Shown here: positions 1 through 64,000 of the stretch, one piece after another
How the letters are laid out: every line of letters starts with the position of its first letter
How positions within the stretch are numbered: position 1 is the first letter of the stretch
DNA from: Actinomycetes bacterium
Lineage (GTDB): Bacteria; Actinomycetota; Acidimicrobiia; Acidimicrobiales; Palsa-688
NCBI GenBank assembly: GCA_021850325.1
Contig: JAJZMF010000045.1
Coordinates: forward strand, 1-64,000
Direction: 5' to 3'
DNA: 64,000 nt
The notes under the pieces: model-generated
Told to the model about the DNA's origin: nothing
The model's input: only the letters and a program-made list of their open reading frames with translations
The model's database searches: none
Program-made: the position numbers and the translations under genes

Positions 1-528
1 TGTCGGGAGCGTGGCTCACCCGGCGGCTTCCGTTGTTCCTGGGGTGTGACACGCCAGTTGACACCAGCCTTGGTTGGCGCGACACTGTGCGTGCGCCGGC
101 AACGCTCCGGTCTCGGCCCCGCTCAGCCCCTGCCCAGCTGCCCAGTTCCCAGGTCGCCTCGCGTGTCGCAGGCGGACAAGCCCCCTGCCGACTTGAGCCC
201 CACGGGGTCGTGTCGCGCTCGGCAACCCCGCTTCAGAGCCGACCTCACCGGTTTGGGTTGGGATCAAGGACCGCGGTCTCGCAGTCGGGACTTCCGGCTT
301 TGATATGCGTAATTCGCCCACCCGCCGTTCTCGCTCGGCGTCGAGGATCAAGGACGTATGCGGGTGAGCGTCGAGCCACTCTGACCTTGCCCGCTACACA
401 GCTACGAGCGTGCTGGGCCGCTCGTGACGAACCAGAAGAGGCCCGGTGTGGTGCCAGGAGGGTTCTGTTCACTCCCCCCGGGGGATTGTGTTCACTCAAC
501 TGCCTGGATTGTGTTCACTCCTCGCCCG
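1..528. other. left-end non-coding region
   Basis: Short open frames occur on both strands, but none shows a recognisable domain, a convincing ribosome binding site or typical high-GC codon structure. The one ordered element is the 23-bp tandem repeat at 452-520. The rest could be the degraded flank of an element inserted next to the tRNA gene, but I see no integrase or transposase remnant that would prove it. Confidence 0.5.
452..520. repeat. three direct repeats with exact 23-bp period
   Basis: TGTTCACTC ends at 474, 497 and 520, giving two steps of exactly 23 bp. The second and third copies share the longer word GGATTGTGTTCACTC (483-497 and 506-520); the first has TTCTGTTCACTC. The array stops 9 bp before the tRNA-Gly gene, on the side of its 3' end. 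Possible roles are the end of an insertion sequence with repeated transposase sites, an array of protein-binding sites, or relic iterons. The sequence does not choose between them. Confidence 0.75.
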
Positions 529-599
529 AGCGAGCGACGGGAATCGAACCCGCGTTCTCAGCTTGGGAAGCTGATGTACTGCCTCTGTACGACGCTCGC
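529..599 (-). tRNA. tRNA-Gly (anticodon CCC)
   Basis: On the minus strand a 71-nt cloverleaf can be folded. The acceptor is GCGAGCG paired with CGCTCGC (7 of 7). The D stem is GTAC/GTAC. The anticodon stem is TCAGC/GCTGA with loop TTCCCAA, so the anticodon is CCC. The T arm is CGGG-TTCGATT-CCCG. The discriminator is U at 529 and no CCA is encoded. It decodes GGG glycine codons. It stands alone, with no other tRNA in the window. Confidence 0.93.
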
Positions 600-972
600 G
601 TGGTGATGCGGCAGGCATGCTACCAGACCACCTAGGGCGGCCTACCCCGCAGGCTCGGCAGAGATGCTCGCAGGGGCGTGGCCCTCGCCTTGCCGCGGTC
701 CAGCTGTTGGGACATGGCCCACATGGAGCAAGCCTGACCACCACCCCCCTGCCCCCGGTGCACGGACCACGAACGGGGACGCCGACGGCTCCCTGGCATG
801 ACGCGTTGGCAGGGGCCCGTCTACTCGATGGCGGCGACGGGCAAGCTGTTCGCAGATGGCTGCCGGGCGGCGGCCACCGTGGCCGTGCCCGGCCTCGACG
901 GGTTCTCCACGGTCTTCCCCTTCAGCAGCACGCAGGCGTGCGCTCGGAGGGGTACCGGGCATGTGCCGATGG
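600..972. other. non-coding gap
   Basis: Between the tRNA and the small coiled-coil gene I find no supportable gene. The open frames here lack start signals and recognisable sequence. The upstream promoter of the minus-strand tRNA should lie just above 599, but I cannot name a clear -35/-10 pair. Confidence 0.4.
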
Positions 973-1230
973 TCAGGTGTCCCGGGCGAGGATGTCCGCT
1001 GCCGCCCTCATCTGGCGGGCCAGGTGCTTGCGGGCCTCCGCCTTCGAGACCTGGCGCATCTCCTCCTTGGCGTCCTTGATGGCTGTCCTCAGCCCTTGGA
1101 TGGCCTCGTGGGCCTCGGTCGTTGCCGCCTTCACGGCCTCACGCTCGGCGGTGAGCTGGCCCAGCACCTGGACGAGCTCGTCGCGTGCGCGTTCGGCTCG
1201 GGTGAAGGTGTCCTCGAGGGGTTCGACCAT
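973..1230 (-). CDS. small coiled-coil protein, unknown function
   Basis: An 85-aa, highly charged, Ala/Glu/Lys-rich protein that is almost entirely predicted helix. Heptad-like spacing runs through 'LVQVLGQLTAEREAVKAATT' and continues towards the C-terminus, so a short coiled coil is likely. There is no cysteine, signal peptide or membrane segment. ATG at 1230 is preferred; an in-frame GTG at 1263 would add 11 residues, and neither has a strong ribosome binding site. It stands alone between the tRNA and the GGDEF-EAL gene and I do not recognise its family. Confidence 0.6.
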   Translation of the reverse strand: MVEPLEDTFTRAERARDELVQVLGQLTAEREAVKAATTEAHEAIQGLRTAIKDAKEEMRQVSKAEARKHLARQMRAAADILARDT

Positions 1231-1361
1231 GAGCCTCAGGCTACGCCCTGAGTGCCGGAGCACAGCACGAACGGGCGGAGGCCGCGCTCATGCAGGGTGC
1301 GACAGCAGCTTCGGGAGCCGACGTAGTGCCTCTGGACGGCACTGGCCAGGCCCTCTTCCCC

Positions 1362-4115
1362 CTAACCGGTCCCGCGCACCAGTCGTAGGCCTGTCGCCTC
1401 CGGCCTGGCCTGCTGGCGGGTCAGCCAGTCCCGCAGGTCCCCCACAGGCATGGGCCTCCCCAACAGGTAGCCCTGCACCCTGTCGATACCCAGCGCCCGG
1501 ACTGCTTCCAGCTGTTCGACCGTCTCCACCCCCTCGCTCAGTGCCTCCAAGCCCAGCTGGTGGGCGAGCTGGGTCATGACGCCCACCAGGGCCCCGTCCT
1601 TGGCGTCGCCCAGCTTCGCGACATAGCTGCGGTCCACCTTGACCGAGTTCACCGGCAGCATCCGGAGCTGTAGTGGAGAGGTGTAGCCGGTGCCGTAGTC
1701 GTCCACGGCCACGAGCACCCCCAGCCCGCGTACCTTGGCGAGCTCGTCGGCCATGAGCTCCACGTCGTCCAGGAGGACGGTCTCTGTGATCTCTACGGTG
1801 AGCAGGTCCGGGCGTACCGGCACCGCCGCCAGGAGCTGGCGCAGGTAGGCGTCGAGGCCGCCACGCAGCAGGTGCCGGCGCGACACGTTGACGGCGAGGT
1901 TCAGGCCGGCGAACAGAGGGTCGGCGGACCACTCGGCCAACTTGGCCACGGCCGTACGCTGCACCCACCGGTCGAGGTCGATGATCAGGTCACTGGCTTC
2001 GGCCACCGGTATGAACTGGTCCGGGTACGTCAAGCCGTGACCGGGCCGCTGCCAGCGCACCAGCGCCTCGAACCCGTAGACAGCGCCCTCCCTGCCAAGG
2101 ACGGGCTGGTAGTGCAGCTCCAAGCCGGCGCCGTCATGGGCCAGCGCAGAGCGGAGCTCGCTCTCGACTTCGTCGCGCGCCGCCATACGGGCCTGCAGGG
2201 ACGCGTCGTACATCTCCACCGCGTTGCCCCCACGGGCCTTCGCCTGGTAAAGCGCGATGTCGGCCCGGGTGAGCAGTTGGAGCGGAGCGGTGTCACCATT
2301 GCCCGCCAACGCCACGCCCACGGAGGCGCCCAGGCTGAACTGCTTGCCCTCCCACTCGAAGGGCTCCACAAGTGCGGTGATGAGCCGCCTGGCCAGCGCC
2401 TCGGCGGCGGCCGGGCCACTGACACGTTCCGAGACCACCACGAACTCGTCCCCGCCGATCCTCGCCAGGGTGTCGGCCTGCCCTACGGCTCCGGCCAGGC
2501 GTTCGCCGACCTGGCGCAGCACGGCGTCGCCCGCCTGATGCCCGTGGAGGTCGTTTGCCTGCTTGAAGTTGTCCAGGTCGAGGTAGAGCACCGCCGTCAG
2601 TTCCCCGTCACGGCGGGCGCGGGACATGGCCAGGGCCAATGACCCCACCAGGGCAGCGCGGTTGTGGAGGTTGGTGAGCGAGTCGTGCGTCACCTGGTAC
2701 GCAAGCCGTTGCTGCAGCGAATGGCGGTCCCTTATGGAGGCCTGCAGGACGCGCACGGAGTCCTCGAGCGAGGCCCCTATGTTGCCTGGCAGCACGCTCG
2801 TCAGGACCTGGTTGTCGAAATCGCAATCGGCAAGCGCCCTCGCCTTGGCCTCCAAGAGGCGCAGGGTGCCGAGCAGCGAGTTGAACGCTGTTGCCACCCA
2901 AGCCGTCTCGGCCAGCCCCCCGCCTGGGAGCTCGTCGGTCCCCAGGTCCCCGTCCACGACAGCCTGGGCCGCCCGGGCCAGGCGCCGCAGGGGACGGGAT
3001 ATGGAGCGGGCGACAGCGAAGGCCAGGGCCAGGGTCACCAAGGCCCCCAGGCTCACCAGGCCCAGCCACAGCTCGTAGGACCTCTGGCTCGACGACACCA
3101 GGGCGGACGCCTCGCGTGCCACGGACTGCGCGCTCAGGCTCAGTACCTTTGCCACCAGGCTCCGCTGGGTCGGGGCACCCTCGACAGCGGCGACCATCAC
3201 GGCCAGGTTGACCGTTCCCGGCCCGGAGCGCAGTTGGTCGCCTGCAATGGGGAGGCGCTCACCCGCGATGGCGCCGAGCATGAGCTGGCGCCAGGCGCGT
3301 GTTGCCGGGTCGTCCTGCCAGGCCGCCAGAGCTTGGACCACCTGAGGGTCGCCGGTAGCGAGGACCTGGGACGTCGCCTCCTGCTCGAGCGCCATGTCCT
3401 GGGCCAGGCGGAGCCCGCTCTGGCGACGCTCTGCCGGGGCGCCGACGAGGGCCGGGACGTTGTCAGCCACCTCCCGGGCGGCCACCACGGCCGCCTGGTT
3501 GGCCCAGGTGAGCGCGTCCAACGCGTCGACCAGGGTGAGGCTGGCCGAACCTCTGAGCAGGTCCAGCCTCAGCCGGAGCGCATTGGCGGACGCCTGCACG
3601 CCGAGGGCACGTGCCGCTCCCAGGTACGGGGTGCCGAAGCTCACAGCGGCCGAGGGCCTCGCCCCCTCGCCCAGGCGCCTCCCGGCCGCCAAGAGGGCGG
3701 TCACCTGCCTGCGCAGCCCGGCTGGGAGCCGGCCGACGGCGGCGTCGGTGCGCGAGCGGGCCCTGGTGATGCCCTGCTCCAGGTGCGCACCCATGAGGCG
3801 GTCCACGAAGGCGAGAGCGAACCCGGAACGCTCCGCGTAGTAGGCCATGTCCGCCTCTGCCATCTCCTCCTGTACGGCGGCGAGAGCGTTGTCGACGGCG
3901 ACCAGGGCAGGCACCTCGGCACTGGCTGCCTGCGCCTGGACGGCTCGCCTGTGCGCCATCAAGGCGGCGGGAGCACCGATGGCCCCGAGCGCCACCAGTG
4001 GCAGGAGGACGAGCACGATCAGACGCCTCGTCAGGCCACCGTGCCAGCTCCACCGGGAGGGCGCGCCGCTACGAGTAGGAGGCCCCGACGCCGCGTGCCG
4101 CCCGTCGGTGCCCAC
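1362..4115 (-). CDS. membrane GGDEF-EAL cyclic-di-GMP signalling protein
   Basis: A 917-aa protein with an N-terminal membrane helix (about 31-52), an external sensor region of about 290 residues, a second helix (about 350-371) and a HAMP-like linker. The GGDEF domain has the intact motif RIGGDEF at 552-558; no RxxD inhibitory site is visible just before it. The EAL domain has FEALVRW at 672-678, EITE near 775, DDYGTGY at 805-811 and VKVDRS near 825, so the metal and catalytic residues look complete. It could therefore make or degrade c-di-GMP. It is probably the last gene of an operon with cheR and the receiver gene upstream (94-bp gap). Start is GTG at 4115 with a weak ribosome binding site. 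Confidence 0.93.
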   Translation of the reverse strand: MGTDGRHAASGPPTRSGAPSRWSWHGGLTRRLIVLVLLPLVALGAIGAPAALMAHRRAVQAQAASAEVPALVAVDNALAAVQEEMAEADMAYYAERSGFALAFVDRLMGAHLEQGITRARSRTDAAVGRLPAGLRRQVTALLAAGRRLGEGARPSAAVSFGTPYLGAARALGVQASANALRLRLDLLRGSASLTLVDALDALTWANQAAVVAAREVADNVPALVGAPAERRQSGLRLAQDMALEQEATSQVLATGDPQVVQALAAWQDDPATRAWRQLMLGAIAGERLPIAGDQLRSGPGTVNLAVMVAAVEGAPTQRSLVAKVLSLSAQSVAREASALVSSSQRSYELWLGLVSLGALVTLALAFAVARSISRPLRRLARAAQAVVDGDLGTDELPGGGLAETAWVATAFNSLLGTLRLLEAKARALADCDFDNQVLTSVLPGNIGASLEDSVRVLQASIRDRHSLQQRLAYQVTHDSLTNLHNRAALVGSLALAMSRARRDGELTAVLYLDLDNFKQANDLHGHQAGDAVLRQVGERLAGAVGQADTLARIGGDEFVVVSERVSGPAAAEALARRLITALVEPFEWEGKQFSLGASVGVALAGNGDTAPLQLLTRADIALYQAKARGGNAVEMYDASLQARMAARDEVESELRSALAHDGAGLELHYQPVLGREGAVYGFEALVRWQRPGHGLTYPDQFIPVAEASDLIIDLDRWVQRTAVAKLAEWSADPLFAGLNLAVNVSRRHLLRGGLDAYLRQLLAAVPVRPDLLTVEITETVLLDDVELMADELAKVRGLGVLVAVDDYGTGYTSPLQLRMLPVNSVKVDRSYVAKLGDAKDGALVGVMTQLAHQLGLEALSEGVETVEQLEAVRALGIDRVQGYLLGRPMPVGDLRDWLTRQQARPEATGLRLVRGTG

Positions 4116-4209
4116 AGCTGATCAATCGGACGAAAGCAGACAACTATGAGGGGCAAGCGGGAGGCTCGGCATGCTCGGCAGAGTAGACGACCGGGAGGTC
4201 GGGCCGGCC

Positions 4210-5037
4210 TCAGGCCCTCCGCACCTTGTAGACGACGGTGCCCTCGGTCGTGGCCGGCACCAACTGGGGGCACAGGCCGTTCGGGCTCTCGGCCGTGCCC
4301 AGGAGCACGTAACCGCCCGGGGCCAACTGTTTGACCGCTCGGCACAGGACCTCGGTCTTCACCTTCATGTCGAAGTAGATGAGCACGTTGCGCAGGAGGA
4401 CCACGTCGAACGGGGCCATGGGAGGCCAGGGCCCGGCCAGGTTGATCCGGCTGAAGCTCACGCGGTCCCGCAGGGACTGCTTGACCCTCCAGTGCGCCCC
4501 CTGCTTGTCGAAGAAGCGTACGAGCATGCTGGCCGGCAGGCCGCGGTTGACCTCCAGGGTGCTGTACAAGCCCTCGGAAGCACGCTGCACCATCTCGGTG
4601 TTCAGGTCGGTGCCCACCAGCTCGACCTTCCAACCAGCCCGCAGCTGTGGGAACTTGTCCTCCAGCAGCATGGCCACGCTGTACAGCTCCTGGCCGGCCG
4701 AGCTGGCCGCGCTCCAGACCCGCAACCGACGGGTCGTCGCGTTCTGCCGCAACAGCTCAGGGAACACCTGACGTTCGAGAGCCTGGAAGGGCCGGGAGTC
4801 GCGGAACCACGACGTCTCGTTCGTTGTCAGCGCCTCGACGACCCGTTGCTCGAGGGACGGGTCCTTCCTGCTGCGGACCTGGTCGACCACCTCGTTGACG
4901 TCGCTGGCACCGAGGTCCCTGGCCAGGGGCGCCAACCGGGCATCGACCAGGTAGGCCTTCTCCGCGCTCAGCACGATGGCGGACCGCTCCATCACGAGCT
5001 GCTGGACGTACTGAAAACGTTCCGGCGCTACGGTCAC
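4210..5037 (-). CDS. cheR: CheR-type chemoreceptor/protein-glutamate methyltransferase
   Basis: A 275-aa protein with the full CheR layout: an N-terminal helical domain, then a SAM-dependent methyltransferase. Family landmarks are TTNETSWFRD near residue 71, the SAM-binding stretch RVWSAASSAGQELYSVAM (the usual CSTGEEPY is relaxed to SSAGQELY) and DVVLLRNVLIYFD. It would methylate glutamates on a chemoreceptor or related sensor, but no receptor, CheA, CheW or CheB is present in the window. GTG at 5037 has a good ribosome binding site (GGAGGG). It lies 30 bp downstream of the receiver gene and 94 bp upstream of the GGDEF-EAL gene. Confidence 0.93.
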   Translation of the reverse strand: MTVAPERFQYVQQLVMERSAIVLSAEKAYLVDARLAPLARDLGASDVNEVVDQVRSRKDPSLEQRVVEALTTNETSWFRDSRPFQALERQVFPELLRQNATTRRLRVWSAASSAGQELYSVAMLLEDKFPQLRAGWKVELVGTDLNTEMVQRASEGLYSTLEVNRGLPASMLVRFFDKQGAHWRVKQSLRDRVSFSRINLAGPWPPMAPFDVVLLRNVLIYFDMKVKTEVLCRAVKQLAPGGYVLLGTAESPNGLCPQLVPATTEGTVVYKVRRA

Positions 5038-5067
5038 TCCAACCCTCCGTCAGCCATGCCAGCGATC

Positions 5068-5922
5068 TCACACATTCAGGAAGCCGGCTCTCCCTGAGGG
5101 GTAGCCGGGCACCCGGACTTCCACGGGGGAACGCCACCAACCAGGTTCGGCCGCCCAAACCTGAGCGTGCTCGGAAAGGCGGGCGTACACCTGCATTTCC
5201 TCCAAGAGCCAGCGCTGTTCTCCACCGGGCACGGCCTTGGACAGGACGTTGACCACCTCGTACACGTTCTGCTGCATCGCCTCGGGCAGAGCGCCCTCGG
5301 CCACCATGTCCTCGACCGCTCCTGCCGGGACGCGCGAAAGGGCTGCCCCCAGTGCGGCCGCGATGTCGATCTCGGCGACGAAGAGCGCCCTCTCGGGCTC
5401 CCCGTTGCCCCGGTAGCGTGCCACCACGCCCGCTTTTTGCGCCCTGGGCGGCTCCGCCGGCGAGGTCGAGACCTGGCAGCCCAACAACCCTGACAGCACC
5501 GAGGCCACCGTTCCCTCACCGCTGGAAACAGCCGCGCCGAGGCCGTCCGCTTGGCGGTGCCCACCGAGCGCCAGTTCCACCTGTTCCGCCAACGAGTTCC
5601 CCGAGAAGGGCTTGGTCACGACGAAGTCGGCGCCGGCGTCCAACGCGTCGCGGTGCATGACCGGGGTGGACTCCGAGGTGACAAAGCCGAAGGGCACGTT
5701 GTTCCCGTCCCCCCGCAGGGCCTGGAGGAGGTTCATGCCCGACATCTCGGGCATGTTCCAGTCGGAGAGCACGAGGTCGACCCCGCCTTCCCGGACCTTC
5801 TCCAGGGCCGCCCGGCCGTTCTCGGCCTCCATGACGTCACGCGTCTCGTACCCGGCCTTGCGCAGCTCACGCATAACGATCATCCGCATCGCCCTGCTGT
5901 CGTCCACGACCAGGATCGCCAT
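5068..5922 (-). CDS. CheY-like receiver with C-terminal chemotaxis-phosphatase-like domain
   Basis: A 284-aa protein. Residues 1-120 form a clear receiver: VVDDSRAMR at the start, LVLSDWNMPEMSG with the phospho-acceptor Asp, the conserved Thr/Ser in VTSES, and VTKPFS with the Lys. The C-terminal 150 residues, with EIDIAAALGAALSRVP and 'EAMQQNVYEVVNVLSKAV', resemble the CheC/CheX/FliY group (the ExxxNxxxN-like pattern appears as E..QQNVYEVVN), which dephosphorylates CheY. The protein may thus carry its own phosphatase. ATG at 5922 is chosen over an upstream in-frame start because AAGGAG lies 8 bp before it. It is the first gene of the signalling operon. Confidence 0.85.
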   Translation of the reverse strand: MAILVVDDSRAMRMIVMRELRKAGYETRDVMEAENGRAALEKVREGGVDLVLSDWNMPEMSGMNLLQALRGDGNNVPFGFVTSESTPVMHRDALDAGADFVVTKPFSGNSLAEQVELALGGHRQADGLGAAVSSGEGTVASVLSGLLGCQVSTSPAEPPRAQKAGVVARYRGNGEPERALFVAEIDIAAALGAALSRVPAGAVEDMVAEGALPEAMQQNVYEVVNVLSKAVPGGEQRWLLEEMQVYARLSEHAQVWAAEPGWWRSPVEVRVPGYPSGRAGFLNV

Positions 5923-6320
5923 CAGCCGCACTCCTTCTTGCACCGCCGGGGCACCGCTCCCGTCGAGGCGGCCCGTGTCTCTCCTTCGGCAGCCACGCCA
6001 GGGGGATTAGGTACTGCCCCCATGCGGGGCCCGGGTACGCGCAAGTCGGCACACAGCGCACCCGGAGCGGCCGGCGGGCACGGCCCGGGTGGCCCCGGGA
6101 GCCCCCCTGCCCGGGGGAGCCCCGGCCCAGGTCGGCAACGGCCCAAAAAGAAGCGCTAAAGGGGGCTGGGGGTGGGCACAAATCAGGGCCGGCCGCCTCG
6201 GGCAAATGAGGCTCTTGGCCCACTTGGCAACCACCCTCACTACGACTAATGTCACATTCGGAGCGGGAACCCGCCGCCTGCTCCGCAGAGCGGACACGAG
6301 ATCCGCCGCTCGGTCTGCTC

Positions 6321-6352
6321 CGCCAGTGGCGCCCTCCGGGGCGCCACTGGCG
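6321..6352. other. 14-bp perfect inverted repeat with 4-nt loop
   Basis: CGCCAGTGGCGCCC (6321-6334) pairs perfectly with 6339-6352 around the loop TCCG. There is no T-tract, so it is not a classical intrinsic terminator. It lies about 20 bp upstream of the FliA-like promoter and could be an operator, a cruciform, or the end of a leader RNA of either divergent transcript. Confidence 0.75.
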
Positions 6353-6372
6353 TCCTGACCCGGACGGCGCGC

Positions 6373-6400
6373 TACACATCCGCTCGTTGCGCGCCGATAA
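6373..6400 (+). promoter_or_regulatory. FliA (sigma-28)-like promoter
   Basis: TACA (6373-6376), 16 bp, then GCCGATAA (6393-6400). The -10 half equals the flagellar sigma-28 consensus GCCGATAA; the -35 half is one base from TAAA and the spacer is one longer than the usual 15. It would start transcription about 100 nt before the SpoIIE phosphatase gene. This fits a motility-linked regulon together with the chemotaxis-like genes on the other side, but the sigma factor itself is not in the window. Confidence 0.4.
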
Positions 6401-6506
6401 AGACTCTGGTGCCGCACGCGGTCCTGTCATGGGAGAGGCGTCCCCTTCTGCTCGGGCACGTCTCCCTGCACTACCTGCAACCGAACACTGAGGAGCATCG
6501 CCGCTG

Positions 6507-7946
6507 ATGCCGACGACCACGCTGGGCGGCGCCGGCTCATCGGCCGTAGCTAACGCCGAGGAAGGGGAGGTCCCAGGCACGGCACCCGCCGACCCCAGAC
6601 CAGGCAGCGAGGGCTCGCTGGCCAGGCTGTGGGCCGAACGCGACCAGTTGCAGCTGGAGATGGCCCAGCTACGGGCCGAGGTGGCCCGGCTGGAGGGCGC
6701 CATCGAGCGGATGGGCTCGCTGGCCTCGGCCACCGATGCCCAGCAACTGGTGCTCGGGCTCACCGAGCTGGCCCGGGTGACGACGCGGGCACCGGTGGCC
6801 ATGTTCGTGCCCGCCGAGCCGGCGGGCACAGCCGGGGCCTCGCTGTCCTACGACCCCGGCTACCTGGCCGAGGAGCCGGAGCCAGCACGTGTGCCCCTCC
6901 TGGCTGGTGCCCTGTGGCGGGTCACCCCGCTGCGCCTGGACGACGTCACCGAGTGGGACAGCGACCGGGCGTTCTACGGGCGCCTCGCCGACGGCCGACC
7001 GCTGCGCAGCTGGGTCGGCGCCCCCGTGCGCTCGCGCTACGGGGACGCCTTGGGCGTCCTGTTCATCGCCCACCCCGAGCCGGCGGCGTTCAGTCAACGG
7101 GAGGAGGACATGGCGCAGTCCCTGGCGGAGCACCTGGGGGGCACGCTGGACAACCTCTCCCTGTTCCAGGAGAGGGCACGGGTGGCCGGGGCGCTCCAGC
7201 AGACCCTTCTGCCGCCCGTCCTGCCCGACGTGCCCGGCCTGGAGATCGCTGCCCGTTACCGCCCGGCGAAGGCACTGGCCCAGGTGGGCGGGGACTTCTA
7301 CGACCTGTTCGAGGTGCGGCCCGGGGTGTGGGCGCTCCTGCTCGGCGACGTGTGCGGGATCGGCCCCGAGGCAGCAGCCCTGACCGGCGTCGCCCGCTAT
7401 GCGACCCGGGCCATCGCCACCCAGGAGAGCTCCCCTGGCCGGGTGCTCCTCCAGCTCAACGACACTCTCTTCCGCTTCGACCTCCAGGACAGGTTCTGCA
7501 CGGCCATCTACGCCGAACTGCGGCCCGAAGCCGGGAAGATCCATGTGAGGATGGCCAATGGTGGCCATCCGTACCCCTTCCTCCTCCGAGCGGACGGGCA
7601 GCTGCACGAGGTCGTCACCCACGGCACCCTGCTGGGCCTGGTACCGGAGATAAGTGTCGAAGAGCAGGAGGTCGTGCTCGGCCCGGGCGACATAATGGTC
7701 GCCTATACCGATGGCATCGTCGAGGCCCGTGACCCTGACGGCAACATGTTCGCCTCCGAGGGCGTCGCTGCCGTGCTCCCCCGGTGCGCCGGCGGGCACG
7801 CGGCCTCTGTCGCCCGGCGCATCGAGCTCGCGGTCCTGGAGCACCAGGCCGGGGGGACACCCGACGACATGGCGATCATCGTCCTGCAGAACACCAGCGA
7901 GGAGCACCAGCGGGCCAGGCCCAGGCGGCGGCACCGGGGGGCCTGA
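6507..7946 (+). CDS. GAF-SpoIIE (PP2C-type) serine phosphatase
   Basis: A 479-aa cytosolic protein. A disordered N-terminus is followed by a coiled coil ('LWAERDQLQLEMAQLRAEVA', about 32-70), a GAF domain (about 75-215) and a SpoIIE/RsbU-type PPM phosphatase (about 235-470). Metal-binding aspartates are visible in VGGDFYDLF, LLLGDVCGIGPEAAALT and PDDMAIIVL. Such proteins usually dephosphorylate an anti-sigma-factor antagonist and so release a sigma factor; no STAS antagonist or RsbW kinase is encoded nearby. The ATG at 6507 has GAGGAG upstream. Expression may depend on the FliA-like promoter. Confidence 0.93.
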   Translation: MPTTTLGGAGSSAVANAEEGEVPGTAPADPRPGSEGSLARLWAERDQLQLEMAQLRAEVARLEGAIERMGSLASATDAQQLVLGLTELARVTTRAPVAMFVPAEPAGTAGASLSYDPGYLAEEPEPARVPLLAGALWRVTPLRLDDVTEWDSDRAFYGRLADGRPLRSWVGAPVRSRYGDALGVLFIAHPEPAAFSQREEDMAQSLAEHLGGTLDNLSLFQERARVAGALQQTLLPPVLPDVPGLEIAARYRPAKALAQVGGDFYDLFEVRPGVWALLLGDVCGIGPEAAALTGVARYATRAIATQESSPGRVLLQLNDTLFRFDLQDRFCTAIYAELRPEAGKIHVRMANGGHPYPFLLRADGQLHEVVTHGTLLGLVPEISVEEQEVVLGPGDIMVAYTDGIVEARDPDGNMFASEGVAAVLPRCAGGHAASVARRIELAVLEHQAGGTPDDMAIIVLQNTSEEHQRARPRRRHRGA

Positions 7947-7957
7947 GGACCGGGCCG

Positions 7958-8419
7958 GTGCCTGAGCCCTGGCGCCAGCCCTTCGCCTCCAGCGAAGCGG
8001 TGCAAAGGCGCATGAGCGCCCAACGCCGGGAGGGAACGAGGCCCGAGCTGGCCCTCCGCCGCGAGCTCCACGGCATGGGCTTGCGTTACCGGCTGCACCT
8101 GCCGCCCCTGGCAGGCCTGCGGCGCCGGGCCGACGTGGTCTTCGTCCGGGCCAGGGTGGCCGTGTTCGTAGACGGCTGCTTCTGGCACGGCTGCCCCGAG
8201 CACGGCCGGCGCCACTACGGGGTCAACGGCTGGTACTGGCCGGACAAGATCGGCCGCAACCAGGACCGGGACAGGGACACGGCATCCCGCCTCCAGGAGG
8301 CGGGATGGGCCGTGGTCAGGATCTGGGAGCACGACCTGGGCACGCCGGGCAGCGCCCGCAGTGCCGCCGAGGCCGTGAGGGACCTCGTGCTCAGGAGGGT
8401 GGGCCGCTCGCCAGGGTGA
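7958..8419 (+). CDS. vsr: very short patch repair endonuclease Vsr
   Basis: A 153-aa protein covering the whole Vsr fold. It has the DNA-binding start (SAQRREGTRPELALR), the catalytic core ADVVFVRARVAVFVDGCFWHGC with the key Asp and His, NGWYWPDKIGRNQDRD, and the closing GWAVVRIWEHDL. Vsr nicks 5' of T:G mismatches made by deamination of 5-methylcytosine. No Dcm-type methylase is present in the window. GTG at 7958 has GAGGA at the right distance and follows the phosphatase stop by 11 bp, so the two may be co-transcribed. Its 3' end overlaps the convergent protease gene by 29 bp. Confidence 0.92.
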   Translation: MPEPWRQPFASSEAVQRRMSAQRREGTRPELALRRELHGMGLRYRLHLPPLAGLRRRADVVFVRARVAVFVDGCFWHGCPEHGRRHYGVNGWYWPDKIGRNQDRDRDTASRLQEAGWAVVRIWEHDLGTPGSARSAAEAVRDLVLRRVGRSPG

Positions 8420-9974
8420 CGGTCGCAGTGCGGCTCGCCCCCGTGGCGTCGGTCCAGCCGATCGCCACCTTGTCCCCCGGGTGGTAGGGCACCATGAGGT
8501 GGGTCAGCTGGGACTCGCTGGTCAGCGTCGCACCGTCGAACCTGGTGAGAGTGGAACCCGCCGTGACCCCCGCCGACTGGGCAGGGGAGCCACCGACCAC
8601 CTGCGAGACGGCGATACCCGGGACGGGGACCGTGGTGGTGCCGGCGAAGCCGTTGCCCAACCCACCACTTCCGAAACCACCGCTACCGAGGCCGCCACCA
8701 CCGAAGGGGCTCGTGGAGGCGCTGCCACCGAGCAGGACCCCGAGGAAGGCTGTCTGCCCAACGTGGACGGTGGCACTGCCCTTGCCCGACAGGATGGTCC
8801 TGGCGATGCCCATGGCCTGGGAGACGGGGATGGCGAAGCCCTGGTTCCCCTGGGAGGAGAAGCTGAAGCTGTCCGAGGCTGCCGTGTCCATGCCGATCAC
8901 CTCACCCGCCGTGTTGACCAACGGGCCGCCCGAGTCACCGGACTGGATGTTGGCGTTGACCTCGATCAGCCCCGAGAGGTGCTCCGAGCCCCCGGTCAGG
9001 GCGTCGGAGGCCGTGATGGACTGGCCCAGGGCGGTGACGGAACCGCCGGCGCTGGTAGGTGCCCCACCCGTGCCCCCGGCATTGCCGACGGCCACCACCG
9101 CCTGGCCCGTGGAGGCAGCCACCGTGGCGAGCTTGGCCGTCGCCAGGCCGGAGGCCCCCTGGAGCTGCACCAGGGCCACATCGTGGGTGTTGTCGTAACC
9201 GAGCACCGTCACGTTGTAGGTCCGGCCGTTGCCTACGTCCGTCGCCGTCAGCTTGGTCGACTCGGCGATCACGTGGTTGTTGGTGAGGACCAGGCCGTTG
9301 GAGGTGAGGACGATGCCCGTACCGGCGCCGGACTCCCCCTGGTAGTTGAAGGTGGAGTTGATGTCGACCACGGCGGGGGCCACCCGGGACGCTATCGACG
9401 ACACGTCCGAGGGTGCGCCCGCTCCCTCGGAGGGAGTGGTCGTGGCCGCAGACCCACCGTTCCCGAAGAAGGGCGACAGCCCTCCGCCCTGGCCCGAGCT
9501 GCTCCCGCCGCCGGCCGGGACGGTCGTGCCCGGGGAGGCCGCGCTGGCCCCTGTACCTGACGAGCCCGGCCAAACGGCCCGGCTCACCCCGGCCCCGGTG
9601 ACGGCGGCGGCAACGACCACCAGCACAGCCGCCGCCGACCGCAGGGCCCGGGCACCGGGCCCGGAGGACCGCTGGTCCCGGTAGCTACCGGCCGCGGGTG
9701 GGGCACCAGCCCCGTAGTCGTACGGGCCGCCGGGGGCGGCACCATAGGCGTCGGCCGGGTGGGCGTAGGGGCCCGGAGGTGGCGGTGCCCCGTACCCGCC
9801 GGGGCCGGCGGGGGGAGCCGGGTACCGGGAGTGCGCCTGTGGCCAGTACGGGCCGTCCCCGGGGGCGGCACCGGCAGGGTCGACGGGCACGCCGGACGGG
9901 CCGGCACCCTCCGAGGGCGCGGCGCCCGGGCCCTGCACCTCCTCGCCTCGTCCCCAAGCCTCGTGCTCGCTCAT
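8391..9974 (-). CDS. HtrA/DegP-like membrane-anchored serine protease with PDZ domain
   Basis: A 527-aa protein. About 100 residues of Pro/Gly/Tyr-rich cytosolic tail, a single membrane helix (about 111-130), a low-complexity linker, then a trypsin-like domain with the triad His234 (TNNHVIAES), Asp265 (NTHDVALVQL) and Ser348 (QSGDSGGPLV). A Gly-rich loop (about 415-445) leads into a C-terminal PDZ domain. This is the usual layout of actinobacterial HtrA quality-control proteases that act outside the membrane. ATG at 9974 has GGAGG at good spacing. Its last 29 bp overlap the convergent vsr gene. Confidence 0.93.
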   Translation of the reverse strand: MSEHEAWGRGEEVQGPGAAPSEGAGPSGVPVDPAGAAPGDGPYWPQAHSRYPAPPAGPGGYGAPPPPGPYAHPADAYGAAPGGPYDYGAGAPPAAGSYRDQRSSGPGARALRSAAAVLVVVAAAVTGAGVSRAVWPGSSGTGASAASPGTTVPAGGGSSSGQGGGLSPFFGNGGSAATTTPSEGAGAPSDVSSIASRVAPAVVDINSTFNYQGESGAGTGIVLTSNGLVLTNNHVIAESTKLTATDVGNGRTYNVTVLGYDNTHDVALVQLQGASGLATAKLATVAASTGQAVVAVGNAGGTGGAPTSAGGSVTALGQSITASDALTGGSEHLSGLIEVNANIQSGDSGGPLVNTAGEVIGMDTAASDSFSFSSQGNQGFAIPVSQAMGIARTILSGKGSATVHVGQTAFLGVLLGGSASTSPFGGGGLGSGGFGSGGLGNGFAGTTTVPVPGIAVSQVVGGSPAQSAGVTAGSTLTRFDGATLTSESQLTHLMVPYHPGDKVAIGWTDATGASRTATVTLASGPPS

Positions 9975-10108
9975 GGTCGCCTCCGCTACTACCTAGATCG
10001 TCCCTGTGCACCAGCCAGTGAAGGCCTGCTGGCTGTGAAGCCCCTGAGCCGGTGCTGAGACTCGCCGTAAGCCTGGCCGGGCTGGCCCCGGTGCACCCTA
10101 TGCCGTCC

Positions 10109-10663
10109 TCACTCCGTCTCGGTGATGGTCACGGACTCGATCACCACCTCCTCCAGGGGCTTGCCCGAGCCGGTGCCGATGGCGTCGATGGCCGCCACCA
10201 CCTCGAGGCCCTTCACCACCTTGCCGAAAAGGGAGTACTTGGGCGGCAGCGACACACCGTTGGGCCCGCTGATCACGAAGAACTGGCTGCCGTTGGTGTT
10301 CGGCCCGGCGTTGGCCATGGCGAGCGAGCCGATCTCGTAACGGCCTGGCTTGGGCAGCTCGTCATCGAAACGGTACCCGGGGCTCCCGGTGCCCGTGCCC
10401 GTAGGGTCACCCCCCTGGAGGACGAACCCGGGGATCACCCGGTGGAAGACGATGCCCTCGAAATAGTGGTAACGGGCGAGGAACACGAAGTTGTTGACCG
10501 TCCTGGGTGCGCCGATGGGGTCGAGAGCGATCGTCATCGCCCCCTTGGAGGTCAGCATCTCGGCGCCGTACCGGTGTGACGGGTCGATGCACATCGGGGG
10601 CGGGCCGTCGAAGCGCTGTGTCTTGGGGCTCGACCCGTCGAGGGCGGGGCAGTTGGTAGCCAT
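10109..10663 (-). CDS. cyclophilin-type peptidyl-prolyl cis-trans isomerase
   Basis: A 184-aa protein with the cyclophilin core: NNFVFLARYHYFEGIVFHRV, PGFVLQGGDPTGTGTGSPGY, ANAGPNTNGSQFFV and YSLFGKVVKGLEVV. The active-site Arg in FHRV and the Gln in GFVLQGGD are present. No signal peptide is seen and the N-terminal 30 residues are a short extension, so it is probably cytosolic. The family catalyses proline isomerisation during folding. It follows the zinc-finger and DUF2630 genes on the same strand after a 139-bp gap holding a 13-bp tandem repeat. Confidence 0.94.
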   Translation of the reverse strand: MATNCPALDGSSPKTQRFDGPPPMCIDPSHRYGAEMLTSKGAMTIALDPIGAPRTVNNFVFLARYHYFEGIVFHRVIPGFVLQGGDPTGTGTGSPGYRFDDELPKPGRYEIGSLAMANAGPNTNGSQFFVISGPNGVSLPPKYSLFGKVVKGLEVVAAIDAIGTGSGKPLEEVVIESVTITETE

Positions 10664-10715
10664 GGGACCTGTCTACCCGCTCCCGGTGCCCTGGTGGGCC
10701 GAGCATCCCCGGCGC

Positions 10716-10752
10716 CCCCTGCCCGGTGCCCCTGCCCGGTGCCCCTGCCCGG
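10716..10752. repeat. 13-bp tandem repeat, about 2.9 copies
   Basis: CCCCTGCCCGGTG at 10716-10728 and 10729-10741, followed by a partial copy to 10752. It lies in the gap between the cyclophilin gene and the zinc-finger gene. It is one of several short intergenic tandem repeats in this window. Confidence 0.8.
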
Positions 10753-10802
10753 GCCGGCTCACCCCGGGGCGCCACCACAGGCCGGCCGTCTCCGGCACGG
10801 CC

Positions 10803-11075
10803 TCAGAGCCCGGGGCCTGCCGCGTGCTGAGCGCAGTGAAGGGTTGTCGGCTCAACCGCGAGGCGCTCGTCGCCAATGGGCTCACCACAGGTCGCACAGC
10901 GGCCGTAGGTACCCTCCTCCAGCCGGGCGAGGGCCGCGTCCACCGCGTCCAGGTCGGCACGGACCTGGGCCAGCAGCGCCTGGTCGTGCTCGGCCGAGCT
11001 GCCAGCGGCGCCGGGTGACGGTGCAGGTCCCGTCTGCAGCGGGGCTGGGCCCGTCTGGTCGTCCATATCGCCCAC
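10803..11075 (-). CDS. DksA/TraR-like zinc-finger protein
   Basis: A 90-aa protein. An acidic helical part (DQALLAQVRADLDAVDAALA) is followed by TYGRCATCGEPIGDERL and CAQH, a C4-type TraR/DksA finger in which the last ligand is His instead of Cys. Members bind RNA polymerase or act as small regulators; the exact role here is unknown. GTG at 11075 and ATG at 11066 are both possible starts, and neither has a strong ribosome binding site. It follows the DUF2630 gene by 6 bp, so the two form an operon. Confidence 0.85.
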   Translation of the reverse strand: MGDMDDQTGPAPLQTGPAPSPGAAGSSAEHDQALLAQVRADLDAVDAALARLEEGTYGRCATCGEPIGDERLAVEPTTLHCAQHAAGPGL

Positions 11076-11081
11076 CCGCCG

Positions 11082-11324
11082 CTACTGGCGGTAGTTCTCG
11101 ACCACTTCGCCGGGGCGCGTGGTGACTTCCTCCGGGTCCTGGCCTGCCGCTCGTCGGGCACGTCGCTGCCGGAGCAGGTCCCAGCACTGGTCGAGGGTCA
11201 CCTCGATGCGGCGCAGCTCATCGGTCTCCTCGGGGGAGCGCCCCCCGCCCTCGTGGGCCCGCTCCAGCCTGTGCTCCTGGTCGGCCAGTTCGCCGATCCG
11301 GCGCACGATCTCGGCGTCGTCCAC
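11082..11324 (-). CDS. DUF2630 family protein
   Basis: An 80-aa protein that matches the conserved actinobacterial DUF2630 pattern nearly end to end: IVRRIGELADQEHRL, EVTLDQCWDLLRQRRARR, a Gly-Asp-Pro turn (GQDPEEV), RPGEVVENY. It is helical, acidic and cytosolic, and its function is unknown. GTG at 11324 has AGGAGGAG upstream. It is the first gene of a two-gene unit with the zinc-finger protein. Confidence 0.9.
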   Translation of the reverse strand: MDDAEIVRRIGELADQEHRLERAHEGGGRSPEETDELRRIEVTLDQCWDLLRQRRARRAAGQDPEEVTTRPGEVVENYRQ

Positions 11325-11473
11325 CTGTGGCTCCTCCTGTTCGGCTCACCCCACCATACTGACCGGGCACCGCCTGGCGTCCAGGACGGGCCGCCCTGCT
11401 CAAAGGGCACTGTGAGGCCAGCTCGGGGCGTGGGCTTGACCGCAGGGCCGCCAGAGCGGCAATTATCTTCCGG

Positions 11474-12034
11474 GTGCCGCCTCTCACCCTGTCCCGGGCC
11501 CGCACCGTCGGGCGCAGGCGCCGCGCCCTTGTCACCGCCGGGGTCTGTGCCGTCGGCCTCTGGGCCGGGTTGACCGCCAAGCTCTTCGTATGGCCCGCTC
11601 TCGACGAGCTGGACCAGGTCCACGCCGACGCCGTCCTGGTCCTCGGAGGCCCGGGCGACCGCGTGGCGCTGGGCGAGGAACTGGCCCGCCGCCACGCCGC
11701 TCCGTGGTTGGTGGTGTCGGTGGCCTCCGTGGAATGGGACTGCCCCCATCTCGAGGTCCCGGGGGTCAGGGTCCTCTGCTTCAGGCCCGATCCCTTCTCA
11801 ACCCAGGGGGAGGCCCGCTACTTCGGGGCCCAGGCCCGTCAGCACGGCTGGCGCAGCGTGGTCGTGGTGAGCTCGGTGCCCCAGGCCACCCGGGCCCGCC
11901 TAAGGGTCAAGCGCTGCTTCCCGGGCCGCGTCCAGGTGGTGGGGGCCAGGCTCGGCTGGCCACAGTTCGTCTACGGGGTGGTCTACGAGTGGGGCGCCCT
12001 GGCCAAGGCCGTGCTCTGGCAGGTCAGCTGCTGA
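11474..12034 (+). CDS. YdcF/ElyC-like DUF218 membrane protein
   Basis: A 186-aa protein with one N-terminal membrane helix (about 18-36) and a DUF218 Rossmann-like domain: HADAVLVLGGPGDRV, FSTQGEARYFGAQARQHGWR, VVVVSSVPQATRARLRVKRC. Proteins of this family act on the cell envelope (ElyC, SanA) or bind a nucleotide (YdcF); the substrate is not known here. GTG at 11474 lacks a clear ribosome binding site, while TTATCT just before it could be the -10 of a near-leaderless transcript. The last 11 bp overlap the convergent glpD gene. Confidence 0.85.
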   Translation: MPPLTLSRARTVGRRRRALVTAGVCAVGLWAGLTAKLFVWPALDELDQVHADAVLVLGGPGDRVALGEELARRHAAPWLVVSVASVEWDCPHLEVPGVRVLCFRPDPFSTQGEARYFGAQARQHGWRSVVVVSSVPQATRARLRVKRCFPGRVQVVGARLGWPQFVYGVVYEWGALAKAVLWQVSC

Positions 12035-13811
12035 AGCCGGCGAGAGCGGCCGCCGCCGCGTCGTCACCGGCCTGGGACGCACGGCCCACGAGGTCGGCCT
12101 GCGCGAGATAGAGGTCCAGCTCGTGCCGCTGGTCGTCTGCGGCCCAGCCCAGGGGACCGGCCATCAGAGCAGCCACCTCGCCTGCCACCGTGGCGCCGCC
12201 GTCGGGCTCCTCCATGGCCAGGCGGGCCCGGCGGACCATGACGTCGTCCAGGTGGCGGGCTCCCTCGTGGGTCACCGCGTGCACGACCTCGGCCCGCAGG
12301 TACCGGGTCGGGCTGCCGCCGGCCTCCCCGAGGGGCGCCGCCAGCGAGGGGTCCCCGGACAGGAGGTCCAGGACCTCGCCCACCTGGCCCCCGTACCGGC
12401 CGACCAGGTGCTCGAAGACCTCGGCGCCCAGGCCGGCTGCACGCGCCCGCTCCTCCTCCTCCGCCCGGGCCTGTCCCAGGTGGCGGGCACCCAGGAGCGG
12501 GAGGCTGTGGGTACGCGAGACCGGTGCGTGCACACCCGCCTGCCGTACGGCCAGGTCGACGGCCTGTGCCGCCATCACCCGGTAGGTGGTGTACTTGCCA
12601 CCCGACACGACGACCAGCCCCGGCACCGGGGAGACGACGGAGTGCTCGCGGGAGATGGCCGAGTTGCCCCCCGTGCCCGCCCCTGCGCCACCGGCGCCGC
12701 CCGAGGACGCCTTGCGCTCCTCGCCCGGGCCCCTGACGACGCCCTCTCCGGCGACCAGGGGGCGCAGGCCGGCATAGACGCCCACCACGTCGGCCCGGCT
12801 CAACGGGCGGCGCAGGACGCTGTTGAGCTGGCCCAGGACGTAGTCCAGGTCGGCCGCCGTGGCCAGGGGCACCGCCTTGTCGTAGGGCCAGTCCGTGTCG
12901 GTCGTGCCTATGACCCAGTAGCGGCCCCAGGGCAGGACGAACAGGACGCTCGTCGGGGTCCGGGTGATGAGGCCCACCTCGCTGCTCACCCGGTCGGCCG
13001 GCACCACCAGGTGCACCCCTTTGGAAGGCTTCACCCTCACACCCCGGCCCGCGCCCGCCAGGGCCTCGGTGTCCTCGGACCAGACACCGGTGGCCGAGAG
13101 CACCACCCGTGCCCTGACCTCGCGTCCCGAGCCCGTCTCGGTGTCCCACAGACGGGCCCCGACCACCCTGCCACCCTCTTTGACCAGCGCCGTCACCCGG
13201 GCCCGGTTCAACGGCACCGCCCCGTAGGCGGCAGCCGTCCTCACCAGCTCGGCCACGAACCGGGCGTCGTCGACCTGGCCGTCGTAGTAGAGCACCGCCC
13301 CTGAGAGCCGGTCCGGCCGCAGGGCGGGGGTCATGGCCAGGGCCTGGCGGCGGCTCAGGTGGCGGTGGTGGGGAAGCCGGCCCGCAGCACCGCCGGCCGG
13401 GAACGCGGCCCCCATGAGGTCGTACAGGCCGACCCCGGCGCCCACGGTCAGGCGCTCCACCACCGGTACGTGCAGCGGGTACAGGATGGGCACCGGTCGC
13501 ACCAGATGGGGTGCCAGCTTGCCCAGGAGCAGGGAGCGCTCCCGGAGCGCCTCGTAGACGAGGTGGAAGTCGAGCCGCTGGAGGTAGCGCAGGCCTCCGT
13601 GCACGAGCTTGCTGGAGCGGCTGGAGGTGCCGGCCGCCCAGTCGACCGACTCGACCAGGGCCGTGCGCAGCCCCCTCGAGGCGGCGTCGAGCGCCGCACC
13701 GGCCCCGGTGACCCCGCCCCCCACCACGAGGATGTCGAACTGCTCTGCACTGAGGCGGTCGGCATCGGCAGCACGCCGTTCCGGGGTCAGCTCGCTGGCG
13801 GGGTACCTCAT
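12024..13811 (-). CDS. glpD: glycerol-3-phosphate dehydrogenase (FAD-dependent)
   Basis: A 595-aa aerobic GlpD. The FAD Rossmann motif ILVVGGGVTGAGAALDA lies near residue 27, followed by GTSSRSSKLVHGGLRYLQ, GVYAGLRPLV and SGGKYTTYRVMAAQAVD. The C-terminal helical DAO domain is present. A Gly/Ala-rich insert (about 'SSGGAGGAGAGTGGNS') sits before the substrate domain and is not part of the conserved family. The enzyme oxidises glycerol-3-phosphate to DHAP at the membrane. ATG at 13811 is chosen because the frame above it overlaps glpK. glpK lies divergently 91 bp away, so the two are probably co-regulated. Confidence 0.93.
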   Translation of the reverse strand: MRYPASELTPERRAADADRLSAEQFDILVVGGGVTGAGAALDAASRGLRTALVESVDWAAGTSSRSSKLVHGGLRYLQRLDFHLVYEALRERSLLLGKLAPHLVRPVPILYPLHVPVVERLTVGAGVGLYDLMGAAFPAGGAAGRLPHHRHLSRRQALAMTPALRPDRLSGAVLYYDGQVDDARFVAELVRTAAAYGAVPLNRARVTALVKEGGRVVGARLWDTETGSGREVRARVVLSATGVWSEDTEALAGAGRGVRVKPSKGVHLVVPADRVSSEVGLITRTPTSVLFVLPWGRYWVIGTTDTDWPYDKAVPLATAADLDYVLGQLNSVLRRPLSRADVVGVYAGLRPLVAGEGVVRGPGEERKASSGGAGGAGAGTGGNSAISREHSVVSPVPGLVVVSGGKYTTYRVMAAQAVDLAVRQAGVHAPVSRTHSLPLLGARHLGQARAEEEERARAAGLGAEVFEHLVGRYGGQVGEVLDLLSGDPSLAAPLGEAGGSPTRYLRAEVVHAVTHEGARHLDDVMVRRARLAMEEPDGGATVAGEVAALMAGPLGWAADDQRHELDLYLAQADLVGRASQAGDDAAAAALAGFSS

Positions 13812-13902
13812 GGCTAATGGGAGAGCGTAGCGTTGGCGCACGAGCGACCCGGCACGCACGACCGTGGGCGCACGACCTGGGACGATGAGAAGGGGGCCGA
13901 GG

Positions 13903-15411
13903 ATGGCGGAGCTCGTGGGAGCACTGGACCAGGGGACCACCAGCACCCGGTTCATGGTCTTCGACGGCGAGGGCCGGGCGGTGGCGCGCCACCAGCTGGA
14001 GCACACCCAGTACTTCCCTCACCCGGGATGGGTGGAGCACGACCCGGTCGAGATCCTGGAGCGCTCGAGGACGGTCATGGAGGCTGCGCTGCGTTCGGCC
14101 GGCCTGGGCACCGGGGACCTGGCTGCGGTGGGCATCACGAACCAACGCGAGACCACGGTCATCTGGGACCGGGCCACGGGCCGGCCCTACACCAACGCCA
14201 TGGTCTGGCAGGACACCAGGTCGGCGACCCTCATGGCGGCCATCGAAGCCGACGGCCGCGGCGCCGTGGTGCGCGAGCGCAGCGGCCTGCCTCCCGCCAC
14301 GTACTTCTCCGCCGGCAAACTGGCTTGGGCGCTGGCCAACGTCGACGGCCTGGCGGCTGCCGTGCGGGAAGGCCGGGCACTGGCCGGCACGGTGGACAGC
14401 TGGCTGGTCTGGAACCTGACCGGGGGGGCCCGGGGTGGGCGCCACCTCACAGACGTGACCAATGCCAGCCGGACCATGCTCATGGACCTGCGCACCCTGG
14501 ACTGGGACGAGGAGCTGCTGGAGATGTTCGGCGTCCCCCGGGAGGTGCTCCCCACGGTGGTGGCCTCCTCGGGCGACTTCGGGGAGGCCCGCCTGGAGGG
14601 GGCAGGCCAGGCGCCCCTCAGGTTGGCCGCCGTCCTGGGGGACCAACAGGCAGCCATGCTTGGCCAGGTCTGCCTGGCCCCCGGGGAGTCCAAGAACACC
14701 TACGGGACCGGCAACTTCCTGCTCATGAACACGGGCCGGGAGATCCCCCGCTCCCGGCACGGGCTGATCACGACGGTGTGCTACAAAGCGCCGGGCGAGC
14801 CGGCCTCCTACGCCCTGGAGGGCTCGATCGCGGTGACAGGCTCAGCGGTGCAGTGGCTGCGGGACCAGCTGGGCATCATCGACGACGCAGCCCAGAGCGA
14901 GGTCCTGGCCGCCCAGGTCCCTGACACGGCCGGCGTGTACTTCGTGCCCGCCTTCTCAGGCCTGTTCGCCCCCTACTGGCGTGCGGACGCCAGGGGCACC
15001 ATCGTCGGCCTGACCAGGGCCGCCACCAAGGCCCACCTGGCCCGGGCCACCCTCGAGGCGATCTGCTTCCAGACCCGCGACGTCCTCGACGCCATGCGCC
15101 TGGACACCGGGAGCTCGGCGGGGACGCTCAAGGTGGACGGCGGGATCACCTCGAACGAGCTGTGCATGCAGCTCCAGGCCGATGTGCTGGGCACCGCTGT
15201 GAGCAGGCCCGAGGTGGCCGAGACCACGGCGCTCGGGGCCGCCTACGCCGCAGGTCAGGCCGTCGGCGTGTGGGCGGGCCCCGACGAGCTGCGCCGCAAC
15301 TGGCGCGAGGGCCGGCGCTGGGAACCGAGCTGGGACGGCGAGCGACGCGAAAAGGCCTACGCCGGCTGGAAGAAGGCCGTGGAGCGGGCCATGGACTGGG
15401 AGGCCGGCTGA
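13903..15411 (+). CDS. glpK: glycerol kinase
   Basis: A 502-aa FGGY kinase. N-terminal phosphate-binding loop [84 protein letters not shown]; and KVDGGITSN near the end. Together these are diagnostic of GlpK. It phosphorylates glycerol to glycerol-3-phosphate, feeding GlpD. ATG at 13903 is preferred over the in-frame ATG at 13864 because it has AAGGGGG upstream and matches the usual family N-terminus. No glpF facilitator is next to it. Confidence 0.96.
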
Positions 15412-15499
15412 GCGTCCCACATGCAGCGCTGCTGCTTCGCCACAGGGACGACGGCCTGCCGACAACCGCAGGCCCCGCGCTGGACGGTACCTTTGGACG

Positions 15500-17560
15500 A
15501 TGAACACCCAGCGGGGCCTACCCTTCCCTCTCGGCGCGACCCCGACGGCAGGAGGCACCAACTTCGCCGTGGCCTCGGAGATCGCCGAGGCGGTGGAGGT
15601 CTGCCTCTTCGATGCCGACGGTGCGGAGCGGCGGGTCGAGCTACCCGAGCGTACAGCCCATGTCTGGCACGGTCACCTGCCGGGCGTCGGGCCCGGGCAA
15701 CGTTACGGTCTCCGCGTGCACGGCCCATGGGCACCCGCTCAGGGCCTGCGCTGCAACCCGGCCAAACTGCTGCTCGACCCCCAGGCCACGGCGATCGACG
15801 GGGAGGTGCGCTGGGGCCAGGAGGTCTTCGGGCACGACTTCGACGCACCCGGACAAGCCAACCCCCTGGACTCGGCACCCAACATGCCCAAGTGCGTGGT
15901 GACGGAGCGCGGGTTCGACTGGGGTGACGACACCCCGCCCCGCACGCCGCTCGACGAGACCATCGTCTACGAGACCCACGTCAAGGGCTTTACCATGCGC
16001 CACCCGGACATCCCCGAGGAGATCAGGGGGACGTACGCGGCCATGGGCCACCCCGCCGTCACCGACTACCTGGCCGACCTCGGGGTCAGTGCGGTGGAAC
16101 TGTTGCCGGTGCACCACTTCGTCCACGACTCGCACCTGCTGGAGAAGGGCCTGCGCAACTACTGGGGCTACAACAGCATCGGCTTCCTGGCCCCCCACGG
16201 TGGTTACAGCTCGTCCGGGACGTCGGGCAACCAGGTGCGCGAGTTCAAACAGATGGTCAAGGACCTCCACGCGGCCGGGTTGGAGGTCATCCTGGACGTG
16301 GTCTACAACCACACCGCCGAAGGCAACCACCTCGGCCCCACCCTGTCCATGAAGGGTATCGACAACCCCGCGTACTACCGCCTGGTGGACGAGGACAGGG
16401 CTCACTACTTCGACACCACCGGGACCGGCAACAGCTTCAACGTGCGGCACCCGGTCGCCCTCCGGCTGGTACTGGACTCCCTGCGCTACTGGGTGACCGA
16501 GATGCACGTCGACGGCTTCCGCTTCGACCTGGCCACCACGCTGACCCGCCAGAGCGGGTACGAGGACATACACAGCTCCTTCCTGACCCTCGTGCACCAG
16601 GACCCCGTGCTGGCGCCGGTGAAGATGATCGCTGAGCCCTGGGACATCGCGGGCTACCAGTTGGGCGGCTTCCCGGCCCGGTGGTCGGAGTGGAACGGCA
16701 AGTACCGCGACTGTGTGAGGGACTTCTGGAGGGGTGCCGACGGCACCCTGGGGGAGCTGGCCCTGCGCATCTCGGGTAGCGCCGACATCTATGCGTCGGA
16801 CCGTCGGGTACCCACCGCGAGCATCAACTTCGTCACCGCACACGACGGTTTCACGCTTGCCGACCTCACCGCCTACAACGACAAGCACAATGAGGGCAAC
16901 GAGGAGGACAACAACGACGGCGAGAGCTACAACCGCTCGTGGAACTGCGGTGCCGAGGGCCCGACGGACGACCCCGACGTGCTCGACCTGCGGGAGCGCC
17001 AGAGGCGCAACCTGCTCGGCACCCTGCTGCTCTCGGCCGGGGTGCCCATGCTCTCGGGTGGTGACGAGATAGGGCGCTCCCAACTGGGCAACAACAACGC
17101 CTATTGCCAGGACAACGAGCTCTCCTGGTACGACTGGGAGAACATCGACAAGGACCTCCTGGCGTTCACCAAGGAGGCGATCGCCCTCCGGCGGGCGAAC
17201 CACGCCCTACGGCCCCGCGAGTACCTGGGAGGCGCCGAAGGGGGCCCGGCACAGATGGTCCTGTACCGCCCGGACGGCAAGCAGATGAAAGCAGAGGACT
17301 GGCAGGACCCCAATGCCCGAGCCCTGATGGTGGCTCTCGACGGGCGCCAGATCGAGGACGCCGACGGCGAAACGTCGAGCGACCGGTTCCTGCTCCTGCT
17401 CAACGCCCACTACGAACCCGTCCGTTTCCGTATCCCACCTGGGCGGGCCACCTGGGCACCGGTGCTCACCACCGGCCCCGTCGACCGCTCACCCCGGACG
17501 GCCGGCCGGCGCACCGTCAACATCGCAGGGCGTTCCTTCCTGCTCCTCCACAGCTCCTGA
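15500..17560 (+). CDS. glgX: glycogen debranching enzyme GlgX (isoamylase type)
   Basis: A 686-aa protein. The N-terminal CBM48/isoamylase domain starts at PFPLGATPTAGGTNFAV; the GH13 catalytic domain shows VILDVVYNHTAEG, DGFRFDLATTL (nucleophile Asp), MIAEPWDI (acid Glu) and NFVTAHDGFTL. The order and length fit GlgX/TreX, which cleaves alpha-1,6 branches of glycogen limit dextrins. It may run in one unit with glpK (88-bp gap), although the functions differ. No glycogen synthase or phosphorylase gene is nearby; a second, unrelated debranching enzyme lies at 28973-31117. Confidence 0.96.
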   Translation: MNTQRGLPFPLGATPTAGGTNFAVASEIAEAVEVCLFDADGAERRVELPERTAHVWHGHLPGVGPGQRYGLRVHGPWAPAQGLRCNPAKLLLDPQATAIDGEVRWGQEVFGHDFDAPGQANPLDSAPNMPKCVVTERGFDWGDDTPPRTPLDETIVYETHVKGFTMRHPDIPEEIRGTYAAMGHPAVTDYLADLGVSAVELLPVHHFVHDSHLLEKGLRNYWGYNSIGFLAPHGGYSSSGTSGNQVREFKQMVKDLHAAGLEVILDVVYNHTAEGNHLGPTLSMKGIDNPAYYRLVDEDRAHYFDTTGTGNSFNVRHPVALRLVLDSLRYWVTEMHVDGFRFDLATTLTRQSGYEDIHSSFLTLVHQDPVLAPVKMIAEPWDIAGYQLGGFPARWSEWNGKYRDCVRDFWRGADGTLGELALRISGSADIYASDRRVPTASINFVTAHDGFTLADLTAYNDKHNEGNEEDNNDGESYNRSWNCGAEGPTDDPDVLDLRERQRRNLLGTLLLSAGVPMLSGGDEIGRSQLGNNNAYCQDNELSWYDWENIDKDLLAFTKEAIALRRANHALRPREYLGGAEGGPAQMVLYRPDGKQMKAEDWQDPNARALMVALDGRQIEDADGETSSDRFLLLLNAHYEPVRFRIPPGRATWAPVLTTGPVDRSPRTAGRRTVNIAGRSFLLLHSS

Positions 17561-17592
17561 TCGACGGGCCGCCGACCGCCCCGGGTGCCGGC

Positions 17593-18060
17593 TCAGCTGG
17601 CGGCCCGGGCCTCGTCGTGGTGGCCGGGCCGCTTGACCACGACCACCGGGCAGGTGGCGTGGGCAGCGCAATGCTCACTGACCGAACCGATGAGGGCACC
17701 GACGAGCTCGCCATGGCCACGGGTGCCCACGACGAGGAGGTCGGCCCCCCGGGACAGCTGCACCAGCACCTGCGAGGCCACGCCCTGGACGACCTGGGCC
17801 TTGATGACGGCCTGCGGGTGGTCCCGGGCCACCTCGGTGATGCAGCGCTCCAGCGAGCTGGAGGCTTCCTGGCCGGGGTCGAGGCCCGACATGGCCACGA
17901 GCGGGGAACCGTAATTGGCGGGCCACTGCCACACTGCCGTGGCCTCCACCACTGCCCCTGTCCGCTCGGCCTGCTCGGCCGCCCAGGCCAGCGCAGCGAT
18001 GGACGACGGCGAACCATCCACGCCGACCACTATGCGGTGCTCGCTGCCGACAGTGCTCAT
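17593..18060 (-). CDS. universal stress protein (UspA family)
   Basis: A 155-aa single-domain USP: IVVGVDGSPSSIAALAWAAE at the N-terminus and the ATP-binding GTRGHGELVGALIGSVSEH near residue 115, with the CPVVVVK strand at the end. The G-2x-G-9x-G(S/T) pattern is intact, so it should bind ATP. ATG at 18060 has GGAGGTGACC directly before it. It is a monocistronic gene convergent with glgX. Confidence 0.93.
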   Translation of the reverse strand: MSTVGSEHRIVVGVDGSPSSIAALAWAAEQAERTGAVVEATAVWQWPANYGSPLVAMSGLDPGQEASSSLERCITEVARDHPQAVIKAQVVQGVASQVLVQLSRGADLLVVGTRGHGELVGALIGSVSEHCAAHATCPVVVVKRPGHHDEARAAS

Positions 18061-18236
18061 GGTCACCTCCCGGTGCCGAACAGAGGCCCCGAGGGCCTCC
18101 TCAGACCAGGATGCTCCCGGGCAGCCGCCTCCGTCAGGGCCCTTGGTCACCAGCCGGGCCGGACGGGCGGCTACCGTGGGCCAGCGTGGGAGAGCCGGGT
18201 GTGCAGGGGCGGGACGCGCCGAGCCAGCCTGCCGAG

Positions 18237-18959
18237 ATGCCTTCGGGTGGTGGCCCCGGGCCCCTGGCACTGGTCGGCTCAGGGGAGTACCTGCCCAGCA
18301 TGGCCGCCTTGGAGGCTTCGCTCCTCCAGGGCCGCCCGGGTCGCTACGTCCAGTTGGCCACCGCTGCAGTGCCAGACGGTGAGGAAGTCGTGCGCAAGTG
18401 GGAGCGTATGGGCCGCGAGCAGGCCGAGCGTCTGGGTGTCGAGGCCGTCACCCTGCCCGTACGCGAGCGGGCCGACGCCGAGCGGCCCGAGGTGGTGGCC
18501 ATGGTGGCCGGAGCCGGCCTGGTGTACCTCTCGGGCGGCCACCCGGCCTACCTGGCCCGCACCCTGGGCCGGACGGCGCTGTGGCGGGCCATCGTGGAGG
18601 CCTGGGACCGCGGTGCCGCCCTGGCCGGCTGCAGCGCCGGGGCGATGGTGATGGCATCCCGGGTCCCGTCGCTCTCGGGCCCGGCCTCGGACGGGGTGGA
18701 GGGGCTGGGCCTCCTTCCTCACCTCCAGGTAGTGCCCCACTTCGACCGGTTCGTGCACCGGGCGCCCGACCTCATCGAGCGGGTGTCACCCCCGGCGGGC
18801 AGCGGTGTCGTACTGGCCGGTGTCGACGAAGGCACGGCGATGGTCGGCGGCCCGGTCCACTGGACGGTGCGGGGCCAGGGCTCGGTGTGGCTGTTCGCGC
18901 CGGGCAGGCAAGAGCAGTACCGAGCCGGCTCTCAGCTGACTACGCCCGCCCGGCCCTGA
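18237..18959 (+). CDS. peptidase S51 (cyanophycinase/dipeptidase E-like)
   Basis: A 240-aa protein with the S51 fold signs: LALVGSGEYLPSM (oxyanion region), GAGLVYLSGGHPAYLARTL and the nucleophile elbow AGCSAGAMVMA with the catalytic Ser. The His/Asp partners are probably in VVPHFDRFVHR. Relatives hydrolyse Asp-dipeptides or cyanophycin; no cyanophycin synthetase is nearby, so the substrate is open. The start is uncertain: ATG at 18237 is taken, and an in-frame GTG at 18186 is possible. It is convergent with the PhyH gene (7-bp gap). Confidence 0.85.
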   Translation: MPSGGGPGPLALVGSGEYLPSMAALEASLLQGRPGRYVQLATAAVPDGEEVVRKWERMGREQAERLGVEAVTLPVRERADAERPEVVAMVAGAGLVYLSGGHPAYLARTLGRTALWRAIVEAWDRGAALAGCSAGAMVMASRVPSLSGPASDGVEGLGLLPHLQVVPHFDRFVHRAPDLIERVSPPAGSGVVLAGVDEGTAMVGGPVHWTVRGQGSVWLFAPGRQEQYRAGSQLTTPARP

Positions 18960-18966
18960 GGGCTGG

Positions 18967-19809
18967 CTACCAGGGCTCGACCCCGAGCAGTTTGCGGCCA
19001 AGCGGGCTCATCACCGCCAGCTGGGCATCGTTGTAGCGACGGGGCCCCGACTTGGGGTCGCCACCGTGGGCGTGGTCGCAACGGATGTAGCGGACGAAGT
19101 AGGCCAGCCTGGCCCTGGGGAGGCGGTTGTGCGAGGCGGCGTGGGGCATGAGGTGGTGCAGTACGGCGAAGTCCCCGGCGCGGCCGGTCACCTCCACTGT
19201 CTCCATGGGCGGCAGCCGCTTCCAGTCGTCGTACAGGTGGCGCCCACCCGGCCGGCTGGCTGACTCCTCCAGGACCCTGCGGTGGCCGCCGGGCACCACG
19301 TGGATCCCGCCTCCCCCCGGCTCCACGTCGGTCAGGTAGTAGCAACCCCCCACCTGCAGCTCCTCCGGCGTGCCGAGGAACTGGTCAACGTCCTTGGGCA
19401 CCGAGCAGTCGATGTGCAGGTTCTGGCTGAGAGCGTGGTCGGGCCCCGACATGTTGCGCATGGTGACGCCCACCGAACCGTCGAAGACACGCAGGCATGG
19501 CGAACCGAGCAACTGGGCCGCCACCTGGTAGAGACGCTCGTTGCAGAGCAGGGGCAGGAGGTCGGGCCCGTCGATGCAGTCGTCGAGCACCCCGCCGGCG
19601 CCCCGGCGGTAGGGCTTGAAGCGGCCGGCGTTGGCGTTCCACTCCCCGGGCACGCTCAGGTCGCGGGGCATCATGTCGAGCACCGCCCGCGAGTACACCT
19701 CCACCTCTCCGGCCGACAGCACCGAGGGCACGAGGATGTAGCCGTCCCTGAAGAACGCCTCCACCTCGTCCGGCCGCAGTGCCGTGCCCTCACCGGTTAC
19801 GGTCGCCAT
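18967..19809 (-). CDS. phytanoyl-CoA dioxygenase (PhyH) family protein
   Basis: A 280-aa Fe(II)/2-oxoglutarate-dependent oxygenase. EVEAFFRDGYILVPSVLSAG is the typical start; QNLHIDCSV supplies the HxD iron ligands; AVLHHLMPHAASHN supplies the distal His; and RLAYFVRYIR the 2-oxoglutarate Arg. GGIHVVPGGHRR is also typical. Substrates in this family range from fatty acyl-CoAs to natural products and are not predictable here. ATG at 19809 has AGGAGGTG at ideal spacing. It lies 108 bp downstream of the kinase gene on the same strand. Confidence 0.88.
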   Translation of the reverse strand: MATVTGEGTALRPDEVEAFFRDGYILVPSVLSAGEVEVYSRAVLDMMPRDLSVPGEWNANAGRFKPYRRGAGGVLDDCIDGPDLLPLLCNERLYQVAAQLLGSPCLRVFDGSVGVTMRNMSGPDHALSQNLHIDCSVPKDVDQFLGTPEELQVGGCYYLTDVEPGGGGIHVVPGGHRRVLEESASRPGGRHLYDDWKRLPPMETVEVTGRAGDFAVLHHLMPHAASHNRLPRARLAYFVRYIRCDHAHGGDPKSGPRRYNDAQLAVMSPLGRKLLGVEPW

Positions 19810-19917
19810 CCCCACACCTCCTGCGCCTGGCCCCCGGCGCAGCCTGGGAGCGCCCCGCCTCAGCCTATCCCCGGGGCCGTCTGCGTCCCGCAAGCGCCGC
19901 GGTCGGCCGGGCCGGTG

Positions 19918-21168
19918 TCAGTGAGCGCGAACACCCTGCACGGAGGGGGCCGTGCCGAAGCCGGCGGTAGCGCACCTCGCCCCGGTGCGGCCCGGGAGGG
20001 CCTCCGACGCCAGCACCAGGTCCACGTTGGCCACCCGCCAAGCAGAGCGTCGGCTGTACGCCTCGGCCTTGGCGACGTTGCGCGAGACATGCTGGGCCCA
20101 GGCCAGCACCAGGGTGGCCGCACGGGCCTGGCGTTCGACGCGACCACCCGGGGCAGCCTGCCCAGCCGGGGCGGGAGAGCCCCACCGGAGGGCCACGCGC
20201 TCGAGCTCGCTCCACCGCCCGGGGCCGACGAGGCCCTCCCAGGCCGGTACGGCCTCCGGCCTCCGCAACAGCCCGGTGACGACCTCACCCATGTCCAGGC
20301 CCAGGCGCTGCATCACGGTGGAGACGACGAGCAGCGAGGTGTCCCGGCCCAGGAGCCCCCGGGGCGACCCGGCACCCCAGTCCACCACGCCCTCCAGGAC
20401 CGTGCAGCCGGGACCGCCGAAGAGGAGGTTGCCCGGGCTGTAGTCCCCGTGCGACCAGCCCACCAGGACATCGGTGCCGTACAGCACCTCGGCCAGCACG
20501 CCCTCCAGGCGGGACAGTGACCGGACCTGCCAGGAACCGGCCCGGTAGAGCGAGCCGATGGCTGCCAGTGGCTCCCCGACCCACTCTGCCAGCAGTGCCT
20601 CGTCCGCTCTCGCCCTGGTGGCGGTGGCTGCGTGCAGTTGGGCGACGGCGTCCAGGGCGTTGCGCAAGGCCGGCGCAGCACTGGCCGGGGGCCCAGCCAG
20701 TGCCTTACGGCCGTCGACGCGGCCCCGGCGCCGCTCGACACTGACCGCCGGGAGCGCCTCCAGGTCGGCGTGCACGACCTCGGGCAGCAGGGCCGACCAG
20801 CCCCGGGCGCGGGAGTCGGCCGCTATGCGGCCCCGGACGAGGCTGTCGAGGCGCATCTCCTCAGCCGCCCTCGGCTCCGTGGCCAACTTGGCCACCACCT
20901 CCGACCGGTCACCGCAGGCCACCACAGCCACGATCAGGGCCGACCCGCTCGACACCACCTGGACATGCTGGCGTCCCTGGGCGCACCGGCCGCCCATCGC
21001 GGCCAGTGCCCGCGCCACCTCGTCGGCTCCCTCGAGGCGACGGACGCCCTGCGGGCCCCGGCCCGACAATGCCCGGGCCGACCACCACAAAGGCGCCGCC
21101 CACCTGCGCCGGGACGCAGAGCGCGCCACTAGTACCAACCGGCACCAGAGGTACCTGAGGTACGCCAC
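19918..21168 (-). CDS. APH/choline-kinase-like small-molecule phosphotransferase
   Basis: About 416 aa. The C-terminal half has the catalytic loop GWSHGDYSPGNLLF (HxDxxxxN) and the metal motif VVDWG, as in aminoglycoside/choline kinases. The likely ATP-binding Lys lies in SEVVAKLATEP. The N-terminal third is basic and not recognised. GTG at 21168 is the best start; it overlaps the upstream 989-aa gene by 40 bp, so the two are translationally linked. The substrate is unknown. The link to a PRTase/HAD fusion suggests it phosphorylates an intermediate of the same pathway. The start could also be further inside the frame. Confidence 0.7.
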   Translation of the reverse strand: MAYLRYLWCRLVLVARSASRRRWAAPLWWSARALSGRGPQGVRRLEGADEVARALAAMGGRCAQGRQHVQVVSSGSALIVAVVACGDRSEVVAKLATEPRAAEEMRLDSLVRGRIAADSRARGWSALLPEVVHADLEALPAVSVERRRGRVDGRKALAGPPASAAPALRNALDAVAQLHAATATRARADEALLAEWVGEPLAAIGSLYRAGSWQVRSLSRLEGVLAEVLYGTDVLVGWSHGDYSPGNLLFGGPGCTVLEGVVDWGAGSPRGLLGRDTSLLVVSTVMQRLGLDMGEVVTGLLRRPEAVPAWEGLVGPGRWSELERVALRWGSPAPAGQAAPGGRVERQARAATLVLAWAQHVSRNVAKAEAYSRRSAWRVANVDLVLASEALPGRTGARCATAGFGTAPSVQGVRAH

Positions 21169-24098
21169 GCTCCCCTGGGCGCCGGCACCGGGCCCCGGCG
21201 TACGCGAGAGCGCGGCTCTCCCCAGTACCGATAGCTCCTCCCCGCTAACAGCCGCGTCGGTGACCCTACCCATCCCTGCGCGAGTTCCATCACCAACGCC
21301 CTCAAATGCCGGCTGCCCGAGCTGTGGGTCGACAGCAGTGCCACGAGCTGCCGGTGCTCCGGCCCCATGCCGGGAGCCCTGCAGAGCGGGCAGCTCCCGG
21401 GCGCGTGGCCGAGAAGGGCGCCCACACCTTCGGCCACGCCCGCCTGGTAACCGGTACCGACCACTACCACTCCCCCGCTGTGCCGCAGTGCCGGGCTGCA
21501 GTTGGCAGGTGCCACTGCGATGGCGGCTGCCCTGAGCATGCCCAGGTCGCTCCGGCTGTCGCCCACGGCAAGACAGAGGAACCGGCCGGTTCCCTCGGTG
21601 CCCCCGGTGCCCTGCCGGCCCGCCGTCCCGACCAGGGCCCGCAGCCCGGCTGCCTTCTCCGTCCCGGGTAACAACATGTCGGTCTGGTTCTCGCCCCGGA
21701 CGACCTCCCACTCCCCGGCCAGGTCGCCGAGCAGTTCGTTGCCCACGGCGCGCCCGGGACCACGGCCCCGACGGCGCACCCTCACGCTGTAGGCGTGGAA
21801 GGGGCTCAGCTCCAGGCCCGGCGTACCTCCCATCTGCACGCGCAACTGCGCCAACCTGCTCGTCCCGGTGCCGTCGACCAGGGGGGTGACCACGCCGTCA
21901 ACAGCCCGGTAGGCTGCCGCCCCGTACTCGGCCGTCCCACCCGGGAGACCGAACGCGCTGCACCTCTCCACGACCTCACCCACCGACCGCCCGGTGGCCA
22001 ACAACGTCGGTACCCCGTGGGCACGGAGGGCCCGCAGCGCCATCGCCCCGGTGCCCGTCGTGGCCGAGAAGCCGAGCACCGCCCCCTCCAGGCACCCGTC
22101 CAGGTCGAGCGCGCAGGGGGCGACGGTGCCGCTCAAGGGCACCGTCGCCAGGTCGGAGAGGAAGGTGGCGGCAAAGAACTCGTTCACGGCCCGGCTAGAC
22201 GCCCTGGCCGCCATCTCCTCGTCCACCTCCCCCCGGCGCTCCAGGTCCCAGAGGCGGACCAGCCGGTGGAGCAGCCACCGCCCCTCGTCGGGAGCCTTGC
22301 CGGAGCGGTGTGCCCAGGCTTCGGCGTAGCCGGCGGCGCCCGGTGCCACCACCTCAGGTGCACCGTGGCCGGGGACCGCTTGCCCGGGCGCCACGGCCTC
22401 CTTGGCCAGCCCGGCCAGGTCCGCCTCCACCGCCGCCGCGGCCAGGTCATAGGCGGCGTCGTAGCAGGCCAGGTCGAAGTGCCAGAAGGCCCCGGTGGCT
22501 GCTCCCCGCTTGACAAGCCTGCCCTCGTCGTCGCGGTACCACAGGGAGTTGCCCATGCACCCGTCGATGACCGAGGCATCGGCCGTGACCAGCAGCCGCC
22601 GGGCCAGGGGCGCGAGCAGCCCCATGCGCAGGACGGGCAAGGGCCGGCCGGTGAGAGGTGCCAGCGCCCGCGAGGCCGCCTCCCAGAGCGGGAGCCGGCC
22701 TCCCATCGCCGGCGTGGGGTCCCCCTCGGTCCCCAGCGCCCGCCGGCGGAGGTCGACGTAGGCTGCCACCTCCCGGGCGACGGGTGGCTCATCCAGGTCG
22801 GCACCCTGCCAGCCGCCGGGTGGCTCGGTCATGTACACAAGGCCGTCCCCGAAACCGAGCACAGGCTCCACGGCGGGGCCCATGGCCCGGCTCACGGCCA
22901 GGGCGTGACGACCGAACATCCCGGTCCCGGTCCCCTCCACGACGAGCTCCATGGCCTCGACGACGCTGCTGCCCGGTGGCAGCAGGGCGATGTCGTAACG
23001 GGCCTGCACGTGCCGGCGCCCATCACCCACCCGCTGACGGGCGAGACAGGACAGGACCTGCGAGCCCCCCGCCAGGTGCTCGACCGCGTGGGCCACCTGG
23101 GCCGGCTCCAGTAGGCGCTGGACGTGCCAGTCGTCCCAGGGCAGGACGACGGCCGGGTAGCGCGCCAGGGCCGGGGCAGGCACCATGGCCGTCCCCGCCA
23201 GCGCGAGCAGCAGCGCCACCGCCGATGGGCCAGCGCCCATGCCCTCGAGCTGGGAGGCCACCCTGGCAAGGCTGCGGCCGCTCACAGGTGGGTCGTCCAT
23301 CAGCAGGGCGAGGCCCGGCCCCGCCGTGACCCTGGCCAGCGTGCTCCGGGCGGCCGCCGGGGGTGCCACCCCCGGGCGGAGCGTCACCACGGACACCTCG
23401 GCGTAGCCCTCCGCCCTCAGGCAGGCGGCAGCCAGCGGGGCGAGGTAGCTGCCCGATGTCCTGACCCCCACCACCACGATGGGCCGGGACCGGTCCGGCC
23501 AGCGCCCGGCCGCCCGCCGGACCAGCTCTCTCACGTCCTCGGGGTGCTGGTCGAAGCTGCGGAAACTGGAGGGCAGGCGCAGCACCTCCGACCTGGTACC
23601 CCCGGGCAGGCTGGCAACCCCACTTTCGGCGGCCTCCAGCAGCGCCGCCAGCACCGCCTCGTCCGGCCCCGGCTGGCCGACCACCGGGGGGGCCAGGGCA
23701 TCGCGCAGCCGGGCCAAGGCCCCCGACACTGAGGCCAGCGCCCTGCCCGTGGAAGTGGCCTCGCTCACGAGGTCCGCCCCGGCAAGGGCCGATCGGGCCG
23801 CCCTCAGGACCGCCCGGCGCGTGAGGCCCGGCGCCTCCATCTCCTCGACCAGCTGGCGCCACCACATGCGCCGCCCGGTGCGGGCAGAGCCCGCCATGAG
23901 GTCCTCGGTCACCTGTACCGCGGCTGCGCTCACGAGGTAGGCATCGAGCCAGTAGCCCTTTGCCACTGCCGTTCGGGCCAGCCCGGGAAGCCGTCCGAGG
24001 GGCTGCAACAGGTCCACCAGCACCAGCCCCCGGTCGTCGGGAGCCCCAGGGCCCGTCCGGCCCGGTGCCCTGTCGTCCGGCCGGCCCTCAAACGACAT
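21129..24098 (-). CDS. PRTase-like / kinase-like / HAD phosphatase fusion protein
   Basis: A 989-aa cytosolic protein with three parts. About 160-330 resembles a phosphoribosyltransferase: IVVVGVRTSGSYLAPL near 207 and a PRPP-loop-like LLMDDPPVSGRSLARV near 265. About 365-650 looks kinase-like: VVEGTGTGMFGRHAL (N-lobe) and VIDGCMGNSLWYR followed by FWHFDLACYDAAYDLA, where the catalytic HxD of true kinases is altered. About 660-900 is a HAD phosphatase: LDLDGC (665-670), ATGRS (701-705), Lys815, and VGDSRSDLGML. A CPLC pair (903-906) starts the C-terminal tail. ATG at 24098 has no ribosome binding site; TAAACT 9 bp upstream could be a -10, giving a leaderless mRNA. Similar PRTase, kinase and HAD sets occur in nucleoside-like metabolite pathways; that link is inference. 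Confidence 0.75.
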   Translation of the reverse strand: MSFEGRPDDRAPGRTGPGAPDDRGLVLVDLLQPLGRLPGLARTAVAKGYWLDAYLVSAAAVQVTEDLMAGSARTGRRMWWRQLVEEMEAPGLTRRAVLRAARSALAGADLVSEATSTGRALASVSGALARLRDALAPPVVGQPGPDEAVLAALLEAAESGVASLPGGTRSEVLRLPSSFRSFDQHPEDVRELVRRAAGRWPDRSRPIVVVGVRTSGSYLAPLAAACLRAEGYAEVSVVTLRPGVAPPAAARSTLARVTAGPGLALLMDDPPVSGRSLARVASQLEGMGAGPSAVALLLALAGTAMVPAPALARYPAVVLPWDDWHVQRLLEPAQVAHAVEHLAGGSQVLSCLARQRVGDGRRHVQARYDIALLPPGSSVVEAMELVVEGTGTGMFGRHALAVSRAMGPAVEPVLGFGDGLVYMTEPPGGWQGADLDEPPVAREVAAYVDLRRRALGTEGDPTPAMGGRLPLWEAASRALAPLTGRPLPVLRMGLLAPLARRLLVTADASVIDGCMGNSLWYRDDEGRLVKRGAATGAFWHFDLACYDAAYDLAAAAVEADLAGLAKEAVAPGQAVPGHGAPEVVAPGAAGYAEAWAHRSGKAPDEGRWLLHRLVRLWDLERRGEVDEEMAARASSRAVNEFFAATFLSDLATVPLSGTVAPCALDLDGCLEGAVLGFSATTGTGAMALRALRAHGVPTLLATGRSVGEVVERCSAFGLPGGTAEYGAAAYRAVDGVVTPLVDGTGTSRLAQLRVQMGGTPGLELSPFHAYSVRVRRRGRGPGRAVGNELLGDLAGEWEVVRGENQTDMLLPGTEKAAGLRALVGTAGRQGTGGTEGTGRFLCLAVGDSRSDLGMLRAAAIAVAPANCSPALRHSGGVVVVGTGYQAGVAEGVGALLGHAPGSCPLCRAPGMGPEHRQLVALLSTHSSGSRHLRALVMELAQGWVGSPTRLLAGRSYRYWGEPRSRVRRGPVPAPRGAWRTSGTSGAGWY

Positions 24099-24270
24099 AG
24101 TCGGACAAGTTTAGGTCGCGTGACATTATTCTGCTGGACGCCGTGAAAACCCCGGAACGGGTGTTCCTGGGATGTGGGCCGCTGCGTCCCGTAGCGGGCT
24201 TCCCCCCGGCGGCCGCCCAGGGGCAACGGGGGGAACAGGGGCCGCCCCGCCGGAGGCGCTCCTCGAAGGG

Positions 24271-24284
24271 TACCCTATGGGGTA
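24271..24284 (+). promoter_or_regulatory. CsoR/CstR-type operator overlapping a -10 and start codon
   Basis: TACCCTATGGGGTA is an inverted repeat TACCC-N4-GGGTA with one extra G, the G/C-block-flanked-by-TA form bound by CsoR/RcnR/CstR repressors. TACCCT (24271-24276) fits a TAnnnT -10 box and would place the start of transcription at or near the A of ATG 24284, whose first base is the last base of the operator. A repressor here would block a leaderless transcript. The regulator gene is not in the window. Confidence 0.6.
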
Positions 24285-24604
24285 TGACGACCTGCGACCT
24301 GGCACGAGCCCTGGCCATACCCGTCCTGGTGGGGTACCTGCTTGCGAGCTTCACAGGCGACAGCGCGCTGGGCTGGGCGGGCGGTGTGGTGGTAGGGGCC
24401 GTCATGCTGGCCGTGGACGTGCTCAGGCGCCGGAAGGGAGGCGCCGCATGCGGCCCTGCCTGCACGGCGCTGAGCCTTCGGCGCCCCTCCCGGCAGCACC
24501 GTGCCGGGCTCCCCCGGCCGGTGCTCGACCTCCCAGCCGGCCTCTCGGACCGCTCCCAGGCGTCGGAGCAGGCCACGGGGACCACTGCCGGCTCCCCGCG
24601 CTGA
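24284..24604 (+). CDS. small membrane protein under a CsoR/CstR-like operator
   Basis: A 106-aa protein. Two hydrophobic stretches (about 8-25 and 30-46) with RRRKGG after the second suggest a small hairpin membrane protein. Three cysteines are visible: Cys4 and the pair CGPAC just after the second helix. The C-terminal 45 residues are polar and possibly disordered, so the true gene could differ downstream. No family is recognised. The start is supported by its position at the edge of the operator/-10 element, not by a ribosome binding site. It may respond to copper or reactive sulfur if the operator reading is right. Confidence 0.5.
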   Translation: MTTCDLARALAIPVLVGYLLASFTGDSALGWAGGVVVGAVMLAVDVLRRRKGGAACGPACTALSLRRPSRQHRAGLPRPVLDLPAGLSDRSQASEQATGTTAGSPR

Positions 24605-24622
24605 TACCCCATAGGGTATACT
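24604..24622 (+). promoter_or_regulatory. second CsoR/CstR-type operator with TATACT -10
   Basis: ATACCCCATAGGGTAT (24604-24619) is an inverted repeat whose core TACCCCATAGGGTA is the exact reverse complement of the operator at 24271-24284. TATACT at 24617-24622 is a good -10 box and overlaps the right half-site, so a bound repressor would cover the promoter. It starts on the last base of the upstream stop codon and serves the Cys-rich gene at 24708 through a leader of about 80 nt. Confidence 0.65.
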
Positions 24623-24707
24623 GACAACGACCGACCGGGCACCCGGCGTGCCCAGCGGCCCTGCGGGGACCGCGGGGACCTCTGAGACGAAAGAAGGAAA
24701 GAACGAT

Positions 24708-24875
24708 ATGTGCCGTGCAGTCAAGTGCAGGACATGTGGCAAGACGACGTGGGCCGGGTGCGGCCAGCACGTCGACCAGGTCTTGCGTGGCGTGCCGGCC
24801 TCCCAGCGGTGCCCCGGCCACCCCAAGGAAGCCAAGAGCGGCGGCCTGCTCGACCGCCTCCTCGGCCGGCGCTGA
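24708..24875 (+). CDS. small cysteine-rich conserved protein (55 aa)
   Basis: The start MCRAVKCRTCGKTTWAGCGQ gives two CxxC-like sets (C2, C7, C10, C18) and a further RCPGH (Cys and His), enough to bind zinc or copper. The C-terminus is basic (LLDRLLGRR). I recall close relatives as a conserved hypothetical family in Actinobacteria, often near copper or stress genes; no function is established. ATG at 24708 has AAGGAAAG upstream, and the longer in-frame start at 24648 lacks one. It is controlled by the operator/promoter at 24604-24622. Confidence 0.82.
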   Translation: MCRAVKCRTCGKTTWAGCGQHVDQVLRGVPASQRCPGHPKEAKSGGLLDRLLGRR

Positions 24876-25018
24876 GCTTCACGGCACCACCACCGGGCAC
24901 CGGCACCGGCCGGCCCCCGCCGGGCCTTCCGGGGCCGTCCTGCTTGCCCTAATCTGGCGCAGGCCGCACCTATAAGGCGCGGGCAAAGGCCCCGGGCCAG
25001 CTCGAGGAGGAAGTGCCG

Positions 25019-26038
25019 GTGAGAGTCGTCGTGATCGGGGCAACGGGCCACATCGGCACCTACCTGGTGCCCCGCCTGGTCCAGGAGGGCCACGACGTCG
25101 TGGCCCTGAGCCGAGGTGAGCGCGCCCCGTACCTGAGCTCGCCGGCCTGGGACCAGGTCGAGCGGGTCAGCTCGGACCGGGCAGCCGAGGACGCCGCTGG
25201 CACCTTCGGGCCCCGGGTGGCCGCCCTGAGGCCCGACGCCGTTGTCGACCTCATGTGCTTCAGCCCAGGCTCGGCCGCCCACCTGGTCCAGGCCTTGGCC
25301 CCCATCGGGGCCTACCTCCTGCACTGCGGCACGATCTGGGTGCACGGCAGCGCGTGCGAGGTCCCCGTGCGCGAGGACGCACCGCGCCATCCCTTCGGTG
25401 ACTACGGCGTGCAGAAGGCGGCGACGGAGGAGATGCTGCTGGCGGCAGCCCACCGGGGCGACCTGCGTTGCACCGTGCTGCACCCGGGCCACATCGTGGG
25501 GCCGGGTTGGCGGCCGTTGAACCCGGCCGGCAACTTCAACCCCGAGGTGTTCAGCCGCCTTGCCCAGGGCAGGGAGCTCACCCTGCCCAACTTCGGGCTC
25601 GAGACCGTGCACCACGTGCACGCAGATGACGTGGCCCAGGCCTTCGTGCTTGCTCTGGCCAAGCCGGAGGTGGCCTCAGGGCAGGCCTACCACGTGGTGT
25701 CCGAACGGGCGGTGACCCTGCGTGGCTACGCCGAACGGGTCGCTGCCTGGTTCGGCCTGGCTGCTGACCTTCGCTTCGAGCCCTTCGCCAGCTGGGCCGG
25801 GGGTTGGTCCACCGAGGACGCCCGGGCCACCTGGGAGCACATCGCGCACAGCCCTTCGATGAGCATCTCCAAGGCGGTGCACGAGCTCGGGTACCGGCCC
25901 CGTGCCAGTTCCCTGGAGGCGGTCTTCGAGGCGCTGTCCTGGCTGGTCCAGCAGGGCGAGGTCTCCACTGGTGGCCGGGCCCCGGCCTGGGACGCCCCCG
26001 CTCAGGCACCCGGGGCGCCGGCGGGGGCACAGGCCTGA
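25019..26038 (+). CDS. NAD-dependent epimerase/dehydratase family protein
   Basis: A 339-aa extended SDR. VVVIGATGHIGTYLVPRL is the N-terminal dinucleotide motif; GDYGVQKAATEEML carries the YxxxK pair; HVHADDVAQAFVLAL and GQAYHVVSERAVTLRGYA are typical of sugar-nucleotide or sugar epimerase/reductase relatives. The active-site Ser is probably in LLHCGTIWVHGS. GTG at 25019 is preferred over GTG at 25013 because GGAGG then lies 8 bp away. Its substrate is unknown; it opens the carbohydrate region. Confidence 0.85.
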   Translation: MRVVVIGATGHIGTYLVPRLVQEGHDVVALSRGERAPYLSSPAWDQVERVSSDRAAEDAAGTFGPRVAALRPDAVVDLMCFSPGSAAHLVQALAPIGAYLLHCGTIWVHGSACEVPVREDAPRHPFGDYGVQKAATEEMLLAAAHRGDLRCTVLHPGHIVGPGWRPLNPAGNFNPEVFSRLAQGRELTLPNFGLETVHHVHADDVAQAFVLALAKPEVASGQAYHVVSERAVTLRGYAERVAAWFGLAADLRFEPFASWAGGWSTEDARATWEHIAHSPSMSISKAVHELGYRPRASSLEAVFEALSWLVQQGEVSTGGRAPAWDAPAQAPGAPAGAQA

Positions 26039-26055
26039 GCCGCGAGCCTCACCCG

Positions 26056-26090
26056 CTCAGTCCTCAGCCCCTCAGTCCTCAGCCGCTCAG
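26056..26090. repeat. 15-bp tandem repeat, 2.3 copies
   Basis: CTCAGTCCTCAGCCC (26056-26070) and CTCAGTCCTCAGCCG (26071-26085) plus CTCAG. It lies between two convergent genes and runs 4 bp into the end of the secreted-protein gene. No terminator-like hairpin is obvious here. Confidence 0.8.
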
Positions 26091-26797
26091 GCCCACTTCC
26101 AGGTCCTCTCGACGACAGCGGCCGTGGCGTGGTCCATGGCGGCAGAGCTTGCCGTGAACGTCAGGATGTAGAGCCGGGGCCCGTGCTCGACGTAGAGCTG
26201 GTAGCCGTCGACCCCGGGCTGGCGGCCTGCAGAGGCCTGAAGGTGCAGCACGTACCCGACCTCCACGGCCCGGCCCAGTGGGGTTACCCCGGCGCTGGCC
26301 GTGACAGCGCTGGCCCCGGCCTTGGTCAGCTCCAGCTCGACCTCCATCTTCATGAGCGAGGTGAACGAGCTACCGGTTGGCAGGCTGGGGTCGTAGACCA
26401 TGGCGATGCTGAAGTTGGGGAAGAAGCCCCCTGTGAGAGGCCCGACGGCGAACACCTTGAGGCCCTTCTTGCTGGCCGCGGACACCTGCTGGCTGAGGGC
26501 TCCCTTGAGGGCAGGGTCGGCCTTGGCCGCCTGGGTGAGCAGGGCACCTATGTCCTTGGCCTTCAACGGGATCGACGTCCACCCCTTGGGGAGCGAGAAC
26601 GACAGCCCGTACTGGGGGTAACTGACAGAGGCAGCAGCAGCGGGCAGGGCGGTGCCCAGCACGGCGACGGCGCCGAGGACGCCGGCAGCGAGAACCGAGC
26701 GTGCCCGGGACGCCACACCGGTCCGGACGGGCCTGCCCGGCCCACCGGACCGGGCAACAAGTGCCCCGCCCTCACTCGCAACCTGGACGTGGCGCAC
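26087..26797 (-). CDS. secreted protein of unknown function
   Basis: A 236-aa protein. After about 27 polar residues comes a signal peptide (RARSVLAAGVLGAVAVLGTA, then AxA-type cleavage near ALPAAAA). The mature part begins VSYPQYGLSFSLPKGWTSIP, a beta-rich start seen in PsbP/DcrB-like exported proteins of Actinobacteria, and contains no cysteine that would anchor it as a lipoprotein. GTG at 26797 has GAGGAGG close by. It is monocistronic and divergent from the FAH hydrolase gene. The function cannot be inferred. Confidence 0.75.
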   Translation of the reverse strand: MRHVQVASEGGALVARSGGPGRPVRTGVASRARSVLAAGVLGAVAVLGTALPAAAASVSYPQYGLSFSLPKGWTSIPLKAKDIGALLTQAAKADPALKGALSQQVSAASKKGLKVFAVGPLTGGFFPNFSIAMVYDPSLPTGSSFTSLMKMEVELELTKAGASAVTASAGVTPLGRAVEVGYVLHLQASAGRQPGVDGYQLYVEHGPRLYILTFTASSAAMDHATAAVVERTWKWA

Positions 26798-27184
26798 GCA
26801 GCCTCCTCGGTACAGGGCCGGCGACCGCCACAGCTCAGGGCGCCGCCGGCCACCCCACAAAGCCCGAACCGGCCCGGCGGTGTACGCCGGCGCCCGGGTG
26901 ACGCTACCACGGCGTTGCCGGCCGGGCCCCCGGGTACCGGGTTTTCCCGAGCCTGCACGGGAAGGGCCGGGTGGGCTCTGAGCAGCCACGTGGGAAGGCG
27001 CCGGGTGCACAGGCTGGCGCCGTCCGCAGGGCCGGGCCGGGGTGGCGAGGCCCCACCCGGGCCCTCTATCTTTGGCCGGGCAAGCATCTTGGAGGCGCCG
27101 GTGGGGGGCTTCGACCGGCTGCTCCCACAGGAGAACGAGCCCCACGTCCCCGGGCCTGTGCAGGCCCAGATGGGAGCAGGCACC
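26798..27184. other. 387-bp divergent intergenic region
   Basis: Lies between the starts of the secreted-protein gene (minus) and the FAH hydrolase gene (plus), so it should contain both promoters. TATCTT at 27067-27072 is the best -10 candidate for the plus strand, with no matching -35. I see no convincing gene or riboswitch here. Confidence 0.4.
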
Positions 27185-28075
27185 ATGAGGTTGTTGAGAG
27201 TGGGGGCCTATGGCCACGAGAGGCCGGTCGTCCTGGACGACGAGGGCCGCAGCTTCGACATCTCCCCGCTCGCCGCGGACCTGGACGGTGAGTTCTTCGC
27301 CAGCGGGGGGACCGAAAGGGTACGGCGCAGCCTGGAGGCGGGCACCCTCCCCGAGGTGAGCACCGAGGGGCTCCGTACCGGTGCCCCGGTGGCACGACCG
27401 TCGGCCATCATCTGCATCGGGCAGAACTACGCAGCCCACGCCGCCGAGTCGGGCCAGGCGCCGCCCACCGAGCCTGTCATCTTCTTCAAGCACCCGAGCA
27501 CTCTCGTGGGCCCGTTCGACCCCGTCACCATCCCGCCCGGCAGCACCAGGACCGACTGGGAGGTGGAACTGGCCGTCGTGATCGGCCGCCGTTGCCGCTA
27601 CCTCGCCTCCCAGGACGAAGCGATGGCCCATGTCGCCGGCTTCGCTGTAGCCAACGACGTCTCCGAGAGGGAACTGCAGCTGGACCGCTCGGGTGGCCAG
27701 TGGTCCAAGGGCAAGTCCTGCGAGACGTTCAACCCGATGGGCCCCTGGCTGGTCCCGGCGGAAGACGTGGCCGACCCCCAGGCTCTGCGGCTGCGCAGCT
27801 TCGTCAACGGCGAGGCACGTCAGGACTCCACCACGGCGGACATGATCTTCGGCGTCGCCCACCTGGTCTGGTACCTGTCCCAGTGCATGGTGCTCGAGCC
27901 TGGTGACGTGGTCAACACCGGCACACCGGCCGGGGTGGCCCTCTCGGGGCGCTTCCCCTACCTGGGGCCGGGTGACGTGATGGCCATGGAGATCGAGGGC
28001 CTGGGACGCCAGGAACAGCGCCTGGTCGCGGCAGGCACGCCCGGCGGGCTGCTCCAGGGCAACAGCGGCACCTAG
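27185..28075 (+). CDS. FAH-family hydrolase, probable 2,4-diketo-3-deoxy-sugar-acid hydrolase
   Basis: A 296-aa fumarylacetoacetate hydrolase family enzyme. Landmarks are IICIGQNYAAHAAESGQAPP, TDWEVELAVVIG with the metal-binding ExE, AVANDVSERELQ with the metal Asp, and GDVVNTGTPAGVAL. The N-terminus MRLLRVGAYGHERPVVLDDE matches the subgroup that cleaves 2,4-diketo-3-deoxy-L-fuconate or -L-rhamnonate to pyruvate plus lactate (often annotated ureidoglycolate lyase). ATG at 27185 is used. The convergent SDR next door (4-bp overlap) fits the step before it. Pathway assignment is inference. Confidence 0.85.
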   Translation: MRLLRVGAYGHERPVVLDDEGRSFDISPLAADLDGEFFASGGTERVRRSLEAGTLPEVSTEGLRTGAPVARPSAIICIGQNYAAHAAESGQAPPTEPVIFFKHPSTLVGPFDPVTIPPGSTRTDWEVELAVVIGRRCRYLASQDEAMAHVAGFAVANDVSERELQLDRSGGQWSKGKSCETFNPMGPWLVPAEDVADPQALRLRSFVNGEARQDSTTADMIFGVAHLVWYLSQCMVLEPGDVVNTGTPAGVALSGRFPYLGPGDVMAMEIEGLGRQEQRLVAAGTPGGLLQGNSGT

Positions 28076-28860
28076 CCCTGTGCCGGGGCCGGGCGGGGGG
28101 GCAGGCGCAGGCCTGACATGCCACCGTCGACGGCCAGGGACATCCCCGTGGTGGAACCGGCGGCCGGGCTGGCAAGGTAGGCGATGGCGACCGCCACCTC
28201 CTCGGCGCTCACCAGCCGACCGTGCGGCTGGCGGCGCTCCAGGGCGGCCCGCTCCGCCCCGGGGTCGTCGGCCACCGCGAGCAGGCGGCCCACCCACGGG
28301 GTGTCGACGGTGCCCGGGTTGACGCAGTTCACCCGGATGCCCTCGTGCAGGTGGTCCGCCGCCATGGCCAGGGTGAGCGAGAGCACGGCCCCTTTGGTCG
28401 CGCTGTACAGCGCACGCCGGGGCAGGCCCGCGGTGGCCGCGATGGAGCACGTGTTGACCACAGCCGCATGCGGGCTCCGCCTGAGGTAGGGGAGGCAGGC
28501 CCGGGTGACGCGCACGATGCCAACGACGTTGACGTCGAAGACATGGTGCCACTGCTCGTCAGGGTTGTCCTCGACCGTGCCCTGCGCACCGATCCCGGCG
28601 TTGTTCACCAGTACGTCGATACCGCCCAACCGCGCTGCCGCCTCGTCAACGGCCCGGTTGACGCCAACCGGGTCGGTCACGTCCGCCAGCACGGTCCCGG
28701 CGACGGGGCCGTCAGGGGCAGGGGCGATGTCAAGGGCCAGGACCGTCGCCCCCAGCCCGGCCAGGTGCTCCGCGGTGGCGAGGCCGATACCCGACGCGCC
28801 CCCCGTGACCAACGCCCTGATCCCGTCAAAAGGCGCCCCGCTCACAACTTGGCCCGACAT
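28072..28860 (-). CDS. SDR oxidoreductase, possible 2-keto-3-deoxy-fuconate dehydrogenase
   Basis: A 262-aa classical SDR: ALVTGGASGIGLATAEHLAG (TGxxxGIG), VNNAGIGAQG (NNAG), the catalytic Ser in NTCSIAATAG, YSATKGAVLSL (YxxxK) and NCVNPGTVDTPW. Asp in ALDIAP after the second beta strand indicates NAD preference. Beside an FAH hydrolase of the diketo-deoxy-sugar type it may oxidise 2-keto-3-deoxy-L-fuconate. ATG at 28860 has GAAGGGAG upstream. It shares 4 bp with the end of the FAH gene. Its upstream neighbour on the same strand is the debranching enzyme (112-bp gap). Confidence 0.87.
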   Translation of the reverse strand: MSGQVVSGAPFDGIRALVTGGASGIGLATAEHLAGLGATVLALDIAPAPDGPVAGTVLADVTDPVGVNRAVDEAAARLGGIDVLVNNAGIGAQGTVEDNPDEQWHHVFDVNVVGIVRVTRACLPYLRRSPHAAVVNTCSIAATAGLPRRALYSATKGAVLSLTLAMAADHLHEGIRVNCVNPGTVDTPWVGRLLAVADDPGAERAALERRQPHGRLVSAEEVAVAIAYLASPAAGSTTGMSLAVDGGMSGLRLPPRPAPAQG

Positions 28861-28972
28861 CCCCGGCTCCCTTCCGCTCTCGACGTCAGAGCAACCGTAG
28901 CCCCCCGGGCCGAGCCGCCGCCCACTTTGGCCACTTGGAGCGCAGCACCGATGCCACCTCTGCGCCCGGCCC

Positions 28973-31117
28973 TCAGGAGCCGACGACCAACTCCAGACCG
29001 CTCGGCAGCCCCTGTGCCTCGACAACGCCGCCCTCGCCGACCCGGAGCGAGACGGTGGAGCTGCCGACCCGCAGGCCGTCCACTGAGCTGAGGCCCACCA
29101 CGCCGTCCATGGGCGCCACGTACAGCCTTCGGGAGGGCAGGTCGGGCCGCAGCCCGAGCAGGCTGCTCACCACCACTACCGACGCGGCCGCGGACCAGGC
29201 CTGGGGACGGCACGATGCCGGGTAGGGGCCCGGAACGGGCCGCTCCGTCCTCTGGTGGCCCCCGTAAAGCTCGGGCATCCGGTACTCGAAGTGCTCTGCA
29301 GCCCCGAGCAGGCCGTCGATCAGCGAGGCAGCCACCTGGCGAGCGGGCACCGTCCCGCACCGCGCCAGGCCGGCCACGACTATGGCCGTGTCGTGGGCCC
29401 AGACCGAACCGGCATGGTAACTGAGCGGGTTGAAGCCCGCCGATGAAGCAGCCAGTGTGCGCAGCCCGAAACCGCTGTCGAGGTCCGGAGTGGCCAGTCG
29501 GCGCACCACGAGGGACTCTTCCTGCGCATCGAGCAGGCCCGTGCCGAGGAGGTGGCCGATGTTGGAGGTGAGCGAGTCCACAGGCGCCCCCGCGGCGTCG
29601 AGGGCCGCCGCCGGGTAGGCACCCTGGGCGTCCTCGACCCAGAACCGGTTGCGGAAGCGGGCCGCCAGGGCCTGGGCCAGCTCGAGGAGCCTGGCCGAGC
29701 CCGGGCGGCCGAAAGCGTCGAGCAGGGCGGCCCCGCTCACTGCTGCCTCGTAGGCGTACCCCTGGACCTCGCACAGCGACAACGGGGCGGTCGCCACCCG
29801 CCCGTCGCGGAACTGGATACCGTCGTGGGAGTCCTTCCAGCCCTGGTTCTGCAAGCCGGAGCCCGACTCGTCCACATAGCTGACGAAGCCGTCCCTCCGC
29901 TCCACCGAGGACGTAAGCCATCCCAGGCAACGCTGCATGGGGTCGAGCAGCTCCTCGACCCGGGCCTCGTCGGCCCCGTAACGCCAGGCGTCGTGCAACA
30001 GCAGGGCCCACAACAGGGTGGCGTCGACGGTGCCGTAGTAGGCCGGCGGGAGCCGCAGAGGGGCACCCTCGCCCCTCCAAAGGTCGTGCTGGGTGGGCGC
30101 GCGGCGCAGCTCGTGCAGGATCTTGCCCTCCTCCTCCCCCGTCTCGGCGTCGGTGCGCCGGCCCTGGCGGGAGGCCAGGGACCTCAGGGTGCCCAAGGCC
30201 AGCTCGGTCCCCAGGGGCAGCAGCATCCGCGCCGCCCAGATGGAGTCCCTGCCGAACAGGGTGAGGAACCACGGTACGCCTGCGGCGAGGAAGACGTCCC
30301 CGGGGCGGTCGGCGGTCGTCAGGCGGAGCGCGCTCAGGTCGGCCAGGCTGCGCTCCAGGAAGAGGCCCAGCCGCGGGTCCCGGGCGCGGGCGCTGACCGC
30401 GGGCAGAGAGGTGCCGGACGGTGCCGGGCGCACCACCGCCCCTGCCGGCGCTTCGCCGCCGAGCCGGGCCGTAACGCCGAACGCGACCTGCCCGCCCGGC
30501 GCCACCTCGACCTCCCAGGCCAAGGTCCCCTCGGCCGCCCCGACCACGTCCGGCGGGGGCACGGCCCTCACCTCCACCGTTGCCCCCTCAGGGCCCGACC
30601 ACCGCAACCCGTCCCCGTCAGCCACCGCTTCCAGGGCCCGGGGACGCGCTCCCGACTTGACCGCGGCCATCTCGGCCATGTCGGAGGCCAGCCTCAGCCC
30701 CAAGGTGAAGCGGAGGGGCCGGCGGTCGTAGGAACGGAACAAGTACTGCTCCTGGAGGCCATCGGCCAGGACGCGGCGTCGACGGGTGAGCAGGAGGGTC
30801 GGGTCGGGTATGGCGGTGCCCACGTTGAAACAGACCGATTCGAACGAGTTGTCGGCACCACCCCCGATGTCGCCCGTGAGAGGGCTGGGCTCGGCACCGT
30901 CCACCTGCAGCACCAGCATGCTGAGCAGGCGTCGGTCCTCGACGAACAGGCCGCAGGCACCACCCGGACGGACCTGGCCGTCGGGCCCCGACAAGCACAG
31001 CGCAGGTGCCAGGAACGAGGCGAACAGGCCGTTCAGCTGGGGCTGGTGGGCTTGACCGGTCGGGGCTGCGGCGGCTTGCGGGCCGGTACCCGGCGGACGG
31101 CGATGCTCGCTTGACAT
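28973..31117 (-). CDS. amylo-alpha-1,6-glucosidase-like glycogen debranching enzyme
   Basis: A 714-aa protein. The N-terminal beta domain (about 20-240) has LNGLFASFLAPALCLSGPDG and FVEDRRLLSMLVLQVDG, typical of the GDE_N_bis domain; the C-terminal (alpha/alpha)6 domain has AAGVPWFLTLFGRDSIWAAR, GWKDSHDGI and NPLSYHAGSVWAHDTA. This group acts on alpha-1,6 or related linkages of oligo/polysaccharides; its precise substrate is not established. ATG at 31117 is chosen over GTG upstream. It is divergent from the LacI regulator, whose operator lies between the two starts. Confidence 0.88.
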   Translation of the reverse strand: MSSEHRRPPGTGPQAAAAPTGQAHQPQLNGLFASFLAPALCLSGPDGQVRPGGACGLFVEDRRLLSMLVLQVDGAEPSPLTGDIGGGADNSFESVCFNVGTAIPDPTLLLTRRRRVLADGLQEQYLFRSYDRRPLRFTLGLRLASDMAEMAAVKSGARPRALEAVADGDGLRWSGPEGATVEVRAVPPPDVVGAAEGTLAWEVEVAPGGQVAFGVTARLGGEAPAGAVVRPAPSGTSLPAVSARARDPRLGLFLERSLADLSALRLTTADRPGDVFLAAGVPWFLTLFGRDSIWAARMLLPLGTELALGTLRSLASRQGRRTDAETGEEEGKILHELRRAPTQHDLWRGEGAPLRLPPAYYGTVDATLLWALLLHDAWRYGADEARVEELLDPMQRCLGWLTSSVERRDGFVSYVDESGSGLQNQGWKDSHDGIQFRDGRVATAPLSLCEVQGYAYEAAVSGAALLDAFGRPGSARLLELAQALAARFRNRFWVEDAQGAYPAAALDAAGAPVDSLTSNIGHLLGTGLLDAQEESLVVRRLATPDLDSGFGLRTLAASSAGFNPLSYHAGSVWAHDTAIVVAGLARCGTVPARQVAASLIDGLLGAAEHFEYRMPELYGGHQRTERPVPGPYPASCRPQAWSAAASVVVVSSLLGLRPDLPSRRLYVAPMDGVVGLSSVDGLRVGSSTVSLRVGEGGVVEAQGLPSGLELVVGS

Positions 31118-31198
31118 GTAGCCCTGCCTTCCCCGACAAAATCTCGGCACAGACTAGCGAGCCGCCCCGCGGTGTGCAATGATGACGACCGAGTCTTT

Positions 31199-31231
31199 GG
31201 ATCGTTCATATGAACGATCCGATGAACGGTC
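31199..31231. promoter_or_regulatory. palindromic operator with a third half-site
   Basis: A perfect 22-bp palindrome (31199-31220; left arm GGATCGTTCAT) is followed by a third half-site, ATGAACGGTC (31222-31231), which repeats ATGAACGATC with one change. It sits between the divergent debranching-enzyme and LacI genes, 44 bp before the LacI start. It is most likely the site of that LacI-type protein, controlling itself, the ABC transporter and the debranching enzyme. Its centre is AT, not the usual LacI-family CG. Confidence 0.75.
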
Positions 31232-31274
31232 ACAAGATGTGCCGCCCTGGGGGGGCAGCGGGGAGCAGGGCCGT

Positions 31275-32435
31275 ATGGGAGGGACCGAAGTCGACGGCTA
31301 CGAGCGGCTGGAGGACCTTGCCAGACGCCCGACGATCGGGATGGTGGCCGCTCGCGCCGGCGTGTCCAGGCAAACGGTCTCCAATGCCGTCAACGCCCCC
31401 AGCCGGCTGCGGCCCGAGACCCTGGCTGCCGTACAGGTGGCCATAGACGAGCTCGGCTACCGCCCCAACCAGGCGGCGCGGACGCTCAGGACCCAGGCCA
31501 CCCGGGTCATCGGGTGCCGCCTCCTGCCGAGCAACTACGGGGGCACCGGCGGGGTGCTCGACCGCCTCCTGCACGCCTTGTGCGACACAGCCCGGTCCAA
31601 TGGCTACGACCTGCTCACCTTCTCCACCAGGGACGACGACGACGAGATCGAGGTCTACGACGACCTCCTCCGCCGTCACGCGGTGGACGGCTTCGTCCTG
31701 ACCAACACCCACCACGGTGACGCCCGTCCCGACTGGTTGCTGGAGCGAGGGGCGCGCTTCGTGGCGTTCGGACGCCCCTGGGGACGGCGCGGCGCGCAGC
31801 ACAGCTGGATCGACGTGGACGGGGCCAAGGGCACGGCGGCGGCGGTGAGCCACCTGGCCGCCCTGGGGCACACCCGCATCGGCTTCCTCGGCTGGCCCCC
31901 GGGCATCGGAGTGGCCGACGACCGCCTGGCGGGCTGGGAACGCCAGAGCAGGCAGTTCGGCTTCAACACCAGGGGCCTCCTGGCACAGGCCGAGGACGGG
32001 ATAGCTTCCGGTCGGGCCCTGGCCGAGGAGCTGCTCTCCTCCTCCCGCCCGCCCACTGCTCTGGTCTGCGTCAGCGACGCCATAGCCATCGGAGCCCTGA
32101 GGGCCATCGAGGACCGCGGCTGGCAGGCCGGACAGGAGGTCTCGGTCGTCGGGTTCGACGACAGCCCGGTGGCCTCGGTGATCCGGCCCGGCCTGTCGAG
32201 CCTGCGCCAGCCCGTCGAGGCGGTGGCCAACCAGCTCGTGGAGACCCTGCTGACGGTGATCTCGGGCGCCCCCGCCCGTCCCGTCCGGACGTTGCTCGCC
32301 CCCCGCCTGGTGGTCCGTGACAGCAGCGGCGAGCGCAGGCACCGCAGCCCGGGCGTGACAGCCTCCATCCTCAAGCGGCAATCCCAACCGGGAACTATGA
32401 GACCGGGAACCACGAGAAAGGAAGAACTAGCATGA
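31275..32435 (+). CDS. LacI-family transcriptional regulator
   Basis: A 386-aa protein. The N-terminal HTH is TIGMVAARAGVSRQTVSNAV with NAPSRLRPETLAAV and the hinge ELGYRPNQAARTLRT. The effector domain shows RFVAFGRPW, WIDVDGAKGTAAAVSHLAAL, HTRIGFLGWP, ALVCVSDAIAIGALRAI and VVGFDDSPVAS, all family landmarks of sugar-responsive repressors. ATG at 31275 is chosen because GGGAGCAGGG precedes it; earlier in-frame starts would place the operator inside the gene. The stop TGA overlaps the ATG of the binding-protein gene, so regulator and transporter are translated together. Confidence 0.93.
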   Translation: MGGTEVDGYERLEDLARRPTIGMVAARAGVSRQTVSNAVNAPSRLRPETLAAVQVAIDELGYRPNQAARTLRTQATRVIGCRLLPSNYGGTGGVLDRLLHALCDTARSNGYDLLTFSTRDDDDEIEVYDDLLRRHAVDGFVLTNTHHGDARPDWLLERGARFVAFGRPWGRRGAQHSWIDVDGAKGTAAAVSHLAALGHTRIGFLGWPPGIGVADDRLAGWERQSRQFGFNTRGLLAQAEDGIASGRALAEELLSSSRPPTALVCVSDAIAIGALRAIEDRGWQAGQEVSVVGFDDSPVASVIRPGLSSLRQPVEAVANQLVETLLTVISGAPARPVRTLLAPRLVVRDSSGERRHRSPGVTASILKRQSQPGTMRPGTTRKEELA

Positions 32436-33688
32436 AGAAGACCCGAGTGCTGGCGTCGCTGGCACTGGCAGGAGCGTCGGTCGCCGCCGTCTCCACCAGC
32501 GCCGTAGCCTCCCCCCGCGCACCGGCCGCAACGAGCGTGACCCTCACGGGCAAGGCGTCGGGGGTCACCCTGACGCTCATGTTCGGCTCCTCGGGGCCGG
32601 CCGAGACGGCGGCCGTCAAGGCAGCCGCCGCCGCGTGGGCAGCCAGGTCCCACAACCACGTCAACGTCATACCCGCGTCCAACTTCACCCAGCAGCTCGA
32701 CGAGGCCTTTGCCGGGGGCACGCCGCCCGACGTCTTCTACCTCGGCTCGCAACAGATAGAGACCTTTGCCAGGCAGGGAGAACTGCTGCCCTACGCCCCG
32801 CTCGTAGCTCCGGCCAAGGACTTCTACTCGGCGCTGGTCAAGGCGTACACCATCAACAAGACCTGGTACTGCGTGCCCAAGGACTTCTCGAACCTGGCAC
32901 TGGAGATAAACACGACGATGTGGAAGGCCGCCGGCCTCGGCGCCTACCCGACCAACTGGGCGCAGCTGCAAGCCGATGCGAAGGCGCTCACCAAGAACGG
33001 CGTCGTGGGCCTCGACGTGGGCAATACCCTGGACCGCCTGGGGGCCTTCTTCGCCGAGAACGGTGGCTCCTACATGAACAAGCAGGACACGAAGTTCAAC
33101 TTCAACTCACCGCAGAACGTCGGGGCGCTCCAGTTCGTGCAGAGCATGGCCAAGCAGGGGATCCTCCAGTTCCCACCCCAGCAGTCCGCCGGTTGGGCCG
33201 GTGAGGCCTTCGGCTTGGGCAAGGCGGCCATGGCCACCGAGGGCAACTGGATCATCGGGGCCATGAAGTCGAGCTACCCCAGCATCAAGTGGGTGGCCGT
33301 CCCCATGCCCGCCGGCCCGAGCGGCAAGAAGGGCACGCTCACCTTCACCAACTGCTGGGGCATCCCGGCGGCCAGCAAGAACTCCCGTGCCGCCGTGAAC
33401 TTCGTGAAGTTCCTCACCTCGACCCAGCAGCAGCTCAAGTTCGCCAACGCGTTCGGCGTGCTGCCCTCGCGCATTGCGGCCGCCCAGGCCTACGCCAAGC
33501 AGAACCCGTCGGTCGCCGCCTTCGTGGCCGGGACACCCTACGCCATGGCCCCGGTACCGACGATCGGCTTCGCCACCGTCCAGAGCCAGTTCGACTCCCA
33601 GGTCGTGAACCTGGCCACCGGTGGCGCCAGCCCCAAGACCATGCTCGACCAGTTGCAGACCAACGCCGAGGCGCTGCTGCATCCCTGA
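32432..33688 (+). CDS. sugar ABC transporter substrate-binding protein
   Basis: A 418-aa SBP_bac_1-type protein. The signal peptide KKTRVLASLALAGASVAAVS ends in an AxA-like site (SAVAS), and there is no lipobox Cys. The core has LTLMFGSSGPAE, AGGTPPDVFYLGSQ, LGKAAMATEGNWIIG and LTFTNCWGIPAASKN, as in CUT1 oligosaccharide/monosaccharide transporters. The ATG overlaps the LacI stop and has AAAGGAAG upstream. It works with the two permeases downstream; the ATPase is not encoded here. Confidence 0.92.
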   Translation: MKKTRVLASLALAGASVAAVSTSAVASPRAPAATSVTLTGKASGVTLTLMFGSSGPAETAAVKAAAAAWAARSHNHVNVIPASNFTQQLDEAFAGGTPPDVFYLGSQQIETFARQGELLPYAPLVAPAKDFYSALVKAYTINKTWYCVPKDFSNLALEINTTMWKAAGLGAYPTNWAQLQADAKALTKNGVVGLDVGNTLDRLGAFFAENGGSYMNKQDTKFNFNSPQNVGALQFVQSMAKQGILQFPPQQSAGWAGEAFGLGKAAMATEGNWIIGAMKSSYPSIKWVAVPMPAGPSGKKGTLTFTNCWGIPAASKNSRAAVNFVKFLTSTQQQLKFANAFGVLPSRIAAAQAYAKQNPSVAAFVAGTPYAMAPVPTIGFATVQSQFDSQVVNLATGGASPKTMLDQLQTNAEALLHP

Positions 33689-33704
33689 CCTCCCCCCCGG
33701 CAAG

Positions 33705-33739
33705 CCGGCGGCAACGGCCGTGAGGCCGGCTGCCGCCGG
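33705..33739 (+). other. intercistronic RNA hairpin
   Basis: CCGGCGGCA (33705-33713) pairs with TGCCGCCGG (33731-33739), with GGCC-rich sequence in the loop and no U-tract. It follows the binding-protein stop by 16 nt, before the first permease. Such hairpins often stabilise the binding-protein part of ABC mRNAs or cause partial termination so that it is made in excess. Confidence 0.55.
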
Positions 33740-33844
33740 TGGCCGGCTGCCCGCGGCAGCTGCTCGCGCCGGGGGACGGCCGGCTTGCCCATGCCCGGTG
33801 CCCGGCACAGGTCGCCGGGCACCAGCTCCTAGGACCGGTGAGAC

Positions 33845-34948
33845 ATGCCTACTACTCCTGGCCCAGGGCCAGAGGTCGTGACCCCCGGGCGCCCCACCGG
33901 TGAGCCGGCCCAGGACGGGCCGGCTCACCGGCGACGGCGTGGTGGCAGCGCCACGGCCGGACAGAACGTCGGCGGCTGGCTCTTCGTGTCGCCGGCGCTG
34001 GCCATCCTCCTGCTCTTCCTTGTCGTCCCCATAGGCCTCGCCGTCTACGTGAGCTTCACCGACTGGTCCGGGGTGACCAGCCCGTTCGGCTCGACCGTGC
34101 ACACGGTGGGCCTGTCCAACTACGCCTCGCTCGTCAGCCGGCCCGGGCTCAGCCAGCAGCTGTTCGGCACGTCGGTGCGCGACAACTTCTACTACGTCCT
34201 GTTCGTCGTGCCCCTGCAGACCGCCCTGGCCCTGTGGCTGGCCATTGTGGTCAACAACCGCTTCCTCAAGGGACGGGGCCTGTTCCGGCTGGCGTTCTAC
34301 TTCCCGTCGGTCACCAGCTCGGTGGCCATCACGACGGTCTTCATCTTCCTGTTCCAGGGCACGGGGGCGGTGAACAAGTTCCTGGCCTTCTTCGGCATCA
34401 GGGGCCCCAACTGGCTCTACGACAGCCGGGGCGTGTTCACGACGCTGCTCTACAACCTCGGCCTCCACAACCCGCCCGCGTGGTCCAACCACCTCTTCCT
34501 GGGCATCAACATCTGGCAGTGGCTGGCCGGGCCGTCCTTCGGCATGTGCGTGCTCATCATCCTGGCCACCTGGACCACCTCGGGCACCTTCATGCTGCTC
34601 TTCCTGGCCGCCCTGCAGGGCATACCCCAGGACGTCGAGGAAGCCAGCGAGATCGACGGCGCATCGTCGTGGCAACGGTTCCGCAGGGTGACACTGCCCA
34701 TGCTCAGGCCGGTGGTCGTACTGGTCCTCACACTGGGGCTGATCGGGACCTGGCAGGTCTTCGACCAGGTGACCCTGGTCGGGCCGTACAACCAGACCAC
34801 CTACACCCCCGCCTACCTCTCGTACTACCTGAGCTTCCAGAACAACGAGTTCGGGCAGGGTGCCGCCATCGCCTTCCTCCTGTTCACGCTGATCGTCATC
34901 CTCACGCTGCTGCAGCGGCGCTTCGTAAAGGAGGACCTGACCCGATGA
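33845..34948 (+). CDS. sugar ABC transporter permease (MalF/UgpA-like)
   Basis: A 367-aa protein with an unusually long polar N-terminus (about 40 residues) and six predicted helices beginning at GWLFVSPALAILLLFLVVPI. The EAA loop is EEASEIDGASSWQRFRRVTL, which contacts the ATPase. It is a CUT1-type membrane subunit, acting with the next gene. It ends in an ATGA overlap with that gene. Confidence 0.93.
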   Translation: MPTTPGPGPEVVTPGRPTGEPAQDGPAHRRRRGGSATAGQNVGGWLFVSPALAILLLFLVVPIGLAVYVSFTDWSGVTSPFGSTVHTVGLSNYASLVSRPGLSQQLFGTSVRDNFYYVLFVVPLQTALALWLAIVVNNRFLKGRGLFRLAFYFPSVTSSVAITTVFIFLFQGTGAVNKFLAFFGIRGPNWLYDSRGVFTTLLYNLGLHNPPAWSNHLFLGINIWQWLAGPSFGMCVLIILATWTTSGTFMLLFLAALQGIPQDVEEASEIDGASSWQRFRRVTLPMLRPVVVLVLTLGLIGTWQVFDQVTLVGPYNQTTYTPAYLSYYLSFQNNEFGQGAAIAFLLFTLIVILTLLQRRFVKEDLTR

Positions 34949-35808
34949 GCACCCTCGCCTACCGCTCCCCGCGTCGCCAGGTCCTGTCCTACGCGCTGCT
35001 CGTGCTCTTTGCCGTCGTCTTCCTGCTGCCGTTCCTCCTCCAGGTGGTCAACTCGCTGAAGACGGACGGCAATGCCACCTCCCATCCGTTGTCGCTCGTG
35101 CCTCACCCGGTCTCCACCGCCGGTTGGCAGCAGGTCCTCGGTACCGGAGGGGCGGCAGGGGTCACCGACTTCCCCCGCTGGCTGGCCAACAGCGCCCTGG
35201 TCTCGGTGCTCATCACCGGGGGCCGCGTCTTCCTGGACAGCCTGGCCGGCTACGCCCTGGCCCGGCTCGACTTCCGCGGCCGGCGCCTGGTGTTCGCCCT
35301 TATCGTGGCCACCCTGATGGTGCCCAACGTCGCCCTGCTCATACCCCAGTTCCTGGTCATAAAGGAGCTCGGCATCTTCAACAGCTACCCGGGCATGGTC
35401 CTGCCCATGTTGACCGATGCCACCGGGATCTACATGATGCGGCAGTTCTTCCTGCAGGTCCCCGTGGTACTGGAGGAGTCGGCCCGCATAGACGGCGCCG
35501 GCACCTTCACCACGTACTGGCGGGTGGTCCTGCCCATGGTGCGCCCGGGCATCATCACCCTCACCATCCTGTCCTTCCAGGGGGCCTGGAACCAGTACGC
35601 CTTCTTCCTCGTCGCCACGGTCTCGCCCAACTACTTCACCCTCACCACCGGTCTGGCCAACGTGGTCAACGGAGGCCTGTCGGCCGGCAACCAGTTCCCG
35701 CTCAAGCTGGCAGCAGCCATGTTGACCACCGTCCCGGTAGCCCTGCTCTTCTTCGTCTTCCAGCGCTACCTGCGGGCCAACCGCTTCGACGCCGCGGTCA
35801 AAGGCTGA
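34945..35808 (+). CDS. sugar ABC transporter permease (MalG/UgpE-like)
   Basis: A 287-aa protein, six helices (first: VLSYALLVLFAVVFLLPFLL), with the EAA loop EESARIDGAGTFTTYWRVVL. ATG at 34945 overlaps the stop of the first permease (ATGA), with AAAGGAGG upstream. It ends the LacI/ABC operon, closed by the strong hairpin at 35814-35847. No ATPase gene follows, so the transporter probably uses a shared MsiK-type ATPase encoded elsewhere. Confidence 0.93.
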   Translation: MSTLAYRSPRRQVLSYALLVLFAVVFLLPFLLQVVNSLKTDGNATSHPLSLVPHPVSTAGWQQVLGTGGAAGVTDFPRWLANSALVSVLITGGRVFLDSLAGYALARLDFRGRRLVFALIVATLMVPNVALLIPQFLVIKELGIFNSYPGMVLPMLTDATGIYMMRQFFLQVPVVLEESARIDGAGTFTTYWRVVLPMVRPGIITLTILSFQGAWNQYAFFLVATVSPNYFTLTTGLANVVNGGLSAGNQFPLKLAAAMLTTVPVALLFFVFQRYLRANRFDAAVKG

Positions 35809-35813
35809 CCTGG

Positions 35814-35847
35814 GCCGGAGGGGCCGGTGCAGGCAGGCCCCTCCGGC
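35814..35847. terminator. bidirectional terminator-like hairpin
   Basis: GCCGGAGGGGCC (35814-35825) and GGCCCCTCCGGC (35836-35847) form a perfect 12-bp stem with a 10-nt loop. It fills the 45-bp gap between the convergent ABC-permease and fucosidase genes. It lacks a T-tract, which is common for high-GC actinobacterial terminators. Confidence 0.75.
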
Positions 35848-35853
35848 GGGTGT

Positions 35854-37152
35854 TCAACGCCGCAGGTCGAGGACGATGACAGGCACCAGGACGTCTGGAC
35901 GGTGGACAGGCAGCTCGAGGGTCAGGGTGCCAGGGGGCAGGCCGCCGGGCTGCACGTTGAACGCCTCCTGTGCCGGGGCGATCTCCTCCCGCCTCACCTC
36001 CGAGCCGTCGTGGAGGAAGCGGGCCAGCTCGACCCGGCCCGCCAGTCCTGGCAGGTGCAGGTGACGGAACGGCCACGAGAAGACATGGAGGTAGAGCCGG
36101 TCACCCTTCATCGTGTAGCGGCAGTCAGGCGGCGGCGTGAAGGGGGCCGGCCCGCAGCCGTACACCGACGGGCTGTGGCGCCTCATCCACCCGCCGAGCT
36201 GGCGCAGGGTGGCCAGCGCCTGGTCGTCCAGCTCGCCCCGGCCGGTCGGGCCCACGTTGAGCAGCAGGTTCCCGTCCTTGGAGACCCCGTCCACCAGCAT
36301 CCTCACGATCATCTCCGGGGTCTTCCAGTCCAGGTTGTCCCGGTCGTAACCCCAGCTCCCGTTGAGCGTCTGGCACGCCTCCCACAGCCCGGCCCCGTCC
36401 CGGACCACCATGGGCGCGGATGGCTGGTACTGCTCAGGCGTGGCCACGTCCCCCTGGCCGGGCAGGTCGAGCCGGTCGTTCACCACGATGCCGGGCTGGA
36501 GCTGGCGGACCATGGCCAGGAGCTCCTCCGAGCCCCAGTCCTCCCGGCCCTTGTTGCCCCAGATCTCGGGCCTCTGGCGGGCAGGGTACGAGAAGTCGAA
36601 GAACATGTAGTCGACCCTGCCGTAGCCCGTCAGCAGTTCACGCACCTGGGCGTGGAGGTACTCGCGGTAGCGGGCGATGTCCCGGCCGGCCGCCGCGGCC
36701 TTGGCGGCCTCGTCGTCACGCTGGGGGTGGTAGCCGTCGATGGGGAAGTCCGGGTGGTGCCAGTCGAGGAGCGAGTGGTAGAAGCCGATCCGCAGGCCCT
36801 CGGAGCGGAAGGCGTCCACCATGGGCGCCAGCAGGTCGGCCCCGGCCGGGGTGCGGGTGGCCTTGTAGTCGGTCTGTTGCGAGTCCCACAGGCAGAAGCC
36901 GTCGTGGTGCTTGGTGGTCACCACGAAGTAGCGCATCCCTGCCTCCCTGGCCTCCCGGGCCCAGGCCCTGGGGTCGTAGAGGTCGGGCTCGAAGTGCCTG
37001 AAGTAGACGTCGTAGTCCTCGTCACTGGTGCGCTCGCGGTTCTTGACCCACTCGTGACGGGCCGCCACCGAGTAGAGGCCCCAGTGGACGAACAGCCCCA
37101 GGCGCGCCTCGCGCATCCAAGCCAGGTGCTCGGCCGGTCCTTGTACGCTCAT
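35854..37152 (-). CDS. GH29 alpha-L-fucosidase
   Basis: A 432-aa protein. The GH29 TIM barrel is clear: ARLGLFVHWGLYSV, GMRYFVVTTKHHDGFCLWDS, LRIGFYHSLLDWHHPDFP, GRVDYMFFDFSYP (nucleophile Asp in place of the usual WFDG context) and GNLLLNVGPTGRGELDD. It would release L-fucose from glycans. No signal peptide is present, so it is probably cytosolic and acts on imported oligosaccharides. ATG at 37152 has AGGAGGGG at good distance. The APH-like gene lies 29 bp upstream in the same operon. Confidence 0.93.
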   Translation of the reverse strand: MSVQGPAEHLAWMREARLGLFVHWGLYSVAARHEWVKNRERTSDEDYDVYFRHFEPDLYDPRAWAREAREAGMRYFVVTTKHHDGFCLWDSQQTDYKATRTPAGADLLAPMVDAFRSEGLRIGFYHSLLDWHHPDFPIDGYHPQRDDEAAKAAAAGRDIARYREYLHAQVRELLTGYGRVDYMFFDFSYPARQRPEIWGNKGREDWGSEELLAMVRQLQPGIVVNDRLDLPGQGDVATPEQYQPSAPMVVRDGAGLWEACQTLNGSWGYDRDNLDWKTPEMIVRMLVDGVSKDGNLLLNVGPTGRGELDDQALATLRQLGGWMRRHSPSVYGCGPAPFTPPPDCRYTMKGDRLYLHVFSWPFRHLHLPGLAGRVELARFLHDGSEVRREEIAPAQEAFNVQPGGLPPGTLTLELPVHRPDVLVPVIVLDLRR

Positions 37153-37181
37153 GTCCCCTCCTGTGGTCGTACCGAAGCGTC

Positions 37182-37949
37182 TCAAGCGACCCCGAGCGCC
37201 TCCCGCCAGAGACCGTACCTCCCTCCGGCGTAGCGGGCCGCTCCGGACCACAGCTCCCCGTGCCCGCGCTGGTACAGGCCCGCCCAGGGCTCCTCGCCCG
37301 AGAGGTGGCCCCGGTGGAGCAGCCGGTACATCGAGAGCGCCCGTTCGGCCAGCACCTCCACCAGGGCCAGCCGGCTCGGGCCGTCCAGGCCGTACCCGTC
37401 CACCAGGGCGCTCAGCCGGCCCGCCGCCTCGTCGTCCTCCAGCTCCCCCCAGGGGGCCAGGGGCACGAAGCCGAGGCAGGCCCAGGCCAGGTCCCAGCGC
37501 CGCGACCCCGGGCCGGCCCCGTCCCAGTCGATGAAGACGAGCCCGCCGGCACCCCTCACCAGGTTCCAGGGGGCGAGGTCGTGGTGGCATACCAGCTCCT
37601 CCCGGTCAGGGCGGACCGGGACGTCCCAGACAGCTCCCGGCGGGGGCACGAACCGCTCGGCTGCATCGTGGTACCCGCGGACCAGGCGTCCCACCTCCAC
37701 CAGGCCCGGACGGTCGATGTCCGAGGGCGCCGGGCCGGCGTGTCCCTCGACGTAGGAGAGCACCTGGCGGCCCTGGCCGTCGTAGCCCAGGAAGCGGGGA
37801 CATCCCTCGAACCCGACGTTCTCCAGGTGCACCAGCAGCGCCTCGACGGCCCTGGACGACGGCCCGGCAGGACGGCGCACCGTAGCGCCCACCCGCACCA
37901 CGCCGGCACCCACGTTGCCCCCCTGGAGCGGGACCTCCTCCTGCGTCAT
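37182..37949 (-). CDS. APH-family small-molecule kinase
   Basis: A 255-aa phosphotransferase with the catalytic loop LVCHHDLAPWNLV and metal motif LVFIDWDGAGPGSRRWDLAW, both intact. The N-lobe is short (about 85 residues), and the Lys of VAIK-type kinases is not obvious; VVRVGATVRRP may be its strand. It shares an operon with alpha-L-fucosidase, so its substrate could be a sugar or sugar-derived molecule, but this is inference. ATG at 37949. Confidence 0.85.
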   Translation of the reverse strand: MTQEEVPLQGGNVGAGVVRVGATVRRPAGPSSRAVEALLVHLENVGFEGCPRFLGYDGQGRQVLSYVEGHAGPAPSDIDRPGLVEVGRLVRGYHDAAERFVPPPGAVWDVPVRPDREELVCHHDLAPWNLVRGAGGLVFIDWDGAGPGSRRWDLAWACLGFVPLAPWGELEDDEAAGRLSALVDGYGLDGPSRLALVEVLAERALSMYRLLHRGHLSGEEPWAGLYQRGHGELWSGAARYAGGRYGLWREALGVA

Positions 37950-38045
37950 GCCGACAAGCTCCCTCAGACCGGTACCGGGCCAGGACCGGCCGTCACCGCG
38001 TGGCTGCCACAGCGGCCGCCGACCGGATGACGCGCTCCCCCACGG

Positions 38046-39077
38046 TCAACGCCCCCCGGCCGGCGCACCGGGCGCAGGGGCAGCGGCAACGGGGGCAACC
38101 TGGACCTTCACGCCCGTGCCACGCCTCACCCGCTCGACGGCCTCGGTGTAGGACGCCAGAGGGAGGACATCGCTCACGAGGTGGCCCAGGCCCAGGTCCA
38201 GGTTGGCCGCCAGCTCGCACGCCCGCTCGAAGCTGTGCAGCACCGCGATGGAGCCGTGGTAACGGGCCTCGTCACTGTAGAGGCGGTAGGGGCTGAAGGC
38301 GGCCGTCGCCGCAGCCGGTGCGACCCCGAACTGGTGGAAGGTCCCGCCCCGGGCCACGCGGGAGAGGGCGTCTTCGATGGCCTCGATGGACCCGGTGGCA
38401 TCGATGACCACCTCGTAGCGGGCGTCACCCAGGTCCTGGCCACTGCCCACGACCCTGGTGGCACCGAGGTGCAGGGCCAGCTCCCGCCGGGCGGCCCTGG
38501 GCTCCACCACGTCCACCGAGACGGCCCCCACCCGGGGGGCCAGGGCCACCAGCAGCAGGCCCATCGTCCCTGCGCCGTAGACCAGGAACCTGTCGGCCAA
38601 CCGGGGTGCGATGACGTCGTAGCCGTGCACGGCGCAGGAGAGGGGCTCCACCAGGGCGCCGATGGCCATGTCGAGGCCCCGGGGAAGGACCTGGGCCAGG
38701 TAGGCGGGCACGGCCACGAGCTCGGCACAGGCCCCGGGCAGGTTGATGCCGAGGGCGCGGAAGTCCTGGCACAGGTTGCCATGGCCCTGCCGGCACGGCC
38801 GGCACCGACCGCAGTAGATGTTCGGGTCGGCAGTGACCCGGTCCCCCACCGAGAGACCGGTGACGTCCCGGCCCGCTGCGACGACCTCACCGGCGAACTC
38901 GTGGCCGGGCACCACGGGGTAGGAGGCGAGGGAGAACTCCCCGTCCAGGATGTGCACGTCGGTCCCACAGATGCCGGCGGCGTGAACGGCGACCACGACC
39001 TCGTCTGCCGCCGGCACCGGGTCAGGGAGCTCCGTCACCCCGACGCGCCCGGGCTCCTCTATCACGACTGCACGCAC
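38046..39077 (-). CDS. zinc-dependent MDR alcohol/polyol dehydrogenase (copy 1)
   Basis: A 343-aa medium-chain dehydrogenase. Catalytic zinc ligands are in GICGTDVHIL and VPGHEFAGEVV; the structural zinc lobe CGRCRPCRQGHGNLC has all four Cys. The cofactor motif is VYGAGTMGLLLVAL. It belongs to the sorbitol/threonine/galactitol dehydrogenase group and oxidises a polyol or sugar. GTG at 39077 has AAGGAGG upstream. It is a tandem paralogue of the gene at 39153-40145 and lies 75 bp downstream of it. Its substrate is not set; a sugar of the fucose region is plausible. Confidence 0.9.
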   Translation of the reverse strand: MRAVVIEEPGRVGVTELPDPVPAADEVVVAVHAAGICGTDVHILDGEFSLASYPVVPGHEFAGEVVAAGRDVTGLSVGDRVTADPNIYCGRCRPCRQGHGNLCQDFRALGINLPGACAELVAVPAYLAQVLPRGLDMAIGALVEPLSCAVHGYDVIAPRLADRFLVYGAGTMGLLLVALAPRVGAVSVDVVEPRAARRELALHLGATRVVGSGQDLGDARYEVVIDATGSIEAIEDALSRVARGGTFHQFGVAPAAATAAFSPYRLYSDEARYHGSIAVLHSFERACELAANLDLGLGHLVSDVLPLASYTEAVERVRRGTGVKVQVAPVAAAPAPGAPAGGR

Positions 39078-39152
39078 GGGCGGGGCCTCCTTCCCGACGG
39101 CCGGACGGCCGGACGGTCCACGCGCACCCGAGCCTATGTGACGGCCCCCGGC

Positions 39153-40145
39153 TCAGGGAACGAGCTGGGTCTTGACCCCCTGCCCTGCCCGCACCTGGGC
39201 GATGGCCTCCCCGTAGGAGGCGAGCGGCAACGCCGGTGTGAGCAGTTCGCCCGTGCGCAGAGCACCGGCCGCCAGCAGCTGCAACGCCCGCCCGTAGCTG
39301 TGCAGCACCGCCATCGAGCCGATGACCGTCACCTCGTCGTTGTAGATCTGGAACGGGGACATGGAGACCCGGGCCTCACTCGGGGCCACGCCGAAGACCA
39401 TGAAGCGGCCACCGCGCCGCACCAGGGACAAGGCCTGCTCGATGGCTGCCGGTGCCCCGCTCGCATCGACCACCACACTGAAGCGGGAGCCGGCCAGGTC
39501 GTCCAACGACCCCGCCACGTCCGAGGCGCCGAGGCTGGTCGCCACCGCGAGACGCTGGGGCACGAGGTCGGCCACGGTCACCGACGACGCCCCCGCCCGC
39601 ACCAGCAGTTGCATGAGCAGGAGGCCCATCGTGCCCGCCCCCACCACGAGGACGTCCTCCCCCAGCACGGGGCCCAGTCGGTCGGTACCGTGCACGGCGC
39701 ACGAGACCGGTTCCACGAGCGCCGCCTCGGCCCAGGTCATCTCCGGGGGGATCCGGTAGGCGTTGGCGGCCGGCACGGCCACCAGCTCGGCGAACGCCCC
39801 GTCCACCGTGTCACCCACCGCGCCCCAGTTCTGGCACAGGTTGCCCCGGCCCTGCCGGCAGGCCTCGCAGTGCCCACAGAAAAGGGACGGGTCGACGGCG
39901 ACCCGGTCGCCCACCGAGAGCGCGCCACGGGCGTCCTCACCCACGGCCACCACCTCCCCGGCGAACTCGTGACCGGGGATGATCGGGTAGGGAGTGGGGG
40001 CGAACTCACCCTCCAGGATGTGCAGGTCGGTCCCACAGATCCCGCAGGCGCCGACCCTCACCACCACGCCGTCACGGGCCGGGGCAGGGTCGGGTGCCTC
40101 GGTGTACGCGAACTCACCCGGCTTGCTGACGACGATCGCTCTCAT
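39153..40145 (-). CDS. zinc-dependent MDR alcohol/polyol dehydrogenase (copy 2)
   Basis: A 330-aa enzyme aligned end to end with copy 1 (GICGTDLHILEGEF, PGHEFAGEVVAVGED, CGHCEACRQGRGNLC, VVGAGTMGLLLMQL), differing at many positions, so the duplication is old. Catalytic and structural zinc ligands are kept. It is the first gene of the pair and of a possible operon running to the fucosidase gene. ATG at 40145. Confidence 0.9.
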   Translation of the reverse strand: MRAIVVSKPGEFAYTEAPDPAPARDGVVVRVGACGICGTDLHILEGEFAPTPYPIIPGHEFAGEVVAVGEDARGALSVGDRVAVDPSLFCGHCEACRQGRGNLCQNWGAVGDTVDGAFAELVAVPAANAYRIPPEMTWAEAALVEPVSCAVHGTDRLGPVLGEDVLVVGAGTMGLLLMQLLVRAGASSVTVADLVPQRLAVATSLGASDVAGSLDDLAGSRFSVVVDASGAPAAIEQALSLVRRGGRFMVFGVAPSEARVSMSPFQIYNDEVTVIGSMAVLHSYGRALQLLAAGALRTGELLTPALPLASYGEAIAQVRAGQGVKTQLVP

Positions 40146-40348
40146 GTCCCTGGCCTCCCTCTCGGCTGTGGTCTCGCTGCGGGGCGTGCCGCTCCGGGCA
40201 CCCTGCTCACCTACCCAGAAGGCTGCCGGGCCGAGCGTAAGGCCGGGCCCGGGCAGCGATCAACCTGGGGCCCCACCGGCCGGGGGGTGAGCGGGGCGGC
40301 CAGCTGTCGTCCCCCCGCACGGCTAGTGGGCTCCGGGGGCACGCGCCG

Positions 40349-40395
40349 GGGCCCGGTGGGGGACGGCGGACCTGCCGCGCCAACCCACCGGGCCC
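40349..40395 (-). terminator. terminator-like hairpin after the Liv operon
   Basis: GGGCCCGGTGGG (40349-40360) pairs with CCCACCGGGCCC (40384-40395), a perfect 12-bp stem with a 23-nt loop that itself contains a smaller GC-rich stem. It begins 13 nt past the stop of the binding-protein gene on the minus strand, the expected place to end the Liv transcript before the dehydrogenase genes. Confidence 0.7.
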
Positions 40396-40407
40396 GGGCC
40401 CGACGGC

Positions 40408-41682
40408 TCAGTGCTCCATCGCCACCACTGAGGCGAGCTGGGCCGGGGAGACGATGCCGCGGGTGGTGTTGTTGAGCTTGGAGTCGAAGCCCACCATCTG
40501 GAACCCGCTGAACACGTTGTGGAACTTGTTGAAGTCGTCGTTACCCGAGGCGCCCTGGTAGTTGACCTTCTTGCCCTTTTGGACCAGGGCACGGCACGAG
40601 GCGTACGTGTAGCACATGGTCCCCGGGGGGTCGGAGACAGCCATCACGTCCTTGACCCAGACCTTGGGGTCCGTCGACTTGGCCATGGTCATGGCCAGGG
40701 CCGAGATCACGACCGAGTCGTACTCGTTGAAGGTGGTGGGCAGGATGGTCTTGGTATGCCACACCTTCTGGTACGTGTCGAGGAAGTGGTTGTACGCGGC
40801 ACCGGACGGCGAAGCCGGTAGGGCGGCGGTCAGCTCCTTGGCGGCCGTGGGGCCGAAAGCCTTGGCATAGGCTCCCTGAGGGGCCGACTGGAGGTCGTCC
40901 CCGATCCAGGGCACGTTCATGTAGCCCAACTGCTGGCCGTCACTGAAGAGGGTCGCCGCGCTCTGGCTGTCCATGGAGTCGAAGATCACCTGTGGCTTGT
41001 TGGCGAAGGCCTGGGTCAGCTCGGTGCTGTAGGAGGACTGGCCGGGTGTCAGGGTTATGTTGGCCTCGATCTTGCCCCCCAGGGCCTTGAAAGCCTTCGT
41101 CAGCGGTGGCACGAAGCCCTGTGAGTTGGCTGAGTTGTCGAAGATGAGCGATGCCGTCTTCCACCCGTGGTGGATGGCGAAGTACGCCATGGCAATGGCT
41201 TCGTTCGAGTCCGACGACGACGTCCGGAAGACGAACGGGTACTTCATGTTGTCCAGGGTGGTGAGCCCCCCCACCATGAAGTCGGCCACATCGTTGGGCT
41301 GGAACTGCCCGATCACCGCTTCGATGGTGGGCGAGAACGGGCCGACCACCACTGTCGGGTGGTCGAGCAGGAGCTTGCGGAACGCAGGCAGGGCGTCGAC
41401 CGAGTCGGCGGAGTCGTCGACGTAGGACGCCTTCAACTGGTGGCCGAGCACGCCACCGTTGTGGTTGATCTCGTAAACCCCCACGGCGACGCCGTGGGTA
41501 CCCCACTGGGACAGCAGCGACTTGGAGCCGGTGAAGGGGAACATGCCCCCTACCACGAGCGGCGCCGACGACGACGTGGCATGCGGGAGCGCGTGCGCCG
41601 ACGCTGCGCTCCCACTGGCAGCCACGAGGCCGGCAAGCGCCATACCAACCAGCGTGCTCCTACGCAGCCTGGTTGTCCTCAT
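40408..41682 (-). CDS. livK: branched-chain-amino-acid-type ABC substrate-binding protein
   Basis: A 424-aa Peripla_BP_6 protein. The signal peptide (STLVGMALAGLVAASGSAAS, cleavage after SAHA) has no lipobox Cys. The fold is shown by LVVGGMFPFTGSKSL, GVYEINHNGGVLGHQLK, VVVGPFSPTIEAVIGQ and FVFRTSSSDSNEAIAMAYF. These proteins bind branched-chain amino acids, amides, urea or small acids. ATG at 41682 has GAGGAGG. It is the last gene of the livH-M-G-F-K operon; having the binding protein last is less common. Confidence 0.88.
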   Translation of the reverse strand: MRTTRLRRSTLVGMALAGLVAASGSAASAHALPHATSSSAPLVVGGMFPFTGSKSLLSQWGTHGVAVGVYEINHNGGVLGHQLKASYVDDSADSVDALPAFRKLLLDHPTVVVGPFSPTIEAVIGQFQPNDVADFMVGGLTTLDNMKYPFVFRTSSSDSNEAIAMAYFAIHHGWKTASLIFDNSANSQGFVPPLTKAFKALGGKIEANITLTPGQSSYSTELTQAFANKPQVIFDSMDSQSAATLFSDGQQLGYMNVPWIGDDLQSAPQGAYAKAFGPTAAKELTAALPASPSGAAYNHFLDTYQKVWHTKTILPTTFNEYDSVVISALAMTMAKSTDPKVWVKDVMAVSDPPGTMCYTYASCRALVQKGKKVNYQGASGNDDFNKFHNVFSGFQMVGFDSKLNNTTRGIVSPAQLASVVAMEH

Positions 41683-41768
41683 ATACGTAACCTCCTCATT
41701 GTTGTTTGCGATAGCCGCGGCGAGGGCCCCGCCGCGTGAGGGGCTGCCCCTCCGGGCACTTGTGCCGC

Positions 41769-42473
41769 CTAGGAGCGGCCGAGGAATATCGACGGGAGGT
41801 CCAGGGCCGCGATCTCGGCCGCTGTGCCGTGGACGTGGTTCCTGCCGGCGACGAAGATGTGGACGAAGTCGGAGTGCCCGAGAGCACGCTCGACGTTCTG
41901 CTCGACCACGACTGCCGCGGTGTTCAGGTTCGAGATCCGTTCGATCTGGGCCCACACGACGTCGGTGTAAGCCGGGGACAGGCCGGCCGTGGGCTCGTCC
42001 AACAGGATCACGGTCGGGTCGACCATCAGCGCCCGGGCAATGGCCAGGAGGTTCTGCTGGCCGCCCGAGAGGAAGCCGGCCTTCTTGTCGACGGCCTTGG
42101 CCAGGTCGGTGAAGATGCTGAGCACCTCCCCCATCCGCGCCGTCGGGTCGGAGCGCGAGGCGAAGCCCCCGACCTCCAGGTTCTCGCGCACGGTGAGCCT
42201 CTTGAAGACGTTGTCGTTCTGGGGGACGTACACGAGGCCGTGGCCTGCTATGCGGTGACCGGGGACCTTCGTGATGTCCACGTCGTTGACCTTCACCTTC
42301 CCGGACATGGGCCGGAGGATCCCGATCAGGGACTTGACAAAGGTGGACTTGCCCGCTCCGTTCGGCCCGATGATCGTGGTGATGGTGCCCAGTTCGGCCG
42401 TGAGGGAGATCTCGTTGATGATGGGGGAACGGCCGTACCCTGCGGTCACGGCCTCAGCGGACAGTGCCGGCAT
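41769..42473 (-). CDS. livF: ABC transporter ATPase (LivF type)
   Basis: A 234-aa ATPase: Walker A GPNGAGKST, signature FLSGGQQNLLAIARALM, Walker B VILLDEPTAGLSP, H-loop region replaced by VVVEQNVERAL as in LivF proteins. It pairs with LivG and powers uptake through LivH/LivM. It overlaps the livG gene by 20 bp, giving translational coupling. Confidence 0.93.
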   Translation of the reverse strand: MPALSAEAVTAGYGRSPIINEISLTAELGTITTIIGPNGAGKSTFVKSLIGILRPMSGKVKVNDVDITKVPGHRIAGHGLVYVPQNDNVFKRLTVRENLEVGGFASRSDPTARMGEVLSIFTDLAKAVDKKAGFLSGGQQNLLAIARALMVDPTVILLDEPTAGLSPAYTDVVWAQIERISNLNTAAVVVEQNVERALGHSDFVHIFVAGRNHVHGTAAEIAALDLPSIFLGRS

Positions 42474-43278
42474 CTATCACCTCTCCCAGGTAGGCCCTGA
42501 CCACCTGCTCGTTCTGGCGCAGGTCGCTCAGGCGGCCCTCGGCCAACGTGCGGCCTTCGGCCAGCACGATCACGTGGTCGCATATCTTCTCGACGACGTT
42601 GAGGTTGTGCTCGATCATGAGCACTGTCACACCGTTGCGCTTGAGGTCGAGGATGTAACCGCCGATCCGCTCTATGAGCGCCGGGTTGACGCCCGCCATC
42701 GGCTCGTCCAGGAGCAGGATGCTGGGCGATGCCATCACGGCGCGGGATATCTCGAGCAGCTTCTTCTGCCCGCCCGACAGGTCACTGGCCCGGGAGTCAC
42801 GGAGCCGGTACAGGCCGTAGGTCTCGAGCAGGTCGAGAGCGCGCTCGATGTTGTCCCTCTCCTGACGGCGGACCAGGCCCGGTCGGAGGAAGATGTTCCA
42901 CAGGGCTTCGCCTGCCTGGTCCCTGGCCGCCACGAGGAGGTTCTCCAGGACGGTGAGGCCCCCCAGCTCCCTGGAGAGCTGGAAAGTCCGCATCAGGCCC
43001 ATGCGGGCGATGCGGTGGCTGGGCCAGTTCGTCACGTCGGTGCTGCCGATGAGCTCCTGCCCGCGGTCGCAGGTCATGGAACCCGAGAGGATGTTCACGA
43101 GCGTCGTCTTGCCCGCACCGTTGGGCCCGATCAGGGCCGTGACCAGACCACGGGGGACGGCGAAGCCGGCACCGTTGACAGCGTGGACCCCCTGGAAGGC
43201 CTTGGTGATGCCCTCACAACGCAGGGCGGCCTCCCTGGGCGCGGTCCCCGTGGTGCCGGTCGGGCCCACCGAGGTCAT
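42454..43278 (-). CDS. livG: ABC transporter ATPase (LivG type)
   Basis: A 274-aa ATPase: Walker A GPNGAGKTT, signature DLSGGQKKLLEISRAVM, Walker B ILLLDEPMAGVNP, and IEHNLNVVEKICDHVIVLAEG with the switch His. The N-terminal 20 residues are a variable tail. Its start overlaps the livM stop by 4 bp. Confidence 0.94.
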   Translation of the reverse strand: MTSVGPTGTTGTAPREAALRCEGITKAFQGVHAVNGAGFAVPRGLVTALIGPNGAGKTTLVNILSGSMTCDRGQELIGSTDVTNWPSHRIARMGLMRTFQLSRELGGLTVLENLLVAARDQAGEALWNIFLRPGLVRRQERDNIERALDLLETYGLYRLRDSRASDLSGGQKKLLEISRAVMASPSILLLDEPMAGVNPALIERIGGYILDLKRNGVTVLMIEHNLNVVEKICDHVIVLAEGRTLAEGRLSDLRQNEQVVRAYLGEVIDAGTVR

Positions 43279-44327
43279 CGGGCGCGGCCCCCGGCTCGGG
43301 CACCGGCCGGTGCCAGCGCGGCCACGTCCTCACCGACAAGGCCCCCGGGGCCGTCTGCCGGGCGTTCCCGCGCCCCCATCCGGGCTGCCTTGCGCACCCT
43401 TTCGGGCACGATGCCCTGCGGCCGGAACCACAACATCGCCATCAGGAGCGCCCCGACGACCACGGCGTCGAAGTACTCGATGAGGCCGGGGGCGCCCGGG
43501 ATGGCGGGCAAGAAGGCAGGCAAGTGGACCAAAAGGGTCTCGACGAGCAGCGAGCCCACGATCAAGCCGATGTTGTTGCCGACACCGCCCACGAGGATCA
43601 CGGCGAACACGACAAAGGTCTCACCGGGCAACCAGGCCGTCGGGTTGAACGAGCCACTGAACTGGATCAGCAGCCCGCCACCGATACCGGCGTAGAACGA
43701 CCCGATGATCATCGACTTGAGCTGCTGGCGGAACACGTCCTTGCCCAGTGCTGCCGCGACGACGTCGTCGTCGCGGATGGCCCTGAAGGTACGGCCGGCC
43801 GGAGAACGCGTCACCCGGCTCATGACGAACCACAGCAGGAGGGCGATCGCCCCGGTCACGCCGGCGAACACGGGGATGAAGGAGTTGGTGTTCAGGTGCA
43901 GGGCACCGGCAAACGGCTCGGGCACGTTGTAGAGGCCGTCCGCCCCGTTGAACAGCGGGACATAATTGTTGCTGATGTCGTAGAGGACGAGGGAGAGCGA
44001 GATGAGGACCATGGCCAGGTAGTCGGTCCGCAGCCGCCGTAGGGCGATCAGCGCCACGAGGACGGCGAAGGCGGACGCCGAGAGCCCGCCCAGCAGCAGG
44101 TTGACCGGGAACGGCAGGCTCAGCCCGAGGATGTAGTACTGGCCCGTGCCGGCGGAACTGGGGAGGCTCAGCACGCCGGTCATGTAGGCGCCGATGGCGA
44201 CGAAGCCGATATAGGCGAAGTTGAGGATCCCCGTCTCGCCGTACTGGATGTTGAGGCCCATGGCCAGGATGAAGTAGTCGAAGAAGAAGAAGACGAGGGT
44301 GAAGACGTAGTACCAGGTGCCGCTCAT
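43275..44327 (-). CDS. livM: branched-chain-type ABC permease (LivM)
   Basis: A 350-aa membrane protein, about eight to nine helices. Motifs typical of LivM: ETGILNFAYIGFVAIGAYMT, RDDDVVAAALGKDVFR (coupling region) and FAVILVGGVGNNIGLIVGSL. The C-terminal tail after VPERVRK is polar and Ala-rich. ATG at 44327; it lies 7 bp after livH and overlaps livG by 4 bp. Confidence 0.93.
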   Translation of the reverse strand: MSGTWYYVFTLVFFFFDYFILAMGLNIQYGETGILNFAYIGFVAIGAYMTGVLSLPSSAGTGQYYILGLSLPFPVNLLLGGLSASAFAVLVALIALRRLRTDYLAMVLISLSLVLYDISNNYVPLFNGADGLYNVPEPFAGALHLNTNSFIPVFAGVTGAIALLLWFVMSRVTRSPAGRTFRAIRDDDVVAAALGKDVFRQQLKSMIIGSFYAGIGGGLLIQFSGSFNPTAWLPGETFVVFAVILVGGVGNNIGLIVGSLLVETLLVHLPAFLPAIPGAPGLIEYFDAVVVGALLMAMLWFRPQGIVPERVRKAARMGARERPADGPGGLVGEDVAALAPAGARAGGRAR

Positions 44328-44334
44328 GGCGCGC

Positions 44335-45213
44335 TCAAGCCCTTCCCGGGCGGGCGAAGAGGCCGCTCGGCCGTACCAGCAGCGTGACTATGAGTATCAC
44401 GAACGCGATGTCGAGCTTGTAGGCCGGGTTTATGTAGGCGGCGGAGACCTCGGTTGCGAGGCCTATGAGCAGTGCCCCCGCCATGGCGCCGTAGATGCTC
44501 CCTACGCCTCCCACGATCACGGAAGCGAAGATCACGAAGAGGAACAGCTCGCCCGCTGCGGGGGTCAGGTTGCCCTCCGTGATGCCCAGGACACTGCCCG
44601 ACAGGCCGGCAAGCGACCCGGAGATGAACCAGGTGATGGTCGTTATCCGCTTGGTGTCGATCCCACTTGTCATGGCCAACGAGGTGTTGTCCGACATGGC
44701 TCGCATCGACTTGCCCAGCCGGGTCACCTTCAACAGGGTGTGCACGGCGAGCATCGTCACGACCGCTATGCCCATGACGATGATCTGCGAGGTGGTCAGG
44801 AGGACCGGGCCGAAGTGGTGGGCCCGGTCGAGCGACATGTTGAAGAAGCGAACGTCGGCACCCCATATCGAGTACTCGAGGTTCAACAGGACGAGCGACA
44901 GGCCGAAGGTGACGATGAGGACGTAGAAGGTCTTGTGGAACCGCCGGGCGAACGGGGCCAGGACAAAGTGGTTCAGGAGCACCGCCAGGGCACCCATCCC
45001 CAGGGACCCGATCACGGTCGCCACCCAGATGTCGAGGTGCAGGAGCTCGTTGTTGAGGGCGTAAGAGAAGTAGGCCCCCAGGGCCATGAAGTCGCCGTAG
45101 GCGAAGTTGATGTAGTTGGTGATCCCGAACTGCAGGCTGAGGCCCACGGCGGAGATGGCGAGCACCGAAGCCGTGACGAGCCCGAAGCCCACGGACAACC
45201 AGAAGAGCTGCAT
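44335..45213 (-). CDS. livH: branched-chain-type ABC permease (LivH)
   Basis: A 292-aa membrane protein. LSLQFGITNYINFAYGDFMA and IFASVIVGGVGSIYGAMAGA are diagnostic of LivH, and GKSMRAMSDNTSLAMTSGID is the coupling region. ATG at 45213 is chosen because the open frame above it runs antisense through the sensor kinase gene; AGGGG lies 6 bp upstream. First gene of the liv operon, divergent from the two-component system. Confidence 0.93.
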   Translation of the reverse strand: MQLFWLSVGFGLVTASVLAISAVGLSLQFGITNYINFAYGDFMALGAYFSYALNNELLHLDIWVATVIGSLGMGALAVLLNHFVLAPFARRFHKTFYVLIVTFGLSLVLLNLEYSIWGADVRFFNMSLDRAHHFGPVLLTTSQIIVMGIAVVTMLAVHTLLKVTRLGKSMRAMSDNTSLAMTSGIDTKRITTITWFISGSLAGLSGSVLGITEGNLTPAAGELFLFVIFASVIVGGVGSIYGAMAGALLIGLATEVSAAYINPAYKLDIAFVILIVTLLVRPSGLFARPGRA

Positions 45214-45352
45214 CCCTTGCCCCTGACCCCCTTCTACGGACGCGAACGCCAGCAGGACCAACGGGCCTGCTGGCCCGGCCCGACCGGCTTGCCCCCGCCG
45301 GCCGAGCACAAACCGTACACACGGCACTGTCCCCGTCCCCGCTTTGGGTACT

Positions 45353-45389
45353 TGCGCAGACGTTGTGCCCATTGGACGACTTCTGCGCA
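45353..45389. promoter_or_regulatory. inverted repeat, possible response-regulator site
   Basis: TGCGCAGA (45353-45360) and TCTGCGCA (45382-45389) are exact reverse complements 21 bp apart; a related word, TTTGCGCC, occurs near 45422. They lie in the 264-bp gap between livH and the sensor-kinase gene, where the response regulator would be expected to act on both. Confidence 0.5.
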
Positions 45390-45429
45390 TTCTGCTCACC
45401 CCCGGCCGACTCCCAACCGCCTTTGCGCC

Positions 45430-45459
45430 TTGACACACCCTCTCCGGACCGCCACACTT
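45430..45459 (+). promoter_or_regulatory. sigma-70-type promoter candidate for the two-component genes
   Basis: A perfect -35 TTGACA at 45430-45435 is followed after 18 bp by ACACTT (45454-45459), a weak -10. It would give a leader of roughly 15 nt before the GTG start at 45478, which has its own AGGGGG site. Confidence 0.4.
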
Positions 45460-45477
45460 GGCTAGGGGGAACGAAGA

Positions 45478-47103
45478 GTGCGTCGAGCGGTGAGGCGCCG
45501 GAGTCTGTCGGCACAGGTCCTCGTCATCCAGTCCGCTGTCCTGCTGGTCACGTTCCTGGCCGGTCTCGCCATGGTCGTGTGGTACCAGGAGGGCCAACTG
45601 GACCACTCCTACGAGCAGCGCGCGCTGAGCGTGGCCGAGTCGGTCGCGGTAGCGCCCGGCCTGGTGCAGGCAGTGATGCGGGGAGACCCGCACGGGGTGG
45701 TGCAGGTCATTGCGAGCCGGGTGTGGCACGCCACCGGGGCAAGCTTCGTCGTCGTCACCAACCGGGAGGGGATCCGCTACTCCCACCCCAACCCGGCCCT
45801 CATCGGCAAGCCCATATCCAGTGACCCCGAGCCGGCGTCGAGCGAGCCCTACCGTACCGGCCAGCCCTGGGTCGGCATCCAGGACGGGACATTGGGCCGG
45901 ACCGCACGCGGCAAGGTGCCCCTCTTCGGCCCGGGCCATGCCCTGGCCGGGGAGGTGTCGGTCGGCATCCCCGTCACCCGGTTGCAGGACAACCTGGTCG
46001 GGGAGATCCCCACCATCGCCGGGAGCGCCTGCGGTGCCCTGGGCCTGGGCGCCCTGCTCTCCCTCCTTTTCACGAGGAGGCTCAAGCGCCAGACACTGGG
46101 CCTGGAGCTCGACGCCATCACCGGCCTGTTCCAGGAGCGCGAGGCCATGCTCCACGGGATCAGGGAGGGGGTGCTCGGCCTCGACACCCACAACCGGGTC
46201 CGCCTGGCCAACGACGAGGCCCGGTCCATGCTGGGCCTGCCGCCCGACCACCTGGGGCGCCCCCTCACAGACCTGCTTCCCAGGGACCGCCTGACCGATG
46301 TGATCCTCGGTCGCGTGGAGGGCACCGACCAGGTGGTCCTGCTCGGGCACCGGGTGGTCATCGCCAACCGCATGCCCGTGCACACCGAGCGGGGGGGCCA
46401 CCTGGGCTGGGTCGTGACCTTCCACGACCGCACGGAGACAGAGGGCCTGATGCGGGAGCTGGACGCGGTGCTCGGCCTCACAGAGGCGCTGCGCGCCCAG
46501 TCGCACGAGTTCTCCAACCGTCTGCACACCCTGGTCGGCCTGGTGGAGCTGGGCCGCTACGAAGAGGCCATCAGCTTTGTGACCGCCGTGTCCGACGCCC
46601 GCAACGGGCTGGCCCAGCAGCTCATGGGCTCGCTCGGCGACCCCATGGTGGTGGCCCTGCTCCTCGCCAAGACCTCGGTGGCACTGGAGCGCGGCGTCAC
46701 CTTGCGGGCCGAGCAGGGCCAGGGCCTCCAGGGGCAACTGACGGAGGTGAGCGACGTGCTGACCGTGCTGGGCAACCTCATCGACAACGCCATAGACGCC
46801 GCAGGGGCCGGCCCCGGCGAGCCATGGGTGGAGGTGGCCTTTGCCGCTTCGGGCACCGACCTGCTCCTGCGGGTGAGCGACTCCGGCCCCGGCGTGCCCG
46901 ACGCCGACCGGGAGACGATCTTCATGGACGGATGGAGCACCAAGGCCTCGAGGTCGGGCGCCCGCAGAGGGCTCGGGCTGGCACTCGTCCGCCAGGTGGT
47001 CGAGCGCCGAGGAGGTTTCATAGAGATCGGTAGGCGGCAGGGGGCCGTCTTCTCCGTCCTCCTCCCCGGCTGCGTCCGCACCGATGCCGGTGTGCCGGCA
47101 TGA
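45478..47103 (+). CDS. CitA/DcuS-like sensor histidine kinase
   Basis: A 541-aa membrane kinase. Helix 1 (about 12-33), an extracellular PDC/Cache-type sensor (about 34-175; SRVWHATGASFVVVTNREGI), helix 2 (about 178-200), a PAS domain, then a CitA-type kinase core with the phospho-acceptor His in RAQSHEFSNRLHTL and the ATP site in NLIDNAIDAAG, DSGPGVP and GARRGLGLALVRQ. The family senses citrate, C4-dicarboxylates or similar acids. The stop overlaps the regulator start (ATGA). It is divergent from the liv operon. Confidence 0.93.
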   Translation: MRRAVRRRSLSAQVLVIQSAVLLVTFLAGLAMVVWYQEGQLDHSYEQRALSVAESVAVAPGLVQAVMRGDPHGVVQVIASRVWHATGASFVVVTNREGIRYSHPNPALIGKPISSDPEPASSEPYRTGQPWVGIQDGTLGRTARGKVPLFGPGHALAGEVSVGIPVTRLQDNLVGEIPTIAGSACGALGLGALLSLLFTRRLKRQTLGLELDAITGLFQEREAMLHGIREGVLGLDTHNRVRLANDEARSMLGLPPDHLGRPLTDLLPRDRLTDVILGRVEGTDQVVLLGHRVVIANRMPVHTERGGHLGWVVTFHDRTETEGLMRELDAVLGLTEALRAQSHEFSNRLHTLVGLVELGRYEEAISFVTAVSDARNGLAQQLMGSLGDPMVVALLLAKTSVALERGVTLRAEQGQGLQGQLTEVSDVLTVLGNLIDNAIDAAGAGPGEPWVEVAFAASGTDLLLRVSDSGPGVPDADRETIFMDGWSTKASRSGARRGLGLALVRQVVERRGGFIEIGRRQGAVFSVLLPGCVRTDAGVPA

Positions 47104-47810
47104 TACGGGTGCTCGTGGTCGACGACGACTTCCGGGTAGCCGCCATCCATGCCGCCTATGTGGCGAGGGTGCCCGGGTTCGAGGTCGTGGGCCAGGTGCA
47201 CTCGGCACACGCGCTGGTGGGCAGCCTGGCCAAGCTCACCCCCGACCTGGTCCTGCTCGACCTCTACCTGCCCGACCAGCACGGCCTCGAGGTCCTCAAG
47301 CGCCTCAGGCAGACCTCCTCGGGCACCAGCTCCATCGACGTCATCGTCATCACCGCAGCCAGCGACGCCGCCAGCGTGCGCGCCGCAATGCAGTACGGAG
47401 CGTTCCACTACCTGCTCAAACCGTTCGGCTTCCCGGCCCTGCAGGAGAGGCTCCTCGCCTACCAGGCCATGCGCCAGCAGCTGGGGTCGCTGCACCAGGC
47501 GGACCAGACAAGCGTCGACCGGCTCTACTCGACCATGTCGGGCCCGAGCCGGGCAGAGCCCAAGTCCCACACCCTCGAAGCGGTGGAGGAGCTACTGGCC
47601 AACGCCGGGACGTGGCTGTCGGCCACCGATGTGGCAGGCCGGTTGGGCACGAGCCGGGCCACGGCACAGCGCTACCTGAGCAGGCTGGAGGCGGCCGGCA
47701 AGGTGGCGGTTGCGCTGCGCTACGGGGCCACGGGGCGGCCCGAGCACCTCTACAGCCACCCCGCCGCCGACGTACCCCGCCCTGGTGGCTCACTGCCCAC
47801 CAGCTCCTGA
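47100..47810 (+). CDS. CitB/DcuR-like response regulator
   Basis: A 236-aa protein. Receiver: VLVVDDDFRVAAIH, LVLLDLYLPDQHG (phospho-Asp), VITAASD (Thr) and YLLKPFGF (Lys). The output domain is a winged helix typical of CitB regulators: LSATDVAGRLGTSRATAQRYLSRLEAAGKV, then GATGRPEHLY. It is paired with the kinase by overlap. The likely target is the divergent liv-type operon, through sites such as 45353-45389. Confidence 0.93.
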   Translation: MIRVLVVDDDFRVAAIHAAYVARVPGFEVVGQVHSAHALVGSLAKLTPDLVLLDLYLPDQHGLEVLKRLRQTSSGTSSIDVIVITAASDAASVRAAMQYGAFHYLLKPFGFPALQERLLAYQAMRQQLGSLHQADQTSVDRLYSTMSGPSRAEPKSHTLEAVEELLANAGTWLSATDVAGRLGTSRATAQRYLSRLEAAGKVAVALRYGATGRPEHLYSHPAADVPRPGGSLPTSS

Positions 47811-47957
47811 GCCCCCGAGCAGGCCCCGGGGCGCACATGCCCGCCGAGCCTGGAGGGGCTGCCCGGATGCCCGCCCGGGCGAGGCGCCAGGTGCACGCGC
47901 TTGGTGCCCGGGAGGCGCGAGCGGACGGCGTTGCGCTCACCGCCCGCCGACCTGAAA

Positions 47958-48017
47958 GCTCATCGGCCTCACCGCTCATCGGCCTCACCGCTCGCCGGCC
48001 TCACCGCTCGCCGGCCC
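47958..48017. repeat. 16-bp tandem repeat, about 3.75 copies, crossing a stop codon
   Basis: GCTCATCGGCCTCACC at 47958-47973 and 47974-47989; GCTCGCCGGCCTCACC at 47990-48005; a partial copy to 48017. The first two copies are identical and the last two share two base changes. The minus-strand ArdC-like gene ends (TGA, 47985-47987) inside copy 2, so the repeat forms its last ten codons and continues past its stop. Confidence 0.88.
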
Positions 48018-48806
48018 GATCGACCCGAGGATGGCCGCGGCGGTGCGCTGGGCCCTCTCCCCGCAGGACCTGATCGCCATGACCGCCTGCTCCCCGCCAC
48101 CGGCCCAGGTGGCCACGTAGCCGAAGGAGTAGTCACCCGAATCTATGCCCAGGGCCTGGCACACGACATAGGCGGTCGACTCCGCCTCCAGCTCGGCCAG
48201 CGCACGGCTGTCGAAGTGCTCGTGGAGCAGGGCGTGAGCCAGCTCGTGGGCGAGGGTCTTGACCCGTTGGGCAGGAGCATTGGTGGCCTCGACCCGGATC
48301 CGGCGCTCGCCGTGGCAGCAGTCCCCGTTGGTCGCATCGTCGAAGTGGTGGTCCTGCACCTGGAAGCCGATGGAGCGGGCACAGCCGACCAGGGCGTCGT
48401 ACAGGCCCCCCGGGTCGTCGCCCTCCAGGTGCTCACAGACCGAAGGAAGCGGTTGGCCCTCGGTCTGGGCGACGTCGAAGACGGGCACCCACTTGAAACC
48501 GCGCAGCACCTCAGCGCGCTCCCCGTCGTCTCCTCCGGTCTCCTTGTAGACCATGGGGGCGAGGACCCATATGGCCTTCTCGCCCTTGCGCACGCTGCGG
48601 CCCAGGCGGCGCCAGGCGTTGAAGCCGGCCACCCGGGTCGCCCCCTGGCACTGCGCCGAGATCAGCAGCACGTTGCTGAAGCTGTAGCGGTGGAACCGGC
48701 CCTGGAAGGCGAGGTGGCGGCGCCACTGGTCCGAGGACGTGAGGCGGCGTACCCCCTCGGCCAGCTTGTCGACCAGGTCCGGGTGCTTGTCTTTGGCTTT
48801 GTCCAC
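47985..48806 (-). CDS. ArdC-like ssDNA-binding/zincin metallopeptidase-domain protein
   Basis: A 273-aa protein. The N-terminal ArdC-like domain is shown by FHRYSFSNVLLISAQC, VAGFNAWRRLGRSVRKGEKA and IWVLAPMVYK. The C-terminal zincin domain has the zinc site TLAHELAHALLHEH (HExxH) and a downstream Glu in AELEAESTAYVV. Such proteins are common on plasmids and conjugative elements as anti-restriction factors, and also occur as chromosomal copies. GTG at 48806 has AGAGGAG. No transfer genes are nearby. Its last codons are made of a 16-bp tandem repeat. Confidence 0.88.
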   Translation of the reverse strand: MDKAKDKHPDLVDKLAEGVRRLTSSDQWRRHLAFQGRFHRYSFSNVLLISAQCQGATRVAGFNAWRRLGRSVRKGEKAIWVLAPMVYKETGGDDGERAEVLRGFKWVPVFDVAQTEGQPLPSVCEHLEGDDPGGLYDALVGCARSIGFQVQDHHFDDATNGDCCHGERRIRVEATNAPAQRVKTLAHELAHALLHEHFDSRALAELEAESTAYVVCQALGIDSGDYSFGYVATWAGGGEQAVMAIRSCGERAQRTAAAILGSIGPASGEAGER

Positions 48807-48963
48807 TAGAGCTCCTCTGGTTGGCTGGCCCGGTGGGCCGGAGGGACAGCAGAGGACGGCGACGCGCCCGCGACCGGCCGGGCACCAGGCGGTGGGAGCC
48901 CCGCCACGGGGACGGGGCGAGGGCAGGCCTGCCGGTGCAGGCGACGAGGCAGGGCCGGGCAGG

Positions 48964-49001
48964 CAGTGCCGGTGCCCGCAGTGCCGGTGCCCGCAGTGCC
49001 G
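48964..49001. repeat. 15-bp tandem repeat, 2.5 copies
   Basis: CAGTGCCGGTGCCCG at 48964-48978 and 48979-48993, then CAGTGCCG. It lies in the 312-bp gap between the divergent ArdC-like and sigma-factor genes, about 80 bp before the sigma promoter. Apart from this repeat and the promoter at 49083 I see no other structure in the gap. Confidence 0.85.
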
Positions 49002-49082
49002 GGGGGCCCGTGAGGGCCGAGGTGCGAGGCACCCTAGCGGGCGGCGGTGACCACATACCCGGCGGTAGGGTTGCAGCAGCGC

Positions 49083-49110
49083 CCATCCGGTCGGGCCCCC
49101 GGATCCGTAC
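49083..49110 (+). promoter_or_regulatory. SigK-type promoter of the sigma-factor gene
   Basis: CCATCC (49083-49088), 16 bp, CCGTAC (49105-49110). The mycobacterial SigK consensus is CCATCC, about 16-17 bp, CCGAAT. Transcription would start near 49117-49119, at the GTG start of the sigma gene, giving a leaderless mRNA and explaining why no ribosome binding site is visible. It implies autoregulation. Confidence 0.65.
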
Positions 49111-49118
49111 ACCCACCA

Positions 49119-49691
49119 GTGAGCAACGACCTCGCCAAAGCCAGCGACGCCGCGCTGTCGGTCGCCGTGGCGAGGTGGCACCCCGAAGCCCTCTCGGAGG
49201 TCTACCGGCGTAACGCGGGACCGGTGTACGGGCTCGCCAAGCGCCTGCTGGGGGACCAGGCCCTGGCGGAGGAAGTCACCCAGGAGGTGTTCGTCGGCTT
49301 CTGGGAGCGCCCGGAACGCTACGACCCGGCGAGGGGGTCGCTCCGGGCCTTCCTGCTGGCGGTGGCCCACGGACGGGCCGTGGACATGCTCCGCTCCGAG
49401 GCGAGCCGGCGGGCGCGCGAGCAGCGGGCACAGGCTGTGGTGGTCGACGGCTACGACCTGGAGCAGGAGGTGGTCGAGCTCATAGCCAACGAGCGGGTCC
49501 GCCAGGCGTTGGACAAGCTTCCCGAGGCGGAGCGCACGGCGATCGAGCTCGCCTACTTCGGTGGCCACAGCTACCGCGACGTCGCCAGGGCCCAGAACCA
49601 GCCCGAGGGCACGGTCAAGAGCCGGATCCGTTCCGGGTTGCGCCGCATGGGCGACGAGCTCTCTCACCTGGCCCAGGGGACGAACCGATGA
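49119..49691 (+). CDS. sigK: ECF RNA polymerase sigma factor, SigK-like
   Basis: A 190-aa ECF sigma factor: region 2 has YGLAKRLLGDQALAEEVTQE, VFVGFWERPERYDPARGSLR and FLLAVAHGRAVDMLRSEASR; region 4 has LPEAERTAIELAYFGGHSYR and PEGTVKSRIRSGLRRM. The GTG at 49119 is chosen because a SigK-type promoter ends 8 bp before it; a longer in-frame GTG at 49047 would put the promoter inside the gene. The stop overlaps the anti-sigma ATG. The neighbour set (anti-sigma, fasciclin) matches SigK of mycobacteria. Confidence 0.88.
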   Translation: MSNDLAKASDAALSVAVARWHPEALSEVYRRNAGPVYGLAKRLLGDQALAEEVTQEVFVGFWERPERYDPARGSLRAFLLAVAHGRAVDMLRSEASRRAREQRAQAVVVDGYDLEQEVVELIANERVRQALDKLPEAERTAIELAYFGGHSYRDVARAQNQPEGTVKSRIRSGLRRMGDELSHLAQGTNR

Positions 49692-50494
49692 CACACGACG
49701 AAGCCGAAACCCTGCTCGGGGCCTACGCGCTGGACGCAACCAGCGACGAAGAGCGCCATCAGGTCGAAGCCCACCTGGCGGGCTGCCCCCGGTGCCAAGC
49801 CGAGCTGGACGCGCACAGGGAGGTCGCCGCGCTGATGGCAGGAGGCCTGAGCGACGAGGTCCCGGCAAGGGTCTGGGAGCGGGTGGCCGCAGCCACCGCG
49901 CCGGGCAGGGCCACGGGGCGGGCCACAGTGCCCCCGCCCGCACTGGCTCCCCTGGCCGTGCCGGACGGGCAACGTAGGCTCAGGCACCTGCCGGTGGCCC
50001 GGCGCCCCCGGGCCGTGGCACAGGGCCTGGGAGTGGTGGCCGGGCTGGCAGCGGCCGTGGCCGCCCTGGTCCTCGGTACCGAGGTGGGACAGCTCCGCTC
50101 CCAGGTGCACAGGCTCCAACAGCAGATGGGTACGGCGAGCATCGCCAACGCCGCCGCGCTGGCTGCAACCGGGCCCCACGCAACGGTCACCCTCACCGCG
50201 GCCGACGGTGCCCGAGCGGCGACGGTCGTCGTCGTGCCCAATGGCCCGGCCTACTGGGTCTCCTCCACTCTTGCCGCCCTGCCGGCATCGGAGACCTACC
50301 AGTTGTGGGGCCTGGTCCGGGGCAAGCCGGTGTCGCTCGGCCTCATCGGGCCGGACCCGAGCCGGACCGGTGCCTTCCGGGTGGGAGCCGGGGCGACCAA
50401 GCTCATGGTGACGGCCGAACCGGCGGGCGGTACCCCCCTGCCCACGACGGCAGTGGTGGCGGTCGGCACCGTACCGGTCGGAGCTCTGGGCTAG
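49688..50494 (+). CDS. rskA: membrane anti-sigma factor, RskA-like
   Basis: A 268-aa protein. The N-terminal zinc-binding anti-sigma domain has HLAGCPRC (Hx3Cx2C) after AETLLGAYALDATSDEERHQ; one membrane helix (about 112-131, GLGVVAGLAAAVAALVLG) follows; then a coiled coil and the external RskA C-terminal domain (AYWVSSTLAALPASETYQLW, FRVGAGATKLMVTAEPAGGT). It would hold SigK at the membrane until cut by regulated proteolysis. ATG at 49688 overlaps the sigma stop by 4 bp. Confidence 0.92.
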   Translation: MTHDEAETLLGAYALDATSDEERHQVEAHLAGCPRCQAELDAHREVAALMAGGLSDEVPARVWERVAAATAPGRATGRATVPPPALAPLAVPDGQRRLRHLPVARRPRAVAQGLGVVAGLAAAVAALVLGTEVGQLRSQVHRLQQQMGTASIANAAALAATGPHATVTLTAADGARAATVVVVPNGPAYWVSSTLAALPASETYQLWGLVRGKPVSLGLIGPDPSRTGAFRVGAGATKLMVTAEPAGGTPLPTTAVVAVGTVPVGALG

Positions 50495-50577
50495 CACCCT
50501 TGCCCGCCGGCCGGGGGCCGCCACGTCGGCTCCCTGGCGCCTGTTGCCCCTGCTGCCACGGAGCCGGCGCGAAGTTG

Positions 50578-50605
50578 CCATCCGCTCGGGCCATCAGCTC
50601 CGAAC
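50578..50605 (+). promoter_or_regulatory. SigK-type promoter of the molybdopterin oxidoreductase gene
   Basis: CCATCC (50578-50583), 16 bp, CCGAAC (50600-50605), one base from the SigK consensus in the -10. Transcription would start at about 50612-50613, where the ATG lies, again pointing to a leaderless mRNA. The AAGGAG immediately before the ATG is too close to act as a normal ribosome binding site. Confidence 0.7.
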
Positions 50606-50612
50606 AAGGAGC

Positions 50613-52166
50613 ATGAAGGCTCGCTCTGCAACCGCTGCAGCTATAGCAACAGGTGGGGTGAGCCTGGCCGCCTTCCTTGGTACCGCTGAGGTTGTTGCTG
50701 TTGCCACCGGGCCGGCGTCACAACCCGAGGTGGCACTCGGCAGGGTCGTTATCGCCCGTACACCGGAATGGCTCAAGAACTTCGCCATCAGCAACTTCGG
50801 CGAGAACGACAAACTGGTGCTGAATATCAGCGTGTACGCGGCCCTCATCGTCCTGGCAGGCCTGGCAGGGGCCCTGGCCGGGCGTACCCGCACCTGGGCC
50901 GCCCTGGGGGCCTTGACCGCCCTCGGGACGGTGACAGCTGTCGCTGCTGCCACCGGGCCGTCTGCTTCGGCCTGGCAGTCCCTGCCCTCGGTCGCCGGGG
51001 CCATAGCGGGCGCAGCCGTGTTCGTCAGTGCCAGCGCGCGTGGGGGCCGGGCCGGCAGGGCCGGCGTCGGGGCTGACAGCGGCCCTGGTGGCAGCCCAAC
51101 GCTGCCGCGGCGCCAGTTCCTCAAAAAGGCAGGCTCTCTCTTCGCTCTGAGCGCAGGAGCTTACGCTGTGGGGCGGGGGGCCCTGGCACGAGCGTACAAC
51201 GCCGCCGCCTCCCGGGCGGCCGTGCGGCTCCCCCGTGCCGTACGCTCCACGCCCCGGGTTGCCGGGACCGGGTTCGAGGTGGAGGGCCTCTCGCCCTACA
51301 TAACGCCCAACAAGGACTTCTACCGGGTGGACACAGCCCTGGTCGTACCGCAGCTTTCCACTGACGGGTACATCCTGGCACTCCACGGCATGGTGGAACG
51401 GCCAGCCATCTTCACCTTCGACGACCTGCTGCACATGCCCCTCGTGGAAGCTCCCATAACCATGGTCTGCGTCTCCGACCCCGTTGGCGGCCCCTACGTG
51501 GGCAACGCACGGTGGCTGGGGGTGCCCCTGGCCCACCTGCTCGGCCTCGTGGGGCCCCGGCCCGGCGCCGACCAGCTCTTCATGACCTCGGCCGACGGGA
51601 TGACCATCGGGGCCGACCTGCGAGCCGCCATGGACGGCCGGCCGGCACTGCTGGCGGTCGGCATGAACGGCGAACCGCTGCCCTTCGAGCACGGCTTCCC
51701 CGTCCGGGCGGTCATCCCCGGCTTCTACGGCTACGCCTCGGCCTGCAAATGGCTCGTCGACCTCGAGGTCACTACCTACGAGGCCAAGAAGGCGTACTGG
51801 GTACAGCGAGGTTACGCACAGAAAGGCGCCGTGAGGCTCGAGTCGAGGATCGACACCCCGGCGCCGTTCGCGCAGCTGCGTGCCGGGCCGGTGACGGTGG
51901 CCGGCTCCGCCTGGCACCCGACGGTGGGCATCCGCAAGGTCCAGGTCAGCGCCGACGGCGGCCCCTGGCACGAGGCGGCCCTGGCCGATGTGGAGTCCGT
52001 CGACACATGGCGCCTCTGGCGTTGGGAGTGGGAGGCAACCCCCGGCTCGCACAGCCTGCAGGTCCGCGCCGTCGGCAACGACGGCCAGGTCCAGACGGCA
52101 GCAGGAGCGCCCGTTTTCCCGGCCGGTGCCACCGGCCGGCAGTCCCTGGTGGTCTCCGTCACCTAG
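50613..52166 (+). CDS. sulfite-oxidase-type molybdopterin oxidoreductase with N-terminal membrane domain
   Basis: A 517-aa protein. Residues 1-145 contain about four hydrophobic segments; a Tat motif PRRQFLKKAG (165-174) and a further hydrophobic stretch follow; then the catalytic domain: FYRVDTALVVPQLSTDGYIL, APITMVCVSDPVGGPYVGNA with the molybdenum-ligand Cys, FPVRAVIPGFYGYASACKWL and a C-terminal dimerisation domain (GSAWHPTVGIRKVQVSADGG). The enzyme would be exported folded by Tat. Its substrate is unknown; relatives act on sulfite or on oxidised methionine. ATG at 50613 coincides with the SigK-type promoter start site. Confidence 0.88.
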   Translation: MKARSATAAAIATGGVSLAAFLGTAEVVAVATGPASQPEVALGRVVIARTPEWLKNFAISNFGENDKLVLNISVYAALIVLAGLAGALAGRTRTWAALGALTALGTVTAVAAATGPSASAWQSLPSVAGAIAGAAVFVSASARGGRAGRAGVGADSGPGGSPTLPRRQFLKKAGSLFALSAGAYAVGRGALARAYNAAASRAAVRLPRAVRSTPRVAGTGFEVEGLSPYITPNKDFYRVDTALVVPQLSTDGYILALHGMVERPAIFTFDDLLHMPLVEAPITMVCVSDPVGGPYVGNARWLGVPLAHLLGLVGPRPGADQLFMTSADGMTIGADLRAAMDGRPALLAVGMNGEPLPFEHGFPVRAVIPGFYGYASACKWLVDLEVTTYEAKKAYWVQRGYAQKGAVRLESRIDTPAPFAQLRAGPVTVAGSAWHPTVGIRKVQVSADGGPWHEAALADVESVDTWRLWRWEWEATPGSHSLQVRAVGNDGQVQTAAGAPVFPAGATGRQSLVVSVT

Positions 52167-52216
52167 CAGGCCACCAGTCCCTCAGAACACCAACAACACG
52201 AAAGGATGCAGCACAG

Positions 52217-52813
52217 ATGAAACTGCTCTACCCCCGCGCGGCAACGGCCTCGGCACTCCTGGTGGCAGGCGTCTCGATGTTGTCCGTCGGCGCCTCGGCC
52301 CAGATGATGCCCACCACCAGCGCCCCTCCGGTGACCCACACGACCGACTTCGGCCCGGCCTGCTCCGCCGTCCCCAAAGCCGGTGCGGGGAGCTTCTCGG
52401 GCATGACCAAGGCCCCGGTCGCCACGGCCGCCAGCCACAACCCGGTGCTGTCCACCCTGGTCGCTGCGGTCGAGAAGGCAGGCCTGGCCGACACGCTCAA
52501 CACCGCCAAGGGGCTCACGGTCTTCGCCCCCGACAATGCCGCTTTCGCGGCTCTGCCCAAGGCGGCGCTCCAGTCCCTGCTCGCCAACAAGGCGGCCCTC
52601 ACCAAGCTCCTGGAGTACCACGTTGTCGCCGGGCGCCTCAGCCCGGCCATGGTCGTCGGCGTGCACAAGACGATCGAGGGCGAGACCATCTCGGTCGCCG
52701 GGAGCGGCGCCAGCTTCAATGTCAACGGCACCGCCCAGGTGGTGTGCGGCAACGTGCAGACGGGCAATGCCACCGTCTACATCGTGAACAGCGTGCTCAA
52801 CCCGGCGGCCTGA
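52217..52813 (+). CDS. secreted fasciclin-domain protein (MPT70/83-like)
   Basis: A 198-aa protein: a signal peptide (ATASALLVAGVSMLSVGASA), then one FAS1 domain with NPVLSTLVAAVEKAGLADTL, LTVFAPDNAAFAALP, KLLEYHVVAGRLSP and a closing VYIVNSVLNPAA. Two Cys (in GPACSAV and VVCGN) could form the disulfide seen in mycobacterial MPT70. ATG at 52217 has AAAGGA upstream. It lies 50 bp after the oxidoreductase gene and is probably driven by the same SigK-type promoter. It is a cell-surface or adhesion protein by family. Confidence 0.92.
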   Translation: MKLLYPRAATASALLVAGVSMLSVGASAQMMPTTSAPPVTHTTDFGPACSAVPKAGAGSFSGMTKAPVATAASHNPVLSTLVAAVEKAGLADTLNTAKGLTVFAPDNAAFAALPKAALQSLLANKAALTKLLEYHVVAGRLSPAMVVGVHKTIEGETISVAGSGASFNVNGTAQVVCGNVQTGNATVYIVNSVLNPAA

Positions 52814-52826
52814 GCGCACCGGGGAG

Positions 52827-52859
52827 CCCCGGCGGTCGGAGCAAGGTCGACCGCCGGGG
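52827..52859 (+). terminator. terminator-like hairpin ending the sigma-K-type cluster
   Basis: A perfect 12-bp stem, CCCCGGCGGTCG (52827-52838) with CGACCGCCGGGG (52848-52859), loop of 9 nt, 13 nt after the fasciclin stop. There is no T-tract, as in the other high-GC terminators of this window. Confidence 0.75.
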
Positions 52860-52959
52860 TGCCCGGCCGGGTGCACGCCGGGGAACGCGTAGGATGTCGG
52901 GGCCGGGCGGCGGAGGCCCCCGAGCAGGCCGGCCCACCGCCCTGGCGGGCCAGAGGGAC

Positions 52960-54456
52960 ATGCGTGCTGAAGTGCTGAACACGGACCAGGCGCACTCGGC
53001 CTCCGAGGCTCAGACCGTGCTGGTCACCGGTGCAACCGGCTACGTGGGCGGCCGGCTGGTCCCCGCCCTGCTAGCCACCGGGCGTGCCCGGGTGCGCTGC
53101 CTGGCCCGGACACCGGCGAAGCTCGGTGCCGCCCCCTGGCGGTCCGAGGTGGAGGTCGTGGCCGGCAATGTGGGCGGCGACCTCAGCGCCGCCCTCCGGG
53201 GCGTCAGCACGCTGGTGTACCTGGTCCACTCGATCGGGCAAGGTGACGACTGGGCGGGACGCGAGGTGGCCGACGCCCGGAACGTGGCGGAGCAGGCCCG
53301 ACGGGCCGGCGTCACCAGGACCGTCTACCTGGGAGGGCTCGGCCGCGACAGCGACGACCTCTCGCTGCACCTGCGCAGCCGGCACGAGGTCGGCCGCGTC
53401 CTGGCCGATAGCGGCACCCCGGTCATCGAGCTCCGGGCCGGTGTCGTCATCGGCTCGGGCTCGGCGAGCTTCGAGATGCTGCGCTACCTGGTCGAGGTCC
53501 TCCCCGTCATGGTCACACCTCGGTGGGTGGCCACGAGGTGCCAGCCCATTGCCATAAAGGACATCGTCGCCTACCTGGAACGGGCGGTGCTGGACGTGAC
53601 GGCCCCGGCCGGCGTGTACGAGGTCGGCGGCCCTGACGTGGTGTCGTACGCGGAGATGATGGAGGCCTACGCCCGCGCTGCAGGCCTGGCCCGCCGCCGG
53701 CTCGTCTCCGTGCCCCTGCTCACTCCGAGCCTCTCCTCCCACTGGGTGGGCCTCGTCACCCCCGTGCCGGTGCCTCTGGCCAGAGAACTGGTGGAGAGCC
53801 TGGTGAACGAGGTAGTGGTCGGGGACGACAGGGCGGAGGCGACCTTCGGGGTACGTCCCATGGGCTTGGACGAGGCCATCAGGCGGGCCTTGGCGGCGGT
53901 GGAGCGGGGCAACGTGCCGACTACCTGGTCCGACGCCGACCTGGTGCACTTTGCCCCCGTCACCACCGACCCCCAGTGGTCCGGGGGCACGATGCTGTCG
54001 GACCTGAGGGAGGCGACGGCAGAGGCGCCCCCCGAGGCGGTGTACGAGACGGTTTCGGGCATCGGCGGCGCCCGGGGCTGGTACAGCGGGGAGATCCTGT
54101 GGCAGGTGCGGGGCCTGCTGGACAAGCTCGTCGGTGGCCCTGGCCTGCGCAAGGGCCGCAAGCGTGCCATCGCCGTAGGCGACGCCATCGACTTCTGGCG
54201 GGTCGAGGAGCTCGACCCCCCGAGGCGCGTCCGGCTGCGGGCCGAGATGGTCCTGCCCGGGCAGGCCTGGCTCACCTGGGACCTCGAGCCCTCCGGTCAG
54301 GGCACCCTGGTCAGGCAGACCGCTACGTTCCGCCCTCGGGGACTGTGGGGCCGCGCCTACTGGCTCGGCGTGGCGCCTTTTCACCGCTTCGTCTTCCCGG
54401 GGATGCTGGCCGGCATCGTGGCCGATGCCGAGTCACGGGTGCCGAAGGGCCGGTGA
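52960..54456 (+). CDS. NAD(P)-binding SDR with C-terminal DUF2867 domain
   Basis: A 498-aa protein. The N-terminal atypical SDR domain (about 18-300) begins TVLVTGATGYVGGRLVPALL and continues with LVYLVHSIGQGDDW, GVTRTVYLGGLG and GVYEVGGPDVVSYAEMMEAY. The C-terminal domain (about 340-495) is DUF2867: EAVYETVSGIGGARGWY, GDAIDFWRVEELDPPRRVRL and GQAWLTWDLEP. This two-domain layout is common in Actinobacteria with no fixed function. The catalytic Tyr-x-x-x-Lys pair is not evident, as in atypical SDRs. ATG at 52960 has AGAGGG upstream. Confidence 0.9.
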   Translation: MRAEVLNTDQAHSASEAQTVLVTGATGYVGGRLVPALLATGRARVRCLARTPAKLGAAPWRSEVEVVAGNVGGDLSAALRGVSTLVYLVHSIGQGDDWAGREVADARNVAEQARRAGVTRTVYLGGLGRDSDDLSLHLRSRHEVGRVLADSGTPVIELRAGVVIGSGSASFEMLRYLVEVLPVMVTPRWVATRCQPIAIKDIVAYLERAVLDVTAPAGVYEVGGPDVVSYAEMMEAYARAAGLARRRLVSVPLLTPSLSSHWVGLVTPVPVPLARELVESLVNEVVVGDDRAEATFGVRPMGLDEAIRRALAAVERGNVPTTWSDADLVHFAPVTTDPQWSGGTMLSDLREATAEAPPEAVYETVSGIGGARGWYSGEILWQVRGLLDKLVGGPGLRKGRKRAIAVGDAIDFWRVEELDPPRRVRLRAEMVLPGQAWLTWDLEPSGQGTLVRQTATFRPRGLWGRAYWLGVAPFHRFVFPGMLAGIVADAESRVPKGR

Positions 54457-54589
54457 GCACGGGCGGCGCCAGGAGGAAGGACGCCCGCAGAGAGGACGCC
54501 TGCAAAAAGGGCCTCCGAGCAGCCCGTCTGGCGACCGGGCCCGCCGCTGGCCGATCGTGTCCATGAGAGACCGCCAAAGGGAGGCCGGG

Positions 54590-56071
54590 ATGGGGACAAC
54601 CACGGGACAGAGGTCGGGCGACGGCGCCGCACAGGGCACCGTCGGCACGCCGAGCGAGATAGGGGGGGTCGGGACGGCTGCCGTGGAGCGCTTCCTGCGC
54701 TCGCTCGAGCAGGAGGGCATCGGCCCCCACGGCATGGTGTTGCTGCGCAACGGCCAGGAGGTGGCCAAGGCGTCGTGGGCCCCCTACGACCCCGGGGCTC
54801 CCCACCTCATGTTCTCGGTGAGCAAGAGCTTCACCTCCACGGCCGTGGGCCTGGCGGTGGGAGAGGGCAGGCTGGCCCTGGACGAGGAGGTGCTCGATGT
54901 CCTCCCCACCTACGCCAGCCGGCTGGCGCGGGACAACGTGAGGGGGATGCAGGTCAGGCACCTGCTCTCCATGAGCACCGGCCACGACACCGACACCATG
55001 GCCCTGATGCGGGCCCTGCCCGAGGACGACTGGGTGCGCATCTTCGTCGAAGCGCCGGTGCTGTACCGTCCGGGCACCCACTGGCTCTACAACTCCGGGG
55101 CCAGCTTCGTGCTCTCAGCCATGGTGCAGGCCCGGACCGGCCGGACGGTGGTCGACTACCTGCGGCCCCGGCTGTTCGAGCCCCTCGGCTTCGAGGACGT
55201 CCAGTGGACGGCCAACCCGCGCGGTCTGAGCCTGGGAGGATCCGGGCTACGGGTGCGCGTCGCGGAGCTCGCCCGCTTCGGCCAGCTCTACCTCCAGGAC
55301 GGGGTATGGGAGGGGCGCCGGTTGCTCCCCGAGGGATGGGTGGCACAGGCAACCGCTCACCACGCAGTCAACGGCGACCCGACGACCCTCGACGACTGGC
55401 AGCAGGGTTACGGCTACCAGTTCTGGCGCTGTCGCAACGGGGCGTACAGGGCGGACGGCGCCTTCGGGCAGTTCTGCATCGTGCACCCGGCCAAGCAGCT
55501 CGTGCTGGCCCTCACGAGCGGGAGCGAGCGCAACAAGCGGGTCATGGAGCTGTTCTGGGAGCACCTCTTCCCCGGTGCCAGCGACCTGGACGGGCCCGCT
55601 CCGAGCTTCGCCGGGGCACCCCTTCAGCACCTGGGCTCGCTCCCTGTACCCGATGCAGCCGACGTGACAGCCGACGACATCACCTGGCTGGAGGGCCGTG
55701 AGCTCGAGCTGCCCCCCAACCTGCTGCGCTTGCGCAGTTTCGCGCTCCGCTTCAGTACCGGCGCCTGCGTGTTCATCGGGACCGACGAGGACGGCGCCCG
55801 GCATGAGGTGAGGTGCGGGCGCGGGGAGTGGGTGCCGGGACGGACCTCCCTCTGGGAGTGCGAGGAGCCGGCCGTACCGGTCGAGCTCACGGCGAGGGCG
55901 GGGATGGACCGCGACGGGGCGTTCGTCATGGCGTGGCAGTACTCGGAGACACCCTTCCGCAGGACGCTGCGCGTCCAGCGCGGGGCCGGGGGGACAGTGG
56001 TCGACTTCGACCTCGACCTCCCCTTCTGGGCCGAGCACAAGATCAGCGCCCGTCTCGCCCCCGGCGCCTGA
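54590..56071 (+). CDS. class-C beta-lactamase-family serine hydrolase
   Basis: A 493-aa protein. The penicillin-binding fold is shown by HLMFSVSKSFTSTAVGLAVG with SxxK (SVSK), YNSGASF in the YxN position, and a likely HxG-type third motif in RADGAFGQFCIV. The C-terminal 120 residues form an extra beta-rich domain. No signal peptide is visible, so it may be a cytosolic esterase or peptidase and not a resistance enzyme. ATG at 54590 has GGGAGG upstream. It is convergent with the ROK kinase gene. Confidence 0.85.
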   Translation: MGTTTGQRSGDGAAQGTVGTPSEIGGVGTAAVERFLRSLEQEGIGPHGMVLLRNGQEVAKASWAPYDPGAPHLMFSVSKSFTSTAVGLAVGEGRLALDEEVLDVLPTYASRLARDNVRGMQVRHLLSMSTGHDTDTMALMRALPEDDWVRIFVEAPVLYRPGTHWLYNSGASFVLSAMVQARTGRTVVDYLRPRLFEPLGFEDVQWTANPRGLSLGGSGLRVRVAELARFGQLYLQDGVWEGRRLLPEGWVAQATAHHAVNGDPTTLDDWQQGYGYQFWRCRNGAYRADGAFGQFCIVHPAKQLVLALTSGSERNKRVMELFWEHLFPGASDLDGPAPSFAGAPLQHLGSLPVPDAADVTADDITWLEGRELELPPNLLRLRSFALRFSTGACVFIGTDEDGARHEVRCGRGEWVPGRTSLWECEEPAVPVELTARAGMDRDGAFVMAWQYSETPFRRTLRVQRGAGGTVVDFDLDLPFWAEHKISARLAPGA

Positions 56072-56084
56072 ACTACTGCGGGCA

Positions 56085-56108
56085 GGCGCCGGAGCGGCCC
56101 CCGGCGCC
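56085..56108. terminator. convergent-gene hairpin
   Basis: GGCGCCGG (56085-56092) and CCGGCGCC (56101-56108) form an 8-bp perfect stem with an 8-nt loop, in the 45-bp gap between the convergent hydrolase and ROK kinase genes. It is shorter than the other terminator-like hairpins here. Confidence 0.5.
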
Positions 56109-56116
56109 ACCGCCCG

Positions 56117-57061
56117 TCAAGGTGGCCCGCCCGCCCCCCCGAGCAGGGCCCATGCGGCGGAGGCGGCACCTGCGCACCCCGACCATGGGCCCAACGCCGC
56201 GAGGTGGAGCGGTGCCACCACGTGGAAGGGCCGGGCCTGGCTCTCCAGGCTGGCCCGCAGGGGCGCGAGCAAGGTGTCTCCCGCCCCGGCCAGGCCGCCA
56301 CCGATCACTATCGAGGCCGGGTCGAGCATGGTCGTGGCGTGCAGCAGGCCGGCAGCCAGGCCGTCCACGGCGGCCTGCCAGATCCCGGCGGCGGCGGAGG
56401 ACCCGCTCCGGGCGAGGGCGACGATCTTGTCCGCCGCCAGCGCGGCGCCGCTCACCTCTGCCCAACGAGCCTCCAGCGCAGCGGCCGACATGACGGTCTG
56501 CAGGCACCCACTGGCACCGCAGGCGCAGGTACGGCCCGGGTACTCGACCCGGAGGTGGCCGATCTCCCCTGCCTGTCCGTGGGCCCCGCTGAAGAGCCGC
56601 CCGCCGTCGACGATCGCCCCTCCGATGCCCGTGCCCAGAGAGACGTAGAGGAAGTTGGCGACGCCGACGGCGCAGCCTGAACGCCCTTCGCCCAGGGCAC
56701 CGGCCTGAGCGTCGTTGAGCACGGTCAGCGGTACGCCGAGGCGCCCGACGAGCGAAGGCACAACCTCAACCTTTTCCCAACCGAGGTTCACGGAGGTGAC
56801 GCTTCCGTCCGGGCCCACGGTGCCCGGCACCGCCACCCCTGCTGCCTGCACCAGGGCACCCGGCCTGTGCAGGAGGTCCAGCGCCACCTCCTGTACCGCC
56901 CGCAGGGCGGCCTGCCCCCCGTGCTCCCGGCGCGTGGGCACCCGCGCCTCGTGCACCCGGGTACCGTGGTGGTCCACCACGGCTGCCTTTATTGTGCTGG
57001 CACCGACATCGAGTGCCAGGACGGCCGGTGGCACCGCCTCGGCGGCGCCGCCGCTGGACAT
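56117..57061 (-). CDS. ROK-family sugar kinase
   Basis: A 314-aa protein. ATP motif LALDVGASTIKAAVVD; VPGTVGPDGSVTSVNLGWEK; catalytic Asp in TVLNDAQAGALGE; SLGTGIGGAIVDGG; GEIGHLRVE and the zinc-binding CACGASGCLQT. These are typical of ROK gluco/allo/N-acetylhexosamine kinases. ATG at 57061 is used, but GTG at 57082 or a TTG overlapping the ROK repressor stop would be equally near. Last gene of the ABC/ROK operon. Confidence 0.92.
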   Translation of the reverse strand: MSSGGAAEAVPPAVLALDVGASTIKAAVVDHHGTRVHEARVPTRREHGGQAALRAVQEVALDLLHRPGALVQAAGVAVPGTVGPDGSVTSVNLGWEKVEVVPSLVGRLGVPLTVLNDAQAGALGEGRSGCAVGVANFLYVSLGTGIGGAIVDGGRLFSGAHGQAGEIGHLRVEYPGRTCACGASGCLQTVMSAAALEARWAEVSGAALAADKIVALARSGSSAAAGIWQAAVDGLAAGLLHATTMLDPASIVIGGGLAGAGDTLLAPLRASLESQARPFHVVAPLHLAALGPWSGCAGAASAAWALLGGAGGPP

Positions 57062-57090
57062 CTCGCCGACGCCGGCCGTCACGAGCTCCG

Positions 57091-58251
57091 TCAAGGTGCT
57101 CCGGCCCCGGTCAGCCGGCCCAGGATCCGGGCTGCTGCGCCCACGAGCGTGGCATCGGCACCGAGGGTCGCCACGCCGATGTCGACCGACTGGCTGGCCA
57201 TGGGCAGGCAACGCTCGTAGATGGCGGCCCGCACGGCGGCCACGAGCGGGCCCGCCTCGGACAGGATCCCGCCGAGGACCAGTACCTCGGGGTTGAAGAA
57301 GTTGACCACCACGGCCAGCACCTCGCCCAGGCGCCCGCCGGCCACCCGCACAGCTATGTTGGCGAGGGTGTCACCCCCCCGGACCCGTTCGACGAGCTCC
57401 GGCAGGCCCGAGGCCGGGTGGCCCGCCGCCGCCAGGTCCTCCAGCAGCGCCGCTCCGCTGGCAACGGTCTCCAGGCACCCGCGCTTGCCGCAGCTGCAGG
57501 GCCGGCTCTCGGGGCCCCCGCTCCCGGATATGTCGACGTGGGTGATGTCCCCGGCGGCGCCGATGGCGCCGTAGTGCAGCGACCCGCTGGCAATGACCCC
57601 GCACCCGATGCCACGGCCCACCTTGACCGCGATGAGGTGCCTCACACCATCGCGCAGGCGCCTGGCCTGGAACTCCCCGAGAGCAAGGAGGTTGGCGTCG
57701 TTGTCGACCACGGCCGGAGCGCCGAACCGCGCCGACAGCTCGTCGCCGACGGCCAGGTCGTGCCAGCCCGGCATGCGGGAGGGGCTGACGATACGGCCGG
57801 AGGAGGGGTCGACCGGGCCGGGCACCGCGATGCCGATCCCGCGCACCGTGCACCTGCCCAAGGGCTCCATGAGCCTGTCGAGGTGGGTGCAGATCTGCCC
57901 GAGCACCACGTCCGGGCCCTCCTCGAGCAGCACAGGCTCCGTCGTCACCGCCAGCGGCCGCTTGGACAGGTCCATGACCCCCAGGCGGGCGTGCCGGGAC
58001 CCCAGGTCGACGGCGAGCACCACGGACCCGGTGGAGCTGACCCTGAGCAGCCGGGGCCGCCGGCCGCCGGTCGAGGCGCCGTCGCCGACCTCCTCGACGA
58101 GGCCGTCCGCGATCAGCCTGTCGACCCTCAAGGACACAGTGGAGACAGCCACCCCGGCCAGGCGGGCCAGGTTGGTGCGCGACGTGGGCCCTGCCTCGCG
58201 CACCAGGTTGAGGATGTCCCCCGTGCTGGCGCGCCCTTCGCCTCCCCTCAT
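57091..58251 (-). CDS. ROK-family transcriptional repressor (NagC/XylR type)
   Basis: A 386-aa protein. The N-terminal winged HTH is TSRTNLARLAGVAVSTVSLR followed by VDRLIADGLVEEVGDG; the ROK domain has LAVDLGSRHARLGVMDL, GIAVPGPVDPSSGRIV, VVDNDANLLALGE, GRGIGCGVIASG and the zinc site CSCGKRGCLET. It is presumably a sugar-responsive repressor of its own operon. ATG at 58251 overlaps the stop of the double-ATPase gene by 4 bp. Confidence 0.93.
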   Translation of the reverse strand: MRGGEGRASTGDILNLVREAGPTSRTNLARLAGVAVSTVSLRVDRLIADGLVEEVGDGASTGGRRPRLLRVSSTGSVVLAVDLGSRHARLGVMDLSKRPLAVTTEPVLLEEGPDVVLGQICTHLDRLMEPLGRCTVRGIGIAVPGPVDPSSGRIVSPSRMPGWHDLAVGDELSARFGAPAVVDNDANLLALGEFQARRLRDGVRHLIAVKVGRGIGCGVIASGSLHYGAIGAAGDITHVDISGSGGPESRPCSCGKRGCLETVASGAALLEDLAAAGHPASGLPELVERVRGGDTLANIAVRVAGGRLGEVLAVVVNFFNPEVLVLGGILSEAGPLVAAVRAAIYERCLPMASQSVDIGVATLGADATLVGAAARILGRLTGAGAP

Positions 58252-60050
58252 TCGCCCCCACCCGCCTGGCCGGTGCTGCCGGCCTCGGCGCCGGGACCGG
58301 GCCCGCCCGCCAGGGCCAGGCGCTTCTGCCGGCGCTCACGTTGCTCTACCGGGTCCGGCACCGGCGCAGCCGCCACCAGACGCTGGGTGTAGGGGTCCTT
58401 CGGGTTGAAGAGGACCTCGTCACGTGTACCGAGCTCAACAAGGCGTCCCGAGTGCATGACCGCCACTCTGTCAGCCAGCAGGCTCACGACGGCGAGGTCG
58501 TGGGTGATGAAGAGGCAGCCGAACCCGAACTTGGCTTGCAGGTCGAGCAGGAGGTCGAGCACGGTCGCCTGTACCGAGACGTCCAACGCGCTTGTCGGCT
58601 CGTCGGCGACCAGCAGTTCCGGTCCCAGGGCCAGCGCCCGTGCGATGCTCACCCGCTGGCGCTGGCCTCCGGAGAGCTCATGGGGGTAGCGGTAGCGGAG
58701 GTCGGCGTCCAAGCGGACGCTCTCCAGTAGCGAGACCACCCGGGCGTCGCGCGAGCGGCGGCTGCCGGACCTGTTGACCACGAGAGGCTCGGCCACGCAC
58801 TCGGCCACGGTCATCCGGGGGTCCAAGGACGAACCCGGGTCCTGGAACACGACCGAGCAGCGCCTGCGTAGCCGTTTGAGCGACCGCCCGCTGGCCGCTG
58901 AGAGGTCCTCACCCCAGAGCCGGACGCGGCCACTGGTCGGCTTCACCAGACCCACGATGCACTTGCCGACGGTCGATTTGCCGGACCCGGACTCGCCCAC
59001 CAGCCCCAGCACCTCGCCGGGCGAGATCGAAAAGCTCACGTCGTCGACGGCCCGTAGCCGGCCCGTGGCCCGGGCCCCGAACTCGACCGTCAGGTGCTCC
59101 ACCGAGAGGACATCACCCGAACGCCGCAGGTCCGGGGCGCCGGGGACAGGGGCACGGGGCGCAGTCGGGGTGGCGCTACCGGCCGCACCAGGACGCGTGG
59201 GCACGGCGACCTCTTCCAGCAGGCGCGTCCCCCTCGGGTGGGGCTGCAGACGGGGGACGGCCGCCAGCAGGCGCTTGGTGTACGGCTCCTGGGGCCGCTC
59301 GAAGAGGTCGTCGACGGACGCCTGCTCGACGACCCGGCCGTCCTTCATGACTATGACCCGGTCGGCAATGTCGGCCACCACGCCCATGTTGTGGGTGATG
59401 ACCAGCACGGCGGTGCCCATGCGGTCGCGTATGCTCCGCAGCAGGTCGAGGATCTCGGCCTGCACGGTCACGTCGAGCGCCGTGGTTGCTTCGTCCGCGA
59501 TCAGCAACTTCGGGTCGCAGGCAATGGCGATCGCGATCATCACCCTCTGGCGGAGCCCACCCGACAGTTCGTGGGGGAACTGCCCGAGCCGGCGCCCGGC
59601 GTCCCTGATCCCGGCCAGTACCAGCAGTTCGCCGGCCCGCCTCATCGCTTCCCGTTTGGACAGTCGCCGGTCGTGCACCCGGAGGGCCTCGGCCACCTGC
59701 CACCCGATGCTGAAGGCGGGGTTGAGCGCGGTCATCGGCTCCTGGAAGACCATCGCCACCCGGGCCCCCCGCAACGCCCGGAGCCGCTCGGGGCCCAGGG
59801 ACCGGACGTCCAGGCCGTCCACCTCCACCCGCCCCTGCTGTGCGGCGTGCGGGGGCAGGAGCCCGAGGGTGGAGAGCGCAGTGACGCTCTTGCCCGAGCC
59901 GGACTCGCCTACAATGGCCACTATCTCGCCCGGGTAGACCTCGATGGTCACGTCCCTGACCGCAACCTGCTCGGCCCGGGGGCTCCTGAAGGTGACGGAG
60001 AGAGCCTCTATGCCGAGCACCCTGCGGGGGGCACCGGGTGCTGACGTCAC
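58248..60050 (-). CDS. fused double ATPase of a peptide/oligosaccharide ABC transporter (DppD-DppF type)
   Basis: A 600-aa protein of two ABC ATPase modules. Module 1: GESGSGKSV near 51, ELSGGLRQRVMIA, LLIADEATTALDV. Module 2: GESGSGKSTVGKCIVG near 347, ELSGGQRQRVSIA, LLVADEPTSALDV; both have the switch His (ITHNMGVV, ITHDLAVV). Fusion into one chain is known for this group. The C-terminus has the usual Dpp/Opp extension (VVELGTRDEVL). GTG at 60050 overlaps the permease stop by 4 bp. Confidence 0.94.
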   Translation of the reverse strand: MTSAPGAPRRVLGIEALSVTFRSPRAEQVAVRDVTIEVYPGEIVAIVGESGSGKSVTALSTLGLLPPHAAQQGRVEVDGLDVRSLGPERLRALRGARVAMVFQEPMTALNPAFSIGWQVAEALRVHDRRLSKREAMRRAGELLVLAGIRDAGRRLGQFPHELSGGLRQRVMIAIAIACDPKLLIADEATTALDVTVQAEILDLLRSIRDRMGTAVLVITHNMGVVADIADRVIVMKDGRVVEQASVDDLFERPQEPYTKRLLAAVPRLQPHPRGTRLLEEVAVPTRPGAAGSATPTAPRAPVPGAPDLRRSGDVLSVEHLTVEFGARATGRLRAVDDVSFSISPGEVLGLVGESGSGKSTVGKCIVGLVKPTSGRVRLWGEDLSAASGRSLKRLRRRCSVVFQDPGSSLDPRMTVAECVAEPLVVNRSGSRRSRDARVVSLLESVRLDADLRYRYPHELSGGQRQRVSIARALALGPELLVADEPTSALDVSVQATVLDLLLDLQAKFGFGCLFITHDLAVVSLLADRVAVMHSGRLVELGTRDEVLFNPKDPYTQRLVAAAPVPDPVEQRERRQKRLALAGGPGPGAEAGSTGQAGGGE

Positions 60051-61015
60051 GACCGCCCCTGGAGGCGTACCTCGAAGGCGTCACGCAACGCGTCCCCGAC
60101 GAAGTTGAACGCCGACACGACCAGCACGATGACCACTCCGGCCGGGATGATCATCCACCAGTAGCCGTCGTAGGTGTACTGGATGCCGTTGCTCAGCATC
60201 CCGCCCCAGTCGGTCTGGGGCTGCGGCAGTCCCAGGCCGAGGAAGCTCACGTAGGCGAGCAGCAGGATGGCATCTGCGACCTGGAACGTGGCATTGACGA
60301 TCATCGTCCCCACCACGTTGGGGACGATGTGGCGGAAGACAGCCCGCGTGGCGCCACCACCCATTGCCTTGACGACCTGCACGTAGTCCCGGGTGCGCAA
60401 CGAAACTGTCTCGGCCCGTACCAGGCGGGCCGGCACCAACCACGAGACGAGCCCGATTATCACGATCAGCATGGGCACGGTGGGCGTGACCATGGTCGCC
60501 ACCACGAGCAGGAGGAACAGGGCCGGGATGGCTATGCCGGCGTCCACGATGCGCATCATCAGGCCCTCGACCCAACCCCCCGCGTAGCCGGCCACGGCCC
60601 CCCACAGGGTCCCGAGCCAAACCGCTATGACGCCGGCGGCCAAGCCTATCTCCAGCGAGTTCCTGCCCCCGTACATGAGACGCCCCAGTATGTCGTGGCC
60701 CACGTCGTCCGTGCCCAGGAGGTGCCCGCTGTGGCCGGGTGGCAGGTCGACCTGCGCCAGGTTCACGTGGACCTGGTCGGTGTGGTAGACGAGAGGCCCC
60801 ACGAAACAGAACAGGACAAGGCCCACGATGATGCCCAGGCCGACCATGCCCAGTCGGTTGCGGGAGAAGTCACGGGCCACCCTCCGCGCCATGCCGGCAC
60901 CTCGGCCGGCCCGGTGGGCCACCGCGGGCCGTGGGGCACCGAGCTCGGGGCTGCTCCCCGCGGCCGGCACAGAGCGGTCGCCGGTGCCCGGGCCCCCGGT
61001 GGTGCCTCTGGTCAT
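60047..61015 (-). CDS. ABC permease of the DppC/OppC type
   Basis: A 322-aa protein with a 40-residue Pro/Ala/Gly-rich N-terminal tail, then six helices. HLLGTDDVGHDILGRLMYGG is the family marker, and GGGATRAVFRHIVPNVVGTM the ATPase-contact loop. It works with the DppB-type permease. Both ends overlap neighbouring genes by 4 bp. Confidence 0.94.
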   Translation of the reverse strand: MTRGTTGGPGTGDRSVPAAGSSPELGAPRPAVAHRAGRGAGMARRVARDFSRNRLGMVGLGIIVGLVLFCFVGPLVYHTDQVHVNLAQVDLPPGHSGHLLGTDDVGHDILGRLMYGGRNSLEIGLAAGVIAVWLGTLWGAVAGYAGGWVEGLMMRIVDAGIAIPALFLLLVVATMVTPTVPMLIVIIGLVSWLVPARLVRAETVSLRTRDYVQVVKAMGGGATRAVFRHIVPNVVGTMIVNATFQVADAILLLAYVSFLGLGLPQPQTDWGGMLSNGIQYTYDGYWWMIIPAGVVIVLVVSAFNFVGDALRDAFEVRLQGRS

Positions 61016-62004
61016 TTGAGGCCGCTCCGCACCCGGGGGTCAGCGACAGCCTGGGCGATGTCGGCAAGTAACGAGCCCGTCACGGTGGCCAGGGCTATGA
61101 GCAGGATCACACCGAGCAGGACCGGGTAGTCCGATGTCTGCGCCGCGTTCCAGAAGAGCAGGCCCATGCCCGGGAAGTTGAAGATCTCCTCGACCACGAT
61201 CGCTCCCGAGAACATCACCGGGACGTAGTAACCGAGCATGGCGATCACCGGGGTGAGCGAGTTGCGGAGCACGTGGATCCCGACGACCCGCCTCTCCGGG
61301 GCCCCCTTTGCCCGGGCCGTGCGGGTGTAGTCCTCCGAGAGGTTGTCGAGCACGGCGGAGCGTGTGTACCGGCTGAACACGGCGATGGTCGGCACGGCGA
61401 GGGTGACCACCGGTAGGACGAGCACGCTGGGGTGGGCCAGCAACTGCCCGAGGTTGTAGGTACCGGGTACCTGCGAGGGCAGGAGGTGCAGGTCGGCATT
61501 GAACACGATCACGAGGAGCAGGGCCAGGAAGTAGACCGGGGTGGCGTAGCCCACGAAGGCGCCGGTCGTTATCACGTAGTCGGCCAGCCGCCTGCGCCTG
61601 ATGGCCTGCCATACGCCAAGGGGCACAGCGACCACGAAGGCGACCGCGGTGGAGACGCCGGTCAGCACGAGCGTCCTCGGCAAGCGGCTGGCGATGAGGG
61701 AACCCACTGACTGGTTGAGCTTGTACGACGTCCCCAGGTTGGCATGCAGTAGGCGGGACAGGTACATCCAGTACTGCACTGGGAGCGGCTTGTCGAAGCC
61801 CTGCGCCCGGTTGAACGACGCGATCTCTGCATTGCTGGCCTGGGCACCGAGGATGCCCCGTGCCACACCCCCGGGCAGGGCGTGGAGCAGGCCGAACACG
61901 ATCAGCGTCACGAAGAACACGACCACGACGGCCTGCGCCAGACGCTTCAGCAGGAACCAGCCGAACGGGGAACGCACCCGTCCGGCCGGACCTGCAGCTG
62001 TCAC
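61012..62004 (-). CDS. ABC permease of the DppB/OppB type
   Basis: A 330-aa protein, six helices, with FVTLIVFGLLHALPGG, GQAR-equivalent RAKGAPERRVVGIHVLRNSL (ATPase-contact loop) and VVEEIFNFPGMGLLFWNA, the latter diagnostic of DppB/OppB. The start is uncertain: GTG at 62004 is taken because longer frames run into the binding-protein gene, whose stop is 17 bp upstream. No ribosome binding site is visible. Confidence 0.9.
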   Translation of the reverse strand: MTAAGPAGRVRSPFGWFLLKRLAQAVVVVFFVTLIVFGLLHALPGGVARGILGAQASNAEIASFNRAQGFDKPLPVQYWMYLSRLLHANLGTSYKLNQSVGSLIASRLPRTLVLTGVSTAVAFVVAVPLGVWQAIRRRRLADYVITTGAFVGYATPVYFLALLLVIVFNADLHLLPSQVPGTYNLGQLLAHPSVLVLPVVTLAVPTIAVFSRYTRSAVLDNLSEDYTRTARAKGAPERRVVGIHVLRNSLTPVIAMLGYYVPVMFSGAIVVEEIFNFPGMGLLFWNAAQTSDYPVLLGVILLIALATVTGSLLADIAQAVADPRVRSGLK

Positions 62005-62021
62005 GTCAGCGGTACTAACCG

Positions 62022-63857
62022 TTACCCCTTCGACACGTACCAGTGCTCGATCTGCATGAACGAGGCGCCCGGGTTCTGCAGCACGCCCTTCAGCGAGCTG
62101 CGGATGGCCGAGACCTGGTAGTCCGGGTTCGGGAGCCACATCACCGGGAGGTCCTGGGCCAGGAGGGCGCTGTAGGCCTGCATGGCGGTGGCGGACGACG
62201 AAACGTTGGTCTCCTGGATGAGCTTGTCCGCAGCCGGGTTGCTGTAGCTACCGAAGTTGGCCGAGGCGCCACTGAGGAAGAGCTGTTCACCGCTCGGGTA
62301 GGCCGGGAAGTACCAGCTGCCCTGGGTGCCGAAGAACGAGCCCTGCCACGAGCAGGAGGCCTGGTTGGGCTTGCACGCCGAGGTCTGGTCCAGCACCTGG
62401 TTGAGCGGCTCGTACTTCACGGAGAGGCCGATCCCGACGCTCGACAGGGTCGACTGCAGGTACTGCATCATGTTGTTGGTCTCGGTGCTGCCGCTCTCCG
62501 AGAGGACCGTGAAGGCAAGCTTCGTGCCCTTGGCAATGCCTGCCCCACAGTGCCCGGCACCGGCCCCGGGGGAGGTGCACTGGAGCACGCCGCCCGGGCC
62601 CGAGGTCCAGCCGTGGGACGCGAGCAGGGACTTGGACCGCTTCAGGTTGTAAGGGTAGGGGTTCTTGGCCTGGACCTTGGACAGGAACGACGACGGTGGC
62701 GTCTGGGGCACGGGCCCGTAGCCGACTGCGGCGTAGCCGTGCCAGATCACATCGGCGATCGTCTGCTGGTTGATGGCGCTCTGTACCGCCTGCCTCACAT
62801 AGAGCTGCTTGAACACGGGGCCCATGGTGGGGTTGTTGAAGTTGTAGGGGATGTAGCTGATCGCCCAGCCCACCCAGGGCTGGACGGTGTACCCCGACGC
62901 CTTGATGGCGCCCACCTGGGGGATGTCGGCCGTCGGGATGTAGCCGTAGTCCACCTCACCCGAGCGCAGGGCGTTGAACTCAGCCTCGTCGGAGGCGAAG
63001 GGCTCCAAGGTCACACTGGAGAGCCGGGCGGGCTCGGGACCACGGTAGGAACTGCTCTTGACCAGGGTCACGTAGCCGCTCGTGGTGAAGGTCTTGAGCT
63101 GGAAGGGGCCGTCCGTCACCCGCCAGAGCGGGCTGCTCGCATAGGACGCCAGCCGGGAGGACTGGGACACCAGGTAGGAGAACACCTTCTTGGCACCGGC
63201 CGTCGTCATGTCGAAGTTGCCGACCGGCCCCTTGGCCGACTCACGGTCCCAGGCCTGCTGCGGGATGGGCGTGATGTACACCAGCTGGTTGGCAGTGAAC
63301 CAGCCGGGGTTGTACGCCTGGGTCAGCTGCAAGCGGAAGGTCGTCGGGCTCAGTACCGTGAACTTGGAGATGTTGTCGGGGAGCTGGCCCTGGGAGTAGT
63401 TGCCCCACTGGGTCTTGTCCGCTTTCACCAGGTTGTACCAGAACTGCACGTCACGGCTGGTGACGGGCTGGCCGTCCGACCACTTGAGCTTTTGGAGGGT
63501 TATGGTGACCGTCTTGTCCCCGTTCGAGTACACGGGGGGCTTGGCGGCGCTCACCTTCTCGTCCAGTGCGAAGGTCCCCGACGAGGTGTCGTAGTTGTAG
63601 AGGGGGACGAAGAGCTCGTTCTGGACGGCGATGTTGTAGCCGGCCAGGTGACCGGGCGTCCCGATCGGGAAGATCCAGTTGGGCGCGGCGTTGGGCGGGA
63701 GCGCGAACGTGGCGCTCGCCCCGGCCGACGAGCTGGCGGCGGGGGCCAGCTGCGCACTGGCATTGCCGGAAAGGACGGGTGCGAACAAAGCGGCGGCCGT
63801 TGCCAACGCCGGGAACGCGTAGCGCTTGGCCCTGCTACTTCTGGGGGTCTGCCCCAT
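62022..63857 (-). CDS. ABC substrate-binding protein, family 5 (peptide/oligosaccharide)
   Basis: A 611-aa SBP_bac_5 protein. The signal peptide FPALATAAALFAPVLSGNAS ends in SAQ with no lipobox Cys. Family features are LKWSDGQPVTSRDVQFWYNL, VRQAVQSAINQQTIADVIWH and VSAIRSSLKGVLQNP. Family 5 proteins bind peptides, nickel or oligosaccharides; the ROK repressor and kinase in the same operon favour a sugar. ATG at 63857 has AGGGAGG. First gene of the operon, with the inverted repeats at 63948-63993 upstream. Confidence 0.93.
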   Translation of the reverse strand: MGQTPRSSRAKRYAFPALATAAALFAPVLSGNASAQLAPAASSSAGASATFALPPNAAPNWIFPIGTPGHLAGYNIAVQNELFVPLYNYDTSSGTFALDEKVSAAKPPVYSNGDKTVTITLQKLKWSDGQPVTSRDVQFWYNLVKADKTQWGNYSQGQLPDNISKFTVLSPTTFRLQLTQAYNPGWFTANQLVYITPIPQQAWDRESAKGPVGNFDMTTAGAKKVFSYLVSQSSRLASYASSPLWRVTDGPFQLKTFTTSGYVTLVKSSSYRGPEPARLSSVTLEPFASDEAEFNALRSGEVDYGYIPTADIPQVGAIKASGYTVQPWVGWAISYIPYNFNNPTMGPVFKQLYVRQAVQSAINQQTIADVIWHGYAAVGYGPVPQTPPSSFLSKVQAKNPYPYNLKRSKSLLASHGWTSGPGGVLQCTSPGAGAGHCGAGIAKGTKLAFTVLSESGSTETNNMMQYLQSTLSSVGIGLSVKYEPLNQVLDQTSACKPNQASCSWQGSFFGTQGSWYFPAYPSGEQLFLSGASANFGSYSNPAADKLIQETNVSSSATAMQAYSALLAQDLPVMWLPNPDYQVSAIRSSLKGVLQNPGASFMQIEHWYVSKG

Positions 63858-63947
63858 GGTGCCTCCCTTGGTGCTTCCTATTGACGATCGGTCGAGCCAG
63901 GCCACCGCAGCGACGCTCGGCGGCTGGTGGTGGACCGACGGTGCTGG

Positions 63948-63993
63948 TCAGCCGAAAGTAGCACGGCTACGAAGTCTGTGGTACTTCGGCTGA
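63948..63993 (-). promoter_or_regulatory. nested inverted repeats upstream of the ABC/ROK operon
   Basis: TCAGCCGAA (63948-63956) and TTCGGCTGA (63985-63993) are exact inverted repeats, and between them CGAAGT (63970-63975) and ACTTCG (63983-63988) form a second pair. The shared word CGAAGTA suggests three half-sites of one regulator. They lie about 90-140 bp before the binding-protein gene, so they are a candidate operator of the ROK repressor encoded downstream. Confidence 0.5.
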
Positions 63994-64000
63994 TCTTACT

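Follow-up and report, generated by a model that had tools for sequence, protein, structure and literature searches.

A candidate two-step ribosyltransferase uniting PRTase, kinase-like and HAD domains in one actinobacterial protein

That bacterial glycan ribofuranose can originate from a PRPP-dependent phosphoribosyltransferase (PRTase) acting with a HAD phosphatase is recent knowledge, drawn from Gram-negative prototypes and one Thermobacillus structure (PMC11127046, PMC11231755, PMC10299916, PMC12096443). In Klebsiella O antigens, the PRTase adds ribose-5-phosphate to the glycan and a HAD domain dephosphorylates it (PMC11127046, PMC11231755), and ribofuranosyl glycans are likewise made by the PRPP-using PRT and HAD phosphatase of Bcs3 in the Hib capsule (PMC10299916) and by the PRPP-dependent PRTase and HAD of Cj1432 in the C. 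jejuni capsule (PMC12096443). The window analysed here, a stretch of 64,000 nucleotides, comes from a draft genome of 3.18 Mb (contig C35) and encodes a 989-aa protein in which a PRTase, a kinase-like domain and a HAD phosphatase are joined (Table 1). By analogy with these glycan systems, we propose that it is a PRPP-dependent two-step ribosyltransferase acting on a polysaccharide or another molecule.

Domains of the 989-aa protein and its kinase partner

An earlier note, made from the sequence, had read in this region a 989-aa frame with a PRPP-loop-like segment, a variant kinase with an altered HxD, a complete HAD phosphatase and a CPLC tail, overlapped over 40 bp by a second, intact APH-type kinase, and each of these features held up. 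The ATG-started frame represents a true gene rather than a random open frame, since 26 full-length homologues align over almost the entire protein at 29-56% identity. A search of named genomes found relatives at 45 loci, the majority of which align across most of the query, so the family is real; three other matches (G053, G107 and G137) were rejected as ordinary HAD proteins or chance. Carriers include Streptomyces, Streptacidiphilus, Amycolatopsis, Pseudonocardia, Rhodococcus, Actinospica, many actinobacterial MAGs and Chloroflexota, as well as a few MAGs labelled Dormibacterota, Bacillota, Rokubacteria and Ignavibacteria, though the phylum-wide frequency sampling scored few candidates per genome and its count is not reliable. 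One genome (G152, contig C21, L016/L021) encodes a stand-alone 421-aa protein that matches the family only in its HAD domain and Cys tail, and no PRTase part was found within the 19 kb around it. Our literature searches returned no description of this three-domain architecture, and one may exist elsewhere.

Motif counts and domain profiles were taken from an alignment of 27 family members, through which most domains were resolved; the window protein alone, in single-sequence searches, gave a weak HAD match only. Its whole-length AlphaFold2 model is confident (pLDDT 86, pTM 0.89). For the N-half domain, PF00156 matches 12 of the 27 members (best 1.1e-5); the window's own copy falls below the Pfam cut-offs, and its assignment rests on the family. 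Against PDB profiles the segment matches mostly PRTases, led by PyrR (best E 0.001), with GVRTSGSYLA opposite GIKTRGIYLA and DDPPATG opposite DDVLYTG in the alignment. The type I PRPP-binding loop, (hydrophobic)-DDxxx[TS]G, is retained throughout the family (DD in 26/27, T/S in 26/27, G in 25/27). Residues 160-330, on whose placement in the PRTase superfamily the earlier note had made its reading depend, thus fall inside the type I PRTases; GVRTSG is invariant, and the profiles support a type I PRTase with an intact PRPP loop.

The HAD domain is recognized by PF08282 in 25/27 members, and its motifs DLD, TGR, K815 and GDSRSD are invariant in all 27, so that every catalytic residue of the DxD, T/S-G, K and GDxxxD series is in place. 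Its structural matches 1wr8 (TMt 0.80) and 1kyt are C2-capped HADs, which assigns it to the C2-capped (IIB) phosphatases. Directly behind it, the CPLC sequence is part of an invariant H898-x4-C903-x2-C906, possibly a metal site.

The middle domain is probably a kinase fold that has lost standard kinase chemistry. Modelled separately (pLDDT 88), it adopts the bilobal APH fold, and Foldseek relates it to LicA choline kinase, methylthioribose (MTR) kinase and APH(3')-Ia (E 4e-6 to 1e-3, TM ~0.5), while its sequence gave no convincing PDB match. VIDGCMGNSLW stands where HGDxxxxN would be expected: D512, K530 and D547 are invariant in the 27-member alignment, the Asp is followed by a Gly and a variable position, the Asn is not conserved, and the catalytic HGDxxxxN with its following Asp is missing. 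Profile comparison of the domain with the intact neighbouring APH kinases also gave no match, and we rejected an active kinase on these two grounds.

The separate kinase is, by contrast with this middle domain, intact. Its 40-bp overlap with the long gene holds given a GTG start at ~21168, its stop lying at 19918. Homologues occur at 21/45 loci, either as a separate gene or fused to a flippase; HGDxxxxN is present in 15 of the 16 partner kinases inspected, and the N-lobe K, HGD, N and D are invariant in the eight that were aligned. The fusions, in which a Wzx-like polysaccharide flippase is joined to an intact APH-type kinase (L025:12757-15147, L029:2233-4680, L030:13413-16265, L047, L053 and L062), suggest that phosphorylation is coupled to export of a lipid-linked glycan. 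Directly downstream of the window's kinase, on the same strand, lies a PhyH gene that was not found as a recurrent neighbour.

Table 1 Features of the locus (positions in the window; residues of the 989-aa protein).
Feature	Residues	Position	Strand	Basis
Phytanoyl-CoA dioxygenase-like (PhyH) gene downstream of kinase		18967..19893	-	Pfam PhyH 2e-11
Intact APH-family kinase		19918..21168	-	Pfam APH 4.8e-7; HGDYSPGN...D; GTG start assumed
PRTase / kinase-like / HAD protein, candidate two-step ribosyltransferase	989 aa	21129..24098	-	ORF, ATG start; homologues in 45 loci
GHxPGxCxxC tail	897-906	21381..21410	-	Invariant H and two C in 27/27
HAD phosphatase, C2-capped type	660-895	21414..22121	-	PDB profile matches to Cof/YidA-type phosphatases (3niw/1rkq), E ~1e-11; Foldseek 1wr8/1kyt; motifs invariant
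APH/choline-kinase-fold domain without HGDxxxxN	346-655	22134..23063	-	Separate AF2 model, Foldseek, column counts
PRTase domain	~165-345	23064..23606	-	PF00156 in 12/27 homologues; PDB profile matches PyrR, OPRT, APRT
PRPP-loop motif DDPPVSG	268-274	23277..23297	-	Column counts; second D in 26/27
Near-invariant GVRTSGSYLAPL motif	211-222	23433..23468	-	Column counts
N-terminal region	~1-164	23607..24098	-	Mostly helical (DSSP of AF2 model); without family match

Gene neighbourhoods across the family

Across its members, the family belongs to exopolysaccharide clusters and, less often, to RiPP-like or plasmid-borne clusters. Among the 25 loci with full flanks, counted with related species (several of them Streptacidiphilus) taken separately and scored with HMMs trained on these same loci and named from Pfam, GT2 and polysaccharide deacetylase genes were each present in 19, a Wzx-like flippase in 18, a polytopic protein with 7-12 TM segments in 17, an APH kinase and GH16 in 16 each, and GNAT in 11, versus 0/18 for the same gene families in control 20-kb stretches of the same genomes. 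The gene content is alike in Chloroflexota and Streptomyces loci.

In the window's own genome, glycan genes do not adjoin the 989-aa gene, and both the flippase-type gene and the polytopic protein are missing there and in the closest relative (G001), which retains a GNAT gene downstream; the window's copy is therefore a reduced or relocated form consisting of enzyme and kinase. In another genome (G005), a flippase gene lies close by and the polytopic protein is encoded ~10 kb away. The earlier note's idea of a stand-alone biosynthetic module stands as to its biosynthetic kind, and as to its isolation in this genome and largely in the closest relative, but not across the family. The polytopic family, which has no Pfam match and is possibly a polymerase or GT-C enzyme (L023:6639-8606, L027:15118-16938), has relatives in 11/297 sampled genomes. 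Obligate co-occurrence of this protein with the enzyme was rejected in a broad genome sample: genomes that carry it mostly do so without the PRTase/HAD enzyme, so the link is optional.

Two genomes (G025 and G026) place the PRTase/HAD gene in a lasso-peptide-like arrangement with a PqqD-like protein (1.2e-16), an Asn-synthase-like cyclase, HprK-like kinases, a B2-like transglutaminase-fold protein and an ABC exporter; Transglut_core3 and Asn_synthase matched and lasso_B2 stayed below its cut-off. Such clusters were seen at L011 and L013 (L057, L058, L065), and a precursor peptide was sought in them and not identified. The PRTase/HAD protein might thereby yield a ribosylated RiPP, yet as a general function this context was rejected, being confined to 3/45 loci (L057, L058 and L065). 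A single Transglut_core3 match exists in the window's own genome, where it lies on a different contig.

Plasmids of Streptomyces sp. MMBL 11-1 and NBC_01724 carry a gene annotated as phosphoribosyltransferase followed directly by a separate HAD gene. The MMBL 11-1 protein comprises the PRTase and kinase-like domains (A3 profile, E 4.3e-39), and its separate HAD, the record tested, is of another subclass, HAD_2. Both operons (L127, NZ_CP117710.1; L129, NZ_CP109170.1) consist of GNAT, NAD-dependent oxidoreductase-like, small-protein, methyltransferase, PRTase/kinase-like and HAD genes, and a B12-binding radical SAM gene follows the one on NZ_CP117710.1. On at least two occasions, then, a phosphatase has been paired with the PRTase core, a recurrence that speaks for the PRTase product as the substrate of the phosphatase.

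Proposed function and its alternatives

Functionally, we posit that the PRTase domain would transfer ribose-5-phosphate from PRPP to an acceptor, and that the HAD domain of the same chain would then remove the phosphate, leaving ribose on the acceptor. The likely role of the kinase-like domain, its standard catalytic residues lost, is to bind the acceptor or to keep the domains in position. For the separate APH kinase, the probable substrate is an acceptor or a sugar belonging to the pathway. We give this reading a probability of about 0.6. Two-step ribofuranosyl transfer best explains the locus because known glycan systems combine these two activities in gene neighbourhoods of this type; the intact PRPP loop, the invariant HAD catalytic residues and the exopolysaccharide context in both Actinomycetota and Chloroflexota (11-19 of 25 loci per gene family versus 0/18 controls) speak for it. 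Against it stand the missing sequence relation to characterised glycan PRTs and their phosphatases among the listed PDB matches, the lack of flippase and polytopic protein in the window genome and G001, the optional nature of the polytopic link, and a kinase partner for which the known two-step scheme offers no role.

A rather unlikely alternative is that the product is a small nucleoside- or sugar-phosphate-like metabolite and no glycan, in which case the PRTase would couple a base or small molecule to PRPP, and the product would be dephosphorylated by the HAD and activated by the kinase. By profile, the PRTase comes closest to PyrR, OPRT and APRT, enzymes that act on bases, the core recurs in a plasmid-borne cluster whose other genes include radical SAM, methyltransferase and GNAT, and glycan genes are absent beside the window's gene; however, GT2 genes accompany 19 of the 25 full-flank homologous loci, and Ter-type markers are absent. 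The PRTase_2/TRSP module of Ter clusters, which has PRTase and HAD partners, is proposed to make a nucleoside-like metabolite. The relation to it that the earlier note had raised was rejected: TerD and PRTase_2 were searched for in the window's genome and not found, and hhalign with Ter PRTase_2 proteins gave a probability of 1%, aligning only the generic DDxxxTG, so that the two share a PRTase of different, by profile unrelated, families.

It is improbable that the product is polyprenyl-phosphate ribose, a lipid-linked donor from which pentose would be transferred outside the cell, as in the mycobacterial DPPR route. Three-component routes of such a kind exist (PMC11127046), and Wzx-like flippases and the polytopic protein are common neighbours; yet the polyprenyl phosphoribosyl synthases known so far belong to the UbiA-type membrane proteins (PMC11127046), whereas the 989-aa protein appears to be soluble, its one weak hydrophobic stretch lying inside the PRTase. 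Very improbable is a fusion with a regulatory or moonlighting role, in which the kinase and HAD would run a cycle of phosphorylation, with the PRTase serving merely as a PRPP sensor. Although kinase and phosphatase adjoin and the superfamily regulators PyrR and pur operon repressor are both among the profile matches, the catalytic motifs of PRTase and HAD are invariant or nearly so, no DNA-binding domain was found, and the neighbours are biosynthetic.

Returning to two-step ribosyl transfer, a bolder and less likely reading is that the family is a transferable ribosylation module, in which one PRTase/kinase-like core, joined by different HADs on different occasions, would place ribofuranose on various scaffolds (exopolysaccharides, lasso-peptide-like RiPPs and a plasmid-borne natural product), with the kinase-fold domain binding the acceptor. 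If the ribosyltransferase reading is true, the gene would be a marker for actinobacterial polysaccharides that contain pentofuranose and perhaps a pointer to ribosylated RiPPs, and cultured hosts (Streptomyces guryensis, S. tateyamensis, Streptacidiphilus species and Amycolatopsis orientalis) allow testing.

Comparison with described ribosylation systems

With the dual-domain gPRT and PRP enzymes (Klebsiella O4/O7, Thermobacillus composti, CriT/CrpP of Hib Bcs3, and Cj1432), the 989-aa family has in common the PRTase and HAD on one chain and a location in surface-polysaccharide gene clusters. It differs in its kinase-like domain, its Cys tail and the neighbouring APH kinase, in a C2 HAD cap resembling Cof and phosphoglycolate phosphatase where CrpP has an inserted alpha-helical cap, and in the adjacent DD of its PRPP motif, the acidic residues of Bcs3 lying in two different loops (PMC10299916). 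Judged from PDB match lists, the family has no detected sequence relation to the characterised glycan PRTs and phosphatases: T. composti and Bcs3 entries were absent among the matches listed for the HAD profile (60 of 74), for the PRTase profile (all 46) and by Foldseek (best 50).

Two further routes resemble the proposal in their chemistry. In butirosin and neomycin biosynthesis, the PRTase BtrL and the phosphatase BtrP, which are separate proteins, ribosylate a hydroxyl in two steps, through PRPP and then dephosphorylation, on a small aminoglycoside acceptor; the likeness drawn here is one of described activity. The mycobacterial DPPR route (Rv3806c, Rv3807c) also proceeds from PRPP to a ribosyl-5-phosphate and then to a phosphatase, but there the first enzyme is a UbiA membrane protein and the phosphatase is no HAD (PMC11127046). 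Because of the missing sequence relation among the listed matches, the different HAD cap and PRPP motif and the extra domain, we do not file the 989-aa protein as a gPRT/PRP member, yet it would work like the glycan ribofuranosyltransferases. If a family with this pairing in Streptomyces, Amycolatopsis, Rhodococcus and Chloroflexota is unrelated to them, or very distant, the same solution would have arisen more than once. The chemistry is known from Gram-negative capsules, and the protein family that would carry it out here is differently built and apparently undescribed.
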